Of a DNA stretch of 64,000 nt, positions 1 to 64,000 are shown one piece after another. The stretch's first letter is position 1. Every line of letters starts with the position of its first letter. The stretch covers positions 21,547,901 through 21,611,900 of the forward strand of contig OZ038527.1 of NCBI GenBank assembly GCA_964036665.1, written 5' to 3'. Source of the stretch: Gordius sp. MW1 (lineage: Eukaryota; Nematomorpha; Gordioida; Gordea; Gordiidae). The position numbers were made by a program, and so were the translations under genes. The notes beneath the pieces are model-generated. The model was given only the letters and a program-made list of their open reading frames with translations. It made no database searches and was not told where the DNA came from.

Positions 1-40
1 TGTAGGGGAGGACATAGGGTAATTATCAATGTTAACCAAT

Positions 41-400
41 TCAAAAACGAAAAAAAATTTCGATTTATTTGGCCAATGGTCATTTTTTTATTGGTCAGTA
101 GCCAGCGGACGGTCAAAAATTCATATTATCATTGGTATTAACATGAACAAATATTAATTTAATTTAAAAAAATTAAAAAAAAAAATTTGTCCCCTCCCTA
201 ACTTGAACCCCACACCTCCAGTTCACAAGCCGGCGCTATACCCACTATACCATGGTGGCTTTAAAATAGTAGAAGTTATTATGTTATTTATATAGATAAT
301 GAAATAATAAAGTTGTGTTTTATGTTTAGAAAATCAATATATTTCGTCGGTCAGTAGCCAGCGGACGGTCAAAAAGTCATATTATCAATGGTATTAACAA
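41..400. repeat. Degenerate copies of the hairpin repeat
   Basis: Two isolated partial units of the repeat that forms the array further right are seen here. One is near 70-115 (GGCCAATGGTCAT, then a CCAATGG-like arm and CAGCGGACGGTC), the other near 345-375. They are separated by unrelated AT-rich sequence that includes the tRNA-like stretch at 195-259. No coding potential is seen. Confidence 0.6.
195..259 (-). other. tRNA-like sequence, possible tRNA-derived SINE head
   Basis: Read on the minus strand, this stretch begins GCCACCATGGTATAGTGG, which resembles a tRNA D-arm with an A box, and about 35 nt later has GGGTTCAAGTT, a good B-box core. The anticodon-loop position would read TTGTGAA, as in tRNA-His. 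The 3' acceptor strand does not pair with the 5' end, so it is not a functional tRNA. A SINE head or a decayed tRNA pseudogene is more likely. Confidence 0.4.
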
Positions 401-960
401 AAACAAAATATTAATTTAATGTAAAAAAAAATTTAAAAAAAAAGTTTTTTTTTAGTTTTAAAAAAGGGCTAAATTCTTAAACTACCAGCCCGATTCGCTC
501 GAAACTTTACCCGTAGGTGCCCAGGGCGGCCGGGGGTAAAATAACCTTTTCAGATTCCTAAAATACCTTTTCATTTTAAAAATATCGGACATTTCCCTGC
601 CACACGTGCGGTGTAATATCTATGACACGTAGAAAAATTTTACTAATTATATAAACTTACGCGCGCCATCTAATAAAGTACAATTCGTGTTTGAGTTTAA
701 TAGTAGATTCAATTTAATTAGAAATAACGGGCTATGATTATACCTTTGAAGGTTCGAATTTTGTGTTAGTTTCTATCGATATTATCGTAAATTAGAATCT
801 AATACCTATATTTTTTTTTTAAATATTACTTTTTAGGTTTTCTATGAAATCACAATCTAATTAAATGAAATATATTAACCCAATAAAAAAATATATAAGC
901 ATTTATAAGGTTAAAAATATATATTACATAGTTGGCTGTCTGTTAGACCATCTATAATAA
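401..960. other. AT-rich sequence without recognised features
   Basis: Low-complexity A and T runs surround a short GC-richer part at about 480-545. No open frame, tRNA or terminal inverted repeat was recognised. Confidence 0.5.
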
Positions 961-983
961 ATTTTTAGGTTATATATAAAATT

Positions 984-1670
984 TGGCCAATGGTCATTAT
1001 TTTTCATTGGTAAGCAGCCAGGACACGGTAAAAGTGGATATAAATTCATAAGTCAAAAAAAACGAAAAAAAAAATTTTCGAATCACATTTTGGCCAATGG
1101 TCATTTTTTCCATTGGTCAGCAGCCAGGACACGGTAAAAGTGGATATAAACTTATAATAGTCAAAAAAAAAACTAAAAAAAATTTTCGAATCACATTTTG
1201 GCCAATGGTCATTTTTTTCCATTGGTCAGCAGCCAGGACACGGTAAAAGTGGATATAAATTCATAATAGTAAAAAAAAACTAAAAAAAAATTTTCGAATT
1301 ACATTTTGGCCAATGGTCATTTTTTTCCATTGGTCAGCAGCCAGGACACGGTAAAAGTGGATATAAATCCATAATAGTCAAAAAAAACGAAAAAAAAAAT
1401 TTCGAATCACATTTTGGCCAATGGTAATTTTTTTCCATTGGTCAGCAGCCAACGGACGGCCAAAAAGTCATAATAGCAATGGTAGTAACAGAAACAATCA
1501 TAATAGTCAAAAAAAACGAAAAAATAAACTCGGATTCACATTTTGGCCAATGGTCATTTTTTTATTGGTCAGCAGCCAGCGGACGGCCAAAAAGTCTTAT
1601 TATCAATGATAGTAACAAGAACAATCATAAGAGTCAAAAAAAACTCCGGGATTCTAACCCCAAAACTAGT
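984..1670. repeat. Tandem array of ~108-bp hairpin-forming units
   Basis: Six units follow each other, each beginning GGCCAATGGTCATTTTTT and continuing CCATTGGTCAGCAGCCAG. They start near 984, 1092, 1200, 1306, 1415 and 1544, so the spacing is about 107-109 bp, with a longer fifth unit. CCAATGG and CCATTGG in each unit are reverse complements separated by about 9 nt, giving a potential 7-bp hairpin. Units 1-4 carry GGACACGGTAAAAGTGG, while units 5-6 carry a CGGACGGCC variant. Short open frames through the array repeat the same peptide and look like by-products of the periodicity. The same array occurs at 42.86-44.28 kb. Confidence 0.85.
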
Positions 1671-1945
1671 TAAATTGCATAGCAATTACCAAAATTTAAA
1701 TATAGATATACTTATGCATTAATTTAACGTAGCAATTAAAACCCGACCCCGCCCGAAAGCGAGGGAGATAGAGATGAGGGGTGGGGCACCTCTTGATAGA
1801 GATGAGGGGTGGGGCACCTCTTTCTCATGCATTAATTTAAAAAAGCGATAACCTAATATACCCAATGCAAATAGATAGGGAGGTAACGGACAACGGACGG
1901 ACGGACGGACACCAAAAAACGAGCCCATAAATTGCATAGCAATTA
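1671..1945. repeat. Terminal block of the hairpin array, bounded by AATTGCATAGCAATT palindromes
   Basis: This block lies between two copies of TTAAATTGCATAGCAATT-like sequence, whose core AATTGC-ATA-GCAATT is a perfect 6-bp inverted repeat. Inside is a local direct duplication of GATAGAGATGAGGGGTGGGG and a GGAC tetranucleotide run near 1890-1910. A very similar block occurs at 44542-44695, and its last part recurs at 18845-18906. It therefore looks like the end of a mobile or satellite-type element. Confidence 0.7.
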
Positions 1946-2500
1946 AAAATGCATAATTAATACGGATTTGTAAATCTTTAAAATATCTATAATGGATAAA
2001 GGAATAATTTAATATTTACAATGACTATCGATTAATACAATCCAAACAAAAATTTTAATTACGCTCTGAGATAGAATATATTAACACAAGGATAGAAAGG
2101 ATTGAACAAACTAGTGTTTCGATCTCGTCTCGGTCTCGCAAACAAATTATCGTCTGGTCTCCGGTGCCATTATGAAATTATCAATTTCGTCTCGTCTCGG
2201 TGTAAAAAAATCTCCCCTCTAGACGAGAAGTCTTGACATGTCTCGACTTTTAAAATTTTATATGCTATCTTAATTATTCCAAGTTTTTATAAATTAACTT
2301 TACAAACATGTCCATTTACATTTTTGAACTAGCTGGGAACATTAGGAAGCAATGGCAAAAATAACTAATCTTTGGATAAATAATTTTAGACAAGTATTTT
2401 AACCCTCTAATACAACAGTTATAAGTTCGTCTATATTAAATTTTCGAATGTTTATTATGTTGTTATAGTAAGTTGAAAAGTACGAGTAGATACTTTTTAT
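1946..2500. other. AT-rich sequence with a TCTCGTCTCGG repeat
   Basis: Mostly AT-rich. Around 2115-2245 is a stretch with repeated CTCGTCTCGGTCTCG-like words and their near complements, related to a stretch at about 47815-47905. This is probably a small dispersed element, but its ends could not be fixed. No gene is seen. Confidence 0.45.
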
Positions 2501-2764
2501 CCTTATTCACAGTGGCATAGGTTCCAGCGGATGGCGGAATGAACAAAATTTCGGGAAAGAATAAACGTTGGATAGCTTAAACGAGAGATGAGCTTTACCA
2601 TCAAGTTTGAAAGTAAAACTGGATAGGTCAATTATACAGTACAATAGTACTGTATAGCTCGGAAAAATGGCCTATACGGAAACGTAAGCAATATTTAATG
2701 TCTATCGAGATTAGATGTTAAAATGGATGTTAGGAATAAGCAAAAAACAACCCCAACACATATA
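2500..2764 (+). pseudogene. LINE relic, left half (reverse transcriptase C-terminal part)
   Basis: Conceptual translation with several frame breaks gives LYSSEKWPIRKRKQYLMS followed by MLKWMLGISKKQPQH. These match the conserved LINE pattern of LLYGSE.W then MLRWM.G. found in RTE-like endonuclease/reverse transcriptase proteins. The relic stops exactly at the LTR element and resumes at 7293, where the reading QH-IY-IKPKF continues across the target site. Stops and frameshifts show that it is dead. Confidence 0.7.
2760..2764. repeat. Target site duplication ATATA, left copy
   Basis: ATATA here and at 7293-7297 flank the LTR element. Removing the element and one copy restores a continuous LINE reading frame across the junction, which independently supports this as the target duplication. 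Three extra bases (ATA, 2765-2767) lie between the duplication and the LTR edge deduced from the primer binding site. Confidence 0.65.
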
Positions 2765-2767
2765 ATA

Positions 2768-3073
2768 TATTTTATAGCGTAATAAAATGCGTAAGAAAGG
2801 GAAAAAATCCAAGAATGCATTTATGCGATAATTTGGTAATATATAGGAAAAAGCGTGGGAATAATAATGTACTTAATTACAATAATGAATGCGAACTCAA
2901 ATCATGGTGAGAGTGTGGGAAAGTAACTAATGATATTATAACTAATGGGTGAGAGTGTGGGAGTATTAACTAAAAAGGAAAAGCACTAATGAGTTAATTT
3001 GAGTATGGGAAAAGGCTTAATTTGAGTATGGGAAAAGGCTTAATTTGAGTATGGGAAAAGGCGAGCTACAGCA
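2768..3073 (-). repeat. 3' LTR of the Ty3/gypsy element
   Basis: This 306-bp direct repeat matches 6987-7292 with no difference seen. In element orientation it begins TGCTGTAGCTCGCC. Its U3 part carries three tandem copies of a ~23-bp unit (TTTGAGTATGGGAAAAGGC core on the plus strand, 2997-3062) and two copies of GGTGAGAGTGTGGGA (near 2907 and 2946), which could be promoter or enhancer repeats. Confidence 0.92.
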
Positions 3074-3086
3074 TTTCTTTCCCCTT
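3074..3086 (-). other. Polypurine tract
   Basis: In element orientation AAGGGGAAAGAAA lies immediately upstream of the 3' LTR, the expected position and composition of the plus-strand primer for reverse transcription. The gag-pol stop codon TAA (3085-3087) overlaps its first bases. Confidence 0.85.
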
Positions 3087-6000
3087 AATCGATTCCGTAT
3101 CTTTGCATCGGGTATTTAATTCGGGTCGACCGTCGTGGTAGTGTAGGTGAAGGTAGTCCAACTACGTCAGGATCGATCGGCAAACGGGGCGGGGACGTAA
3201 GTGGTATCGTCGAAGATGTGGATGGTGGCGAGTTAAAAGGAAGGGTCGTAGATGGAAGAGTATTAATGGAGGGCGTCATAGGTGGTGTACGTGAAAAACT
3301 AGCTTGCTCCGTGCTGTAATCGTCAAATGGTGAATCATTTGCCAAGTCTGTAGAAGGAGAGGGGCAGGGCGTTGTCACCTGTGTAGGCAAGTCTTCTTCC
3401 ATGATTGTATCCGATCGTTTCCTTATGTGGTCGCCATGTCTTTTCCACATCATACCTTCTTCTGTTTCGATTACGTAAGAAACGGGACCAAGTATTTTAC
3501 GAACGACTCCCTTGCACCACAATTTGTCACTACTTGTAAAATCTCTCACCCAGACTTTGTCACCGATTAAAAATTTTCTTCTAATAAAATTATCTTCTTC
3601 AAGTTCCCCTACCATCATGTGTGGTTTTAAAAAACTAAACAAACTTAAGGGGTGAATTTTGATTAACAAATCTGCTGGGGTAAAACCAGTTGTAGGATGG
3701 ATAGTATTCCTGTAAGAAAACAAGAAATTAAATAATTTATCATTTTTAAAATTTTGCGACTTATATAGGAAATTTTTAAAGGTTCGAATAAAACGTTCGG
3801 CTTCTCCATTAGAACGAGGGTGGTAAGGACTTGAATAAATGTTTCGAATATTATTTTTTTTGCAATATCCCTTGAATTCAGCACTTGTAAATTGTGGACC
3901 ATTATCTGAAACAATGGAATTAGGTAGTCCGAAACGAGCAAATATCGATTCGAGGGCATTGATAGTGCACGATGCACTAATGCTGGTCATAGGGAATATC
4001 TCTGGCCATTTGGTATATGCATCGACCAAAATTAGATAATAATAACCGTGAATAGAACCACAAAAATCTAAATGTAGCCTAGACCAAGGTTTACCAGGGT
4101 TTGTCCATTTTTGGGGAGCTAATTCTGGTGTTCCAGAAAACCACTCTTGGCAATTTTTACAATTATTAACGTAATTTTGGATGTCCTTATCGATACCTGG
4201 ATACCATAAATGTTGACGGGCTAGAATCCTAGAGCGGGTCATACCAGGATGGCCTAAATGGAGCATATATAAAATATCTTTTCTTAATTTTTGTGGAATG
4301 ACCACCCTATATCCCCAGAAAAGGCATCCTTTTAGCGTTGTTAATTCTTTTTGGCGTTGATGGTACACGACTAGTTCCGATTCCACTTTTTTGGGCCAAC
4401 CGTGAAGTACGTAATTATATACTTGTCCTAGAACAGGATCTTGACGGGTATGTCTGGCCACATCTGCCGATGTAATTGGTAATTGCTTAAATGTTTCTTC
4501 GTAAATAGCACAAATATCTCCCTCTTGAGATATTGTTTCGTCCGGAACAGCTAACCTTGAGAGCATATCTGCACGAGCGTTTTCTTTGGTATTCTTATAT
4601 CTAATATTAAATTGGTACGGTGTTGTAAATAAAGCCCATCGTTGAAGTCGCGCCGATACAGCTTGAGGTACGTTTTTGGTTTGATTAAATATTGATAATA
4701 GTGGTTTGTGGTCTGTTACTAGAGTGAAGGTTTGGCCATAAATGTATTCTCGAAATTTTTGAAATGCAAATATAATGGCTAACGCTTCTTTTTCAATTTG
4801 GCTGTAATTTCTCTCCGCAGCGTTGAGTGTGCGCGAGGCAAAAGAAATGGGATGCTCGTACCCCTTAATTTCATGTGATAAAACGGCGCCGATACCTTCC
4901 GCTGAAGCATCGGTGGAGAGTAGCAATGGTAATTGAGGATTAAAATGAACTAAAACAGGAGCATTAATTATTTTTTTCTTTATTTTATTAATGGCATTTA
5001 TACAATCTTGTGTCCAATTCCATTTCACTGATTTTCTTAATAATTTATACAACGGTTGTGCTAGAGTCGAAAAATTTTGTATAAACTTAGCATAATAGGT
5101 AGCCATGCCTAAGAAAGATTGTAATTCTTTAATTGATGTAGGGTCAGGAGCATTTATAATTGCCTTAGTATTTTTGTTAGTTGTGTGAATTCCTTCCTCG
5201 TTTATTATATGTCCAAGATATTCAATTGATTTTTGTAAAAAATTACATTTTTCTCGTTTTAATTTTATATTAGCCTCATCCAATATTTTAAACACTATTT
5301 CGAGATTTTTATTGTGATCCTCAATTGTTTTCCCAGACACGATAATGTCGTCTAAATAACATACTACACCATTAATGTTCCTAAATAATGAGTCTATGAA
5401 GCGCTGAAATATCGCTGGGGCAGAAGCAATTCCGAATGGAAGTCGAGTATATTGAAAAAGTCCTCTGTGGGTATTAATTGTTAAAATATTTTGTGATTTT
5501 TCAGTAATTTTAATTTGATAATAAGCTTCCTTTAGGTCTAATATGGAGAAATATCTAAAACCTGCTAATTTAGAAAACAAGTCTTGGATTCGGGGAAGAG
5601 GGTATTTTTCAACAACTAGATTATTATTCAAATTTCGGAAATCTCCACAAATTCGTAATCCCCCATTTTTTTTAAGAACAGTAACAATGGGCGCTGCATA
5701 GTCGGCATATTTTACAGATTTCAAAACCCCTTCATTAACTAGTCGGTCTAACTCCTTATCCACTTTTTCTTTAATAAAATAAGGGATTGGTCTGGGCCGA
5801 AAAAATTTAGGAGAGGATTCGGGTTTAAGTTTAAGTGTTGTATAAAAATCAATAACTCCGGTGGATTTATTATCAAATAACGAAGAATATTTGTTAGTAA
5901 TATCATTCAAATTATTGTAACAATTAACCATATTGATTGAAGAGGGAGTGGTATCATCTTTAATCCATTTATGTGCCAGTTGAATTAGGATATGGGGAAA

Positions 6001-6987
6001 ATGTTGCAACCAATCGCGTCCTAATATGTTGTGGCCATGGCCTTCTGATACGATTAACGGCAATTTAAATCGTTTGCCATTTTCAGATACTGTCACCTCG
6101 GTTTTTCCTTTCGTTGGTATGGTTGTACCATTATAGCTCTTTAAGATAGTTTTGAGTGGAGAAACGTTCCGTACTACAATGTTTCCTCCATTCACCATTG
6201 TCACTGATGACCCTGTATCAATTTCAAAATTAACATCTAGATCATTTACCTTTAATGTATAAGTGGGAAATGACGAATATCCCTTCAAATAATTCACTTG
6301 ATGATGCGTAACACTGCATTCGCTCTTGCATATTTTTCCAATGTGTCCCTTTTTTTGACATTTAAAACAAACTGCAGTTCGAAATTTACACATGGCCCGA
6401 TTATGATTCCCCCCGCATGAATAACAATAATTTAAGGACCTGGGTTTTACCAAATGAATTGTTTCCGAATGATTCAATAATTGCGATTGTAGTTCTGCCC
6501 TTTCCATGGCGCGAGAGGTGTCCAGCGCAATTTGCCATGTCAAATTTTCTATGCCTAAAAGGCGTTCAACAATCTTTGTTTTCTTTAATCCAGCTACAAA
6601 CCTATCACGGAGGCTACTTTCAAGGTTCGATCCGAATTCGCAATGGATTGCCACCCCCTTTAATCTTGCTGTAAATGCATCGATGGTTTCATCATCCATT
6701 TGGGACAACTTATTAAATTTGTAGCGTTGTACGATTGGGTTTAATTTGGGAGAATAAAAGTTTTTTAGGGCTAAACATAATTCTTCAAAAGGAAGGTTTG
6801 CAGGGTCCTGGGGGGCAATAAGGTTTGTAAGTAATTCGAAATTTTCGGTACCTATAACGGATAGAAATAAGGATTTTTTATCGCAACCGATAACATTGTG
6901 AAAATGGTTGAATTGTGACAAGTATAAGTCAAAACTATCGGTAGGATTATATTGATGGAATTGTATATTGGAATTCGACCGCGCCAT
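3085..6987 (-). CDS. gag-pol: Gag-Pol polyprotein of Ty3/gypsy retrotransposon
   Basis: One uninterrupted 1300-residue frame. Gag-like region 1-180; two CCHC zinc knuckles at about 188-200 (CYSCGGNHNRAMC) and 207-220 (CFKCQKKGHIGKIC); aspartic protease with DTG at about 257-259; reverse transcriptase about 400-575 with YLDD at 544-547; RNase H from about 690 with TDAS and TDHKPL; integrase about 905-1110 with an H2C2 finger and DD35E residues (D in HLDFCG, D in SDNGPQ, E in SNGEAERF); then a GDKVWVRDF segment and a Pro/Ser/Thr-rich tail. Gag and Pol are in one frame, so no frameshift is needed. The ATG lies at the LTR edge and its TG is the start of the primer binding site. All catalytic motifs looked for are present. 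The protein would make the particle, copy the RNA and integrate the DNA. Confidence 0.95.
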   Translation of the reverse strand: MARSNSNIQFHQYNPTDSFDLYLSQFNHFHNVIGCDKKSLFLSVIGTENFELLTNLIAPQDPANLPFEELCLALKNFYSPKLNPIVQRYKFNKLSQMDDETIDAFTARLKGVAIHCEFGSNLESSLRDRFVAGLKKTKIVERLLGIENLTWQIALDTSRAMERAELQSQLLNHSETIHLVKPRSLNYCYSCGGNHNRAMCKFRTAVCFKCQKKGHIGKICKSECSVTHHQVNYLKGYSSFPTYTLKVNDLDVNFEIDTGSSVTMVNGGNIVVRNVSPLKTILKSYNGTTIPTKGKTEVTVSENGKRFKLPLIVSEGHGHNILGRDWLQHFPHILIQLAHKWIKDDTTPSSINMVNCYNNLNDITNKYSSLFDNKSTGVIDFYTTLKLKPESSPKFFRPRPIPYFIKEKVDKELDRLVNEGVLKSVKYADYAAPIVTVLKKNGGLRICGDFRNLNNNLVVEKYPLPRIQDLFSKLAGFRYFSILDLKEAYYQIKITEKSQNILTINTHRGLFQYTRLPFGIASAPAIFQRFIDSLFRNINGVVCYLDDIIVSGKTIEDHNKNLEIVFKILDEANIKLKREKCNFLQKSIEYLGHIINEEGIHTTNKNTKAIINAPDPTSIKELQSFLGMATYYAKFIQNFSTLAQPLYKLLRKSVKWNWTQDCINAINKIKKKIINAPVLVHFNPQLPLLLSTDASAEGIGAVLSHEIKGYEHPISFASRTLNAAERNYSQIEKEALAIIFAFQKFREYIYGQTFTLVTDHKPLLSIFNQTKNVPQAVSARLQRWALFTTPYQFNIRYKNTKENARADMLSRLAVPDETISQEGDICAIYEETFKQLPITSADVARHTRQDPVLGQVYNYVLHGWPKKVESELVVYHQRQKELTTLKGCLFWGYRVVIPQKLRKDILYMLHLGHPGMTRSRILARQHLWYPGIDKDIQNYVNNCKNCQEWFSGTPELAPQKWTNPGKPWSRLHLDFCGSIHGYYYLILVDAYTKWPEIFPMTSISASCTINALESIFARFGLPNSIVSDNGPQFTSAEFKGYCKKNNIRNIYSSPYHPRSNGEAERFIRTFKNFLYKSQNFKNDKLFNFLFSYRNTIHPTTGFTPADLLIKIHPLSLFSFLKPHMMVGELEEDNFIRRKFLIGDKVWVRDFTSSDKLWCKGVVRKILGPVSYVIETEEGMMWKRHGDHIRKRSDTIMEEDLPTQVTTPCPSPSTDLANDSPFDDYSTEQASFSRTPPMTPSINTLPSTTLPFNSPPSTSSTIPLTSPPRLPIDPDVVGLPSPTLPRRSTRIKYPMQRYGID
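6975..6986 (-). other. Primer binding site for tRNA-Ser(AGA)
   Basis: In element orientation TGGCGCGGTCGA follows the 5' LTR directly. It is complementary over 12 nt to the 3' end TCGACCGCG plus CCA of the tRNA-Ser(AGA) gene at 38565-38646. The same bases encode the start of Gag (Met-Ala-Arg-Ser), because the gag ATG begins one base before the site. Confidence 0.88.
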
Positions 6988-7292
6988 ATTTTATAGCGTA
7001 ATAAAATGCGTAAGAAAGGGAAAAAATCCAAGAATGCATTTATGCGATAATTTGGTAATATATAGGAAAAAGCGTGGGAATAATAATGTACTTAATTACA
7101 ATAATGAATGCGAACTCAAATCATGGTGAGAGTGTGGGAAAGTAACTAATGATATTATAACTAATGGGTGAGAGTGTGGGAGTATTAACTAAAAAGGAAA
7201 AGCACTAATGAGTTAATTTGAGTATGGGAAAAGGCTTAATTTGAGTATGGGAAAAGGCTTAATTTGAGTATGGGAAAAGGCGAGCTACAGCA
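6987..7292 (-). repeat. 5' LTR of the Ty3/gypsy element
   Basis: This copy matches 2768-3073 with no mismatch found by reading both copies. In element orientation it ends ...CGCTATAAAATA directly before the primer binding site. The same three ~23-bp U3 repeats are present at about 7216-7281. Flanked on the right by ATATA (7293-7297). Confidence 0.92.
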
Positions 7293-7600
7293 ATATACAT
7301 CAAGCCAAAGTTTGTAATAATCAGACTTAGATGGTATGGTCATATAGAAGACGAGATGATGGCTACATCGGAAAGAAAATTGAAAGTATGAAACCAGCGA
7401 GAAGGGAAAAGAAGAAGATCCTAGTCTACGTGAAATCACGTAATAAAGCATGATATAAAATCATACAAGATGAGGGATAGGTAAAGAGCTAATTGGATGT
7501 TGAAGACAGACCACCGAGATGCCCAATAGTCATAGGGGAAAACAAAATTATAACACTAAAAGAATATGGAGTCTGCGATATTGACTGTGTCTTAATGTAG
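7293..7600 (+). pseudogene. LINE relic, right half (reverse transcriptase tail)
   Basis: Continuation of the relic at 2500-2764. The translation contains RLRWYGHIEDEM, matching the RLRW.GH. motif near the C-terminus of RTE-like LINE proteins, followed by a basic segment interrupted by stops. The end at about 7600 is approximate. The LTR element split the relic in two. Confidence 0.7.
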
Positions 7601-7609
7601 GCTTTTATA

Positions 7610-10600
7610 AATAAAATCTCTTTAATCATGTGATTTTTTTAATAACAACGGGATTAAATAAAAATAGTTTGGCATCCTAAATTAGTGCAATGATAATCTT
7701 TTTCGATTTAGGATCTCGATGTTTGTTATACATTTAAAAAATCATTAAAAGAAATTAAAATATTATAAATAAAGCTGACTTAAAAAAACAATTTTTATAA
7801 ATATTCAATAGGTAGCTTTTAGGTATGCATGGTATTAGCCCTTAGGTGAGACAAAGTTTATTGTAAATGGGGAGAAATTTTTTAGAAAATGGATCCATTT
7901 TTACACAAAAATCCGAATTATACATGGTAAATTTTATGGCCAAGATGTTCTGATTCGATAAAATTTAATATCTGCTATATATTTAGTATATGTTAAAATA
8001 TATAAAGCCATTGCTGCCGTTTACCTTTTCAATCAAATATATCATATAGTCACATTAATAGATATTACGTTACTTTAGATTATTTGGTTATAAAATTTAA
8101 AAATTTACCACTGTTGTTCTTACCAGTTTTATGACGTTAAAAGGTATCAATGTAATGTACAATAAAATACCCTTTATAAGTACAAACTTTAAATGTTTTG
8201 ATTTCGTGATCCCCTAGTTTATTATTTCAATAAAATAAAACTTGTATTTATAAACTTGGTCTTAAGGGTAGAAAATATATATATATCTGACAACATAGAA
8301 TTGTAATTGATTTTATGGCACGACCATCAATAAAACCAATATCCATATGGGAGACTCCCTCGTGGAATTAATTTATACCTCAAAGATATTTTAGGGATTT
8401 AAAAAATTGCCCGCAGAATTTCCTTAAAAATGTCCCTATCCATGAGTGCTGATAAAAAATTTAGAAAGGAGAAAGAAATTTTATTGGAATTCGAATTAAA
8501 CACCAAAGGTTATTTTTATTTATATTTTTGTTATCAAAGCTTTTTGAATTTTATACTTAAAACTTTATATCTGGCTTATAAATTAATTGTTAATTGATTC
8601 TTTTTTATATTTTAATAATGACCATATTGTCTAATGCTATGAATTTTGTTTTGAACTTTTAAATTTATTTTCTATGTTTGTATAATATAACATTAAGTGA
8701 TGTTTTAAATTGTTTGCATTTGCCATACATATTATTTAATTAAATAAAAAAGTGATATAAAAATGTACATTTTCTATATTTAAAAACTTAAATATGTGAT
8801 CATAATAATAAAAAATATACATAGTTGAATTAGTCTTTCTTTATCGAATTGACAATTTATGAGTCATTATTTTTATAAAATTAAATCGACACATTTGAAT
8901 AATTTTTTTCACTAATTTTATTTTGCTTTTTGATTACAAATCATTTTATTCTTTCTACGTCTTAAAGCAATAACCTAATTCATTATTAACAATCTTGTGG
9001 AATATGATTGAAAAATATTTCCTTTATTAAATTCATAATGAAATATATATGCAGCCAACCAATTTTCCTTATTTAAATAAACCTGAAAGCTCTTTTTTGC
9101 CTTTACTCTCTATTCAGACGTCTTCCTCAGTCTTTCACTACCCTTTTAAATAATTAAATGCACTTTTATTGATTTTCAAAACTATATTGTTAGAATTCTC
9201 AACCCTACTCCCTCTCTTGCAATAGTAAAAACATTTGGCTCTCTACCCAATATTGATGCTTGTATTAGTAGAGGGATAATTCAATCATAACCAATCAATA
9301 AATCATCAATATCTAGTGAGGGGGAAGAGCATATGCAACAGAGTTTTTGTTCATTAATTGTCTTGTCTCCTCTCATTTGATTTTCAATATTCACTCACAA
9401 ATTTTTTCTAATTAGTCATTTTGAAATAAATGAGAAAAACATTATATGACGTTTCATTTTAATTTATAACTTTGAGAGCTGTAGTGAATAGTTGTGTTAT
9501 TAAAGACATATTTAATAACTTTATCCAAATAACACTCTTTTAAAGTTAATTTGTACATGAAAACTGCTCTGCACTTCTTTTGGAATTTAGAAATTTTTGT
9601 TAGCAAAACTCATAAGAAAGATTTTATTTTCAAAACCTTTATATTATTTTCATAGTGTGGGATTAAGGACTACTTTTTGAATTAGAAATAACTTAATTAA
9701 CTGAGAAGGTGACGGTCCTCTAAGACTAAATGGCTCTTAAAAATCAATTTTATATAGTTTGCTCCATTTTTAAGGCAAATTAAAATGATTACATAGCCGT
9801 TTTCATATATAATTAAAACTAATTCGGTTTGAAAAATCATACTAATTTTGTTTTAATACAATTAAAGGTTTATTTCTAAATGATTGTGAATTACACTATA
9901 AATTTACAAAATTTATGCTAAAATGCGACTATTTCAAGTTTAGGAGAAGCGATCAAAATGATTTTATAGTTTTTTTGCTATTTTTTCGGAGCGTTCGCAA
10001 AAAGCTTTTGCTCTTCAATTCACAATTGGCCTATGAATAATTTTGGCTCAAATAAATTAGCCTACCTACTAAACTACAAAAACCGAAAAAATTATCATTA
10101 AAGTATGTTAGGTTTTCTAAGACTTTATTTTGAGAGTTTTTCATAAGCATAAAAATTTTGCTTGATTTCAAGCCAAATTGAGCGGAAAAAATGTGTGAAA
10201 AGTTCCTTATTTGCAATGGAATTGAAGCAGACTCGGAGACAGCCGAGCACCCAGCCGGTCACTTACCCACTATCGGCGGGAAGGGTTGTTTACCTCGGGC
10301 TATTCGGCTAAATTATTTTATAAAACCGACGCCACCATAAATGATAGACCACGTTTTTTAAATTTGTTTACCAAAGTGAAATCTTTGCTTTGGTATAATA
10401 TAAAAGAATAATACGTGAAGCACGTCGAAACTTGTATTTAAACTGTTTTAAATATGTGGGAACTTGGATAAAAGACTCGAAATGTAATTTTAACATGGAT
10501 TTTATGGATAATAATTTTCGAATTATATTTAAATTTGACGATTATAATGGCCGAAATTAACCTAGGAAAACGTTAAAATAAATTTTTAACATTACTACCC

Positions 10601-10630
10601 CTCGTTTGATACACCCGTTTTTTCATGCAT
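7610..10630. other. Gene-poor AT-rich stretch
   Basis: Three kilobases of AT-rich sequence. I saw no protein-like open frame longer than chance, no tRNA and no clear terminal inverted repeats. A GC-richer patch at about 10220-10310 is unexplained. Confidence 0.5.
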
Positions 10631-10703
10631 TAGGGTGAGAGATTTTATACATATAACAAGAATGATATTAGACCTTCCAAAATATGCCTTTTTTCTAAGT
10701 CTT

Positions 10704-10863
10704 ATGGGCGTAGCCAAGTGGGGGGGGGGGCAGAAAGGGGCGGTTGCCCCCTATAAATCCGAAAATTTCATTAAAATTATGGCTAAAATTGCAAAAATTA
10801 TCATTCTGCCCCTCCCTCAATCATTATTGTCCCCCTCTAATCTCAATTCTGGCTACGCCCATG
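10704..10863. mobile_element. MITE of the GGGCGTAGCC family
   Basis: Starts ATGGGCGTAGCCAAG and ends CTGGCTACGCCCATG, which are terminal inverted repeats. A G-run follows the left end and C-rich DNA precedes the right end. No transposase is encoded. An open frame crossing it looks fortuitous. Confidence 0.75.
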
Positions 10864-11221
10864 CTTGACTGACTGTCCAAATCTTGCTGCAAAACGCTTT
10901 AATATTCCGCTTTTTAGTAACGTGAATAGTTTATATAAAACGCTTCACTTAAAATTATACAGAAATGTAGCTGTCAACGAATCAAATTACACATATGTGA
11001 ATTTTTATGTTTTGTTCGGGGAAATTTTTCGCGTTTCAAGTTTAAATAGCAGCATTTGTATTTCCGCGCTAGCTCATTTAACCCCACCCCGATTTAAAAA
11101 GGCACGCGCAAACAAGATGCTAGTGTAACATAATATCATGAAATACTTTACTAGCACCTCATAAAAGTTAACTTAAATATGATAGAATTATTACACGTAT
11201 TTCAGTTAAAATGCTAAATTA

Positions 11222-11384
11222 CGTTGATCAAGGGCGTAGCCAGATTGGAATTTGCGGGGGGGGGGGGGCGGTAATGATGATTTAGGGAAGGGCTAAATGT
11301 TAATTTTTTAATTTTAGCCATAATTCTAATTAATGTCAACAAATTTTTAGAGGGGCCCCCTGGTTACGCTCATGGCCGTTGATT
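11222..11384. mobile_element. MITE of the GGGCGTAGCC family with 8-bp target duplication
   Basis: The element runs from GGGCGTAGCCAGATTGG to CTGGTTACGCTCATGG. It is flanked by CGTTGATC (11222-11229) and CGTTGATT (11377-11384), matching at 7 of 8 bases. An 8-bp duplication is the hallmark of the hAT superfamily, so this family is probably a non-autonomous hAT derivative. Confidence 0.7.
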
Positions 11385-11420
11385 AAAGTTTCTAAGTTAA
11401 TTTCACAAGTTTTATTAATT

Positions 11421-11724
11421 GCATGAGCGTAGGCCGCCCCCCCCCCCCCTAATTTAAAAAAAAATAATTTTTCAATACAAAAACCAAAAAAATTATGTTT
11501 TGCCCCCCCCCCCTAATTTGCCAGAGGTGGGCAGCCGGACCCCCTGCTCCCCCCCCCCCCCCCCTCAATTTGTTTAGGGGGGGGGCAGGCCTAATTAGGG
11601 GAGTTAATATTTTTGGATTTGGATAGTCGAAACATTTTTTTTTTGCTCTCAGGGAAATTTTTTATATAGTAAATTTTTTTTTAATCTGCCCCCCCCCCTA
11701 ATTCAAAACCTGGCTACGCCCATG
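11421..11724. mobile_element. Compound or rearranged MITE of the GGGCGTAGCC family
   Basis: Outer ends ATGAGCGTAGG and CTGGCTACGCCCATG enclose about 280 bp with four or five runs of 8 or more C or G, and the TAATTT word recurs. This suggests nested or tandemly expanded copies. Homopolymer lengths may be unreliable. Confidence 0.55.
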
Positions 11725-12236
11725 ATTACTTGCAATAAATTTTCAGGGCATTACACGTATATAATTTCTAATATTTTTTTTGAAAAATAACTAAAGTTAG
11801 GTATGTCGAGTTTTTTTCGTTATTACGAGACCTAAAGGAACGCGGTTTAAATGAAGGGGCAGATGGCAAGCCTAATAACCCTTTTCATTATGATTGTCGA
11901 GATTGTGGGGGGGGGGGGGGAGATAAGGACGATATAAAATATTTTTGTGCTGGTCGTCTTCGACAGATTTTGGGCTATTGGCTTGTGGTCAACCCGCGTG
12001 TAGTCTGGAAATGTGAATGAAATAATCGATTTTTTAGCGCCCCGTAACAACGAATTTAGGGGCTGGTCTTCTTACCTTATATTAACTGTGTCTGAACCCT
12101 GCCCCCATGTACAGAGCCTAGGCTGGTTTGTAGCCCTAAAAAAAGCTTTAATTTAATTATAAATATTAATTATGTGATTTTTTCTAAAAGTGTGCTTGAA
12201 AGTATTTTTGGTGTTTAAATTTTGTTATATGCTCAT

Positions 12237-12417
12237 ATTTGTGATGGGCGTAGCCAGGATTGGATTTAGAGGGGGGCAATATGGAATTAGGGAGGAGCAA
12301 GATGATAATTTTTAGGAATTTTAGCCATGATTATATTAAATTATGATGCATTTTAAGATTTGGGGGGGGGGGCAGCCACCCCTCCCTGCCACCCCATGGC
12401 TACGTCGATGTTTGTGT
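12237..12417. mobile_element. MITE of the GGGCGTAGCC family
   Basis: Left end ATGGGCGTAGCCAGG, right end CATGGCTACGTCGAT. The flanks TATTTGTG and TGTTTGTG match at 7 of 8 positions, again consistent with an 8-bp target duplication. Confidence 0.65.
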
Positions 12418-12836
12418 TGACAAATATTAATTTGCTAAGTATTTAGAAATTAGATTCTTAGGTTAAGGAATTTGAGTTAGGATTTTCAGCGAAGTAAATA
12501 ACACACCGTGTGACTTTTAATTAATTAAGCATACATATATATATGCAAAATGATTTATCGCATTTAACTTTAAACCCTATTGTCCGATCGGGTACAGATC
12601 GATAATCAATTAACTATCGATTCTATGTATTAAATCGGGCCTATTGAGGAGGACCATCTGTGATAACAAACTTAGCGAGGGGTGTTTGTGCGTCAACTCC
12701 GACTGACGCCTTTTGATGCTCTTAACCCTTTGGAAGATAATTTTGACTGATCTGCGTTTTTACGCTTATTAGAAATATTAGGCTTGCGTTGAAAATTGCA
12801 TATAATAAGCATTGGTAAGGAATTCATTGAAATATT

Positions 12837-13283
12837 GTTTCAACCAGGGGTTTGCACCCGCCCAAAATGAAATCGGGTTCGTGTTCGGGTTTGGCATAAA
12901 TTTTAAAATCGGGTTCGTGTTTGGGTTTAAGGAATTGGGTTCGGGTACAGGTTCGGGTTCAAGAAATTATATTATATCAATTATATATATAATACTTACA
13001 AATAATTCTTGAGATAATCAGTATCGATTAATGAATGAAAAATGCCGGAAACATAAAAATATTGAAATTACAATCGTATGGTTTTCGTTACATTGTCATG
13101 ATAGAGAAAACTGAGATATTCAATTCACAATATATTTTTGAATTAAAAACCCGAACCCGAACCCTTATTTGTATTCATCGGGTTCGGGTTCGGGTTTTAA
13201 GGGTATTTTTAAAAATGGGTTCGGGTTCTGTAAAACATCGGGTTTTACCCGGTTCGGGTTCGGGACAAACCCCTGGTTTCAAC
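12837..13283. mobile_element. hAT-type MITE with GGGTTCGGGTTC interior
   Basis: The element spans 12845-13275. It begins CAGGGGTTTGCACCC and ends GGGACAAACCCCTG, giving inverted termini CAGGGGTTTG. It is flanked on both sides by GTTTCAAC (12837-12844 and 13276-13283), a perfect 8-bp target duplication diagnostic of hAT insertion. Both sub-terminal parts carry repeated GGGTTC or GAACCC words. It has no transposase, and open frames inside are due to the repeats. Confidence 0.85.
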
Positions 13284-13443
13284 CCATTTACCCGCTCGCC
13301 TAATTGGAAATAAATGCTTAATGGCGCAATGTAAAATTGGATCCATAAGATCGTTTTTATAAAATATCTTCAATAATAGTAGACTGCTCCCTCTAAATTT
13401 TTTAGAAGTTGAATTTTTAGAATCTTATTATTACCGAATAACA

Positions 13444-13580
13444 CGGGCCTAGCCAGGATTGAAATTAGAGGGGGGAATAATGATTTAGGGAGAGGCAAAA
13501 TGATAATTTTTTGGAAATTTTAGTCACTACGATTTTTGATTTAGAGGGAGGTAGTCGGTACCCCCGACTACGCCCATGCC
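13444..13580. mobile_element. Degenerate MITE of the GGGCGTAGCC family
   Basis: Left end ACGGGCCTAGCCAGGATTG and right end CGACTACGCCCATG form imperfect terminal inverted repeats. The interior resembles the other copies (TAATGATTTAGGGAG..). Confidence 0.6.
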
Positions 13581-13599
13581 AAATAGGGTCAGATGTATT

Positions 13600-16500
13600 T
13601 TAACTTTATATTATGATGTTAAGCTAAGTGTTTTAATATATATTATCATGTAAGCAAATTTTTTTGACAAAAAAATTAACGATCCAAGTCTTAAGCTGAA
13701 TTAAAAATCACCGCTACGACTCGGGACTATTTAATTGTATGATTAATATCTAATCTTAGGGTCATTTTTAAGCAAAAGTAAGTTATGAAAATTTGGCCAT
13801 CATTTTTTGGAAATTTAGGGTACCACGTGGCGGCAGATGTGTCTCAATTTAAACGTCAGAATCATAATATAGATGATAAACATACGGCACCTCGAGGGCT
13901 TGTCAATTATGTTTCAAAAAGGTGCATTCTTTCGCGAAATTCGAGCAAAACTAAGCTCGGGAAAAGTAGTCTATATTTCAAGAGAAGAGACTGGGTTATG
14001 TTATGTAACGGTTAAATATGTTGCACATAGACTGTAGGTGTTAAGAGCATTTGTCGTAAAGCGCAGCAATAGTGTACCCATTATTTTAGCTTTATCAAAG
14101 GTGGGGTAGGGGGGCGAGCTTTGTTTCAATAAAGTTGAAAATCTTTTTGTCTAAGATCAGCTGATTTCTATCCCTCTCTCTTTCTCTGTGGATGTAGGGT
14201 GGGTGACACCATTTCGTGTGCTGTAATCAATGGGATTTGAGCAGCCCGAGGCGTGATGTTGTTGTGTATATGAACGAAAAGTGAATGTTTTTTTAATTAT
14301 GTTATATTATGAAAATTATTTACATTCAACAATATCACCATTGGGATATCTTCCCCCTAATTAACTTCTGGCTAAACTTCTACTCTAGATCTTGCCTTAA
14401 CTCTGGGTTGGTCCTTTTGTGGTTCTAATATGAAATGTAAATCTTGATAGAAGGTGAAAATTTTGAATTTAAGCCTGACTTTATAAACCAAAATTACATT
14501 GTTCACTCACATTCCTGAAACCTTACTCTAAATTTGGGTTTTCTTACATTATTTTATCCTAGTCCAACTTTTTTTATAGGTCCAGCTTGTTGTATAAACA
14601 AAGATTTTTCGACGGGCGTTGCCATTTTAACTCAAACTGAGGACTTGATTGGTAAACAGTGGAAATCATGAGTGCTTTTTTAATTAAATAAGCTAAACTC
14701 ACTACTATCGCCCAGGTTTTACGTATTGTATTTCTGGTGCCTTTACTGCTAAAAATTGTTTTAAATAAAATACCAAATGAGCGAAGTAAGTCAAGAAAAA
14801 CAAATTGTAAAAAATGAAGAAAAAAAGTTGCTTGGCAGGGAAGTGATGACAATAGGTAGGAGGAGGAGGTAGATACGAACCCTGGTGTGGCAGATTAAAG
14901 TTAGGTGGTTCCGATGCCTCTCTAAGCTCTAGTGTTGGGGGGGGGGGGAATTATATGTATGTATAGAGTATTTTATTATTGCAAATAATGCGTTACGCGT
15001 TTCTACGAATACACAAAGGAATGTCCCTTGTTTTATAAGCTGAAAATGAATGCGGCAGGCAGGCATGCTATTTAAAGCGTCTTTCTTAATTTTTATAATG
15101 CTTAAGATAACTTTTCTACCTTCCCCTCTCCATGTGTATCCTTATCTTTCTTTTTAAACCACACTTTTATAAGCCCCTTTGTGGGGGATTACAGCTAAAG
15201 TGCTAGCACACCACTCAAGGTCCCCAAAAATTTTAGACTAAAAAGTCGACCGCATACAAACAGACTAAAGGTTGGTAAATTTTTAGGGAAAACGAGGGAG
15301 ATTATGGGATCTTTGGTCTGTTTACGACCAAAACCACAGGTGGACCGAGCTAAATCCAGCCCTCTTTGCGACACTACTCGAGGACGGTTCCCAAACTCCC
15401 TATTTTTTTGCCTTCACATATATTAAGGTTGTTTGATTATGGTCTATAATAGGTAAAATTTAAATGCTAAGCTAGATATTATTGATCCTCAATCGCTGGA
15501 AATTTTAAATTTTTCCAGCATAAGTGAAGAAAGAGTTTAGAAATAATTACACAAGAAGTTTGTTAATAAAATGCATTTTAATCATCTAAAATGGTATTTA
15601 CGGGTTTTTTGATGTTACGGATGAGAATGAGGTAAATTCGCGGTCCAAAGGCAGTGGAAGGAGGGCTCAATAAAATCCCAAATTCTTACAGATACCTTAT
15701 ATCGCACAATTTTTTATTAATTGCTAAGCAATTTATGGTTTAAAGAATGGTCAAAATTATGTTTAATTTGAGAAATTCGCAATATTTCCCGGGGCTTATC
15801 TCGCTTCTGGACAATTGTTTAACCTATTAAAAGTCAATTAGTTAAAGCCTAGTATTATGTCTTTTAAACGGTCTAAATAATTTTACGTATAAAGCGTACC
15901 CATTAACAAATTTGGACGCGACATCTAACGAAAACGAGACATGTTTAAAAACACCATTTGAGAATTTATGATATTTAATACAAAATATGTACCCCCTCCT
16001 GCTCATATCATAGTAACAAAATAGATTAAATAAAATGTAATTGCCTTTTATAACATTGCCCCCTTTACCCCCTGCAATTTTTCTCTGAGAAACGCCGATC
16101 CCTTCTCCCTCTCTCGTGTATGTTTGAGAACCTACTTAAAGTTATAAAAAGTAATTAGGGTACTTTTACAAAGCGCTTACAAGTTAGAAGAGCTTACTTT
16201 AATCATAAATTAGTGTATGTTTCCCCCTTCTTAAGGAGGCGGGATCGGGATCGGGAATTGCTCGTGCAAATGTGTTTTTGATTATATTTCTCCCCTTATC
16301 ACAAATTACATGATAAGAGAGCGCCAAGTTTGCCACTGTAGTTGCTTTGTAGTTAAGCCGTTGTTTAACTTGCATATTTGCCGTGATTTGTAGAATAGAA
16401 TGTATTATCCCCATTTTCCCTAACGCTGAGAGAGATTTGTGGGTAATCTTATTATAATGGTATTAATTTATAAATTTTTGCTCTTAATTCACCGGCTATT

Positions 16501-17080
16501 CCCCTGGCCGGCCCGAAGATTAAGTATTTTATTTTGGAATATTTAGGCGAGACAAATTATTTTGTTTTTATTAGAATTTTACTGCGAGTTAATCGTAATA
16601 TGGCAGGTTTTAGGCGTGTTTTGTTTTACCTTCATTCATTAAATACCATTTTAACGTTGAATGAATTGTCAATTTGATTATTAAAATATGCTTATCACAT
16701 AGATGTTTTCAACTTGAATGAAATGTTTTTCAAATAAGACATCTAGATGGATCGAGCAACTAAATGTAGGATTAGCTTTACCTAATAAGATAATCCATCT
16801 GCTTAATCAAGTCAGATTATAAATGGGGTTCGTTGTTTTATTCATCAGACATTCGTTTCTTTCAACTAGGGTCTTTAATGACCCCAAATTAAAAATTAGC
16901 AATTCCAATTCATTAAGATAGCTAGAGGACTCATAGAGAGGTACCTTCCGATTCGTTAATCTTATATAGATTAATATACACACCTTTTTAAATCACTTTT
17001 TATTTGGGTTTTTATAATTGTATTATATGAGCATTTGAGAGGCATACTTCGCAAATGAATGAACCCATTCAAGCCCCCTC
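13600..17080. other. Gene-poor stretch
   Basis: AT-rich with short GC-rich patches. A possible degraded member of a repeat family with (T)GTAAAAACG-like ends lies at about 15225-15385 (words GTCGACC, CTTTGGTCTGTTTAC). No coding exon matching a known protein was recognised. The frame at 13785-14015 has no recognisable motif. Confidence 0.45.
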
Positions 17081-17087
17081 GATTAAT

Positions 17088-17226
17088 ACGGTGGCCCGTC
17101 AATTTGCCGAAAACCATCTCGCCGAATCACTCTGGGACATTTTGTGATTGGTTGAATGGGGTACATTTTTTAACTGTGGTACATTAAATTCCGCGAGATG
17201 GTTTTCGGCGAGTTGATAGGGCGGAT
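17088..17226. mobile_element. Small foldback element
   Basis: The left arm CCGTCAATTTGCCGAAAACC and the right arm GGTTTTCGGCGAGTTGATAGG are reverse complements with few mismatches. The arms are about 30 bp and lie about 75 bp apart, so a long hairpin can form. A second, more degenerate copy lies at about 47384-47478. Confidence 0.65.
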
Positions 17227-17278
17227 GAATACTTATTAGGGTCATCAATTTAATTTAACGCGTTTGTTTCTGACCATC

Positions 17279-17450
17279 CATGGGCGTAGCCAAGGGGGGG
17301 GGGGCAGAGAGGGGTGGTTTCCCCATCAAATTTAAAATTTTGTTAAAATTCATTGAAATCATGGTTAAGATTTTAGAAAATGTTGATTTTGCCCCCCCCC
17401 CCCCTTAAATCATTATTGCATCCTCCAAATCCAATCTTGGCCACGCTTTT
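17279..17450. mobile_element. MITE of the GGGCGTAGCC family
   Basis: Begins CATGGGCGTAGCCAAG with a G-run and ends CTTGGCCACGCTT after a C-run. The right terminus is mutated. No target duplication was recognised. Confidence 0.6.
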
Positions 17451-17459
17451 GTTTGTGTT

Positions 17460-19340
17460 GATATAGTCGTGCCATCTCATTTTAGCACGTTTTAAATTTT
17501 TTTTTCGTTATAATAATGTTTTTAAAAAGTTTGAAGTGACTTTCATGTAGCATCATTTAGAAACTCCTTCGATTAACCTTCAAGCATCCTCGCGCTACAT
17601 TTGATTAACTCTCTCTCTCTCGTTCTCTCTGCAATGGTGCAAAGAGCGGAGGAGAGATGAAACATGATATGTTCCGATCGAAAAGCCTCGATAAATTTAT
17701 TAATTATTTATTGCTGAAAACCTGAGCGACTCTTGAGTAATATTACCCACTATACACATGTATTACTCACTTCATACTCGACAACTGTCGTAAATTTTCT
17801 AATAATTTCCTATTTTTTCGTTCCCTTCATATTAATTGGCATCGGGAACGTAAAATTCGTAGTAAAATTGACAAATAATGACTGTGCTTTTTTAATACTC
17901 TTCCATCTCTGACTTTTATCGAACTTCTATCGATTTTGGGGCCAGATCTAAATATATGCTCACCCTTTACTTTTCTATATCAGTAAAATCTGTATTTTTG
18001 GACACCCTAATCCATGTGGTTAGAACTCTAAATCTCCCTAAGGTTGTGCACTTGGAAAAAGTATTAATTTGCTCCTGTGAGTGGCGGAGGCGGGGTTGAA
18101 TTTAAAAAGGGCAAAACACATGTGTTTAGAAGCTCTTCGCTCATTTGTAAAAGGGAGATGTTTTAGATTTTTTATTAGTTTTTTCTTGCTAGGTTGTAGT
18201 AGTAGTATAGGGGTCGATTGTACTAAGTTACAGAACGTACTGGGGGCTCGTTAATTCTTTTGCTGGGCCAACGAGGCGCGGGACGGGCTATTCCAGCCAT
18301 AAATTTCGAGATCAGAAGCTATGGTTTGCTTAAACTCGTTTTCAGTCTGTGGTTCTTCTTCTTTCTACTTTGCCGCAAACGCAAAACTTTTAAAAGGCCG
18401 TGGGAGCAGGGAAATTTCTGGCTTAATTTTATTGCTAGCGGTGGGCCAATGATATCAAAGATTACGGTTTACATAAGGATTTTTAATCAATCTATAGTAA
18501 AAAATATGTTCCCGTTATATTAAAAAGTCTATATTTTAATTTTCTATTTATATAACTTCATCCTTTTGAAGTAAAATTTTATAATCATTATACCAATTTT
18601 TCATGCTTATAAACTTCCTCGCTGCAATTGTGACTCTAAAAGTTTTTTTTAAAAGCCGAGTTTTTTCCAGTAGAAATGGACCATAGGATTCGTAGGGCAC
18701 CCTCTTGAAAGAAACTATCGCTAAAACCATTTTACAAAATATATGCGAAAGCAAAATAAAAATTAAAATCTTTTACAGAAGCATAAGTTCACGGCCATTA
18801 AAAACCCGTGTAAGTTTCCACGGCAATTATTCAAAAATCACAAGTTGGACGGGACAGGACAGGACGGACAACCAAGAGTGAGCTCATAAAAATTGCATAG
18901 CAATTAATAAATTTAAGTTCTTTTTAAGTTTGCTATTGAGACTGTTTGCGAATTTGATATTGGACCTCCAATGTCGCGCGCGACAATGAATCTCACAAAA
19001 ATAGCAATGAGTCAATTCAGGGACAATTATTATTGATATATCGATTTCCCGAGTTTGAATTGTGGACTATTTGGACTATTTGATTGTTTGCAAAATTTGG
19101 CTCCATCTGATGCTTTAATATTGGAGAATAATTGAAAAACGAGTGCTTTGTAGAATACTTTATTAACGTTTTAAGGGGGAATATTAATTTGGCCCCGTTC
19201 GCGGTGGTTTGAAGTAAGTATCAAATCTCACTTTGAAACTTTTGAAAGATTGTTGATTTGGAATTAGGAATTTTTATAAGTAGCAATTCTTGGGGTAAAA
19301 TATAAATGAGAGTGTGTCAGGCTTCTTAGAAGGACCCATT
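17460..19340. other. Gene-poor stretch
   Basis: Contains a CT microsatellite near 17608-17640. At 18843-18906 there is a copy of the GGAC-rich end block followed by the palindrome AATTGCATAGCAATT. No gene is seen. Confidence 0.45.
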
Positions 19341-19349
19341 GCATTGGTT

Positions 19350-19550
19350 AGCAGTATTGTAAAAACGACCGATTTTTCCTTGGTCGATCTTTGGGTTAAT
19401 TAAGATTAACGGTCAACTCTGCCCGTTTTTCAAATTTTTACTACGAGGTCTACCAATACCACAAAATCTTTGGCCTGTTTATGCTTAGTTGACTAAAACT
19501 TGAGGTCGACCAAACAAAATCCAGCCATTTTTACAACACGATTGGCTAGT
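19350..19550. repeat. Dispersed repeat with TGTAAAAACG / TTTTTACAACA ends
   Basis: The sequence runs from AGTATTGTAAAAACGACC to GCCATTTTTACAACACG, an imperfect terminal inverted repeat. It contains GGTCGACCAAACAAAATCC, which recurs at about 55555-55595, and related pieces lie at 15225-15385 and 46980-47055. It is probably a MITE, superfamily unknown. Confidence 0.5.
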
Positions 19551-19586
19551 TACAAAACTATGTTTTGAGCAATTTTATTATCTTGC

Positions 19587-19739
19587 CATGGGCGTTGTTA
19601 GGATTCGATTTTGAAGGGGGGGGGGACAATAATGATTACTTTTGGAAATTTTGGCCATTTTTATATTAAAATTTAAAGAATTTATGGATTTAGAGGGAGG
19701 GAAGTCGCCCCTCCCTGCCTCCCCCTTGCTACGCCCATG
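19587..19739. mobile_element. MITE of the GGGCGTAGCC family
   Basis: Begins CATGGGCGTTGTTAGG and ends TTGCTACGCCCATG, with the family-typical G-run, TAATGATTA and C-rich right part. Confidence 0.6.
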
Positions 19740-19744
19740 CATAC

Positions 19745-20860
19745 AAATTTTGTTAACGTTTTATTATTTCGCTTTATATAAAAATATAACATACATTAAT
19801 TAGGCAAAATTTAATAATCGCCGGTGCTGATGCCATATCAAATACTTTAATTGCGAGGCTGTTGAATTTAAGCAATTTATACCTATTTCTTCCATGTATT
19901 TCCAATCTGTTGTTGGGGTCCAAAAGACCCCATTAGACGAGCTAATAAAAAGTTTTTTCAAAGGATGTTCCATGAAAAGTGTGATGCCCTTCCTATGTAA
20001 ATTAATTTAGAATTCATGGTAAATGACGTTGGGAATTAATTAGTTATAAAATTAGACTAGTGGTACACAATACCATATTAAGTAATTTTTGGTTTTGTAA
20101 AATATACAAGAGCATATCATAAATAATTTACTTACTACGGTTTCTCTACGTGTTAAGTTGCAATTTCATTAATATGCTGCCTTTGTGCCTTTCGGATATA
20201 ATGGAAAGTTTTTTAATTAAATTTACGGTGTTGTCAAAAAGCTGTATAGTTATTTTTTCTTTAATCAACTCTTCTCAAGGCAAATATTATCCTTCGCTGG
20301 GATGGTATGTAACGTTAATCATTAATAAAATTACGTACTTAGAATTTAACTTTTTTTACTGTTATTTAAAAAAAAGATACTTAATGTGTTTTATAGAACT
20401 CAAATGTGTTTTTTATACTAACACTTTGTTTTTCAAAGTAATGATTTGATTTATTTTTGAACAATTTGTTGTATAGCTATTACATTACATTGTTTTTGTT
20501 TTTTGAAAGTAGCCTTAAAATTAATGCTTTACTTTATTAGCCAAGGGCTTGGAGTGAACTTTATTAATGCTAAAGTAAAGAAGGGTCAAGGTGTATTATT
20601 CAAAATTGTAGTTATCACTTTTAAAACCTTCCTCTTTTTTTAAAATATTTGTTTAAATTTAGAAACCGTAAAACTTGGCACTGTAAGCAAAAAAACTTTG
20701 CAATCTTTGTTTGCCGCAAAATGTTTTCCAAAAAATCTTGACGGTTGTCCGAAATCAAATATATTCCACACCAACTTTTACCTTATTTAAACTATAAGTT
20801 AAAAAGTCGCTTTAAATGTAACAAGAAAAATTAGTTTATTGATCGCACTTTTAACACGTA
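19745..20860. other. AT-rich stretch upstream of the first recognised srGAP exon
   Basis: No exon encoding the srGAP N-terminus was recognised here, although the first clear exon starts in phase and needs at least one upstream exon. No repeat ends were seen. Confidence 0.4.
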
Positions 20861-20861
20861 G

Positions 20862-23800
20862 ATTTGCGGCAACAATTGAACGAGCAGTTGAAATGTTTGG
20901 ATCAGAAAGTGGAGACGGAATTTGCCATACTCACCGAAATACAGGATTACTTCAAGAAACGGTCAGAAGCCGAGATGGAATACTCCCGAAGCCTGGACAA
21001 AATAGTGCGAAACACACAGGCCAAGCATAAAAATGAAAAATCCAAGTATTTTTTATATTAATTCCTCTTATCATTACCCTTATGAGATTGTAAAATTTAA
21101 CTATCACCTCAACTTTTTGTTCATTTGTTTATAACAAATATTAATTTTATCATAAGCATCGGCCTTAAATTAATCCCTCTTTATATTTCTAAAAAAGACA
21201 CTCTTTGCCTACCATTTACCTCATACCATCCCTATTTTGCTTAGGACGAAATATATAAATTGAACATGAGATTTGATGTCATTAAATCTTTGACTTATAT
21301 TCATATGTATACATGGGCGCAGCCAGGGGTAGGCAGGTACTGGCGGCTGCCCCCTTCAAATCTAGACTTTCTTAAAAATTCAAGAAACATTATTTTGCTC
21401 CTGTCTAAAGCATTTTACCCCTCCCCCCTAGTTTTTAATCCTGGCCACGCCCATGCATATATTAACTCTTTTTTAACTAACGACAAAACATAAATGTTTT
21501 ATGCCTGCCTGCATTCTCCTTCTTCTTCTTTATCAGTTATTTGGTCCCACAGTGGTGTGGTTCGTTTTAACGACTTTCTTCCATCTAGTTCTAGACCGGG
21601 TGAGTGTGATGTCTTGACTCATCTCTTTTGTTTTCATTACTTTGTCGACTTGCCCTTTCCACGTGACACGTGGTCGTCCTTTTCCTCACTTCCCCGGTAC
21701 CTCCATGTCCAGTACTTTTACATTTACATCATTCGTCACCTCCATGGTCTTGACAAATTTTTTTGTAATTGTTTTCAAAAAAGCATTTAAATAACGTTAC
21801 AGACGAGACCATTGGCCCCAATACTCACCCTACGCTTGTTGGCAAAATTTGTTGCAGAGGTGCAAGGAGGAAAGCAAAAATCACAGCGCCCTTTCAGACC
21901 TCTACTTGGCCGTCATTAGTTCTCGCATCTCCCAGATCATGGAAGATAATCAGAGAATCCACAAAAAGGTTGACCATTGATAAAATACTTATAATTTCAT
22001 TTTAATTCCGAAAAGTTTTTTAAAGCTCTGCTTATTTTTAAATTTTACTCTTTTATCATATATGCTTGTAGTGCAAAGAAATTGGTTTAAAATGCCACGA
22101 AGAAATTTTCAAAGTTCTCAACGAACTCAATACCGTGAGTCTATAAATATATATACGTTTAAATTTGATTTATTATGGTTAAAATACATATTTTTGTGAA
22201 GATGAATGAAATAAATAAATAAAAATTAAGTATTATAGATAGTTAGAAAACATTCCGATATTGCTATTGAATTATATTTAAAAATAGTGATGCCAATTTT
22301 CTGTCCTATATAAAAATTCGCCATTATTATGGGATAACAAAAAATCTTTTCTTTTTTTAATGATTTATAAGTCTTGGGGGCTAAAGGTTGTGACAGTGGT
22401 TATCTGGGACAGAAAATTATTGTATTCTTAAGTTCCGAGTTACTTTTTTATTTTAGTCTAGATTTTTTTATAAAAAGTGTCCTCATTTTTTATAATAAAA
22501 TCATTTTCGATTTTGATTAATATACATAACATATGTAGCTGGACTATTTTATATGAACTAAATAAAACTATTAACAAGCACGTCTTTCATATTTTATGCG
22601 GTTTTTTTTGCTTGTATTAATGTATGTTTTCTTAGGCCATGAAAACTTACCATTTGTACAATTCGGACTTTAAAATTGCGGAGCAAAAATTGAAATTGGC
22701 CGAAACTCAGATGAACAAAATTGAAATCAAGGATAAAATAACGGCATCCAAGAAGAAAATAATCACAAAAACGGGTCGGGTAAGTGGCCATTATATTTTT
22801 CGTTTTTTTCATAAATTTTATTTTTTGTAGGTAATTTTTTAATATGTTTTTAATTTTTTTCTTACAGAGACAAGAGAAATTTAATAGAAACAAATTGAAA
22901 GTTGAAAAATCTCGTAACGAATACATACTGAGCCTGGCTGCAGCTAATACTACTATTCACCGATACTACCAGGAAGATTTGAACGATTTAATCGACGTAA
23001 ATAACCTCTTCGATCACATCAAAAATTTGTGATTTTATTAAGTGATTTAAAAAGTTTTTTGCCTTTGTTTTAGGGTAACTAGCTTTAATTTTTAAGATAA
23101 TTTTATGTTTCTTGTTGGCTTTAACACTCGTTTCTTTTCAATCATCAAAATGTGACTTGTTATAAAAATAACGTAATGTTAAATAGCATGTTTATTTGAA
23201 ATTTTGTTAGCAAGTTAATAATTTTCATACTTGCCCTTTGATCGAATAGATTCCTTAATTGCTATTACACAAGCGTGTTTTCAGTTGAAGCTTTACACAT
23301 ATATTTTTCTCCAGAAATACATTTTACGAATACTTTTTCCCTAAACTAATCTAAATACCTTTAATTTTTTAGATGGCAAAAGTTTTGTAATATGAGGTAA
23401 AAAGATAGTTTTGTGAAACTTCCGCATCAATTTTATCCAAAAAGTTTTTAATTAGGAGAGGTCTATAATTTCATATACAAAAAATTTTTTTTCTTAATGC
23501 TGCGATTCATGTATTTAAAACAACTAAAAAATGGGGGCCTAAAATGCCTTAAACCCATTTTTGGCCGGTTATTTTGTTACACAGCGCAGTGCAATAGGAT
23601 TTAGAGCTGTGGAAAAACGTGTAAACCTATAATCCTAACAACGTTTTTAAAAATAACATTTTTTTGAGCGGGTGATTTTTATTATTACACAGTGCAGTTC
23701 TATCGGATTTTTGCCCTCCCTGTCCGGTACTCTGCAACTTTACTTGCAAGGCGAAGATCGCATTCAATATTCGCTGCAAGAAGGCATCAGGGACATGTTA

Positions 23801-25099
23801 AAGTCCATCAACGGTCTCGACGCTAAATCGGACAAACAACACTTTCTCGAACTCTACAATTCTGCCTTCCAGCTCCCCAACAAAATTGCATTTCAACACC
23901 ACAGGGGCGATTTAGTAAGTGTATTCGCTTATTGGAAATATTATTATTTTGTGATTTAGTTTTATTGGTAGGTCGGGCAATGGATATGTGTGTTTTTGGC
24001 TAAGGATTTTAATGGTTACTCTTTAAATTTAAAACACTTTATTTCCTTGGAGAATGGGCTGATGTAGCCCGAAAAATTGAGACCATTTTCTTCCCCTTTA
24101 TTATCAACTTTCTTAACTCTATTTCTCCACAAAGTAACCAACTAATTTAAAATTTTGATCATAATTAACAACGGACTGCGTTGCTTTATGTAGCCTAACC
24201 CTTTCACAATTTGATTAATTATGAAATATTGAAATTGGGCTATTTTCAAGCAAAATTAATACTATAGATAGGGGAAATCGGTTAAAACGATGTAAGATCA
24301 TTTTGTAACTAGCCGCATTGAAATCTAATACATTTTTGAACAAAAATTCAAGTGCAAAAAATTTAGCTTCACTCCTTTTAAATTAATACCTTTTTTGCAG
24401 TGATAATACTATAAGCTAAAAATTTGATGATTTTATTAAGCACTTTTGTGACACTAAATAGATTATTTACACTAAAGCCTTTTCCCATTAGTCATCTCGT
24501 TTTTACCAGAAATTAGATTTTTGCCTTTAACCTTTCATTCTTTCCACGTGACATGTTATTCTTTAAATCCACTAAAGACATGCGTTTATTTCCTCCGTAA
24601 TTTTTTATGATATAAAATGGACAACACTATTTTGAATGATATCGGCAAAATTTAACTTACCACCGCCCCTTAATCCATATTGGATTCGTTTAAATTCTGA
24701 CAGATATTAGATATGTTAGTTAACATAGTGTAGCTTTTATCGATACTTTTGGTACACTCGTAATAACTAAAACCTCAAAAAAGCTATTTTAAAACACTTT
24801 TTCGTGCCATAACAAAGAAGAATGTTCACTGTAGGTAGCTACGTTCGTGGCCGAACCAGAATTTGCTGAGGACCTTAGCGTAAGGCACAAGCAACTAACT
24901 GTCCGACTCACGGCTCTTCGCATAGAAAATGATGAAATCTGGAAAACTCTGGAGACTGCTGAAGCCAGCCTTTTAGCCATGATAACGCAAGCTACCTCAT
25001 CTTACAACGTCAATTCCCTGTTTAATTCTCCGGCCGGCGCCACCAATACTTCCCCCGCCTTCGGGCGCAATCAATCACTCTACAAGGGAGCTGGTTCGG
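20862..25099 (+). CDS. srGAP: srGAP exons 1-7, F-BAR domain part
   Basis: Seven exons encode the membrane-binding F-BAR region and its extension. Recognisable segments are EQLKCLDQKVETEFAILTEI in exon 1, CKEESKNHSALSDLYL in exon 2, EEIFKVLNELNT in exon 3, MKTYHLYNSDF in exon 4, KSRNEYILSLAAANTT in exon 5, DKQHFLELYNSAFQLP in exon 6 and LTALRIENDEIWKTLE in exon 7. These follow the order of vertebrate srGAPs without gaps. Charge-rich helices are expected to form the curved dimer. Exon 7 ends at 25099 in phase 1. The end of exon 7 with its donor is duplicated downstream (see 25074-25718). Confidence 0.93.
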
Positions 25100-28000
25100 G
25101 TAGGCTTTGTTTGGTTTTACAATTTCCATGTAAAGGATGATTTTTTCAGTTAATTTTTTTTTGAACTTGAAAAATTTTTGCATTTAGTGTTACCCCTTCA
25201 CTGCCTTGTAGATACACTATAACTATAAATATGCCGAGTTTGTGGTTTATGTACCGATTTTCGGGGTCAAAAATGTATAGACTGTCTTTAAAGGTAACAT
25301 TCTTTGTTATCCGTGGGCGTACCCAGGTGGAGGCAGGGAGAAGCGGCTGCCCCCTCTAAATCCAAAAATTCTTTAAAACTTTATAAAATTATCACTCTAC
25401 AAGGGAGCTGGTTCGGGTAGGCTTTGTTTGGTTTTACAATTTCCATGTTTAAATAAAAAAGGATGTTTTTTTCAGTTAATTTTTTTTTTAACTTGAAAAA
25501 TTTTTGCATTTAGTGTTACCCCTTCACTGCCTTGTAGATACACTATAACTATAAATATGCCGAGTTTGTGGTTTATGTACCGATTTTCGGGGTCAAAAAT
25601 GTATAGACTGTCTTTAAAGGTAACATTCTTTGTTATCCGTGGGCGTACCCAGGTGGAGGCAGGGAGAAGCGGCTGCCCCCTCTAAATCCAAAAATTCTTT
25701 AAAACTTTATAAAATTATTGCCCCCCCCCCTCTAGTTCAAACCTTGGTTACGCCCACGTTTTTAAGTGTTATGGTCGTTAGTTAATTTTAGACAAAAATT
25801 GTTTTAATCACCCAAAAATTTCGCGAATTTAACGAACCTAATTTGGGACAACGGCTTAATTTGTTCTTCTGACGAAATTTGGATTTCAAAATAAATAAGC
25901 CCTAAATTAATGTTAAATGAATTGCCCTAAATGTGAATATATCAACTTATTTTATTTTAATCCTTGTGCTTTAATGTATGCCCGTAAAATCTACAATTTG
26001 ACCATAATTTTCCGAATTCTGGAGAGAAAAACACGAAAAACTCGATCAAAATCTGCTGAACTCTCATCGTTTTTTACTAACTGGATAAAAGTTTTCAAAT
26101 TACAACGTTTAATAATATTTACTAAGATTATTAACCATTTTTTATTCCTGTTTTGCCAGCCGTTGTGCTAAGCAAAGATCAGAGCAATGATAGTGTGGGG
26201 CCCATCCAGGGTTCTGGCTTACCCAGCACCACCTCTAGCGCTAGCCTATCAACCGACGGCGCTAGTCAAGGACCCAACGGGAACGTTTTCGTATCCGCCG
26301 TACAAGTCATCAAGCATAAAACGGACCGGCAGGAGACCGAAGAATTTTACCTCAAAGTAAGGGCGGGAATTTATTAAGGTGGGGTCTGTTTAGCCTTTCT
26401 TTAATTAAGTGCCTCTCAACAACAACTATTTAATATAAATTACGCTAAAGTTTGTTTTGAACCCATTCGACATCGTTATTAAACCATGCCTAGAAATTCC
26501 GCGAATATTTGCTGAGCGGAGACCTGATAGCCCGACTTCAAACCAAATTTACAATAATTCACCACGCGGTACAAGAACTGGGCCCTCAAGTGGACCTGAA
26601 TAAACTGAGTGTGCCTTCGCAAACGCCCAAGAAGAAACGGGTTATAGGCCAAGGAGGTCAAACCTTTACCGGCCAAAGGCCCAAACTTTTTGGTGGCAGC
26701 CTGGAGGAATATGTTTTGGTGCCTTTTTTGCCATATTTAAAATCTCTATTAGGGTGTTTGTTTTAAATATTAACAAAGTTTTTTGGATTTAATAAACTCG
26801 AGTCAAAAAGTTAATTGTAACTTGAAAATTGGGTTGTGAAAAGGTCTTAGAGCTGTGATGAGATTCTCGTTTTAAAATATCAGTAAATGTTACGAGTAAT
26901 TTTATAACGGAGTTTTTTTAATCGACTTCAACCTATTTTATCTTAGAACATTAACTGTATGGGATTATTAATTTTGATTTACAGATTGGTTCAAATATTA
27001 ATATTTTGTAAACTGATTTATCATTTTATTGTGCTCTTTCATTGTAAAGTTTATATTAGTAAATAAATACACTTTTGATTCTATCATTATTAATTTTTCA
27101 ACGTGTTTGAAATGCGCAGGCCACCGGACAGGATATTCCCCTAATTATGCTGAGTACCATTCGGGTCATCAATTTATACGGTAAATCTATCGCCTTTTTT
27201 CGGTCCTTACTTTTAAATTTTATCAAAAATATGTTAACATACAGGTCTTCATCACCAGGGCATTTTTCGTGTTTCTGGATCACAAATCGAAATCAACGAA
27301 TTCAAAAACGCTTTTGAAAAAGGTACGTGCATAAAAACTAGATCTTGGTTGCAATCGCATCTGGAACTACAATTTATTTAAGAAATTCAATCACGAAGCA
27401 ATCAGTTTTTTCGCAATTTAAAGCCTTAATTTTATTCTAAAGTGTATTTTTAAGCTGCCCAAATTATTGAAATTAACACTTGATTGTGCTGCATTGAAAT
27501 TAATTTTGAATTTCTTATAGCCCATAAAGTATAATTGTTATTGTTTCAATGGTGTCTGTTATGGATCTTTATTTTTAAAGAAAATTAAACTACTTTTAAT
27601 TTATAAAGCGGAATTTTTTAAATAGGTATTTTTTCTTTAAATCCTGAAAATTTACTTTGTTTACGACCTAACTACACATCAATTTATAGTTGGGTTGTTC
27701 AGATTGCCAAATTTATAAACATTTTTTGGCGGCTTACCTGATATAATTTAAACTTGGATGTGCGAAATTTATTTTTATGTAAAAAGTGACATTAAGGGGC
27801 AATTTATTCAGTTATTAATATGTTGATAAAAATTATTTTAATAAAAATAGAAATAAACTTTTCTTTTTTTCTCTTACAGGCGAAGATCCTTTGGTAGACG
27901 TGAAGGATAGTCGTGACATCAATTCCATAGCTGGTGTCCTGAAACTCTACTTTCGAGAGCTGAGAGAACCCCTCTTCCCCATCTACATGTTTGATCAACT

Positions 28001-31000
28001 AGTGGGCCTCGGATCAAAAATTGTGGCCAACAAAAGTGCAAACACCACGGGCAATAATACTACCCTTCCAAACCCCGAGGTTTGTTTGGAGTTGCCAATG
28101 CGAAAACATTTTTCATTTATTTGTTTGCCCCATGCTAAAGTTTGACTGAATTGTCTTAATTTTGTTTCCAAATCTTTAAACATTTATTTATAATATAGGT
28201 CTGACTTGAAATGATTTTGATCTTTGTTTTTAGTGGTTTTCGGTTGATCATTGATTTTGTGACACTATTTTGGATGCTTTCTTCGGTTATTTTCTAGCTT
28301 TATTCCCATAATTTTGGCTTAGTGAGGGAGTAATAATGAATTTATACAGACCGTTTTAATGTATAAAATAAATCAATTATGAATTTATAGATGAGTATGG
28401 GGAGTTCATGAGCCACTTGATAATAATAAGTCTTGTGTCAAAATCACGGTTACTTAGAGAGGGTACAGCAGGTAAAAGTTCACCACTCCGATAAAAAAGA
28501 TATTTTAGGGCAAAAAATTCGGAAATTGGTCACATTCCAAGGGCTTCTAAAAATATTCAAACTCAAAATGGAATTTCGCTCTTGTCTTTAATAAATCAGC
28601 TATTATATTAAAAATGTCGAAAATTTGTAAAGTAAAAATCGACAAATTTACTATTGTGATACCTTATTTAAGGGCTTACCCCTACATATTCAGAGATTCT
28701 AGTTCGTAATAAAAAGGATGAAACAGTTTTTAACCTGCCTTTTATTTTTTATTTAGAATATATCTTTTTTTAAAGTATTTTTCCGATAATAAAAATTGCT
28801 TAGGTCGGACCCTCGCGAGAAAGCATAGCCCAGTTGAGGGACCTGTTAGCTACTCTGAGTAAACCGGTTTACGTAGCTATGCGTTACCTCTTCGCCCACC
28901 TCAATCATTTATCGGAATTTAGTGACGAAAACATGATGGACCCTTACAATTTGGCCGTTTGTTTTGGGCCAACTTTACTGCCCGTGCCCAGCGATAGGGA
29001 TCAAGTTCAATACCAGGCTTCCGTGAACGAGCTCATGCGAGTTATAATAACGCGCCAAGACGAAATTTTCCCGGTTAGGAGGAAGAGTGGTGGGTCTGCC
29101 GTTGGAGTGGCGACCAATGCTGAGGGTGGTTAAGATTTTACTGACCATTCATTGCATATTTTGATATTATGCTTGGTAAAATAGTTTAAAGGGAGATGAA
29201 TGAGGTATTGAATTGAGAGGCGACGTGTTATTATATAAGTAATTTTCGAGTAACGAGTCGTTTATGAGAATAACAACTTATGTTTAGGGAGGAGTAAAAA
29301 GGAAAGGATGGTTCAGGGGAAATTATTGAAAAGTTAATTGATTTGATTGACCTTTCATTGATTATGTTAATTTTAATGGCATGAAACTTTTAAAGATATG
29401 TATAATTACATTTCAATTATCATTCATGAGTTATGAACATACTATCAATAATTAGTTTTATGCGCTGTAAATTTATTAAAATGCTACTAGGTTGTAATTT
29501 TTACTTAAATCATAAAAAGTTTTAGTTCGTTTTGTTAGGCCCTATAGGTATTATGCATCACAGCTCCAATTCGAGATAAGAATTATAAATTATTTATATT
29601 CAAATAATGTATCTAATTTGCGCAAAAAAATAAACTATCACTCTAAATGTGCTAATACAGTTTACATCTTTCATTCAGTCGAGCTGGGTAGTAACGATTA
29701 TTACCAAGACGAGGGTCCATTCTACGACAAGTACTTAGTGTACAACGAACAAATGGAGGAGGAAGAAGAGGAGGACATCTTGAAAGCATCAACCGTTGGA
29801 GCTCCTACCCTTACCAGTACGCACAGTTTCACCTCTCTCGTTTCGCAGGGTAGCAATTGCCCACAGCAACTACTGGTTAAGGGGGGATCCTTTAGGGTAT
29901 ATATATTTTTTACGCGGCTTTTTTCGCCTTTTAAAAGCTGTGGAAAAACTTTATAAGTTAACGTAAGCCTGTGGCGTTAAAAACCCGAACCAAATAGAGC
30001 GTGGCTTAGAGCCTAGCAAAGTCAAGCTTTTTGCACCACCTCCCCCCGTCCCTGAAATTTATTTATAATTTAACACGTTTTATAAATTTAAACAAATACC
30101 ATAAAACTCGTCTCAATAATTTCTCTCCAACTGAATAATATTATTGTCAATCGTTTTTTAACGAGCTGGAATGGTATTGGCTATCTAAAATTTTAAAAAA
30201 CTTCATGACCAAAAACATCTTTCAACAGATTTTATATAATCTCCAATATTAAACGACTAATGCTTTTTTTCTATTATGTCGTGCTGGGATAACAATATCA
30301 TATGCGATATCTGGAAAGTATAAAACATCACCAAGTATGATTTTACACAGTTATTAGTTTTATAATAATTTAAAAAGATGCCTTAAAGGGTACTATAAAA
30401 TGGTCTATCTCTGTGTCAATTTTCCTTATAAGCTTTACCACCCCAATTAAAATAGACCTAACATCCCAAAATTGGTTAAAACCTTTTACTTAATTATCGA
30501 ATCAGGTGCTTCTTATAGTAGCAAACTTAGAATGTAAAATATTATTAGGGAATATTATGATTTGCTATCGCAAATAAAATTTACATGAAAGCCAACCAAT
30601 TTTAAAGTTTCCCTTATTTCTATTAGCGATTCTAAAGTAAACTTAGAACGTAAAAGAATATTTGCGATCACAGGTTAGCGGTGAAAATGGAGGGAGGAGG
30701 CATTCTAGTAGCACGGAAGAAAGGATATCCACCAACGCAACTACAATGCTAGATTCTGATGAGGGAGAAGAAGACGAGGAAACTTCTGAATTGTCTGGAA
30801 CTGAAAGTTCGGAGCTAGAACACCATTTGCCCTTACCAACTTCTCAATTGTTAGCTCGCCAAGGAGCTCTCTTAGCTCCTGGCACTGGACACAAGGCAGA
30901 CCCCACCGCAGCGATCATTAGGCACGGTCATCATAGCCTATCTTACAAAGCTACTAAGAGAGGTATTTTTGTGCGCCCGAAAAAATAGGATTTAACAATT

Positions 31001-33449
31001 GATTTGTGCGTTTTTTCCAAGTGTTTAAGTTATACGTTGAACATAGCTTTGGGTACAGTTCCTTGTATAAAATAGATGGGGTCGGATTGATAAAATAGGT
31101 ATAGGGAAATGCTTCGCGATATATCGGGCAATTATAGCCCAACATTAGGAAGTTAATAGGTAAGAACAAGACGTAGATAGACGAATAAAATTAATTTATT
31201 TGTCAAGTTTTGAGCGAATAATAAACATATAAAATTAAACTAAAGTTAGCTTTGGATTATATAAAAAAAATTTTTATCGCAATTTATTTTTGTATCCCTC
31301 AACGTTGGTTTGGGTCGGAATGTGTTTTCTTTCAAAAAATGGTGTTTATATAAGGCAAGACTTTAAAAACAATGTTAGAAAAATTCTTTTTATTTGATGT
31401 GCCTCTTACTGATTTAAACGATATTTAACTTCTCTTAAGCGCTTGATTCTATATAGTACCGTGACCAAAAAATGAATTTTCCTTGGTATGCAAATAACTT
31501 TTTATTTTTTTTCACTTGTTTTAAATCTAAAACTTTTTGCAAAGGTGTGAAAACTTTGTCGTTTTTGTAATTTAAATGATTTTATACCGCAAAATCAAAA
31601 TATCTATTTAATTTAGTTGTTAAAATTTATAAAGGAGTACAATTATAAATTTTAGACCTATATTTATTTAATTGTCAGGCCTTTATTTATAATGCCAATT
31701 TACGTCCCATTTGCTGATCTAGATTTAACGGCGGTGGCCCGCTTTAAATTTAATGGGAGGAACGAAAAGGAGCTTTCGTTTGAGAAAGGCGATACTCTGA
31801 AGCTCAAACACAAAGTATCTCCCGAATGGTGGAAAGGTGTCCTGCTATCCACCGGTGCCCAGGGCTTAGTTCCCCATCGTTATCTCGTCATAAACACCGA
31901 ACCTAAGTCTTCATCGACGTGAGTACCTTGCATTCATTGCGCTAAAAGTTTAGGATGGGTTTTAACGAAATTAATTCAATGTCAATCCTTTGTAACTATG
32001 TAAGTTGTTCTTTTATCAATCGAACCTTCCCACTTCTAGGCAAAAATTATAATTACGAAGGGACATGTTAGATTTTCTATTGGATTCTCACACACTATTG
32101 CTATAATCTCGGTTTATATTGTTGTTGTCGCTAAATATATACTAGATATTAGTGTTGTAAAACGTTTTTACGACACTACTAGATATCTATTTGATAGATG
32201 CGATTCTCCTTAAACAGGAGTCTTGGAGTGAATTACAGTGATTTAATGACTGTTACGTTAAAGCCCGAAAAATTTAACAATTTTGCGGGGTATATTAGAT
32301 TGTTTCAGCGTTAGGCGACTATTAATGCTTTAGAGAGCCATTTATTATGCATTCATATGTAGAACACACAAAGTTTTTTAAATAAACTTGTGTCTTTTCC
32401 ACCATATTCTTTGATCAAATATAATACTAAATAAGTTTGTGTTTTTAACCTCGTTAAAATTCGATTTCTTCAGAAATTCTACTGGCGAAGAGAATATTCA
32501 GGATGGTGGCATACCAAAATCTAAGCCACCGTTGCCTATATCCACGCTACCCGTCCTCACTACTACGCAGATGGCTTACAAAACGCGCTCCATCAGCGAT
32601 ACCAGTTTTACGCTGAACGATCCCGCCGACCTAGACTGCTCTACGCTACCCAGAAATTTAGCGGGCTCTAAGTCGCGTCAAGGAGACTCTGGACCACCTT
32701 TCAAATCCACCACATTTGGCAGAATTACTAAACAGAAGCCGGAAGAAAGTCCGAAGGAAAATGGTGCTAAATTAAGCGCGCGTCAACCCTCTAGTAGATC
32801 CCTGTCGCCGTCCTCCCCCAACTCGGCCCTACAATCCGCTTTTTACCTCATGCAACAAACGGACAGTTTGCTGAAGCCTTTATTCGTAACGTCACCCGCG
32901 GTGCAAAAAGAACCGGCACAAGATACGACGAATACGCTTAAACTGACTAAAAATCGAATCAATACTACGACTACCACCGCAACCAGCAGCCCTTCTTCGT
33001 CACCTAATGCTCAGGCTGCCCGACCTAATGCCTTCAGGCCCACCAATATCCCAGACTTGGTTTGTGGCTTACCTCAACCTAGGCCCGATCACGAATTCAA
33101 ATTCATCGACGAAAACAACACTAAAAACGATTCTAGTAATAACCAGCAGAATGCTAGCAGTGGGGGTGGGGGCAACGTGGTAATTCCGCCCCCTCTGGTC
33201 GTTAATCAAATCATCCGTGGGTTCGAAAGCCGAGCCCCACCACTTCCCCCCTTTCCTACTACTACTCATTCAAGCCTGGGTGCTCAACTCGCGACTTCTT
33301 ACCTAAAACCGGCGGTGCGCATTAAACCAGCCTTCCTCAAAAAGTCTTCCATTCACTTTGACGAAGATCCGACCCACGATCAAAACCCATTTTTCAAGTC
33401 TACACACCAAAACGTTTACAGAAAACGGCCGGAAGAAACTGATTTGTAG
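20862..33449 (+). CDS. srGAP: SLIT-ROBO Rho GTPase-activating protein, 17 exons, 5' end missing
   Basis: The srGAP family bends membranes with an F-BAR domain and stimulates GTP hydrolysis on Rho-family GTPases downstream of Robo receptors. Exons by splice signals and frame: 20862-21045, 21803-21968, 22072-22134, 22636-22779, 22868-22996, 23693-23914, 24835-25099, 26160-26356, 26494-26718, 27120-27180, 27245-27322, 27880-28079, 28804-29125, 29679-29896, 30674-30962, 31723-31918, 32474-33449. All introns are GT-AG, the phases match at every junction, and the sum gives 1310 residues plus stop. F-BAR about 1-400, RhoGAP about 532-750, SH3 about 921-986, then a Ser/Pro-rich tail. The first exon begins with a split codon, so the start lies in an exon not recognised here. 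The donor of exon 9 (GTGCCT) is weak, and GTTTTG 6 nt upstream is an alternative. Confidence 0.95.
21312..21455. mobile_element. MITE of the GGGCGTAGCC family in srGAP intron 1
   Basis: Begins CATGGGCGCAGCCAGGGG and ends CTGGCCACGCCCATG. The flanks TCATATGT and GCATATAT match at 6 of 8 bases, a possible aged 8-bp target duplication. Confidence 0.65.
21530..21770 (-). pseudogene. LINE reverse transcriptase tail in srGAP intron 1
   Basis: Minus-strand translation includes VLDMEVPGK, GKGRPRVTWKGQVDKVMK and TRSRTRWKKVVKT. These match the C-terminal pattern of RTE-like LINE proteins (ME.PG.R..GRP..RW.D). Frame breaks show it is dead. The relic at 57.2-58.6 kb shares the same words and belongs to the same family. 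Direction is opposite to the host gene. Confidence 0.65.
25074..25718. repeat. ~320-bp tandem duplication across the srGAP exon 7 / intron 7 boundary
   Basis: The segment starting ATCACTCTACAAGGGAGC at 25074 repeats from 25391. Each copy holds the last 26 bases of exon 7, the donor GTAGGC, about 240 bp of intron and the left part of a GGGCGTAGCC-family MITE. The copies are nearly identical; the second has about 10 extra bases near 25449 (TTTAAATAAAA). Only the second copy continues into the right half of the MITE. The second exon fragment has no 3' splice site. Confidence 0.9.
25639..25758. mobile_element. MITE of the GGGCGTAGCC family in srGAP intron 7
   Basis: Begins GTGGGCGTACCCAGG and ends CTTGGTTACGCCCAC. 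The left half of the same copy is present again at 25313-25390 because of the tandem duplication, so the MITE was there before the duplication. Confidence 0.65.
27120..29125 (+). CDS. srGAP: srGAP exons 10-13, RhoGAP domain
   Basis: The RhoGAP domain begins ATGQDIPLIML (exon 10) and has the arginine-finger motif GIFRVSG in exon 11. It continues with DVKDSRDINSIAGVLKLYFR in exon 12 and ENMMDPYNLAVCFGP in exon 13, so the catalytic Arg and the conserved NL.VCFGP segment are intact. This part should accelerate GTP hydrolysis on Rac or Cdc42-like GTPases. Exon 12 carries a small Asn/Thr-rich insert after the conserved helix (KSANTTGNNTTLPNPE) that vertebrate members lack. Exon 13 ends GAG G, and its donor is GTGGTT. 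Confidence 0.93.
31723..33449 (+). CDS. srGAP: srGAP exons 16-17, SH3 domain and C-terminal tail
   Basis: Exon 16 encodes an SH3 domain: AVARFKFNGRNEKELSFEKG, then PEWWKG and GLVPHRYL, with the binding-groove aromatic and Pro residues present. The nearer acceptor at 31679 would place a stop in frame, so the acceptor at 31722 is used here. Exon 17 is 976 nt and encodes a low-complexity tail of about 325 residues rich in Ser, Pro, Thr and Asn with several proline clusters (KSKPPLPIS, RAPPLPPFP). These could bind SH3 domains. It ends with a stop at 33447-33449. Exons 14-15 just upstream are acidic and also low complexity. Confidence 0.92.
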
Positions 33450-34809
33450 TCCTTTAATCATGTGTTATCAAAAAGTCGTGCCTCAGCCAAATTTTTCCGA
33501 CAATCTTCTACCTGTTGCCCAGGGATCCCAGTTTAAACCTTGATTCTCTGTAGACTAGATCATCGCGCCGATTTCTACATCGTATCTCGTTTTTCGACCT
33601 CTTATTAACATTTACATCGACGATATGCGTTTTTGATGGGAAAGGGATATTGAGAGTCTTCCTATAATAACGGATAATTGATAGATAATATTGTTCTTAT
33701 AACATATAATATACTATACTAGCTTGCCAATTCGGTAACTCGACTTTGTATTATATCTACCGATCGCCTCGTGTAATATTGGCATTGTTATTTACTCTTT
33801 GAGCAAATATAAATTAAAGCCGTGTGAGTTACTTACTACAAAATAAGAACATTTTTATATCATATTTGAATCAACAATTTGGGGCAAAAAACTTAATATC
33901 AAGGTGTTTTTAAGGGAACATCTACATTTGAAATTAACATATGCTGATATCTGCTTAAATTTAATATTTTTTCCTTCGCTTTAAACTTTTTAAACAGATG
34001 TGTTTAGTGTAAAGAGGTTTTTATTTAATCCCCATATATAAGAATTATAATCAGATTACCTAAATTTTATTTAAAATTCTTTACTCACATTAATTTATTA
34101 GTTAAAAGATAAATTGCATAGCAATTAATAAATATTAACAAAATGTATTTTTTTTAAGGTTCACTATGACCCAAGACATATTTAAAAGTATTATAAAAAA
34201 ATATGTTAACAGATGTAAAGATTTAAATTTTTTAATATTTAACAAGTCCTAGGAAAATTTTTATACAAAATTGTTTGCATTTTAAAATAGTTTAAAGATA
34301 TAAGGAATTATTGGAGGCATGAATCATAAGGACCTCGTAAGTAAAATTTTGTTGTTTTTAAACATTTGCCATAAATTTTACAAATGATATTAGACTATTT
34401 ATTTTTAATCTTAATATCCTCGTAATCGAAATATTGTTTTTTGCCACACAATTATCTTTTCACGCTTCTTACCAGAAATCAGAGGACCCTTTTTGTCATA
34501 AAATATTTTGCATTCATAAGTAAAAGAAATAAATATAATTTTCAAATAATTTAATCGGTTTAATTTTAGGTCCTTCCGAGCTCATTTTAAAATTATCGAG
34601 CTCACCCCGAGTTAGGCTTTTTTGATCTTTTTAGTTCTAAGCTTAATATTATTAATGGATTTTTCTTAAGCTGTTCAACAAAATAGATAGCAACAATTAA
34701 TATTAAAGCTTCTACATATTAAATGCTTTGTTAAGTTTTAATCAACTTTCTCAACCGTTTTAAAAGATGTGAAATCGTTATTTGTGAGTGAACGGGAGAA
34801 ATGGTATGA
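33450..34809. other. Intergenic region between srGAP and the LRR gene
   Basis: It holds the srGAP 3' untranslated region of unknown length, with no clear AATAAA near the stop. A copy of the palindrome AATTGCATAGCAATT lies at about 34112-34126. The promoter of the next gene should be here, but no distinct element was seen. Confidence 0.45.
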
Positions 34810-37446
34810 ATGCCGAAAATCCATAAGAGCACCAAGATTCATGTTTTTAAATTAGTGATGTTTTTTCTTTCCACCAGTTTGGCTATGGCGATTTGCGAAA
34901 AAAATAATCGCAAAATATATTGCGATTACGAAAATAACGTAGTTTTAGAATCCTTATTAGCAACGATAAACGCGTCGGGTGAAGTTGAGAAAGTAGTTTT
35001 GCAAAATATATTTGAATACAAAAATCAACCCTACCTTTTTTCCAAGTTTTGCAGCACCCTAACAACATTCGAACTTTACGAATGCAAGGAAACCTATCCC
35101 CTCTCCCTAAAATCTCTCGTATGTCCCGATCAAAGCTCAAACATTCGTGAAGTCACTATCAAAAACCATAAATTCAAAACGCTCCGAGAAAAAGAAATAG
35201 CCTCTATTAAAGGCTTGCTCAAGTTCAAGATGACATCCGGCTTGCTTGTTTCCATCGATAAATACGTCTTTTCGGGATCTAACTTGGTAGTTGTTGATTT
35301 GGGTGAAAATTATATAGAAAACGTCGCACCCTTCGCTTTTTCCAACATGAACAATTTGAGGAGCTTATCACTCAGGTTTAATTACATCGACACCTTGGAT
35401 GTAACCACTTTTTATTCCACCACAGGCCTCAGCATCCTCGATTTGAGTTACAATAGGCTAACTACCCTGCCTCGCAATTTGTTTAGATCTTTTAAGAGCC
35501 TTCGCGTGTTAGATCTTAAACACAATGTATTGAAAACCTTCAGTACGGACGTTTTCCCTCGTAGGGCTGCTAAAACATTGGAAACTCTTGACATCAGCGA
35601 AAATTCCTTGACTAGCTTGTCCTTGTATTGGCTGGATGCCATAAAATCCATCAACCTTATCTCAAATAAACTTCACACTGTGGATATGCATTATGAACTC
35701 AAGAGTGACATGGCCTTTTACATCAGCAACAACGATCTATCGTGCGATTGTTTTGGTATGGAATTTGTGCTATGGTTTAAAAAGCTGATCGATAAGACTA
35801 ACATAGATTCGTCCCCCTTCAGATTAGGAAATTTTATTGAGGCTAACAAAACGATTTGCAAATACCCGGAAGCCTTAGCTAATCAATTGCTGACTAATCA
35901 GCAACCTGATAGTACATGTTCCGCTACTATAACAGGGGATTGTCAATTTATGTACGGTAACAAGATACGGTGTTGGGACGTTTTTTTCAGCCAAGTTTCC
36001 CACTTCATAACCATGAATGTCTTGATCTTTCAAACTTACAAAATTTTGGAGCTCGATAATGTGATTCTGGTCAGTTTAGATGAGAATTTAGGAGTGTTCA
36101 TATGTACATTCAGGGAAATTACACTAAAACGCACTCAACTCAAGTCTATTAAAGATGGTGCCATGGATTGTGCTGTAAATTTAATTTACTTAGACTTGAC
36201 TAAGAACAGTTTGCCGGAATTGACTAAGCGCACCTTGCTTAAAAATATACGCCTCGAAAAATTGTTGGCAGGCTACAACAGGATTGAAAGGATCGAACCC
36301 GGAACTTTTGATAGTAGCCTTAATTTAACCGTTTTGGATCTTTCATACAATCGTCTTACTGCTCTTGATAATAATTTGTTTCAGTCCCTAATCAATCTTA
36401 ATATATTATACTTGAATAACAATTTTTTGCTCAATGTGGATACCGTTTGGATCCCTACACAGCTGATACTACTCAGACTAAATTATAATAATTTATTAAT
36501 TATCCCAAAAATTTTAATTACAAACTCTAACATAAGGGTAGATTTACAAGAAAATCCTTATCTCTGCAAAGATGAATTTATACATTCCTTACAAGCCAAT
36601 ATCCAAGCTAGATTAAGCAACGATACTTTAACGGACCCTGAGTCTGGATTAGGACAAGAAAGCGATATGCATACGGGTTGGCCTATGTTTTATGACGACT
36701 GTGAACTTAAATGTGACTATCTCCTTCCAAACTCCAAACAGGCTGCGGCGATAAATATACATAAATTCCGGAGCGAATCGGAAGAGTGCCAGAGAATTGA
36801 CTTGGAAATAAAGCAAGGTTTAACAACGTTGATCCCTTATGAAGCTCTATTAACGACAGTTATGGACACTAAAAATACCCCCGATTCTAACTTTATGACT
36901 AAAGATTCAAGTAAAAAGGCGTGGATCGTGCCTTATGAAGATTTAAGCTCAAAGGCGCCAAAGAGTCGAGACCAAAACGTAACGAATAAAATCATTTTGT
37001 TTACTCTGCTAGCGCTTCTATTGATAATTTTAGTCATACTTTCCGTATTTCTTTACCACCAATACAAGGGTAGTTTTAGTAGAGCTCACACATACGTATG
37101 GAAATATTTCGAATACCAACCCCAGTATCAATACGAACATTTTTACAATTTTGATGCCGATGTATTTAAACCGGGCCCCATCCCTACATCAATTTCGGAT
37201 ATAGCTAAGGAGACATTCGTTCCTCAGCCAAATGTGGAACGAACATCGACAGTTAACAAGGACTTAGATGTGAGGAAATCGCAATTTTCTTCTGAAAAAC
37301 TTATTTCACCCAATCCATCATCTCTTCAAAATAACACTAAAATTAATGTGCCAAGCGATCAAGCGTTAAACCTAGCAAGCAATAAAGGTGAGTACGAAGA
37401 AGGTTATGTCACAAACTCTGAATACAGCACAGCAAAAAGCAATTGA
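34810..37446 (+). CDS. Single-pass leucine-rich-repeat membrane protein, intronless
   Basis: An open frame of 878 residues without introns. Hydrophobic residues about 12-27 (FKLVMFFLSTSLAMA) form a signal peptide. Residues about 130-300 and 410-600 hold two blocks of leucine-rich repeats (LSILDLSYNRLTTLP, LTVLDLSYNRLTALD). The first ends in a Cys-rich cap with CDC at about 311-313. A membrane segment follows at about 728-750 (IILFTLLALLLIILVILSVF), then a tail of about 125 residues with several tyrosines (YEHFYNF, EEGYVTNSEYS). No TIR, kinase or Ig domain is seen, so it is not a Toll receptor. A cell-surface recognition or adhesion role is inferred from the architecture. An upstream ATG at 34801 is followed at once by a stop, which supports this start. 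It could not be assigned to a named family. Confidence 0.9.
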   Translation: MPKIHKSTKIHVFKLVMFFLSTSLAMAICEKNNRKIYCDYENNVVLESLLATINASGEVEKVVLQNIFEYKNQPYLFSKFCSTLTTFELYECKETYPLSLKSLVCPDQSSNIREVTIKNHKFKTLREKEIASIKGLLKFKMTSGLLVSIDKYVFSGSNLVVVDLGENYIENVAPFAFSNMNNLRSLSLRFNYIDTLDVTTFYSTTGLSILDLSYNRLTTLPRNLFRSFKSLRVLDLKHNVLKTFSTDVFPRRAAKTLETLDISENSLTSLSLYWLDAIKSINLISNKLHTVDMHYELKSDMAFYISNNDLSCDCFGMEFVLWFKKLIDKTNIDSSPFRLGNFIEANKTICKYPEALANQLLTNQQPDSTCSATITGDCQFMYGNKIRCWDVFFSQVSHFITMNVLIFQTYKILELDNVILVSLDENLGVFICTFREITLKRTQLKSIKDGAMDCAVNLIYLDLTKNSLPELTKRTLLKNIRLEKLLAGYNRIERIEPGTFDSSLNLTVLDLSYNRLTALDNNLFQSLINLNILYLNNNFLLNVDTVWIPTQLILLRLNYNNLLIIPKILITNSNIRVDLQENPYLCKDEFIHSLQANIQARLSNDTLTDPESGLGQESDMHTGWPMFYDDCELKCDYLLPNSKQAAAINIHKFRSESEECQRIDLEIKQGLTTLIPYEALLTTVMDTKNTPDSNFMTKDSSKKAWIVPYEDLSSKAPKSRDQNVTNKIILFTLLALLLIILVILSVFLYHQYKGSFSRAHTYVWKYFEYQPQYQYEHFYNFDADVFKPGPIPTSISDIAKETFVPQPNVERTSTVNKDLDVRKSQFSSEKLISPNPSSLQNNTKINVPSDQALNLASNKGEYEEGYVTNSEYSTAKSN

Positions 37447-38070
37447 ATATTTTAGAGTAATATTTGACAATCCGCTTTAGGATTAGGTGGATTACTAACA
37501 AATTATTCATGTCCATAGCAACATTTATGTTTTAATCTTCTAATGAATGCCAAATATGTTTCAAATCAAAATATAATCTCATAAGTAGTTCTCATGCTAA
37601 CTTGAAATGGTGTAGACGAAATGATATTATATGAATTGACACTACTTTGTTTAGAGCTTAAAATATTATTTTATTATATATTAGTAAGTCGATTTGTGAT
37701 CCGATTTAAATTTTTTGCGATTTTTATTAGCAAAGTATTTCACCATTTGAAATACCACATATAATTGTTAAGGTGTATAGCACAGTGTATTTTTTAACAT
37801 GCTCTATGCGATCATGATCGAAACATTTGTCAATACAAGTATCAAAGCAGAAAGGATCCTCAGTGAGAATATATTTAAAAGCCGGTCTTTTTGGGTATTT
37901 TTAAACCAAGATCGCTCCAAGCAAAGATTTGGGTCTCGCATCCGAACAATTAAAGTGTTAAAGATTTAAAATTAAGCTAGAGGCAATCTCATAATCTATG
38001 AATCTATGGCTTGATGATAAAACGTAAATCCAAACAAAAGTGATAAATTGTAATTCGCATAAATATTAAG
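37447..38070. other. Intergenic region after the LRR gene
   Basis: AT-rich, presumably containing the 3' untranslated region. No canonical polyadenylation signal was singled out, and no other feature is seen. Confidence 0.45.
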
Positions 38071-38076
38071 TAACTT

Positions 38077-38223
38077 CCATGTGGCCATATTAAAGAGGGG
38101 GGGGGGGATAATTGCTTTAGGGAGGGGCCAAATAATTTTTCCCCAGTTTTAAGCCATTAAATAAAATTCTGGATATAGTGGGGAGCAGCCGATCCTCCTT
38201 GCCTTTCCCTAGCTACGTTCATA
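38077..38223. mobile_element. Degenerate MITE of the GGGCGTAGCC family
   Basis: The right end CCTAGCTACGTTCAT, the long G-run and the TGCTTTAGGGAGGGGC interior match the family. The left end is eroded (CCATGTGGCCA). Confidence 0.5.
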
Positions 38224-38239
38224 CAGAGAAAATCCTATT

Positions 38240-38415
38240 CATGGGCGTAGCCAGGTTGGATTAGGGGTGGGGCAAAACGTATAAAAGTTCATTTAGAGGG
38301 GGGCAAAACATAAATTTTTTTAATTTTTTAAGGTTTTATTGAAAAAAAATTATTTTTCGTTATTTAGGGGGGGGGGCAGCCGCCCCACCTGCCCCCCCCC
38401 CTGGCTATGTACATG
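38240..38415. mobile_element. MITE of the GGGCGTAGCC family
   Basis: Begins CATGGGCGTAGCCAGG and ends CCTGGCTATGTACATG, with a G-run and a C-run near the right end. Confidence 0.65.
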
Positions 38416-38564
38416 ACCCAATTTGTTTAAGCCCCAAAATTATTCACCTTGATAGACAAAATAAAGCAATATAGCTTGCATAAATAATACCCCTCAAGAT
38501 TTTATTTAATTAGTTTGTCAGTAAAATACAAACATAGACATTTATGTCGAATGATTTATTATTG

Positions 38565-38646
38565 GCGGTCGTGGCCGAGTGGTTAAGGCGACTGACTAGA
38601 AATCAATTGGGATTTTCCCGCATAGGTTCGAATCCTATCGACCGCG
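38565..38646 (+). tRNA. tRNA-Ser (anticodon AGA)
   Basis: An 82-nt class II tRNA. The acceptor stem GCGGTCG pairs with CGACCGC, followed by discriminator G. The A box is TGGCCGAGTGG, the anticodon loop CTAGAAA, the variable arm GGGATTTTCCC, and the T arm ATAGG-TTCGAAT-CCTAT holds the B box. There is no intron and CCA is not encoded. A T6 run at 38650-38655 is a good RNA polymerase III terminator. The anticodon stem ACTGA / TCAAT has one C-A mismatch. Its mature 3' end matches the primer binding site of the LTR element in this window. Confidence 0.95.
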
Positions 38647-38659
38647 AAATTTTTTCGAT

Positions 38660-39140
38660 ATAATTAATAAAATTAGTCTTTCGTTCAGATATATGAGATA
38701 CTCTAAATGGCATCCCTCGGTTTGGACTACTTATCTTTGTGGTTGTATGACCTATGTTCATAGATTTGTTCGTTTTACTTTGATATAATGGTCTATAATG
38801 ATGTTTAATTATTTAAATTATAGAAATAAAGACAAGATTAATTTGTAGCCAGCCGAGCTTAATTAATTAGCTCTCTACATTTTTCATCTTTATTTTAAAT
38901 GCAATTGGGCAGCAATTAATCTATAAATCAAAATTATAAATGTGTAAATATGTTTTGTGATATTAGCAGAAAAGTTAATGTTGCTCTATGATTATTGATT
39001 AATATGCAATAATATGGCTTAATTTATTTGTGAAGAATATTGTGCTGTCGATAGTTTTAATGTCGGACAAAAACGTTAAATTTGCGAATTCCTTAATGAA
39101 ATCCCACGTTATTATTTTCAATTTAAACCATTTGTAAAAC
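38660..39140. other. Spacer between the tRNA gene and the LINE relic
   Basis: AT-rich. Nothing recognised. Confidence 0.4.
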
Positions 39141-41800
39141 GTGTTATAGTAATTTATAAAAATAATGCAAAATAGCCCAGATGGAATTCCTATAACAGCA
39201 TTCAATATTTTGCTTAGTTTGATTTGGGCTGCTTTGAGAATCGGGCTTTTTAGGGACCATGTTTAGCAGCCTTAGAGGAAAACAGGTAGTATAGGTTTTG
39301 AACAGACGGAGGCGGGTTGGCTGGGCCAGTTCGTGAAATTTCCAGATCGAATAGCAAGAATACAATTTCTTTAGCGCCCTAGATACTTTGTTAGAAGCCT
39401 CTTGGTGCGAATATGTGTCTGAAGAAAGGGTTATTCCTACGTAGTCTACCGACTCTTAGAAGGGGAAATGTGTTGTTTAGAATAATAGTGGGAAGTTGGA
39501 AGGGTAAGTTAATTGTATATTAAACTTGTTTGGGTTAATCAATAGACCGGCTTTCTTGGTTTCCAAGACTAATCTATTGATAAAGTTATGTGTTTTAAAG
39601 ATTGAATCCGATATAATGCATAGATCGTCGGCAAATAGAAGGGAAGATACCTTGAGGCCGTTAATGTAGATACCGCCGCAAGAGAGAGTCGATCTATTTA
39701 TTATAAGATCCATCGCCGTGATAAATAGCAGAGGTGATAGTGGAACCCTGTATAACTCCGGAATTAACTGGATTGGATTAGAGCGGTGGTGTAGATGTTT
39801 AATGACCATTTTAATGTCCTTGTAGAGAATGAAGATAAGTCTGATAATCTTTTTGAAATTCCTAATAGGCATATAGATTCCCATATGTAAAGATGTGATA
39901 GGGAGCCGAATCAACAAATGTTATGACCAAAGGTAATTTAGTTTTGGGGGTATTGTCAATAATATTTCTGAGGGTAAGGATGGGTTCGATTGTGGTTTTA
40001 AATTTACGAAAGCCGGCTTGGTTAGTTTGTAAATTGTCGTCAATGAATGGATATATCCTCCTATATATTATTTTTATAAAAACCTTGGAAATGTTATTTA
40101 TGATTGTGATCCCTCTTTAATTGTCGGGAAGGGATGGATCCGCTTTTTTATAGTTTTTGCTAAGAAGACCAGTTGACTAAGCATGAGGAATGATCTCTTG
40201 ATGCCAGAATTTTGTGACAAGTTAATGTAAGAGTTCCCTTGACAGGGTGTCAGCCTTAAGGGCTTCAGCTGTGATTTTGTAGACATCGGGAGCTTTATGG
40301 AGTTTGAGGGAGTTTAGAACGTATTTTATTTCGTTCACGGAGGGCGCTTCCACACTGATACAAGGGGTGGTCGGTGTTTATAATTGTTAATGAAGTCAAG
40401 GAATATGTCGGATAAGGGGATTGGAGAAGGGCGTTTTAGAATGGAACGAAATGGTTCTCCCAAGTCTGGGTTTGGACCAAAGCTTCGTAAAAGCTATGTT
40501 TGCTTTGTATTGTGTTGTACTTATGTTTATTGGCAAATTTTGCGGTGATGTTCCTGAGAATTTTGTAAATGGTGTGTGTATTGTTTGTGCGAGTAGCTGA
40601 TTCTGCTTCCTTTAATTTGCTTGATAAGTAGCTAGTCTCGTCTTTTTTTATTGCAGCTTTGATCTTTTTGTGAGTAGTTGAACTCCTAATTTTTTATTTC
40701 TAAGGGCTTGTTTTAATATCGGATTCAGATTCAAATTGCACGAATTTATCTTTGTCTAAATATCCGATTCAATTTCATCGGTCTTAATATTTTGTTTTTT
40801 ATAGTTAAATACGTTTTTTTGCTTATTTCAACTTTTGAGATTAAATCCAAACATTGTTGATACCTAAAAATTCAACAGCATGCAACATTTAATCTTACGA
40901 AAAATTTTGCATCTTACAAAATCGCTGTTATGTTATTCGTCTAAAATGTAAATCTGCTGTGAATTGGAAGTTAAGACACGCCTATGTTATAACCCGTATG
41001 ATGACGATTTACAAATCCGATATTAAGATAAGCCCGAATTGTCTTATCCTTAAAAACGTTATAACGAGACTCGAGTAAATTGATGGTTTTGGTGGAGAAT
41101 CAAGACATAATATAAACATGGAGGTGGTTATCCGGGGATGGGGTGAAAAACTTTGTTAATATATTATAATAGTCATTGACTTAGAGGAGGTCAAGATTGC
41201 CAAGTGATTTCGAGTCTGTTTGTAGTCTGGGCGCAAGCTGAGAACTGTCTCTGATAATATTTGTTTCAGTTGAGTATTTTTAAAGTTTTTTAGTCGAATG
41301 GAGAGGGACGGTATTAATAAAGAGTTTTGCTGAGATGACAAAATGATCTTTTTTTATGATAGGCTGAATGGTATGGAAGTTCTTTATCATTTTGTGATGT
41401 CTTAGTTGGCTTATTATATGATCAATTTGGTGCCACGGTGTTTTACTTTTTTTTTGGTATACTATTAGATTATCTACAGGGAGGTAGGAGAAGGTTGAGG
41501 TTATCTTTAATTTGTGTTTGAGGCAGACTTTTTTAAGCAGTTTACCTTTCCGGTTAATCGGGCCTATGAAATTTTGTCCTATACATCTGAAAATATCTCT
41601 CAATGAACGTTGGATGGAGACATTGAAGTCTTCGAAAAGGCTAAAATGTTTAGCTTGAATTTTACCTGGGATGTTTTGCAGAAGGGATTCTATCGATTGA
41701 AAAATTTTGGATGAGAGGGGGGGGGTCGTATATGTTAAAGATTGATATAAAGCGATTTTTTTATTTGTAAGTGAATTTAAAAGTCTGTAGTTCACGTAGT
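39140..41800 (-). pseudogene. Degenerate LINE retrotransposon
   Basis: Read on the minus strand, the 5' part (41280-41795) is an endonuclease/exonuclease/phosphatase-type domain with DFNVSIQRS, WHQIDHIISQLRHH and KKDHFVISAKL. These match the GDFN, QIDHI and SDH motifs of LINE endonucleases. The 3' part (39477-39917) has reverse transcriptase motifs including GLKVSSLLFADDLCIISDS with the FADD box, and a later segment (39144-39365) continues the C-terminal domain. Stops and frameshifts separate the pieces, and neither the 5' end nor a poly(A) tail is clear. The order endonuclease then reverse transcriptase fits an RTE- or Jockey-like LINE. Confidence 0.8.
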
Positions 41801-42710
41801 CAACACTAAAACCTTAAGGTCACGTTTAATGAATATTCCAACCCCTGTAACTGCTTCTTGACCACAATCGGAGGCTTAAAAAAGATATTCATTAACGGGA
41901 AGAACGTTGCATTGTGGGTAGTCGACCTATAGATGAAACTTTAATCTACATGAATATATTCCTATTTTTCTAAATATCAAATATGTCGTGGCAATATAGC
42001 CTCAAAAAGGCTTAAAATCGTTTATCTAAAAAACTGGTAATTGTGGAAAAAAACTAAATAAGATTATTTTTCAGCGCATTCTTTATCAGAATTATGGGTT
42101 TGATTGCAGGATGTTTTTTTGCAGGCCTGTGTAATTATTTTGTTATATTATATTCGAAATTAATTAATATATTTTAACTTTAAAATTAACTATTGAATAA
42201 ATGAGTCTTTTTGCGATTTTTTTAATATTTTGGATTGAATGAATATTAATCAATATTAATTAAGCAATCCTATTCCTAATATCATAGACTAATAGACTGC
42301 TCATTATACATGCATTCATATCTTAAAAGCGATACCCGTTTTACTGCCATATGCAAATACTTTCAATCGAATACATCCACGTCACATTCGTTGTTTGAAG
42401 AAAATAATGAATATTATATTTCATACTAAAAAAACTCGGGCCTTCGGCCCTCGTGGGAAGGGGGAGAAGGGAAGGGAAGAGGGGAAGGGAAGGGGGGACG
42501 ACTCATCTGTACTTCGTATAAATGTATCATATTTGCTATGCAATTTATGGGCGAGAAAGGTGGGAAGGGGCGAGAATGCCTATAGGGGGGTATTAAATGC
42601 CTAATGATTAATTAATTATTTATACAAATTTTCCATTATAGGCAAAATGTAATAAAGGCAAAATGTAATATAGGCAAGGGTTAGGGTTAGATTTAGTGTT
42701 TGCATCTAGT
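41800..42710. other. AT-rich stretch with one end of a hAT-type MITE
   Basis: At 42284-42303 lies CATAGACTAATAGACTGCTC, the same 20-bp terminus as the MITE at 55256-55537. No matching right end was found nearby, so it is a truncated copy. A G-rich GGGAAGGG-type patch lies at 42455-42500. No gene is seen. Confidence 0.5.
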
Positions 42711-42854
42711 TGCGTATTACATTAGTTTTTATGGCCTTTAGTGATTATGGGTCTAACAAACATTATATTATAAAACAACACAATGTTAAGAATTTGCAGA
42801 ATTGTTGGGAGAAATTTTTTGTTGGATTTGAACAATTTTTAATTAAAAAAATCA

Positions 42855-44280
42855 AAAATTTGGCCAATGGTCACTTTTTCTCTATTGGTCAGTACCAACA
42901 GATACTCTATAAGTCAATGATAGCCAAAAAAAAACGGAAAAAAAAATTTTGATGCTCACTTTGGCCAATGGTCATTTTTTTCCATTGGTCAGCAGCCAGC
43001 ACACGGTAAAAGTGGATATAAATTCATAAGAGTAAAAAAAAACGAAAAAAAAAATTCCAAATCACATTTTGGCCAATGGTCATTTTTTTCCATTGGTCAG
43101 CAGCCAGGACACGGTAAAAGTAGATATAAATTCATAATAGTCAAAAAAAACGAAAAAAAAGTTTTCGAATCACATTTTGGCCAATGGTCATTTTATTCCA
43201 TTGGTCAGCAGCCAGCGGACGGCCGAAAAGTCATAATAGCAATGGTAGGAACAGGAACAATCATAATAGTCAAAAAAAAACGAAAAAAATAATTTCGATT
43301 CACATTTTGGCCAATGGTCATTTTTTCCATCGGTCAGGAGCCAGCGGACGACCAAAAAGTCATAATAGCAATGGTAGTAACAGGAACAATCATATTAGTC
43401 AAAAAAAAAAACGAAAAAATAAACTCGGATTCACATTTTGGCCAATGGTCATTTTTTTCATTGGTCAGCAGCCAACGGACGGCCAAAAAGTCTTATTATC
43501 AATGATAGTAACAAGAACAATCATAAGAGTCAAAAAAACTCCGGAATTCTAACCCAAAAACTAGTTAAATTGCATAGCAATTAGAAGTAAACAACTTTTA
43601 TTTATGTTTATTATATAACATTGGTCAGCAGCCAGCGGACGGCCAAAAAGTCATAATAGCAATGGTAGAAGCAGGAACAATCATAATAGTCAAAAAAAAC
43701 GAAAAAAATAATTTCGATTCACATTTTGGCCAATGGTCATTTTTTCCATCGGTCAGGAGCCAGCGGACGACCAAAAAGTCATAATAGCAATGGTAGTAAC
43801 AGGAACAATCATAATAGTCAAAAAAAAAAAACGAAAAAATAAACTCGGATTCACATTTTGGCCAATGGTCATTTTTTTCATTGGTCAGCAGCCAACGGAC
43901 GGCCAAAAAGTCTTATTATCAATGATAGTAACAAGAACAATCATAAGAGTCAAAAAAAACTCCGGAATTCTAACCCAAAAACTAGTTAAATTGCATAGCA
44001 ATTAGAAGTAAACAACTTTTATTTATGTTTATTATATAACATTGGTCAGCAGCCAGCGGACGGCCAAAAAGTCATAATAGCAATGGTAGAAACAGGAACA
44101 ATCATAATAGTCAAAAAAAACGAAAAAAATAATTTCGATTCACATTTTGGCCAATGGTCATTTTTTTCATTGGTCAGCAGCCAGCGGACGGCCAAAAATT
44201 CTTATTATCAATGATAGTAACAAGAACAATCATAAGAGTCAAAAAAACTCCGGGATTCTAACCCCAAAACTAGTTAAATT
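42855..44280. repeat. Second array of hairpin-forming repeat units, with higher-order repeats
   Basis: About eleven units with GGCCAATGGTCAT ... CCATTGGTCAGCAGCC occur here, as at 984-1670. They are interleaved with AATAGTCAAAAAAAACG spacers. From about 43563 a larger unit of about 422 bp (two hairpin units plus a palindrome plus GAAGTAAACAAC) is repeated in tandem, at 43563 and 43985. The conserved short open frames reflect the repeat and are not taken as genes. Confidence 0.85.
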
Positions 44281-44510
44281 GCATAGCAATTAAAAAGTAA
44301 ACAACTTTTTTTTGTTTATTATATAACTAGTTAAATTGCATAGCATTAAAAGTAAACAACTTTTATCTATGTTTATTATATAACAAAAACTAGTTAATTT
44401 GCATAGCAATTAAAAGTAAACAACTTTTATTTATGTTTATTATATAACTAGTTAAATTGCATAGCAATTAAAAGTAAACAACTTTTATTTATGTTTATTA
44501 TATAATAGAT
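44270..44510. repeat. Tandem ~63-bp units containing the AATTGCATAGCAATT palindrome
   Basis: Four to five consecutive copies of a unit, ACTAGTTAAATTGCATAGCA followed by AGTAAACAACTTTTATTTA and TATATAAC. One copy has lost two bases of the palindrome (GCATAGCATTAAAA). The array directly continues the hairpin array on its left. Confidence 0.8.
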
Positions 44511-44541
44511 AATTTAACAAATCTTATATATAACACACCGA

Positions 44542-44696
44542 GGGAGATAGAGATGAGGGGTGGGGCACCTCTTTCTCATGCATTAATTTAAAAAAGCGAT
44601 AACCTAATATACCCAATGCAAATAGATAGGAGGGTAACGGACGGACAGACGGATGGACGGACAACAAAAAACGAGCCCATAAATTGCATAGCAATT
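44542..44696. repeat. Terminal block of the array, second copy
   Basis: GAGGGAGATAGAGATGAGGGG, CTTTCTCATGCATTAATTTA, a GGAC/GGAT tetranucleotide tract and the palindrome AATTGCATAGCAATT occur in the same order as at 1760-1945. This shows that the two arrays share one element structure including its end. Confidence 0.75.
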
Positions 44697-45059
44697 AATT
44701 AAATAAAACATTTTGCTTACTCAAAAATTTAGAACAATTCACATTTTATAAAATAATTGATTATATTAATGCACATTTTAATAGTCTTTATTTAATAACA
44801 TATAATCACGAATTTAATTACATATAATAACCAATATATTTTTCTTTGAATGAATAATTAAGTAATAATAATAAACAATAATAATAAAAACAGCATTTTA
44901 AAATAAATATTATTTACACAATACATAAAAATTAAAAATGTATAAAAACAGAAGAAAGTATGCTTTATAATTTAGCGCCATCTATATTTTGTACTATATT
45001 TATTTTATTGAGGTGTTCAAATTTTTAACGAGAACTAATTATTATCTAAGTATTTAATG

Positions 45060-47300
45060 AAAACAAATTATTGTGCTCAGTATTTAATTCAATTTTTCTC
45101 AGTAGAATAATCAATTGCTCAGTAGAATAATTAAATGCTCAGTAAAATATTCAAATGCTCAGTAAATAATTAAATGTTCAGCAATTTAATTATTCGCTCA
45201 GTAATTAATTCATTTGTTCATTCATTATATCTATGTTGCTCAGAAACTGAAATTAAATTTTAAAATAAAATTACCATATAAACGAGATTTGAACCAGTAA
45301 GGTTAATTCATAGATGTCCTATGTGTTATCTATGTGGTAAAAAGACATGGGTTTTGTTCAATCGACCTTAAAAGCTCGACTAAGAAAAAGGACAGAATTC
45401 ATTCTTGTCTGTTTTGGTGACAGTTGTCAAAATTATCGTTTGTAGAGCTAAAATAAATTCTTTAAATGAAAATTGGTGAGCTAGATATATCATAAATAAA
45501 TTAAGAACTTTGCTCCCCTCCCTTTTTTTGTCCCGTTGGTTTCCCCCTCCCCCCTTATTTTTTAACCTCTTTCTCACCAGAGGGGAGGGGGTGATTTGCC
45601 CCCCCCCCTTATTTTTTCCCCTTTTCTCACCTGGGGGGAGGGGGTGATTGCCCCCCCCCCTTTTTACTCCCTTTTTTTTACCCTCTTTCTCATCTGGAGG
45701 GGGGGGGGTGGTGATTTGCCCCCCCCCCCTTTATTATCCCCCCTTATTATTTGCCCTCTTTCTCACCAGGAGGGCCCCCCCCCCATCCGGGTGAAAAGGG
45801 GGAGGGCCCAAATCATCCCCCCCCCCGGGTGAGAAAGAGAGTAAATAAAATAAGGGGGGGCAAATCACTCTTTATCCCTCCCCAAGGTGAGAAAGAGGGT
45901 AAAAAATAAGGGGGTGTCAAATCACCCCCCCCTCCCCCCAGGTGAGAAAGAGGGTAAAAAAGAAGGGGAGAGGGGGAAACCAACGGGACAAAAAAAGGAG
46001 GGGAACAAAGTTCTTAATTTATTTTTAAAAAAAATGCATACCAATAAAATATCATTTATAAAATTTTATTCGCAAAATAAATTAATATCACAAATTATGA
46101 ATTTATATTACTGAGCATTTTAGCAAAAAATATTGAGCACTATTAATCTAAAGATGAGCATTAAAGTTAATTTACTGAGCAATTTTGAATTTTTAACTGG
46201 CTTTAATAAAATGCTGAGCACATTTTACTGAGCATTTTTTAATTTCTTCCTGTGCATTTAAATAACATCCGTATTTAATTCAATTTTCATTGAGTAGAAT
46301 ATTCATTTGCTCTTAGAATAATTAAATGCCCAATAAATAATTTAACGTTCAGTAATTTAAATATTTTCTCAGTAATTAAGTCATTTGTTCAGTTTTTTTA
46401 TTTCAATGTTGCTCAGTACATTTTTTCTCAGGGACTGAAACGTGATTTCAAAATAAAATAAGGATTCAAGGCAGATTTGAACCAATAGAAGTCATACGTG
46501 TTACCTGTGTGGTAAAAAGACAAGGGTTTTATTTTGTCCACTTGAAGTGTTCGACTAAGAAAAAAGACAGAAGTTATTTTCGTCTGTTTTGGTGACAGTT
46601 GTCATAATTGTCGTTTATAAAGCTAAATAATTTCTCTACCAAAAATCGATGTGTTAAGTTGTCATAAATTAGTTTAAATAAATATTTGTCAACCTAACTT
46701 AGCTACAATTCTCATAAATGTCGTTTCTAGAGCCAAAAAATTATTTTAACAAAATTCGCTGAGTAAGGGTGTCGTAAAAATTGTTACAAATATTAAAGGT
46801 TAAGTTGTCAACCTATAATTCCCACTTATAGAGCCAAATAAATTGTTATAAACATTCCTGGGTAAGGTGCATAAAGGTATTATGAAAATATTTATTGATC
46901 AAACCCACCGTAGAACACCTAAACCACCAAAGGTCGACTTAACCTTTAATCTATTTTAAAAATTATGACAGCCTAAAGATTCACTGGTCTGTTTTTCAAA
47001 TTTCGATTAAGCCTAAACGTCGACTAAGAAAAACATTAGCTTTTTTTACAACACTCATAACCGTGCACTCATAGTACTATTTAGAAAAAGACTTTTTTGT
47101 TAATATATTATAAATCAAAAAAATTTATACTAATTATTGAAATTGCTGGGCTTTTTAGTAAAAATACTGAGCAATATAAAATAAGCTGAGCATTTAAAAG
47201 TTAATTTACTGAGCAATTTTACATTTTTAACTGGGTACATTAATAAAATACTGAGCACATTTTACTGAGCATTTAATTTATTACTGAGCATTTAAATAAC
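45060..47300. repeat. Foldback-like complex with GCTCAGT and ACTGAGC clusters
   Basis: GCTCAGT-type words cluster at 45080-45240 and 46310-46430, and their complements ACTGAGC or TGAGCA cluster at 46105-46240 and 47150-47295. A segment of about 220 bp containing GTGGTAAAAAGACA and TGTTTTGGTGACAGTTGTCA is present twice in the same orientation, at about 45247-45470 and 46433-46650. Each copy also has GATTTGAACCA, which on the other strand is a B-box-like GGTTCAAATC. The arrangement looks like inverted arms made of short repeats, as in foldback transposons. No protein frame is seen. Confidence 0.6.
45493..46023. repeat. Large palindrome built from ~75-bp GC-rich repeats
   Basis: The left arm starts TTAAGAACTTTGCTCCCCTCC and includes TTTGTCCCGTTGGTTTCC. 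The right arm contains GGAAACCAACGGGACAAA and ends GGGGAACAAAGTTCTTAA, its reverse complement. Inside are units with TTTCTCACC plus G-run plus TGATTTGCCCC on the left, and the same units inverted (GGTGAGAAAGAGGG..CAAATCA) on the right. The centre is near 45777. Long homopolymers make exact lengths uncertain. Confidence 0.8.
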
Positions 47301-47383
47301 ATCCATTTTTAACTAATGAGGAAGTAAATTGACTGCTTATGACCAACATTTTATTTTTGATGTTAAAAAATAAAATAAAATAG

Positions 47384-47478
47384 GTGGCCCGTCAACTTGC
47401 CGAAAACCATCTCGCCGAATTTAATGTCCCCCGGTTAAAAATGTACCCTGGGGGACGATGTTCATAGGGCACCATAAA
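47384..47478. mobile_element. Degenerate copy of the small foldback element
   Basis: CCCGTCAACTTGCCGAAAACC and CATCTCGCCGAAT match the left arm of the element at 17088-17226. The right arm is poorly preserved. Confidence 0.5.
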
Positions 47479-47489
47479 ATAGCCTGTAC

Positions 47490-48960
47490 CTTCTGATAAT
47501 TAGAAATATGAGCAGAAAGTTACAAGGTAATTTTTTATTAAAATTTGTTATACATTTTATATTAAGCAAAAAATTTGATTATAATAGGGATTTTTTCTTT
47601 TCTGTATCTCTATTCGATCATCCCTATTAATTTATATATTTAGTAACCGTGAGAACTTATAACCTTTACAAAATTATTAATCCTAAATTTTTTAAGTTAC
47701 TAAAAATTAAATATATTGATAAAAATAAATTTGCACGGCCTACTTATAAAAAATCTTTTAGTGAAAAAAATTTATTTGCTCTAACTATTTCTCTCGTTCA
47801 TAATTGTTAGTGATGCGGAAAAACCGAGAAAAATCTTGGTCTCGTCTCGGAGACGAGAATTGGAAAGTGAGTCGAGATCGGGACGAGATTTTATAATCGA
47901 GATCTCGGTTTAAATTTTTTTTATTGGCCCTTTGTAAACTTAGTTTATATTTATATTTTGAATGATCACATAAAGGATGTTATATGTAAATTAATTAGAA
48001 TGCATTTAATATTGGATACTTTTAAACACACAAGTTTTATTAATATTAAATTTCTATCGGGGTAAAATTTGAATATTAGTTATTTTAGTCAATAAAATAT
48101 GAGTGGCCCTTAGTACTTGTAAATAATTATTTAATATATTTTTTACATATTTTTATCCTGAGCATTAATATAATAGGAACATACAAACATGTGTTCTGAT
48201 AAAGTATTAAATATTACCAAAACATGTTTAAATTTTGAAAAAATTAAATTATCCTGTTTGATGTGATGATATTTTAAATTGTTATATGTATACTTATATA
48301 ATTTTGGCTAAAATGTCTAAAGAGTTTTTCGGCGCCTACCAAATCTTTTAATATATGAATAGACAATAATAGTTCAATTATGAGTCTGTTAAGATTTGCG
48401 ATTGAAATTACCATGACACACCTCTGAAATTCTCAAGCGACAAATCACATTATGCATTTGTTTTGCTATTTACATTAAATTTCTCATCATAATGGTAGGG
48501 TTAACGGGTGTATTCTAATCTATTAAATTTTCTGTTAATGTTACGATTCCGCAAAACAATAATATAAATGAGACTAAGCTTTATTAATAAATGAATTAAA
48601 TAAAAAATTTTAAAAAAGGTACAAATAGATATTTTGGGACATAATATAACACGGTTTTACACTATAATTTAGTAACAATTCTACTTTTATTGGTTTTATT
48701 ATAACTTTGTAATGTGTGCAATTAATTGTTTATGTTATGATTAGTGATAAGAAGTATCCATACGCACCTTTGTGGTTGCTATGACAATATAATAATAATA
48801 ATGCAATAAATCTTTTAGAAACTGTAATAATCAGGTTTTAAATTCATAAATATGAAAAAGGAAACAAAAACATCAAACGTTTTATGGCAATTTGGTACTA
48901 ATGATATGTATAAGAAATTAGATATTGTCGTCGAAACATAAAGTATAATCGTAACATTCT
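47490..48960. other. AT-rich stretch without genes
   Basis: A TCTCGTCTCGGAGACGAGA-containing palindromic patch at about 47815-47905 is related to the patch at 2115-2245. Otherwise no features were recognised. Confidence 0.45.
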
Positions 48961-48964
48961 TCTT

Positions 48965-51720
48965 CGCCTTCTATAAAGCCTAAATTTCTTCTATTAAACG
49001 ATTCGAGGGTTTTCTATTTCTCGCAGATTTCCTTTAAATGGTCAGACTTTCTGGATCTTCCACGTTTGAGGTCGGAGTAGGTGCGATGTTGTCAAAGCTA
49101 TCGTCTTCAGTTTCTTCGAGGTCATAGGATGGCACTTCTATGATCTCTCAACTGCTCTATGTTTCCGCATGTTTTTATTTGGCGTTACCACTAAGTACGC
49201 CCATGAGCCGTTACGTTTTATTATTTTCTCTACTCTCCAACCATTATTCACTTCGTTTTTTACCCATACTAATTGACCAGTGATGAATTCCCTATTCGTC
49301 GCGCATCATGTTTCTTTTCCTGTTCATCAATCTTTTGTTATATAAATTTGTTTTGAGTAGGACGTACCCTGTCCAACGAGGTTTTGATATTTCTTCCGAT
49401 TAACGCTTTTGATGGCGATCTTCCTGTAGAAGAATGTTTGCTGATGCGGTAGCTGACGAGAACATCAATCATCTTCCGGATCTGTGTTGTATTCGCGTGC
49501 AGCTGCATAACGTGATTTCAAAGTCCTAATGGCTCTTTCGACGAGGCCATTAGTTTGGGGTGATATGGTGTTGCTTTAATGTGCTATTTAGCGCAAAAGA
49601 ATTCCATTTCGTCGCTTCGAAACTAAGACCCGTTGTCTGTACTATTTGCTTGGGAACTCCCTACATAGCACACCACTCTCGCCATTTCTTTAATGTAACT
49701 CGTGATGTGTTAAAGCGCGTCATTTTAGACCAGTGCTTTAAAAGGAGTAAACAGATGGAAGTACCCACACCATAAAGGTCCATCGTAAGACGCGCTTCCC
49801 TAGTGTAAGATCCCCTTTACAATTTCCTCACCCATGGTCCTAAATTGTAGATAAAATTACTATGGGGCGAGCGCTCTTGTTTTTATGGAACCGCCACACG
49901 TGCCATATTTTCGAGTTACATTAACCATTACATTGATGGAACAAATAAGACATGAGGGGGGGGGGTACTTTTTACTTTTTATTTGATGACAATAACAACT
50001 AGCTAACACCCCCTAAGCATATAGCTAATGATCCATCAGGGTCTCAATGAAAAATAATACACTAGTGGTCGGTTTGCAACACATCCACACTGTAGGTATT
50101 CCCAAGAAAATGAGAAAAAGTGGTGTGGGTCTTTTTATTGAGACTACAAGACCACCTCAAGCGCGCTCTTCACAACACTAAATGTAACCTGAATCGTGGA
50201 ACTTCGCAATAACGCATCCATGTGTGGCTAATAAACGTATAACCTGGCGGTGGATTTCATTGAGTTAATCCTTGGATGACCCCTATGAATTATAGGCAAA
50301 ACTTGTTACCAAAGCCGCGATGGGACAATTATCATCCCGTTAATGTAAATGACTCCCTTGTCATGTTCCATTTTGTTCTTTCTATCTAAGAATACCTGCA
50401 GTTTCTTGCTAGCACCATTTTTGTCCGTTGGCCAACCTTTGTCTATAAATCTTTTTAATATTATTAGATTCAGATCATTATGTGATTACCTTATTAGAGC
50501 TTCTTCTGTGAGATGTAGTAAATCTTGCAAGGAGACGAATATGATTAGCTGAATTACTTTTATAAAAATTCACCTTATCCGCTCAAGTCGCAAGCACTGG
50601 TAAGCGTGATAATGCGTCAGCACATACATTCTCCTTGCCAGGAATGTAGTAGGCAGTATAGTCATAGGAGGCATCTTCCATGCCCACCTAACTAACCGAT
50701 CATTGCTTATCTTAAACAAATCTCGTATGGCTCCAAATATTCTTTCAAGAGGTTTATGGTCGGTTCTTAGGACAAACTTACGGCCTAGTAAGTATGTATG
50801 AAAATTTTCCATACCAAAAAAAGGCCTTTGAGTCTCTGTCAATCGGTGCATATTGTTTCTCTCCGTCAAAGCGTTCTTGACGCATATGCGATTGGTCTTT
50901 TACTATTTTCAATTAAATGAAAGAGTACAGCTCCAAACCCATTTTCCGAAGCTTCGCATTCAAGAATTAATGGTAGTTCATTCGAGCAAAGTACTAAGGT
51001 CGATCTTTTTTATAACAAAGCTTTGATGATTTGAAAAACTGACTCATCCGTTTGAGACCAACCCTATTGGCCTCGTCAATTTGTGTAATGGTGTAATAAT
51101 TAATTAAGCCTATAAAAGCTCGCAATTCTTTTACATTCTTTGGAGATGGGCTATCTTTTATAGTTCGTATTTTAACAGTAAAAGGATGAATATCATTACT
51201 AACAAAAGTATGCCCCAGAAAGGTAATAGATTCTTTTAAAATTTAACCTTAGAAAATTGCGCCTTCATATCCACCGATTGCAATTTATTTAGCATTTTCC
51301 TTACATTGTATACATGATCCTGGTAGTTTTTGCCCGCAATAATTAAATCATCTTAATAAATTCCCATTGCAATCCCTCAATATACTTTCTCGTATCTCTG
51401 AAAAATAACCCAAATTGCATCCGTTTGTACCTAAAAACTCTATATGTGTGTAAAAAAATTAGTAAATTTTGACATTTTTCAGCTATTGGTAGCTGCAAAT
51501 AAGCGTCTCGCATGTCGATTTTGGTATATAAGTATCCGTCCCAAATTTTAGCTGCGCGTCAAGAGTGGGAATGATATGATGAACATTGTGAATGAAAGGA
51601 TTTAAATTTATCTTGAAATCCCCGCATATTCTAATTTCACCATTTTTCTTCCTTACTTTAAAATAATAGTTGCTTCTTTCCTGCCTTCTTCAACATTTCT
51701 TCCTTTAACAATTTGTAAAA
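48965..51720 (-). pseudogene. Decayed Ty3/gypsy retrotransposon
   Basis: Minus-strand translation, with many breaks, gives reverse transcriptase words (DDLIIAGKNYQDHVYNVRK near 51350, ITFLGHTFVSNDIHP near 51200), RNase H (YLLGRKFVLRTDHKPLERIF, 50720-50800), an integrase zinc-finger part (HRGHPRINSMKSTARLYVY, near 50300) and the integrase core and C-terminus (YHPKLMASSKE near 49560, GQLVWVKNEVNNGWRVEKI near 49260). The order is that of Ty3/gypsy. No LTRs were identified. It differs clearly from the intact element at 2.8-7.3 kb. Part of it (49735-50170) is also found inverted at 56690-57150. Confidence 0.8.
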
Positions 51721-51739
51721 AGATTAAATATTACATATT

Positions 51740-52150
51740 CTTAAGTTTATAAAGTGGCTAACATACAAAGATTTAACCACGTTCAAAATTAATAAATTTT
51801 TAATGCGCCTAGTTTAGGATGTTAAAATCCTAGTTCAAATCGTATTTATTGATAATATGTTCTGAATAAGAATTTATTATTCCCGGGGCCTTTACATGAA
51901 CAAGCTTTTAGAAGTCGAGATACTTGAAAGTCTGAATAAGCTTTATTATGTATACTAAGAGAATTCAAAACAAGCATTTTTTTGTTATTAAAAGTGTAGC
52001 AAATTTTATTCGTATGGAATAAAATATAGTGCTTATGAAAATATATTATGCCAAGAAGTTTTTATAATCGCGTATATATAGCTATGACAAAATCGATGAT
52101 TATTTTTGGAACGATCGTAAGTTTGTAGGAAAATCGATAATTTGTTAGGA
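51740..52150. other. AT-rich stretch
   Basis: Nothing recognised between the gypsy relic and the ORC5 upstream region. Confidence 0.4.
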
Positions 52151-52181
52151 AGATCTAAATATACCGATGAGCTTTATCTAT

Positions 52182-52317
52182 TGACGTCATAGCGTGCGAT
52201 CTTCCAGGAAAAGAAATAGATTGACGTCAAAGCGTGTGACTAACTTATATATCGGTAGCATAGACTATGATCGGTACTGACAGTGTACTTGATTGACGTC
52301 ACGTATGAATGACGTCA
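52182..52317. promoter_or_regulatory. Cluster of four TGACGTCA (CRE-type) sites upstream of ORC5
   Basis: TGACGTCA occurs at 52182-52189, 52222-52229, 52294-52301 and 52310-52317, about 390-525 bp before the ORC5 start codon. The first two sit in a repeated ATTGACGTCA(T/A)AGCGTG(C/T)GA context. TGACGTCA is the palindromic site for CREB/ATF-type bZIP factors. Four in 136 bp is far more than expected in AT-rich DNA. A promoter role for ORC5 is inferred from position only. Confidence 0.5.
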
Positions 52318-52706
52318 CTACAAAAGTATTCCTATTGGCTAAAATATTTTTTGGGTATAAAATATAAAAAACAATATAATAAAATAAACAATAAAAAATC
52401 CTAATTTATATTTATCAGTGTATAAATGCCAGAAGTCTCTGTGGTTGAATTTTATTTTTAGAATAAACATTTTTTTGTAACAAAAGATTTGGTAACTATA
52501 TATATTTTCATGCGATCTCTTTCGCATAACTTTAAAAGCAAATGCCAAAATATATTTAATAGGTTTGTATAATTAATTTTTTTTGGCAATTTTTCCCGAA
52601 CTGCAAAAATTAATGAGAATGGTTAGAAACAACTATATATCGTTTAAGGGACGCTATATGAGGATGACCAATTTTGTGTCCGCTACCTAATAAATAGCAT
52701 TTATAT

Positions 52707-55700
52707 ATGAAACAAATTTTATACCGCCAAACTCAAATTAAAATTCTTAGGACATTACTTAAAAATGTAAATACATTTTTTATGCTATAATTATATGAGC
52801 TAGGAAAAACTAACACAAAATATATTTATATGGGGTTGTAGTGGGACTGGGAAATATATCATTTCGAGGCGTATTTTGCTTCAATTGAAAGTAACATTAA
52901 TAAATTGTTTTTAAAAGCGTTAGATTATGCCCATTATTATTGATGTCAGAGCTTGTTATTCAGAATCTGCGTTTTGGGCTATTTTATGGGAAAAAATTGG
53001 AAACAAGACGTCATGTGAAAATGTGGGAACATTTATTAAACTTATTAGAGGAGCTCATATTGATGATACCTTTTACATTGTATGCTATAGTATTTTTAAT
53101 ATCAAATTCTTTAAGATATTAAATAACTGTGAAAACTTTAAAAGGATAGGTGTAAATATAATCAAACTTTTGACAGTGATTTCAAGAATGGTAAATAATC
53201 ACATTTTAATTTTATCATAATTTTAGAACTTAAACAAAATTGTATTTAAATTTGTTTTTATAAGTTGTCTTCCCCTTGAGAATTATGGAATACCATTGAA
53301 TTTTGAATGGCCTATTGTAGTGCATTTTCCTAATTACACACAAGGTAATTCATATGCATTGCATAAATATATTACCAAATAATATTATAAGTGCTACAAA
53401 TCTTAATTCTTAATAAATACATAAAATATAATGTCCCTTTAATATCTTTAATGATGAATTCTTTTTTATCAATAAATTTAATTAGATGAAGCTGAAAATA
53501 TAGTCAATCATATGTTTGGGGAAGATTTTAAAAGCTTGGATGATAGAATTGATCATGATTGTAATGCACTAGATACTAAAATTATAACTTCTGATTTGAA
53601 AGACACTAAGGAAAGAATTAGCTTAATTTTTAGTATATTCTATCCAATTTGTAATGATATAAGTATGCTATATGCTTTGGTAAGTTTATTTTTAAGAGGT
53701 CTTTAAATTTATTTAGAGTGAAAAATTAGTTAACCAATCTTTCACGACACAAGATGGTACAAATTATACATTTTTATTGTGTTTTCATTATATGAATTAC
53801 ATATATAGAAATTAGTGTAGATTTTACAAGTTTGTATTTCAAGAACTTACCAGAACGTATTGTGCAAATGTTAAATTCTAATAAACCCACACCCCAACTA
53901 AATGTTGGCAATGTACCCAAAGGTAATTTTATTAAAAAAAAAATTAATATCTTCCAGACAACATACAGTATACAAAGCTATCAACCACTTACAAATTTAT
54001 ATTACTTGCCGCATATTTAGCCTCTACTAACTCTGCACAAACAGATGATCACTTCTTTTCCAAAGTATTTAAATTAATTAGCTACATTTAACCAAATTTA
54101 GGAAAGGAATAAAAAGCAAAAATTTATCAAAGAAAAGGTTAGTGAACGATATATTAAAAGAGGGCTGTAAATTTTAGATCAACTTGAGATATTATACTAA
54201 GGACTGACCTCCCCTCAATTTTTTTGTGTTTTTCATTCTTTTGGTTAAAAAATTGTTTTAACCTAAATTGGTGATTTACATATACTAGTGATCAACATGT
54301 GAAGCTAAAAAATATTATTTAGATAATGTAACAAGGCAAATACAAAGTGTTTATAGCATTTAAACATCAGTTTCTAATCATTGAATCCAATTTTTGTAGT
54401 TATTGTATCATCATGGGTGATTTTTATTCAAAAACATGGTTACTTGGTTGGGTTAGAGCCTATTAGTTAAATAATTGCATTCATCCAGTTGACTTAATAG
54501 AATTTTAACTTAAATCATAGATTATTTAAATTGATTATAGGCACTGGATGTGATTAAAGGTCCTAAGGCATTTAATGTCAATCGATTGACATCAATTATC
54601 AAATCAATTAGTGAGGGCTGGTTACCCGAAAGATTTCCATTTTCTACACATTTTTACATCATGGTACTTAATCATATAAATATTCACATATTTATAATAT
54701 AAATTTTTGTTGTTAATAGGTTATTTTAGATTTAATTTTATAAGTGGTTTAAATGTATTGTATATTCCATTTTCACTGAATAGAAATTGTTAAACTTATG
54801 GCAATGTTTTTTGATATCTAATAGTCGGTATTTATTTTAACCCTTAATGATTAATAAATCAAAGATGAACTCATCTTGGTTTTTTCAGAAAATAGTCCAC
54901 TTGATTTATTAATGATTACTACTGCTATATTATTTATATGCAAATTTAATTTAACAAAGCTGTTTAGGTTTAATTTGCTATTTAACCTTAAAGGATAATT
55001 AGAATTTATATTTTTAATATTTTGTGTTTCCGAAATTGTGATGATTTTTACAAAAATAGGGACCGATTGGATTTGTTTGAAAATAATAGTTTTATTATAG
55101 GTTGGCCCATCCATCATTGAAAAATTTAAAATCAATTTGCAGGTTAAGGCCTTTATTTGACTTTTTTGAGCTTGCCTTGTTTTGCTATATCATTTATGAG
55201 TTTGTGTTAGTATTGTTAAAATGGCTGTGTTTTTTTGTCGACCTTTTGTTTTAGTCATAGACTAATAGACTGCTCCTTCCCTTTTAAAAAGTGTTCCACG
55301 TTTTGGCATCCATTTTGAAAAGTGAAACATGAATTTTGGCCAATTCATATGGTTTGACGAGTTTTTAAAATCGCTATAATGATTAAAATGGGTTGTTTTA
55401 TGTTATAAGATCAATGATTATTGTCCAATACAATCCATCGCTATACAAACTCTACTTCACTTATCGAAATGGCGGTCGTTTTTTGCAAAACTTTTGATGC
55501 GTGAATATATAAGAGATGAGCAGTCTATTAGTCTATGGTTTTAGTCGACTAAAAGGTCGACCAAACAAAACCTAGCCGTTTCACAACACTAGTTTTGGGT
55601 AAAAATGGAGCCAAATTCATTTGAACTAACTATATTAATCATTTTTCTTTTTTATTTTATTGTAAAATTCTATATACACATTTTGTTCCGAACTTTATTC

Positions 55701-56347
55701 AGGTAACAACCTTGGTGACATTTGGACTTTTGATCAAAGTTAAAGTGGCTAGTACCACACTCGACAACCAGAAATACAAATGCAACCTTACTTTAGACAC
55801 CATCAAACAAATTGCCAGGTTTGCCTTCATTTTAGTCTCAAACTAAATCTGATATGGTTTAGAAAAAGAACACTTCGGGTCAAAATATATAATGGCCAAA
55901 ATATATAAACCAATCAGAACCTTTAAAAATATAGCCGGTTAACGTGTATTTATACACCGTTTCAAATAGTTCCCAAAATGACTAATATTTGTGGTCCAAT
56001 ATATTAAAAATATGATTATTAAATCCTTAAATTCTGATGTTGCAAAATGTAATATTGGCAAAATGTAATATAGGTAAGGGTTAGATTTGGGAAATATATT
56101 TGATATTATGTCCATTATATATTATGGGTCCAAATCAAAATAATATTTGAGGGCTCTCAATAAATTTAAAGTTAAAGCTAAAGTGTAATTTATAATTCGT
56201 AATGAGGTGGCTCTAAAAACTTTGCGAATGAGCCTTAGATCTGAATAGACATGAGTTTTAATTGACTAATTTTATCTCTTTATTTTATAAATTATATATG
56301 ACAGGGACTTGGAATTCGATATATCGGCCTATCTTCGTGATTTTTAA
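52707..56347 (+). CDS. ORC5: Origin recognition complex subunit 5, 13 exons
   Basis: ORC5 is an AAA+-like subunit of the complex that marks replication origins and loads MCM helicase in the nucleus. Exons: 52707-52766, 52804-52890, 52924-53079, 53116-53190, 53227-53344, 53486-53679, 53717-53756, 53809-53922, 53958-54064, 54102-54137, 54541-54663, 55703-55818, 56305-56347. They sum to 422 residues plus stop, close to the 435 of the human protein. Recognisable in order: YRQTQIKILRTLL, Walker A FIWGCSGTGKY (31-38), DVRACYSES, Walker-B position FYIILNNCE (99-107), VVHFPNYTQ, YKFILLAAYLASTNSAQTDD, KGPKAFNVNRL, NQKYKCNLTLDTIKQIAR and the end FDISAYLRDF. Seven introns are only 33-37 nt, and reading through them breaks the frame or, for one, adds 12 residues. 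The ATG is preceded by an in-frame stop at 52695. Exon 7 and its flanking introns are the least certain part. Confidence 0.92.
55248..55545. mobile_element. hAT-type MITE in ORC5 intron 11
   Basis: The element spans 55256-55537, 282 bp. Both ends carry CATAGACTAATAGACTGCTC as a perfect 20-bp terminal inverted repeat. It is flanked by GTTTTAGT on both sides (55248-55255 and 55538-55545), a perfect 8-bp target duplication typical of hAT. No transposase is encoded. It inserted into an older repeat whose words (GTCGACC, AACAAAACC) also occur at 19.4-19.5 kb. Confidence 0.92.
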
Positions 56348-56689
56348 AGAAAATGTCGTTTTTAAATTATAATATTTATCAAATGGTTATGTTATATCTT
56401 ATGTATAAATCTATGAAAACAAATAACATTTGATATAGTTTGGGCTCAAAAATCTGATATTTTACGAACAAGATGACATTTAACTTTGTATTTTTATTCA
56501 TTTTTTTGAAATATAATAAACAAGTTAATGCTAAAAATATTAAAATCGAATACCTAAAATCTTTAAACCCAGAGGCGTAATTTAAATTATATTGTAACAA
56601 AATATTCGACGTTTTTTTGTCTATAAGAACTTAATGAAATCAAATGGACGCATGATTGACATACGTTGATTTAAAATTAATGTTTCTAA

Positions 56690-57150
56690 AGTATCCCTAG
56701 GAGGTAGTACTGTAGTCTTAATAAAAGAGTCACACCCACATTATTAATCTCCTTTTCTTATGTAGACATTCAGTGTGGGTGTGTTGCGAACCGACCACTT
56801 GTGTATTAATTTTTCATGGAGACCCTGATGGACCATTAGATATATGCTTAGGGGGTGTTAGCTAGTTGTTACATGGTGTGTCAAAGAACTCCATCCCCTC
56901 TTGTCTTATTTGTTTCATCAATGTAATAATTAATGTATGGAACATGTGGCGGTTCTATTAAAACAAGAGCGCTCGCCCCATGGTAATTTGAACTACCATT
57001 TAGGACCATGGGGAAGGGAATTAGTAAAAAAAGGAACCTTACACTAGGGAAGCGCATCTCACGATGGACCCTTATAATGGTGATAGTACTTAGTCTGTTT
57101 ACTCCTTTTAAAGCGCTGGTCTAAAATGACGCGCTCCAACACAACACTAT
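56690..57150 (+). pseudogene. Ty3/gypsy fragment, inverted relative to the 49-50 kb copy
   Basis: Shares long stretches with the complement of 49735-50170: GACCCTGATGGA, GCTTAGGGGGTGTTAGCTAG, CAAGAGCGCTCGCCCCAT, TTACACTAGGGAAGCGC and TTTACTCCTTTTAAAGC. The last part overlaps the integrase core. It is too broken to translate. Confidence 0.65.
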
Positions 57151-57189
57151 GTGTCACCCATGATTAATGCTCAGTGGCGTAGGCAAGAG

Positions 57190-58570
57190 GGGATTTTGAT
57201 TCGCTTTTTATTTATCTTCTTTGCCATGTATTATACCACTGTCGTAGGGTTTGTCTTGAAAAGTTTCTTCCATCTAGGTCGAGTATATGCCCTGTTCTAA
57301 ATTATTTTATTAGTTTTCATAACTTTGTCCGCTTGACCTTTAGACGTGACACGAGGTCCTCCTCTTCTCACGCCCGGCACCTCCTTGTCCAATACTTTTC
57401 GATCCACATCATTCTTGTCCCTTTTTAGTATATAACCATACGACCTTAGCCGATTCCTCATTTTTGCCCTGACATTAGTGAAGGCTAAAATATTTAAGAT
57501 GGTAATAAATGCATTATTCTAGAGCATTGGTTCCCATTCAGCTATTGCCTTAGAATGACAAAAAAATTCCTATCGCCTCATAATACTCTTCCTTATGATT
57601 TATCTTTTCATAATTTCTTCACTTGCCCTTTTATATATCAGGCGGCCCCTCTTTCTTTCTCCCCCAGTTATTCCGTGTCTCTTACAATTCGATTTAAAAC
57701 ATTTATCTCCATTTTTAGTATATGAGCATATCACCTAACGATGCATTCGTAATGAGCGCGAAGCGATGCGAAGCGAAAATTTTGAGGATAACTTACAAGT
57801 GTTTTTAGTTAATAAAAGGGAAATATATATTATTTAGAACTTGTTCGATTAAGCCTATTAAAAAAAGGTCAAATATATGATATATATCTTACACATTTTA
57901 TAAATTAGTGTCCAAAATTTTCGCATCGCTTCGCGCACATTATGGAAGCCGCGTAAGCCGATTTAAGTTAATCAAGCTCGCCATAGTTTTAGTACCCATT
58001 TTTTTAAACGTCATTCGTCATATGAGCGAGCCACCGTATTTTCTCATCTATGTGTCATTAAATAACTTTTCTTTCATTCATGGTGCTCATGTTTCACTTC
58101 CATAGAATAACACCCGTCCTACCATGGATTTGTAAGCTTCTTTCAAACATATTGGTATTTTTGTCTCACATTACGCCAGATATATTTCGCCATCTAAATC
58201 TTTTTTATTCAGTGCATTTACTTATTTAACCTATATCTTGATGCGGCATCGAACCAACGCATACGCATGTAAACCTGTCTACTTTTAATTATTTTAAATA
58301 TTCATCTAGCGATGATAGCCTGTAACGTTCATTTCCATGAATAACGTTTTCGATTATTGCCTTTTAAACCATATCCAACTAAGCGCTATAACCACTATTT
58401 GGCTTCTTCTACTTTTTTCTTTGTCTCTTCACATAATACTATAAAATCGGCATATAAAGAACAAATGCATAGTTGTCACCAGTTGAAATAAGGATGAAAG
58501 ATATGAGACTTAGGCAATTTTCTTCTCTTGTTCACGTTTTTCTAATGCCAGTAGAATAGATTCTTTTAAT
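57190..58570 (-). pseudogene. LINE relic, reverse transcriptase C-terminal half
   Basis: Minus-strand translation gives LYADFIVLCEETKKKVEEA (the YADD box with D changed to F) at about 58390-58470. Further on come RKVLDKEVPG, GGPRVTSKGQADKVMK and RPRWKKLFKTN (57230-57420). These match the same LINE family as 21530-21770. Many stops are present. The upstream end is not defined. Confidence 0.7.
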
Positions 58571-58599
58571 AATGCTCTAGTTACTTGGCTTGTTGTATA

Positions 58600-61500
58600 A
58601 ATTTTATGCTTATGCGTACCATCTTAAAGTTTCATAATCTAGTTAAAATATTTATTAGAATTAAGCGGTTATATGTAACAAAGAAAAATGGATATCTTTA
58701 AAATTCTTGCGTTTACTAAAATTAATGGTAAGTCTAGCCATAGTCAAGGACTACAACATTTATAAATAAAGTTATATGGGAAAGCACTGTGTTATTCCAA
58801 ATATAAGAAATAGAGGATTAAGAGCACTAGGCACCTTTTCAAATAGAATGGATAAAAAAAATTTAAAATAAGCTGATGTTAAGGGTTATTAACCAAACTT
58901 GAATACATAATAAATATGGGTGATCGAGCGAGGCTATCTCGAACATAGAAAATTAAAAAAACCAAACAAATTTTTATATACTTTTGTTCTTATCTACAAT
59001 GTTTAATAGAGGGAAAATTATTATAAATAGTTAATAAATTTTTATAGCAGGGTTTCAATAAAAAGACAACTCGTATAACGTCGAAAAAACCGGGGTCAAC
59101 GTTTCCTTCAAATTAGGCTAAGGTGTCCTCTCTTATTTGAAGTCAAAAATTTATAAATAAATTAAGTGCATGTGTTTAAATTGCTAAAATATGAAATGCA
59201 TAATTTTATATAATGTTTTATTATAAAGTAAATTTGAACTTAAATTCGTTTGTTTAACGACTTGACATTATTTTTTTAACTAAAATAACATGGTGCTTTA
59301 TATTCATAGGATACAAAGTTAGCTTTTTGATAGCATTTATGCACGATGCTTAATTATGAGTAGAAAACGAAACGATAACCCCTCTCTCAATAGCCCCAGG
59401 GTGATTATTTCTTAAATTCTTAAAAAGGGTATAGTTACACTACACACATATATCATTTGAAAAAGTCCATACTTTTTTTATTGTAAAATATGTTAAATGT
59501 TGAAGAAACACATCATTTTTGAGTAATTTACAAAATTCAGTTGCTCAAGCCCCGAAAAATCTTATTTCCTGCATAATTATTTTGTAATAAGAGAAGAGTT
59601 ACCAAAATATGTGCTTTGTGATTAAAATTTGAAGACAAGATTAATATAAAGGACAAAATTATTTGAGAGGACGTGTTTGACCCACGTTTCTTAGATTTTC
59701 CCTGATGGCTCAAAAAATTTAATTTTAAAATTAGTTCTAAGTTTAGGTTTTTATTAATCATTTTATCCGAATCGCTCTGTCACAATTTCTTGAGTGTCAT
59801 AAATTTAACACTTATATAATAAAATATCATTCTTTATGGTCTCAATTAAAACAAATTTTGCATTTTTATTGCGTGTCATTTAGAGATAGATATTTTTTTA
59901 AATAATTTCTTACCATTTTTTGGGGGGAATTCGAGGGAAAATAGGGAAAAAATTAGGGTAGACATATGGATATAGACGAAAATATATAAATCGTGAGATG
60001 GCGATAAATTATGAAATAACCAGGAAAAAGAATCATTTACGGGGACGGTTTCTCATAATGTCGCAATACCGTATTATTTTTGAGCCTTCAACTGGTTATA
60101 ATATTCAGTCCATCAATATGCTTTGCAAGCTTCAGAATTTCTTTAATGTTTAATTAAATTTTGTTTAAATTTATTTATCATCATTATGTCATTTCTTCAG
60201 TCGTTATTTCTTATTTCTTATTTAAATCCTAACAACGCCAATAATAATTTGGGTATAAGTGGTTGTTAGCAAACCTTAGCTGAAATCTGAGAAGCCCGGC
60301 TGGATAAGTGTCGTTAATTTAGACTTTCGAGCTGACGGCATAACAAAAAATTTTTTATTTATTATTTTATTTCCGTGTATTCTTTTATTTGACTGTATAT
60401 TATATATTAATCGTAGTACTTAACTTCCGCAAAAAATCAAAATTAAATTTTAAATCGTTGGAAAATATAAAGAAATTACTGCTAAACATTGAACAAATTA
60501 TCATTTCGGGCCGGACAGCTCTAATGAATCGGGGTTTCCTAAATACTTAAATTAATTTGGCTCAGGAGAGCAATTTTGCTATAAGGACGGGGTTGTGTTA
60601 GGGCAGAACAATTCAAACAGATTCGACCTGATTTCGAGTTTTTCAATACCTACATCTTGTAATTATGCAGTTCCTTTGGCCTAAGCATTTAACTTGGATG
60701 AAAATCTTAGGCTGAAGTTATTACACTTATCCCGGCGGATCCGACATTTCACTTTCATTGACCGCTTTGCTTTTTACTTATCTCTCAATTATTTTCACAT
60801 AACTGACGCTATAAAGTGCAATAAATATTATTATTCCTGTATCTGTTGTATTTTCCATACAACGGTGCTTGTTGGTTGGCAAACTTAATCCTATTTCAAA
60901 ATTTTAAGGGAAAAAGACCTATTTTATCACGGGGAAAAAATGGTATTATTTACGGTAGACTCTTAATATTCCATTCATCTTTTATTACCAAGTTTAATAA
61001 AAAAAGTATGATTTCCAAGAAAAGTGTTTTAGAACCTATGCATATTAAACAAAATTAAAATTTAACCAGCAACATTTTTCTCATATATAAGCCTCTAACA
61101 TTGAGTCATATCCTAGCTAGACTCATAACTTTTATTTTTCGTGAATATGTAATGTAAAATTATAAAAATTATACAAACTATTTACCCATTCTGTTCGATG
61201 AATTTTTAGCCATAGTAACAGGTGTGAATAATTTATATCCTTTCTCTAAAATGCGTATTTCACATCCTTATATTCGCCCGAAACGCTAAGTTCGAAGCAA
61301 AACTAAAGGCATCGTTGAAGCGTAAATAAAAATTGGAGACAATATTGGCCCGGAGCATAATGTTGAGCAAAAAACATTGCTTATAATAAGTACACGTGAC
61401 ATTAAAAGTTGTCATTTTTTAGTTATTTTTTTCTCCATTCACTTTTTAAGGTAAGCTAATGAAATTTGTTAGGCATCAAGCTTATATAATTCACCTTGCA

Positions 61501-61760
61501 TTATTATTTAAAAATTAAGGCAATTTCCCCAAAAGACTGTTTGTAATGTTGTAAAGTTAAAACTTTGTAACCTATAATTCGGTCTTTGCTTTTATAATAA
61601 AAAATTTAGCAAAGATAAATTGAAGTAATGCATAAGAGGCTTGCCCAAAATTCAGCGCACTAATTTTATGTCTGATATGAATTAATTGCTATTGATTTTA
61701 GAAAATTTTATGATATTTTTAATTTGCGTTTATAAAATTCTATGTTTTTAAATAAATTTA
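58600..61760. other. AT-rich stretch without recognised genes
   Basis: Short open frames exist (for example 60694-60888 and 59537-59761 on the other strand), but none shows a conserved motif or plausible splice pattern. No repeat termini were identified. Confidence 0.45.
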
Positions 61761-61763
61761 TAG

Positions 61764-63960
61764 ATGGAAAAATTAGGATTGATTTTCATAATTTTTTCTC
61801 TAACTCCTCTCTGCTTGTTAGCAACGGATTTGAATTGGAATAGAGTGGAAGAAGTGCATGAAGGCAATGAAACTAACCAGGCGCCAAAAACAAATAGTAT
61901 ACCCATACTAATTTTGCTGTATTATGTTAAAAAAGTTAAAACATTTATGTTATTAATCACAGTTAAATTAAAATTCTTTGAAATTTCTGTTTCATCATTT
62001 TATAATTATAAAAAAGTTTTGTAAGCTAATATTTTAACTTATTTAATTCAAATTATCTTATATTTACAAGTGTATTCGATAGAATTGGTGGGTACTTATG
62101 CGGACAATGAGAAATATTTCGAAATCAATGTGACAGCCAATGGTGAATTAGACAATGTCGACTTAAATGAAACCAGTAGTACAAATGAAACAGCAAATTT
62201 AACGACCATAGATTTTGGTGATTTAGAAGCAAGCCCAATGAACGAAACGAAAGTTACACCGGAAAACATTATTAAGCTAACTGAGACTAGTACCACAAAC
62301 ACGGTAAAGCCTTTAGAGAGGAGTACGGCCATTGAAACACAAAATACCCATAAAAGTAAGTGTGTCACGTTTATGTTTTTTTTGGTGAAAAGTTTAATTA
62401 TTGTCCTAATATTATTCATTTACTATGAGGCAATCTTATTTCTTAAATTTTTAGAAGGAAACCAGATCATGTATAATAAACAGCTATGTTTTTCAAATAG
62501 AATATCAAATTAAAAGATATTTAACCCTTTTTAATTATATCGTATTTCAATTTTCGGAACCAGCTCATGGGCGTAGCCAGGTTTTGGAATAGGGGGAAGG
62601 GCAAAATTTTTGAATGTTCAATTAGGGAGGGGCAAGACATAATTTTTTTTAATTTTTAAGGGTTTTGGCATTGAAAAATTGTTTTTTTCGTCTCACAATT
62701 CGGCATGTTAATGAGAGAATTCACATATTAATTTAGTTATTTTTATTAACGGGCTATACTTTTCTCTTAATAAAGCTATATTAGTGTAATGGTCTACAAT
62801 AATAACCTATTCATTGGGCAATCTGCATGAGCGTAGCCAGCATTGGAATTAGAGGTGGGCGATAATGATTTAGGGGGGGGGGCATCGGTCCCCCCCCCTG
62901 CCCCCCCCCTTTGGCTACGCCCATAAACCAGCTATTGCTTAAGAAATTTGTAATAGTCTAACTTTATCAATAAAAAGTTCTCTTATCGATCTTGAATTAA
63001 AAAACATCGCTTATATGTTTAAAAAATTGAAATAGTATTTGTATTAAGGCCACATTTTCCATTTGTTGTCGTTAGCAATATTACTTAATTATATTTATAT
63101 CAAAGTAATTTTTCTATCATTACTAAATGTTTAATTTATATCCATAAATTTTGAATTGTAGCTAATAATATAAGCGGCAATAATTATACCAAAAATTATA
63201 ATATAGGACCCCTAGTAAAAATCTTGAATTTTGACAAGAATAAGCATGATCCAATTGCACCAATTGATACTAACGTAGCATACAACGTGGATGAGAGTTA
63301 TATCAAAATGCTGAACAAATGGTTAGGGAAATCTTACAAAAAAATGGCAAATTTTAAAGATACAAATTTCGATGAAATAAAAGAGCTCGGCTATGATAAT
63401 TATGACCAACGTGATGAAAGGGGCAATTATTGGTCTAAAAAACAGATTAAAAGATACGAAAAATCTAATGTTCGACCCAAATTTTATCCAGTCTTAGAAG
63501 ACACTGATAACTCTATGAATGATTTTTATACTGCCTACAACAAGCATACGCGTCAAATGCGCCCTAATATCTTGGACAGAGAAAATTCAGGCAGAAATAA
63601 TCATAATTTTGGTTATCAAACGTCTCTTAACTATAAAAACCAAGACATCTATGGAATAAATTACTTTAAACCATCTACTTTATGGCCTCATACGCCCTAT
63701 CATAATGAAGATTTTATGCAATATATTCATGTCGAGCCCACTAGTTTTATCGATGGAATGATAAGTCCGAATCAACAATATAAGAAGCCCACCTATATTA
63801 ATTCCTACAAGCCTCAACAAGAGTTTGTAAGAGGTAAAGCTAATTAATGACATGACTAGATACAAATTTTAAATTATAATAATAATAATAATGAATTACG
63901 TTGTTAGATGAACAAGAGCAAGTGTATCCTTATAGACCTATGAGCTACAGAAATAGGCAC
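61764..63960 (+). CDS. Secreted Asn/Tyr-rich protein, 5' part, continues past the window
   Basis: Four exons in a consistent frame: 61764-61896, 62071-62355, 63162-63833 and 63908-63960, giving 381 residues before the last donor GTAAGT at 63961. The start is a signal peptide (MEKLGLIFIIFSLTPLCLLA, cleavage likely before TDLN). Exons 1-3 contain many N-glycosylation sequons (NET, NVT, NLT, NIS, NYT) in a Thr/Glu-rich stretch. Exon 3 is rich in Asn, Tyr and Lys and has no Cys. The first three introns interrupt the first base after a complete codon (phase 1). No known domain was recognised. A cuticle, matrix or secreted-fluid protein is possible but not shown. The next exon lies beyond the right edge. 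Confidence 0.8.
62569..62926. mobile_element. MITE pair of the GGGCGTAGCC family in intron 2 of the secreted-protein gene
   Basis: The left end CATGGGCGTAGCCAGG at 62569 and the right end TTGGCTACGCCCATA at about 62911-62926 are flanked by AACCAGCT on both sides (just before 62569 and just after 62925), an 8-bp duplication. A second internal left end, ATGAGCGTAGCCAG, lies at 62827, so two copies or a nested insertion are present. Confidence 0.65.
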
Positions 63961-64000
63961 GTAAGTCAACACATCATAACATAATGTTTGTTATTTTGAA

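Follow-up and report, generated by a model that had tools for sequence, protein, structure and literature searches.

Ultrashort introns towards the 5' ends of ORC5 and chaperonin genes in a hairworm genome

The gene for ORC5 in a hairworm genome is interrupted by a series of introns only about 35 nt long. In all likelihood these are ordinary GT-AG spliceosomal introns, and they form part of a separate microintron class, for the most part 33-47 nt long, that is found in some gene families only, stands in adjacent runs towards the 5' end of a gene, and is accompanied by long introns towards the 3' end. Judging from sequence, such microintrons would be spliced in vivo. The evidence for the class comes from ORC5, from the chaperonins, and from a survey of further gene families.

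The ORC5 gene

The window, which is the whole stretch of DNA under analysis, is 64,000 nt long and contains the gene listed below (window positions, strand in brackets). A guide is the human or fly ORC5 protein along which the DNA was aligned.

52707..56347 (+), ORC5 gene, start to stop codon: 13 exons, 12 introns, 422 aa
52767..52803 (+), ultrashort intron 1, 37 nt, phase 0: GT-AG; exact with human guide; retention gives 46 extra stops
52891..52923 (+), ultrashort intron 2, 33 nt, phase 0: GT-AG; exact with human and fly guides; retention gives 2 in-frame stops
53080..53115 (+), ultrashort intron 3, 36 nt, phase 0: GT-AG; exact with human and fly guides; if retained, the frame stays open
53191..53226 (+), short intron 4, 36 nt as first read, phase 0: GT-AG; both guides favour a donor at 53176, giving 51 nt
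53345..53485 (+), intron 5, 141 nt, phase 1: from joined reading frame and guided alignments
53680..53716 (+), ultrashort intron 6, 37 nt, phase 0: GT-AG; exact with fly guide, not with human guide
53757..53808 (+), short intron 7, 52 nt, phase 1: absent from the first reading; edges uncertain, the fly guide favouring 53779-53830, also 52 nt
53923..53957 (+), ultrashort intron 8, 35 nt, phase 1: GT-AG; exact with human and fly guides
54065..54101 (+), ultrashort intron 9, 37 nt, phase 0: GT-AG; exact with human and fly guides
54138..54540 (+), intron 10, 403 nt, phase 0: from joined reading frame and guided alignments
54664..55702 (+), intron 11, 1039 nt, phase 0: from joined reading frame and guided alignments
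55819..56304 (+), intron 12, 486 nt, phase 2: from joined reading frame and guided alignments

With these 12 introns taken out, seven of them named in an earlier sequence-only reading and five more, there is left a 422-residue ORC5 frame (52707-56347) with a single terminal stop. Residues 4-422 of the joined product align with residues 8-434 of the 435 in human ORC5 (E 7e-29), a homology to solved ORC5 chains that runs the full length. The match to fly ORC5 has an E of 5e-23, and the Pfam family ORC5_C (PF14630) is matched from position 1 to 155 of its 155 (E 6e-26). The earlier reading was right about the 422 residues, given that the five further introns are removed as well, and right that its seven intervals all run from GT to AG, with lengths of 37, 33, 36, 36, 37, 35, and 37 nt. 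The 3' end of the gene holds three long introns, of 403, 1039, and 486 nt.

The exact edges are another matter, and here the claim stands for six of the seven. The alignments were made by a spliced aligner written for the purpose, which charges a fixed price per intron regardless of length, has a floor of 18 nt, and grants a small bonus for donor consensus. The human guide recovers five of the seven introns exactly (those starting at 52767, 52891, 53080, 53923, and 54065), and so does the fly guide (52891, 53080, 53680, 53923, and 54065). Intron 1 is not recoverable with the latter, because the fly-guided alignment begins at 52804. At least one of the two guides is exact in six cases, and the exception is intron 4, which both place at 53176-53226 (51 nt), the two versions scoring 337/283 and 329/283 (human/fly guide). 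The protein is divergent across 53486-53922, where the cuts made by the human guide differ (42 and 146 nt) and the fly guide puts introns at 53680-53716 and 53779-53830. When introns are priced lower, the fly guide calls extra ones between 54142 and 55702.

It had also been claimed that the frame is broken unless the introns are removed. When each of the seven is retained singly, four shift the frame and two introduce two stops each. Only 53080-53115 departs from the claim, since its retention gives no stop and keeps the frame. Alignment favours its removal all the same (329/283, against 308/270 when retained, human/fly).

Might indels in the assembly, or the decay of an ORC5 copy, merely mimic introns, the real gene being continuous or lying elsewhere? 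The open frame left by retention of intron 3 fits such an account, and so does the divergence of ORC5, together with the fact that, of 60 mock dinucleotide pairs scored there with no consensus bonus, at least 6 fit better than GT-AG. ORC5 alone therefore establishes the gene, not each splice site. The gene itself stands well above background, its guided score without the bonus being 216, as against at most 72 in 40 random stretches. Indels or decay sit badly with a full-length product that has one stop and matches human ORC5 as closely as it does, with the single occurrence of this DNA in the genome (212 Mb, 12 contigs), and with the presence of the same kind of stretches in conserved chaperonin genes. 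The account is scarcely credible, and the evidence supports the earlier prediction that ORC5 contains genuine ultrashort spliceosomal introns.

Chaperonin genes

The shortness had been described as concentrated in one gene. It is not, for chaperonin, proteasome, and U2AF2 genes carry the same class of intron. An exon-by-exon search of the genome for the chaperonin family (CCT/HSP60) gave 65 exon hits and nine multi-exon loci, and the gaps between neighbouring exons put 10 of 38 estimated intron lengths at 35-47 nt. Of these nine loci, seven were read and aligned to hand-typed human guide proteins; the four longest alignments have 386/520, 361/517, 346/484, and 308/478 residues identical. Together the seven contain 59 introns, 32 of them 34-47 nt long, and the next in length are 57, 67, and 71 nt. 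Locus by locus, the short ones make up 5/10, 7/10, 3/10, 5/13, 4/5, 3/5, and 5/6. Since the four near-complete CCT loci were picked for compactness and two other loci are 5' parts only, the fraction 32/59 overstates the share of short introns. The separate length mode near 37 nt is found in the chaperonins, in a small sample from that family alone, with a bias towards compact genes and 5' parts.

The aligner admits GT-AG only, which makes all 59 of these introns GT-AG by construction. The terminal dinucleotides were therefore tested separately over all 256 pairs, with no consensus bonus. GT-AG ranks first of the 256 both in the 5' 1.7 kb of CCT4 (1099, with 1003 for the runner-up) and in the 5' 1.5 kb of CCT5 (1169, with 1140 for the runner-up).

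The distribution of lengths bears on a second explanation, that the introns are real but became short through neutral deletion bias in a genome rich in AT, without forming a class apart or needing a mechanism of their own. Such a bias alone does not predict that 59 introns should leave the range from 47 to 57 nt empty, as they do (ORC5 has one intron of 52 nt inside that range and possibly another of 51). Nor does it predict where in the gene the short introns lie.

Position within the gene

In ORC5 and the four CCT genes, introns become longer from 5' to 3'. The Spearman correlation between intron rank and length is 0.67-0.73 in each, with a mean of 0.705 that was reached in 0 of 5000 permutations. 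Introns of at most 52 nt account for 21/27 in the first halves of the five genes and 6/27 in the second halves. The result is nearly the same with ORC5 intron 4 taken as 51 nt (mean 0.700, 0/5000 permutations) or with ORC5 left out (mean 0.711, 0/5000 permutations; short introns 16/21 in first halves and 3/21 in second). Short introns also keep company with each other: 19 adjacent pairs are observed where 13.0 are expected, a number reached by 5 of 5000 shuffles. The preference for the 5' end and the adjacency that mark flatworm microintrons are both found in these five genes, and 5' clustering beyond permutation is what deletion bias by itself leaves unpredicted.

Polarity could have a different source. 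Should the short introns be a mark of spliced leader acceptors or of genes in operons, or of the 5' ends of such genes, their position would follow from trans-splicing. There is a precedent of sorts, in that one fluke known to have microintrons trans-splices numerous housekeeping genes as well (PMC7716572). Within the 64-kb window, Rfam finds a tRNA and nothing else at the gathering score. I consider trans-splicing an improbable source of the pattern.

Other gene families

Further families were surveyed through tables of exon hits, with 65 exon rows for chaperonin, 90 for myosin, 29 for proteasome, 33 for MCM, 16 for MCM OB, and 75 for kinesin. Lengths were estimated from neighbouring pairs, those with a profile gap of more than 12 positions being dropped, and the six U2AF2 gaps being exempt from this filter. 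Only for proteasome, MCM, kinesin, MCM OB, and U2AF2 did the count take in introns read through inside single hits. The short-looking pairs lost to the filter were estimated at 35 and 53 nt in the chaperonins, 43, 52, and 58 nt in myosin, and -22 and 58 nt in MCM OB.

In the proteasome genes, 3 of 8 estimates fall at 34-50 nt, and three more hits read through 33-39 extra nt. U2AF2 has gaps of 41 and 49 nt among its 6, and towards its 5' end hits run through another 72 and 39 nt. Kinesin motors yield 3 estimates of at most 56 nt out of 48, with nine hits reading through 24-99 nt, and the MCM domain yields 1 of 23 in the same range. The MCM OB domain has 0 of 5, its two dropped pairs and two read-through hits leaving room for some. 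Among the 40 interpretable estimates of 42 in myosin heads (-4 and 19 being uninterpretable) there is no short intron, a zero that is soft because of the three dropped pairs estimated at 43, 52, and 58 nt. Kinesin and MCM domains, and probably myosin domains, rarely carry short introns. The class, so far as exon tables can tell, is widespread yet selective and far from universal.

It had been asked whether intron lengths over the genome at large have a second mode near 36 nt. The chaperonin genes show one, with lengths of 34-47 nt and a gap to 57, and the scarcity of such introns in the kinesin and MCM domains surveyed limits it. Over 264 kb, made up of the window and 20 random stretches of 10 kb, GT..AG pairs with open frame were counted by length, and no surplus appeared at 36 nt. 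That scan is crude, its background too high, and it is weak where genes are sparse.

Anatomy of the short introns

For comparison of signals, 40 short introns (32 from chaperonins and 8 from ORC5, with intron 4 as 36 nt) were set against 31 longer ones. The short introns are very low in G+C, 14.5% in their interiors, as against 27.7% in the longer introns and 38.2% in internal chaperonin exons. The acceptor is TAG in 32/40.

A pyrimidine run reaches 8 in 3/40 short and 3/31 long introns, and the longest runs have medians of 4.5 (short) and 4.0 (long; p 0.92). Because long introns are equally poor in tracts, the weak pyrimidine tract does not distinguish the short ones. G at +5 is rarer in short introns (5/40, versus 11/31 in long; p 0.043), as is C at -3 (2/40 versus 8/31; p 0.017), both p values being uncorrected for several tests. 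No branch-point motif rises above shuffles in the 40 short introns, and their complementarity to U2 is reached by 912 of 1000 shuffles. Adenine peaks at -11, in 24/40, a peak that is as high in 204 of 2000 shuffles.

This small difference in splice signals, and the want of a special motif, are the points in favour of deletion bias. Set beside the length gap and the 5' clustering, they make it an explanation to be taken seriously, though I think it unlikely to be the right one.

Comparison with known systems

Among known intron classes, the nearest to this one are the microintrons of flatworms. In Opisthorchis felineus, introns peak at 37 nt, prefer the 5' end, cluster, have lost the pyrimidine tract, and show no special motif, and intron definition was suggested for them (PMC6530080). 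The same source reports microintron fractions, of varying length, in O. viverrini, Clonorchis sinensis, Schistosoma mansoni, Echinococcus multilocularis, and Macrostomum lignano. The hairworm introns resemble those described there in their size of about 37 nt, their adjacent runs, their 5' placement, their poor tract, and their lack of a special motif. The sequence-only reading placed the ORC5 introns near the lower limit for most animals, which is fair, but with a 37-nt peak already in print for a flatworm (PMC6530080), their size is not unprecedented.

The differences are threefold. Hairworms belong to a different superphylum, presumably Ecdysozoa. As described in PMC6530080, the splice sites of O. 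felineus microintrons are nearer to consensus than those of other introns, whereas in the hairworm +5 G and -3 C are rarer in the short ones. The flatworm tract is also given there as poorer in microintrons than in other introns, whereas in the hairworm the longer introns are without a tract too. Another likeness is to the ciliate Paramecium, cited in the same source (PMC6530080), whose introns are 33-35 nt long but fall into several narrow size classes. The hairworm has one class, beside long introns, and 5' polarity. The ultrashort 5' pattern has so far been described in flatworms, and the open-access literature searched contained no report of microintrons in hairworms.

A possible mechanism

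I propose that a microintron would be recognised as a single unit, by intron definition, with U1 on the donor and U2 perhaps only a few nucleotides off. Recognition might be helped by the contrast of an AT-rich intron with GC-richer exons, and would then do without a true pyrimidine tract. By analogy with human short introns, SPF45/RBM17 instead of U2AF may hold SF3B1.

Those parts of a U2 spliceosome that were looked for are present. U2 snRNA has 32 matches in the genome, a U2AF2 gene is present, and three loci carry an SPF45-like UHM domain (contig and position):

C8:35519218-35523604, SPF45/RBM17-like UHM domain locus: domain matched
C7:15401163-15418127, SPF45/RBM17-like UHM domain locus: match confined to the final portion of the domain
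C6:584639-587310, SPF45/RBM17-like UHM domain locus: domain matched

Their best pieces are 67, 65, and 67% identical. Two of the three have a G-patch upstream on the contig that carries them, at a distance of 2.3 kb in one case and 16.7 kb in the other, and for the third no G-patch was found anywhere on its contig. Human has one SPF45/RBM17 gene.

In human cells SPF45/RBM17 replaces U2AF on short introns (PMC8363638). The likeness to the hairworm lies in the shortness of the introns, in their truncated pyrimidine tract, and in the presence of U2, U2AF2, and SPF45-like genes. The human model intron is 56 nt long, in a class below about 100 nt, with 43- and 49-nt introns named there as atypical (PMC8363638). 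The hairworm genome has three SPF45-like loci, and its use of SPF45 in splicing is putative. It is conjecture that SPF45 acts on the hairworm microintrons and that the additional loci are working genes.

One may go further and suppose that hairworms, independently of flatworms, evolved 5'-anchored microintrons together with an enlarged SPF45 set as a dedicated recognition factor, and that microintrons, being under the minimum of many gene finders, may explain part of the many universal animal genes reported missing from hairworms. I regard this as a long shot.

The source of the genome and the surroundings of ORC5

Contig 12 is mitochondrial, with cox1 found by family search. At sites which I take to be conserved positions, cox1 reads in the invertebrate mitochondrial code: AAA=K, AGA=S, ATA=M, TGA=W. 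The intron pattern had first suggested a flatworm, an origin that is ruled out by AAA as lysine. The contig contains many long perfect inverted repeats, with hairpin arms to 108 nt, some of them within protein frames read as atp6, nad1, and nad5 (identified by reading, cox1 alone by family search). For hairworm mitochondria, long perfect inverted repeats are described within coding genes, with shared sites in atp6, in nad1, and at two places in nad5, and the most conspicuous case outside hairworms is given as a gastrotrich, with repeats to 60 bp (PMC6649704). The contig points most likely to Nematomorpha. It also has a tandem repeat ahead of cox1 and putative nad4 and nad5 frames split into overlapping pieces. 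A tRNA scan of its first 9,999 bases, at a bacterial setting, found none.

Nuclear copies of cox1 lie at C8:2829490-2830827, C4:356383-379815, and C4:1458719-1486890, one of which scores nearly like the mitochondrial gene. Those on C4 include pairs of equal score that face opposite ways, which is the look of a large inverted duplication or of an artefact of assembly.

About 30 kb to the left of the window is a myosin gene (C1:21516873-21518826) in which profile parts 86-129 are hit three times and 120-153 twice. The repeated hits resemble mutually exclusive exons, such as insect muscle myosin has. Within the window, a 1301-codon open frame on the minus strand (3085-6990) has retrotransposon-like gag and pol motifs, by reading. 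An 878-codon open frame at 34810-37446, with leucine-rich repeats in its first 635 residues, sits between RhoGAP-bearing exons and ORC5. At 42924-44005, open frames on both strands translate into recurring protein text, which points to tandem repeats.

What the introns would mean

An annotation that disallows introns so short breaks or loses genes, a point made for flukes in PMC6530080. Four hairworm genomes are listed in PMC11603191, and the gene sets of three species, small ones by its figures, comprise 11,114, 8,717, and 10,819 genes, with many universal orthologs missing. Part of that loss therefore merits a second look, and microintrons may conceivably lie behind it.

If RNA confirms the microintrons, then the same syndrome, of introns near 37 nt in runs at the 5' end, would exist in two distant worm lineages that have parasitic members. 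It could then be asked what drives introns of this kind to the 5' end of a gene, and what is the minimal sequence that an animal spliceosome needs.
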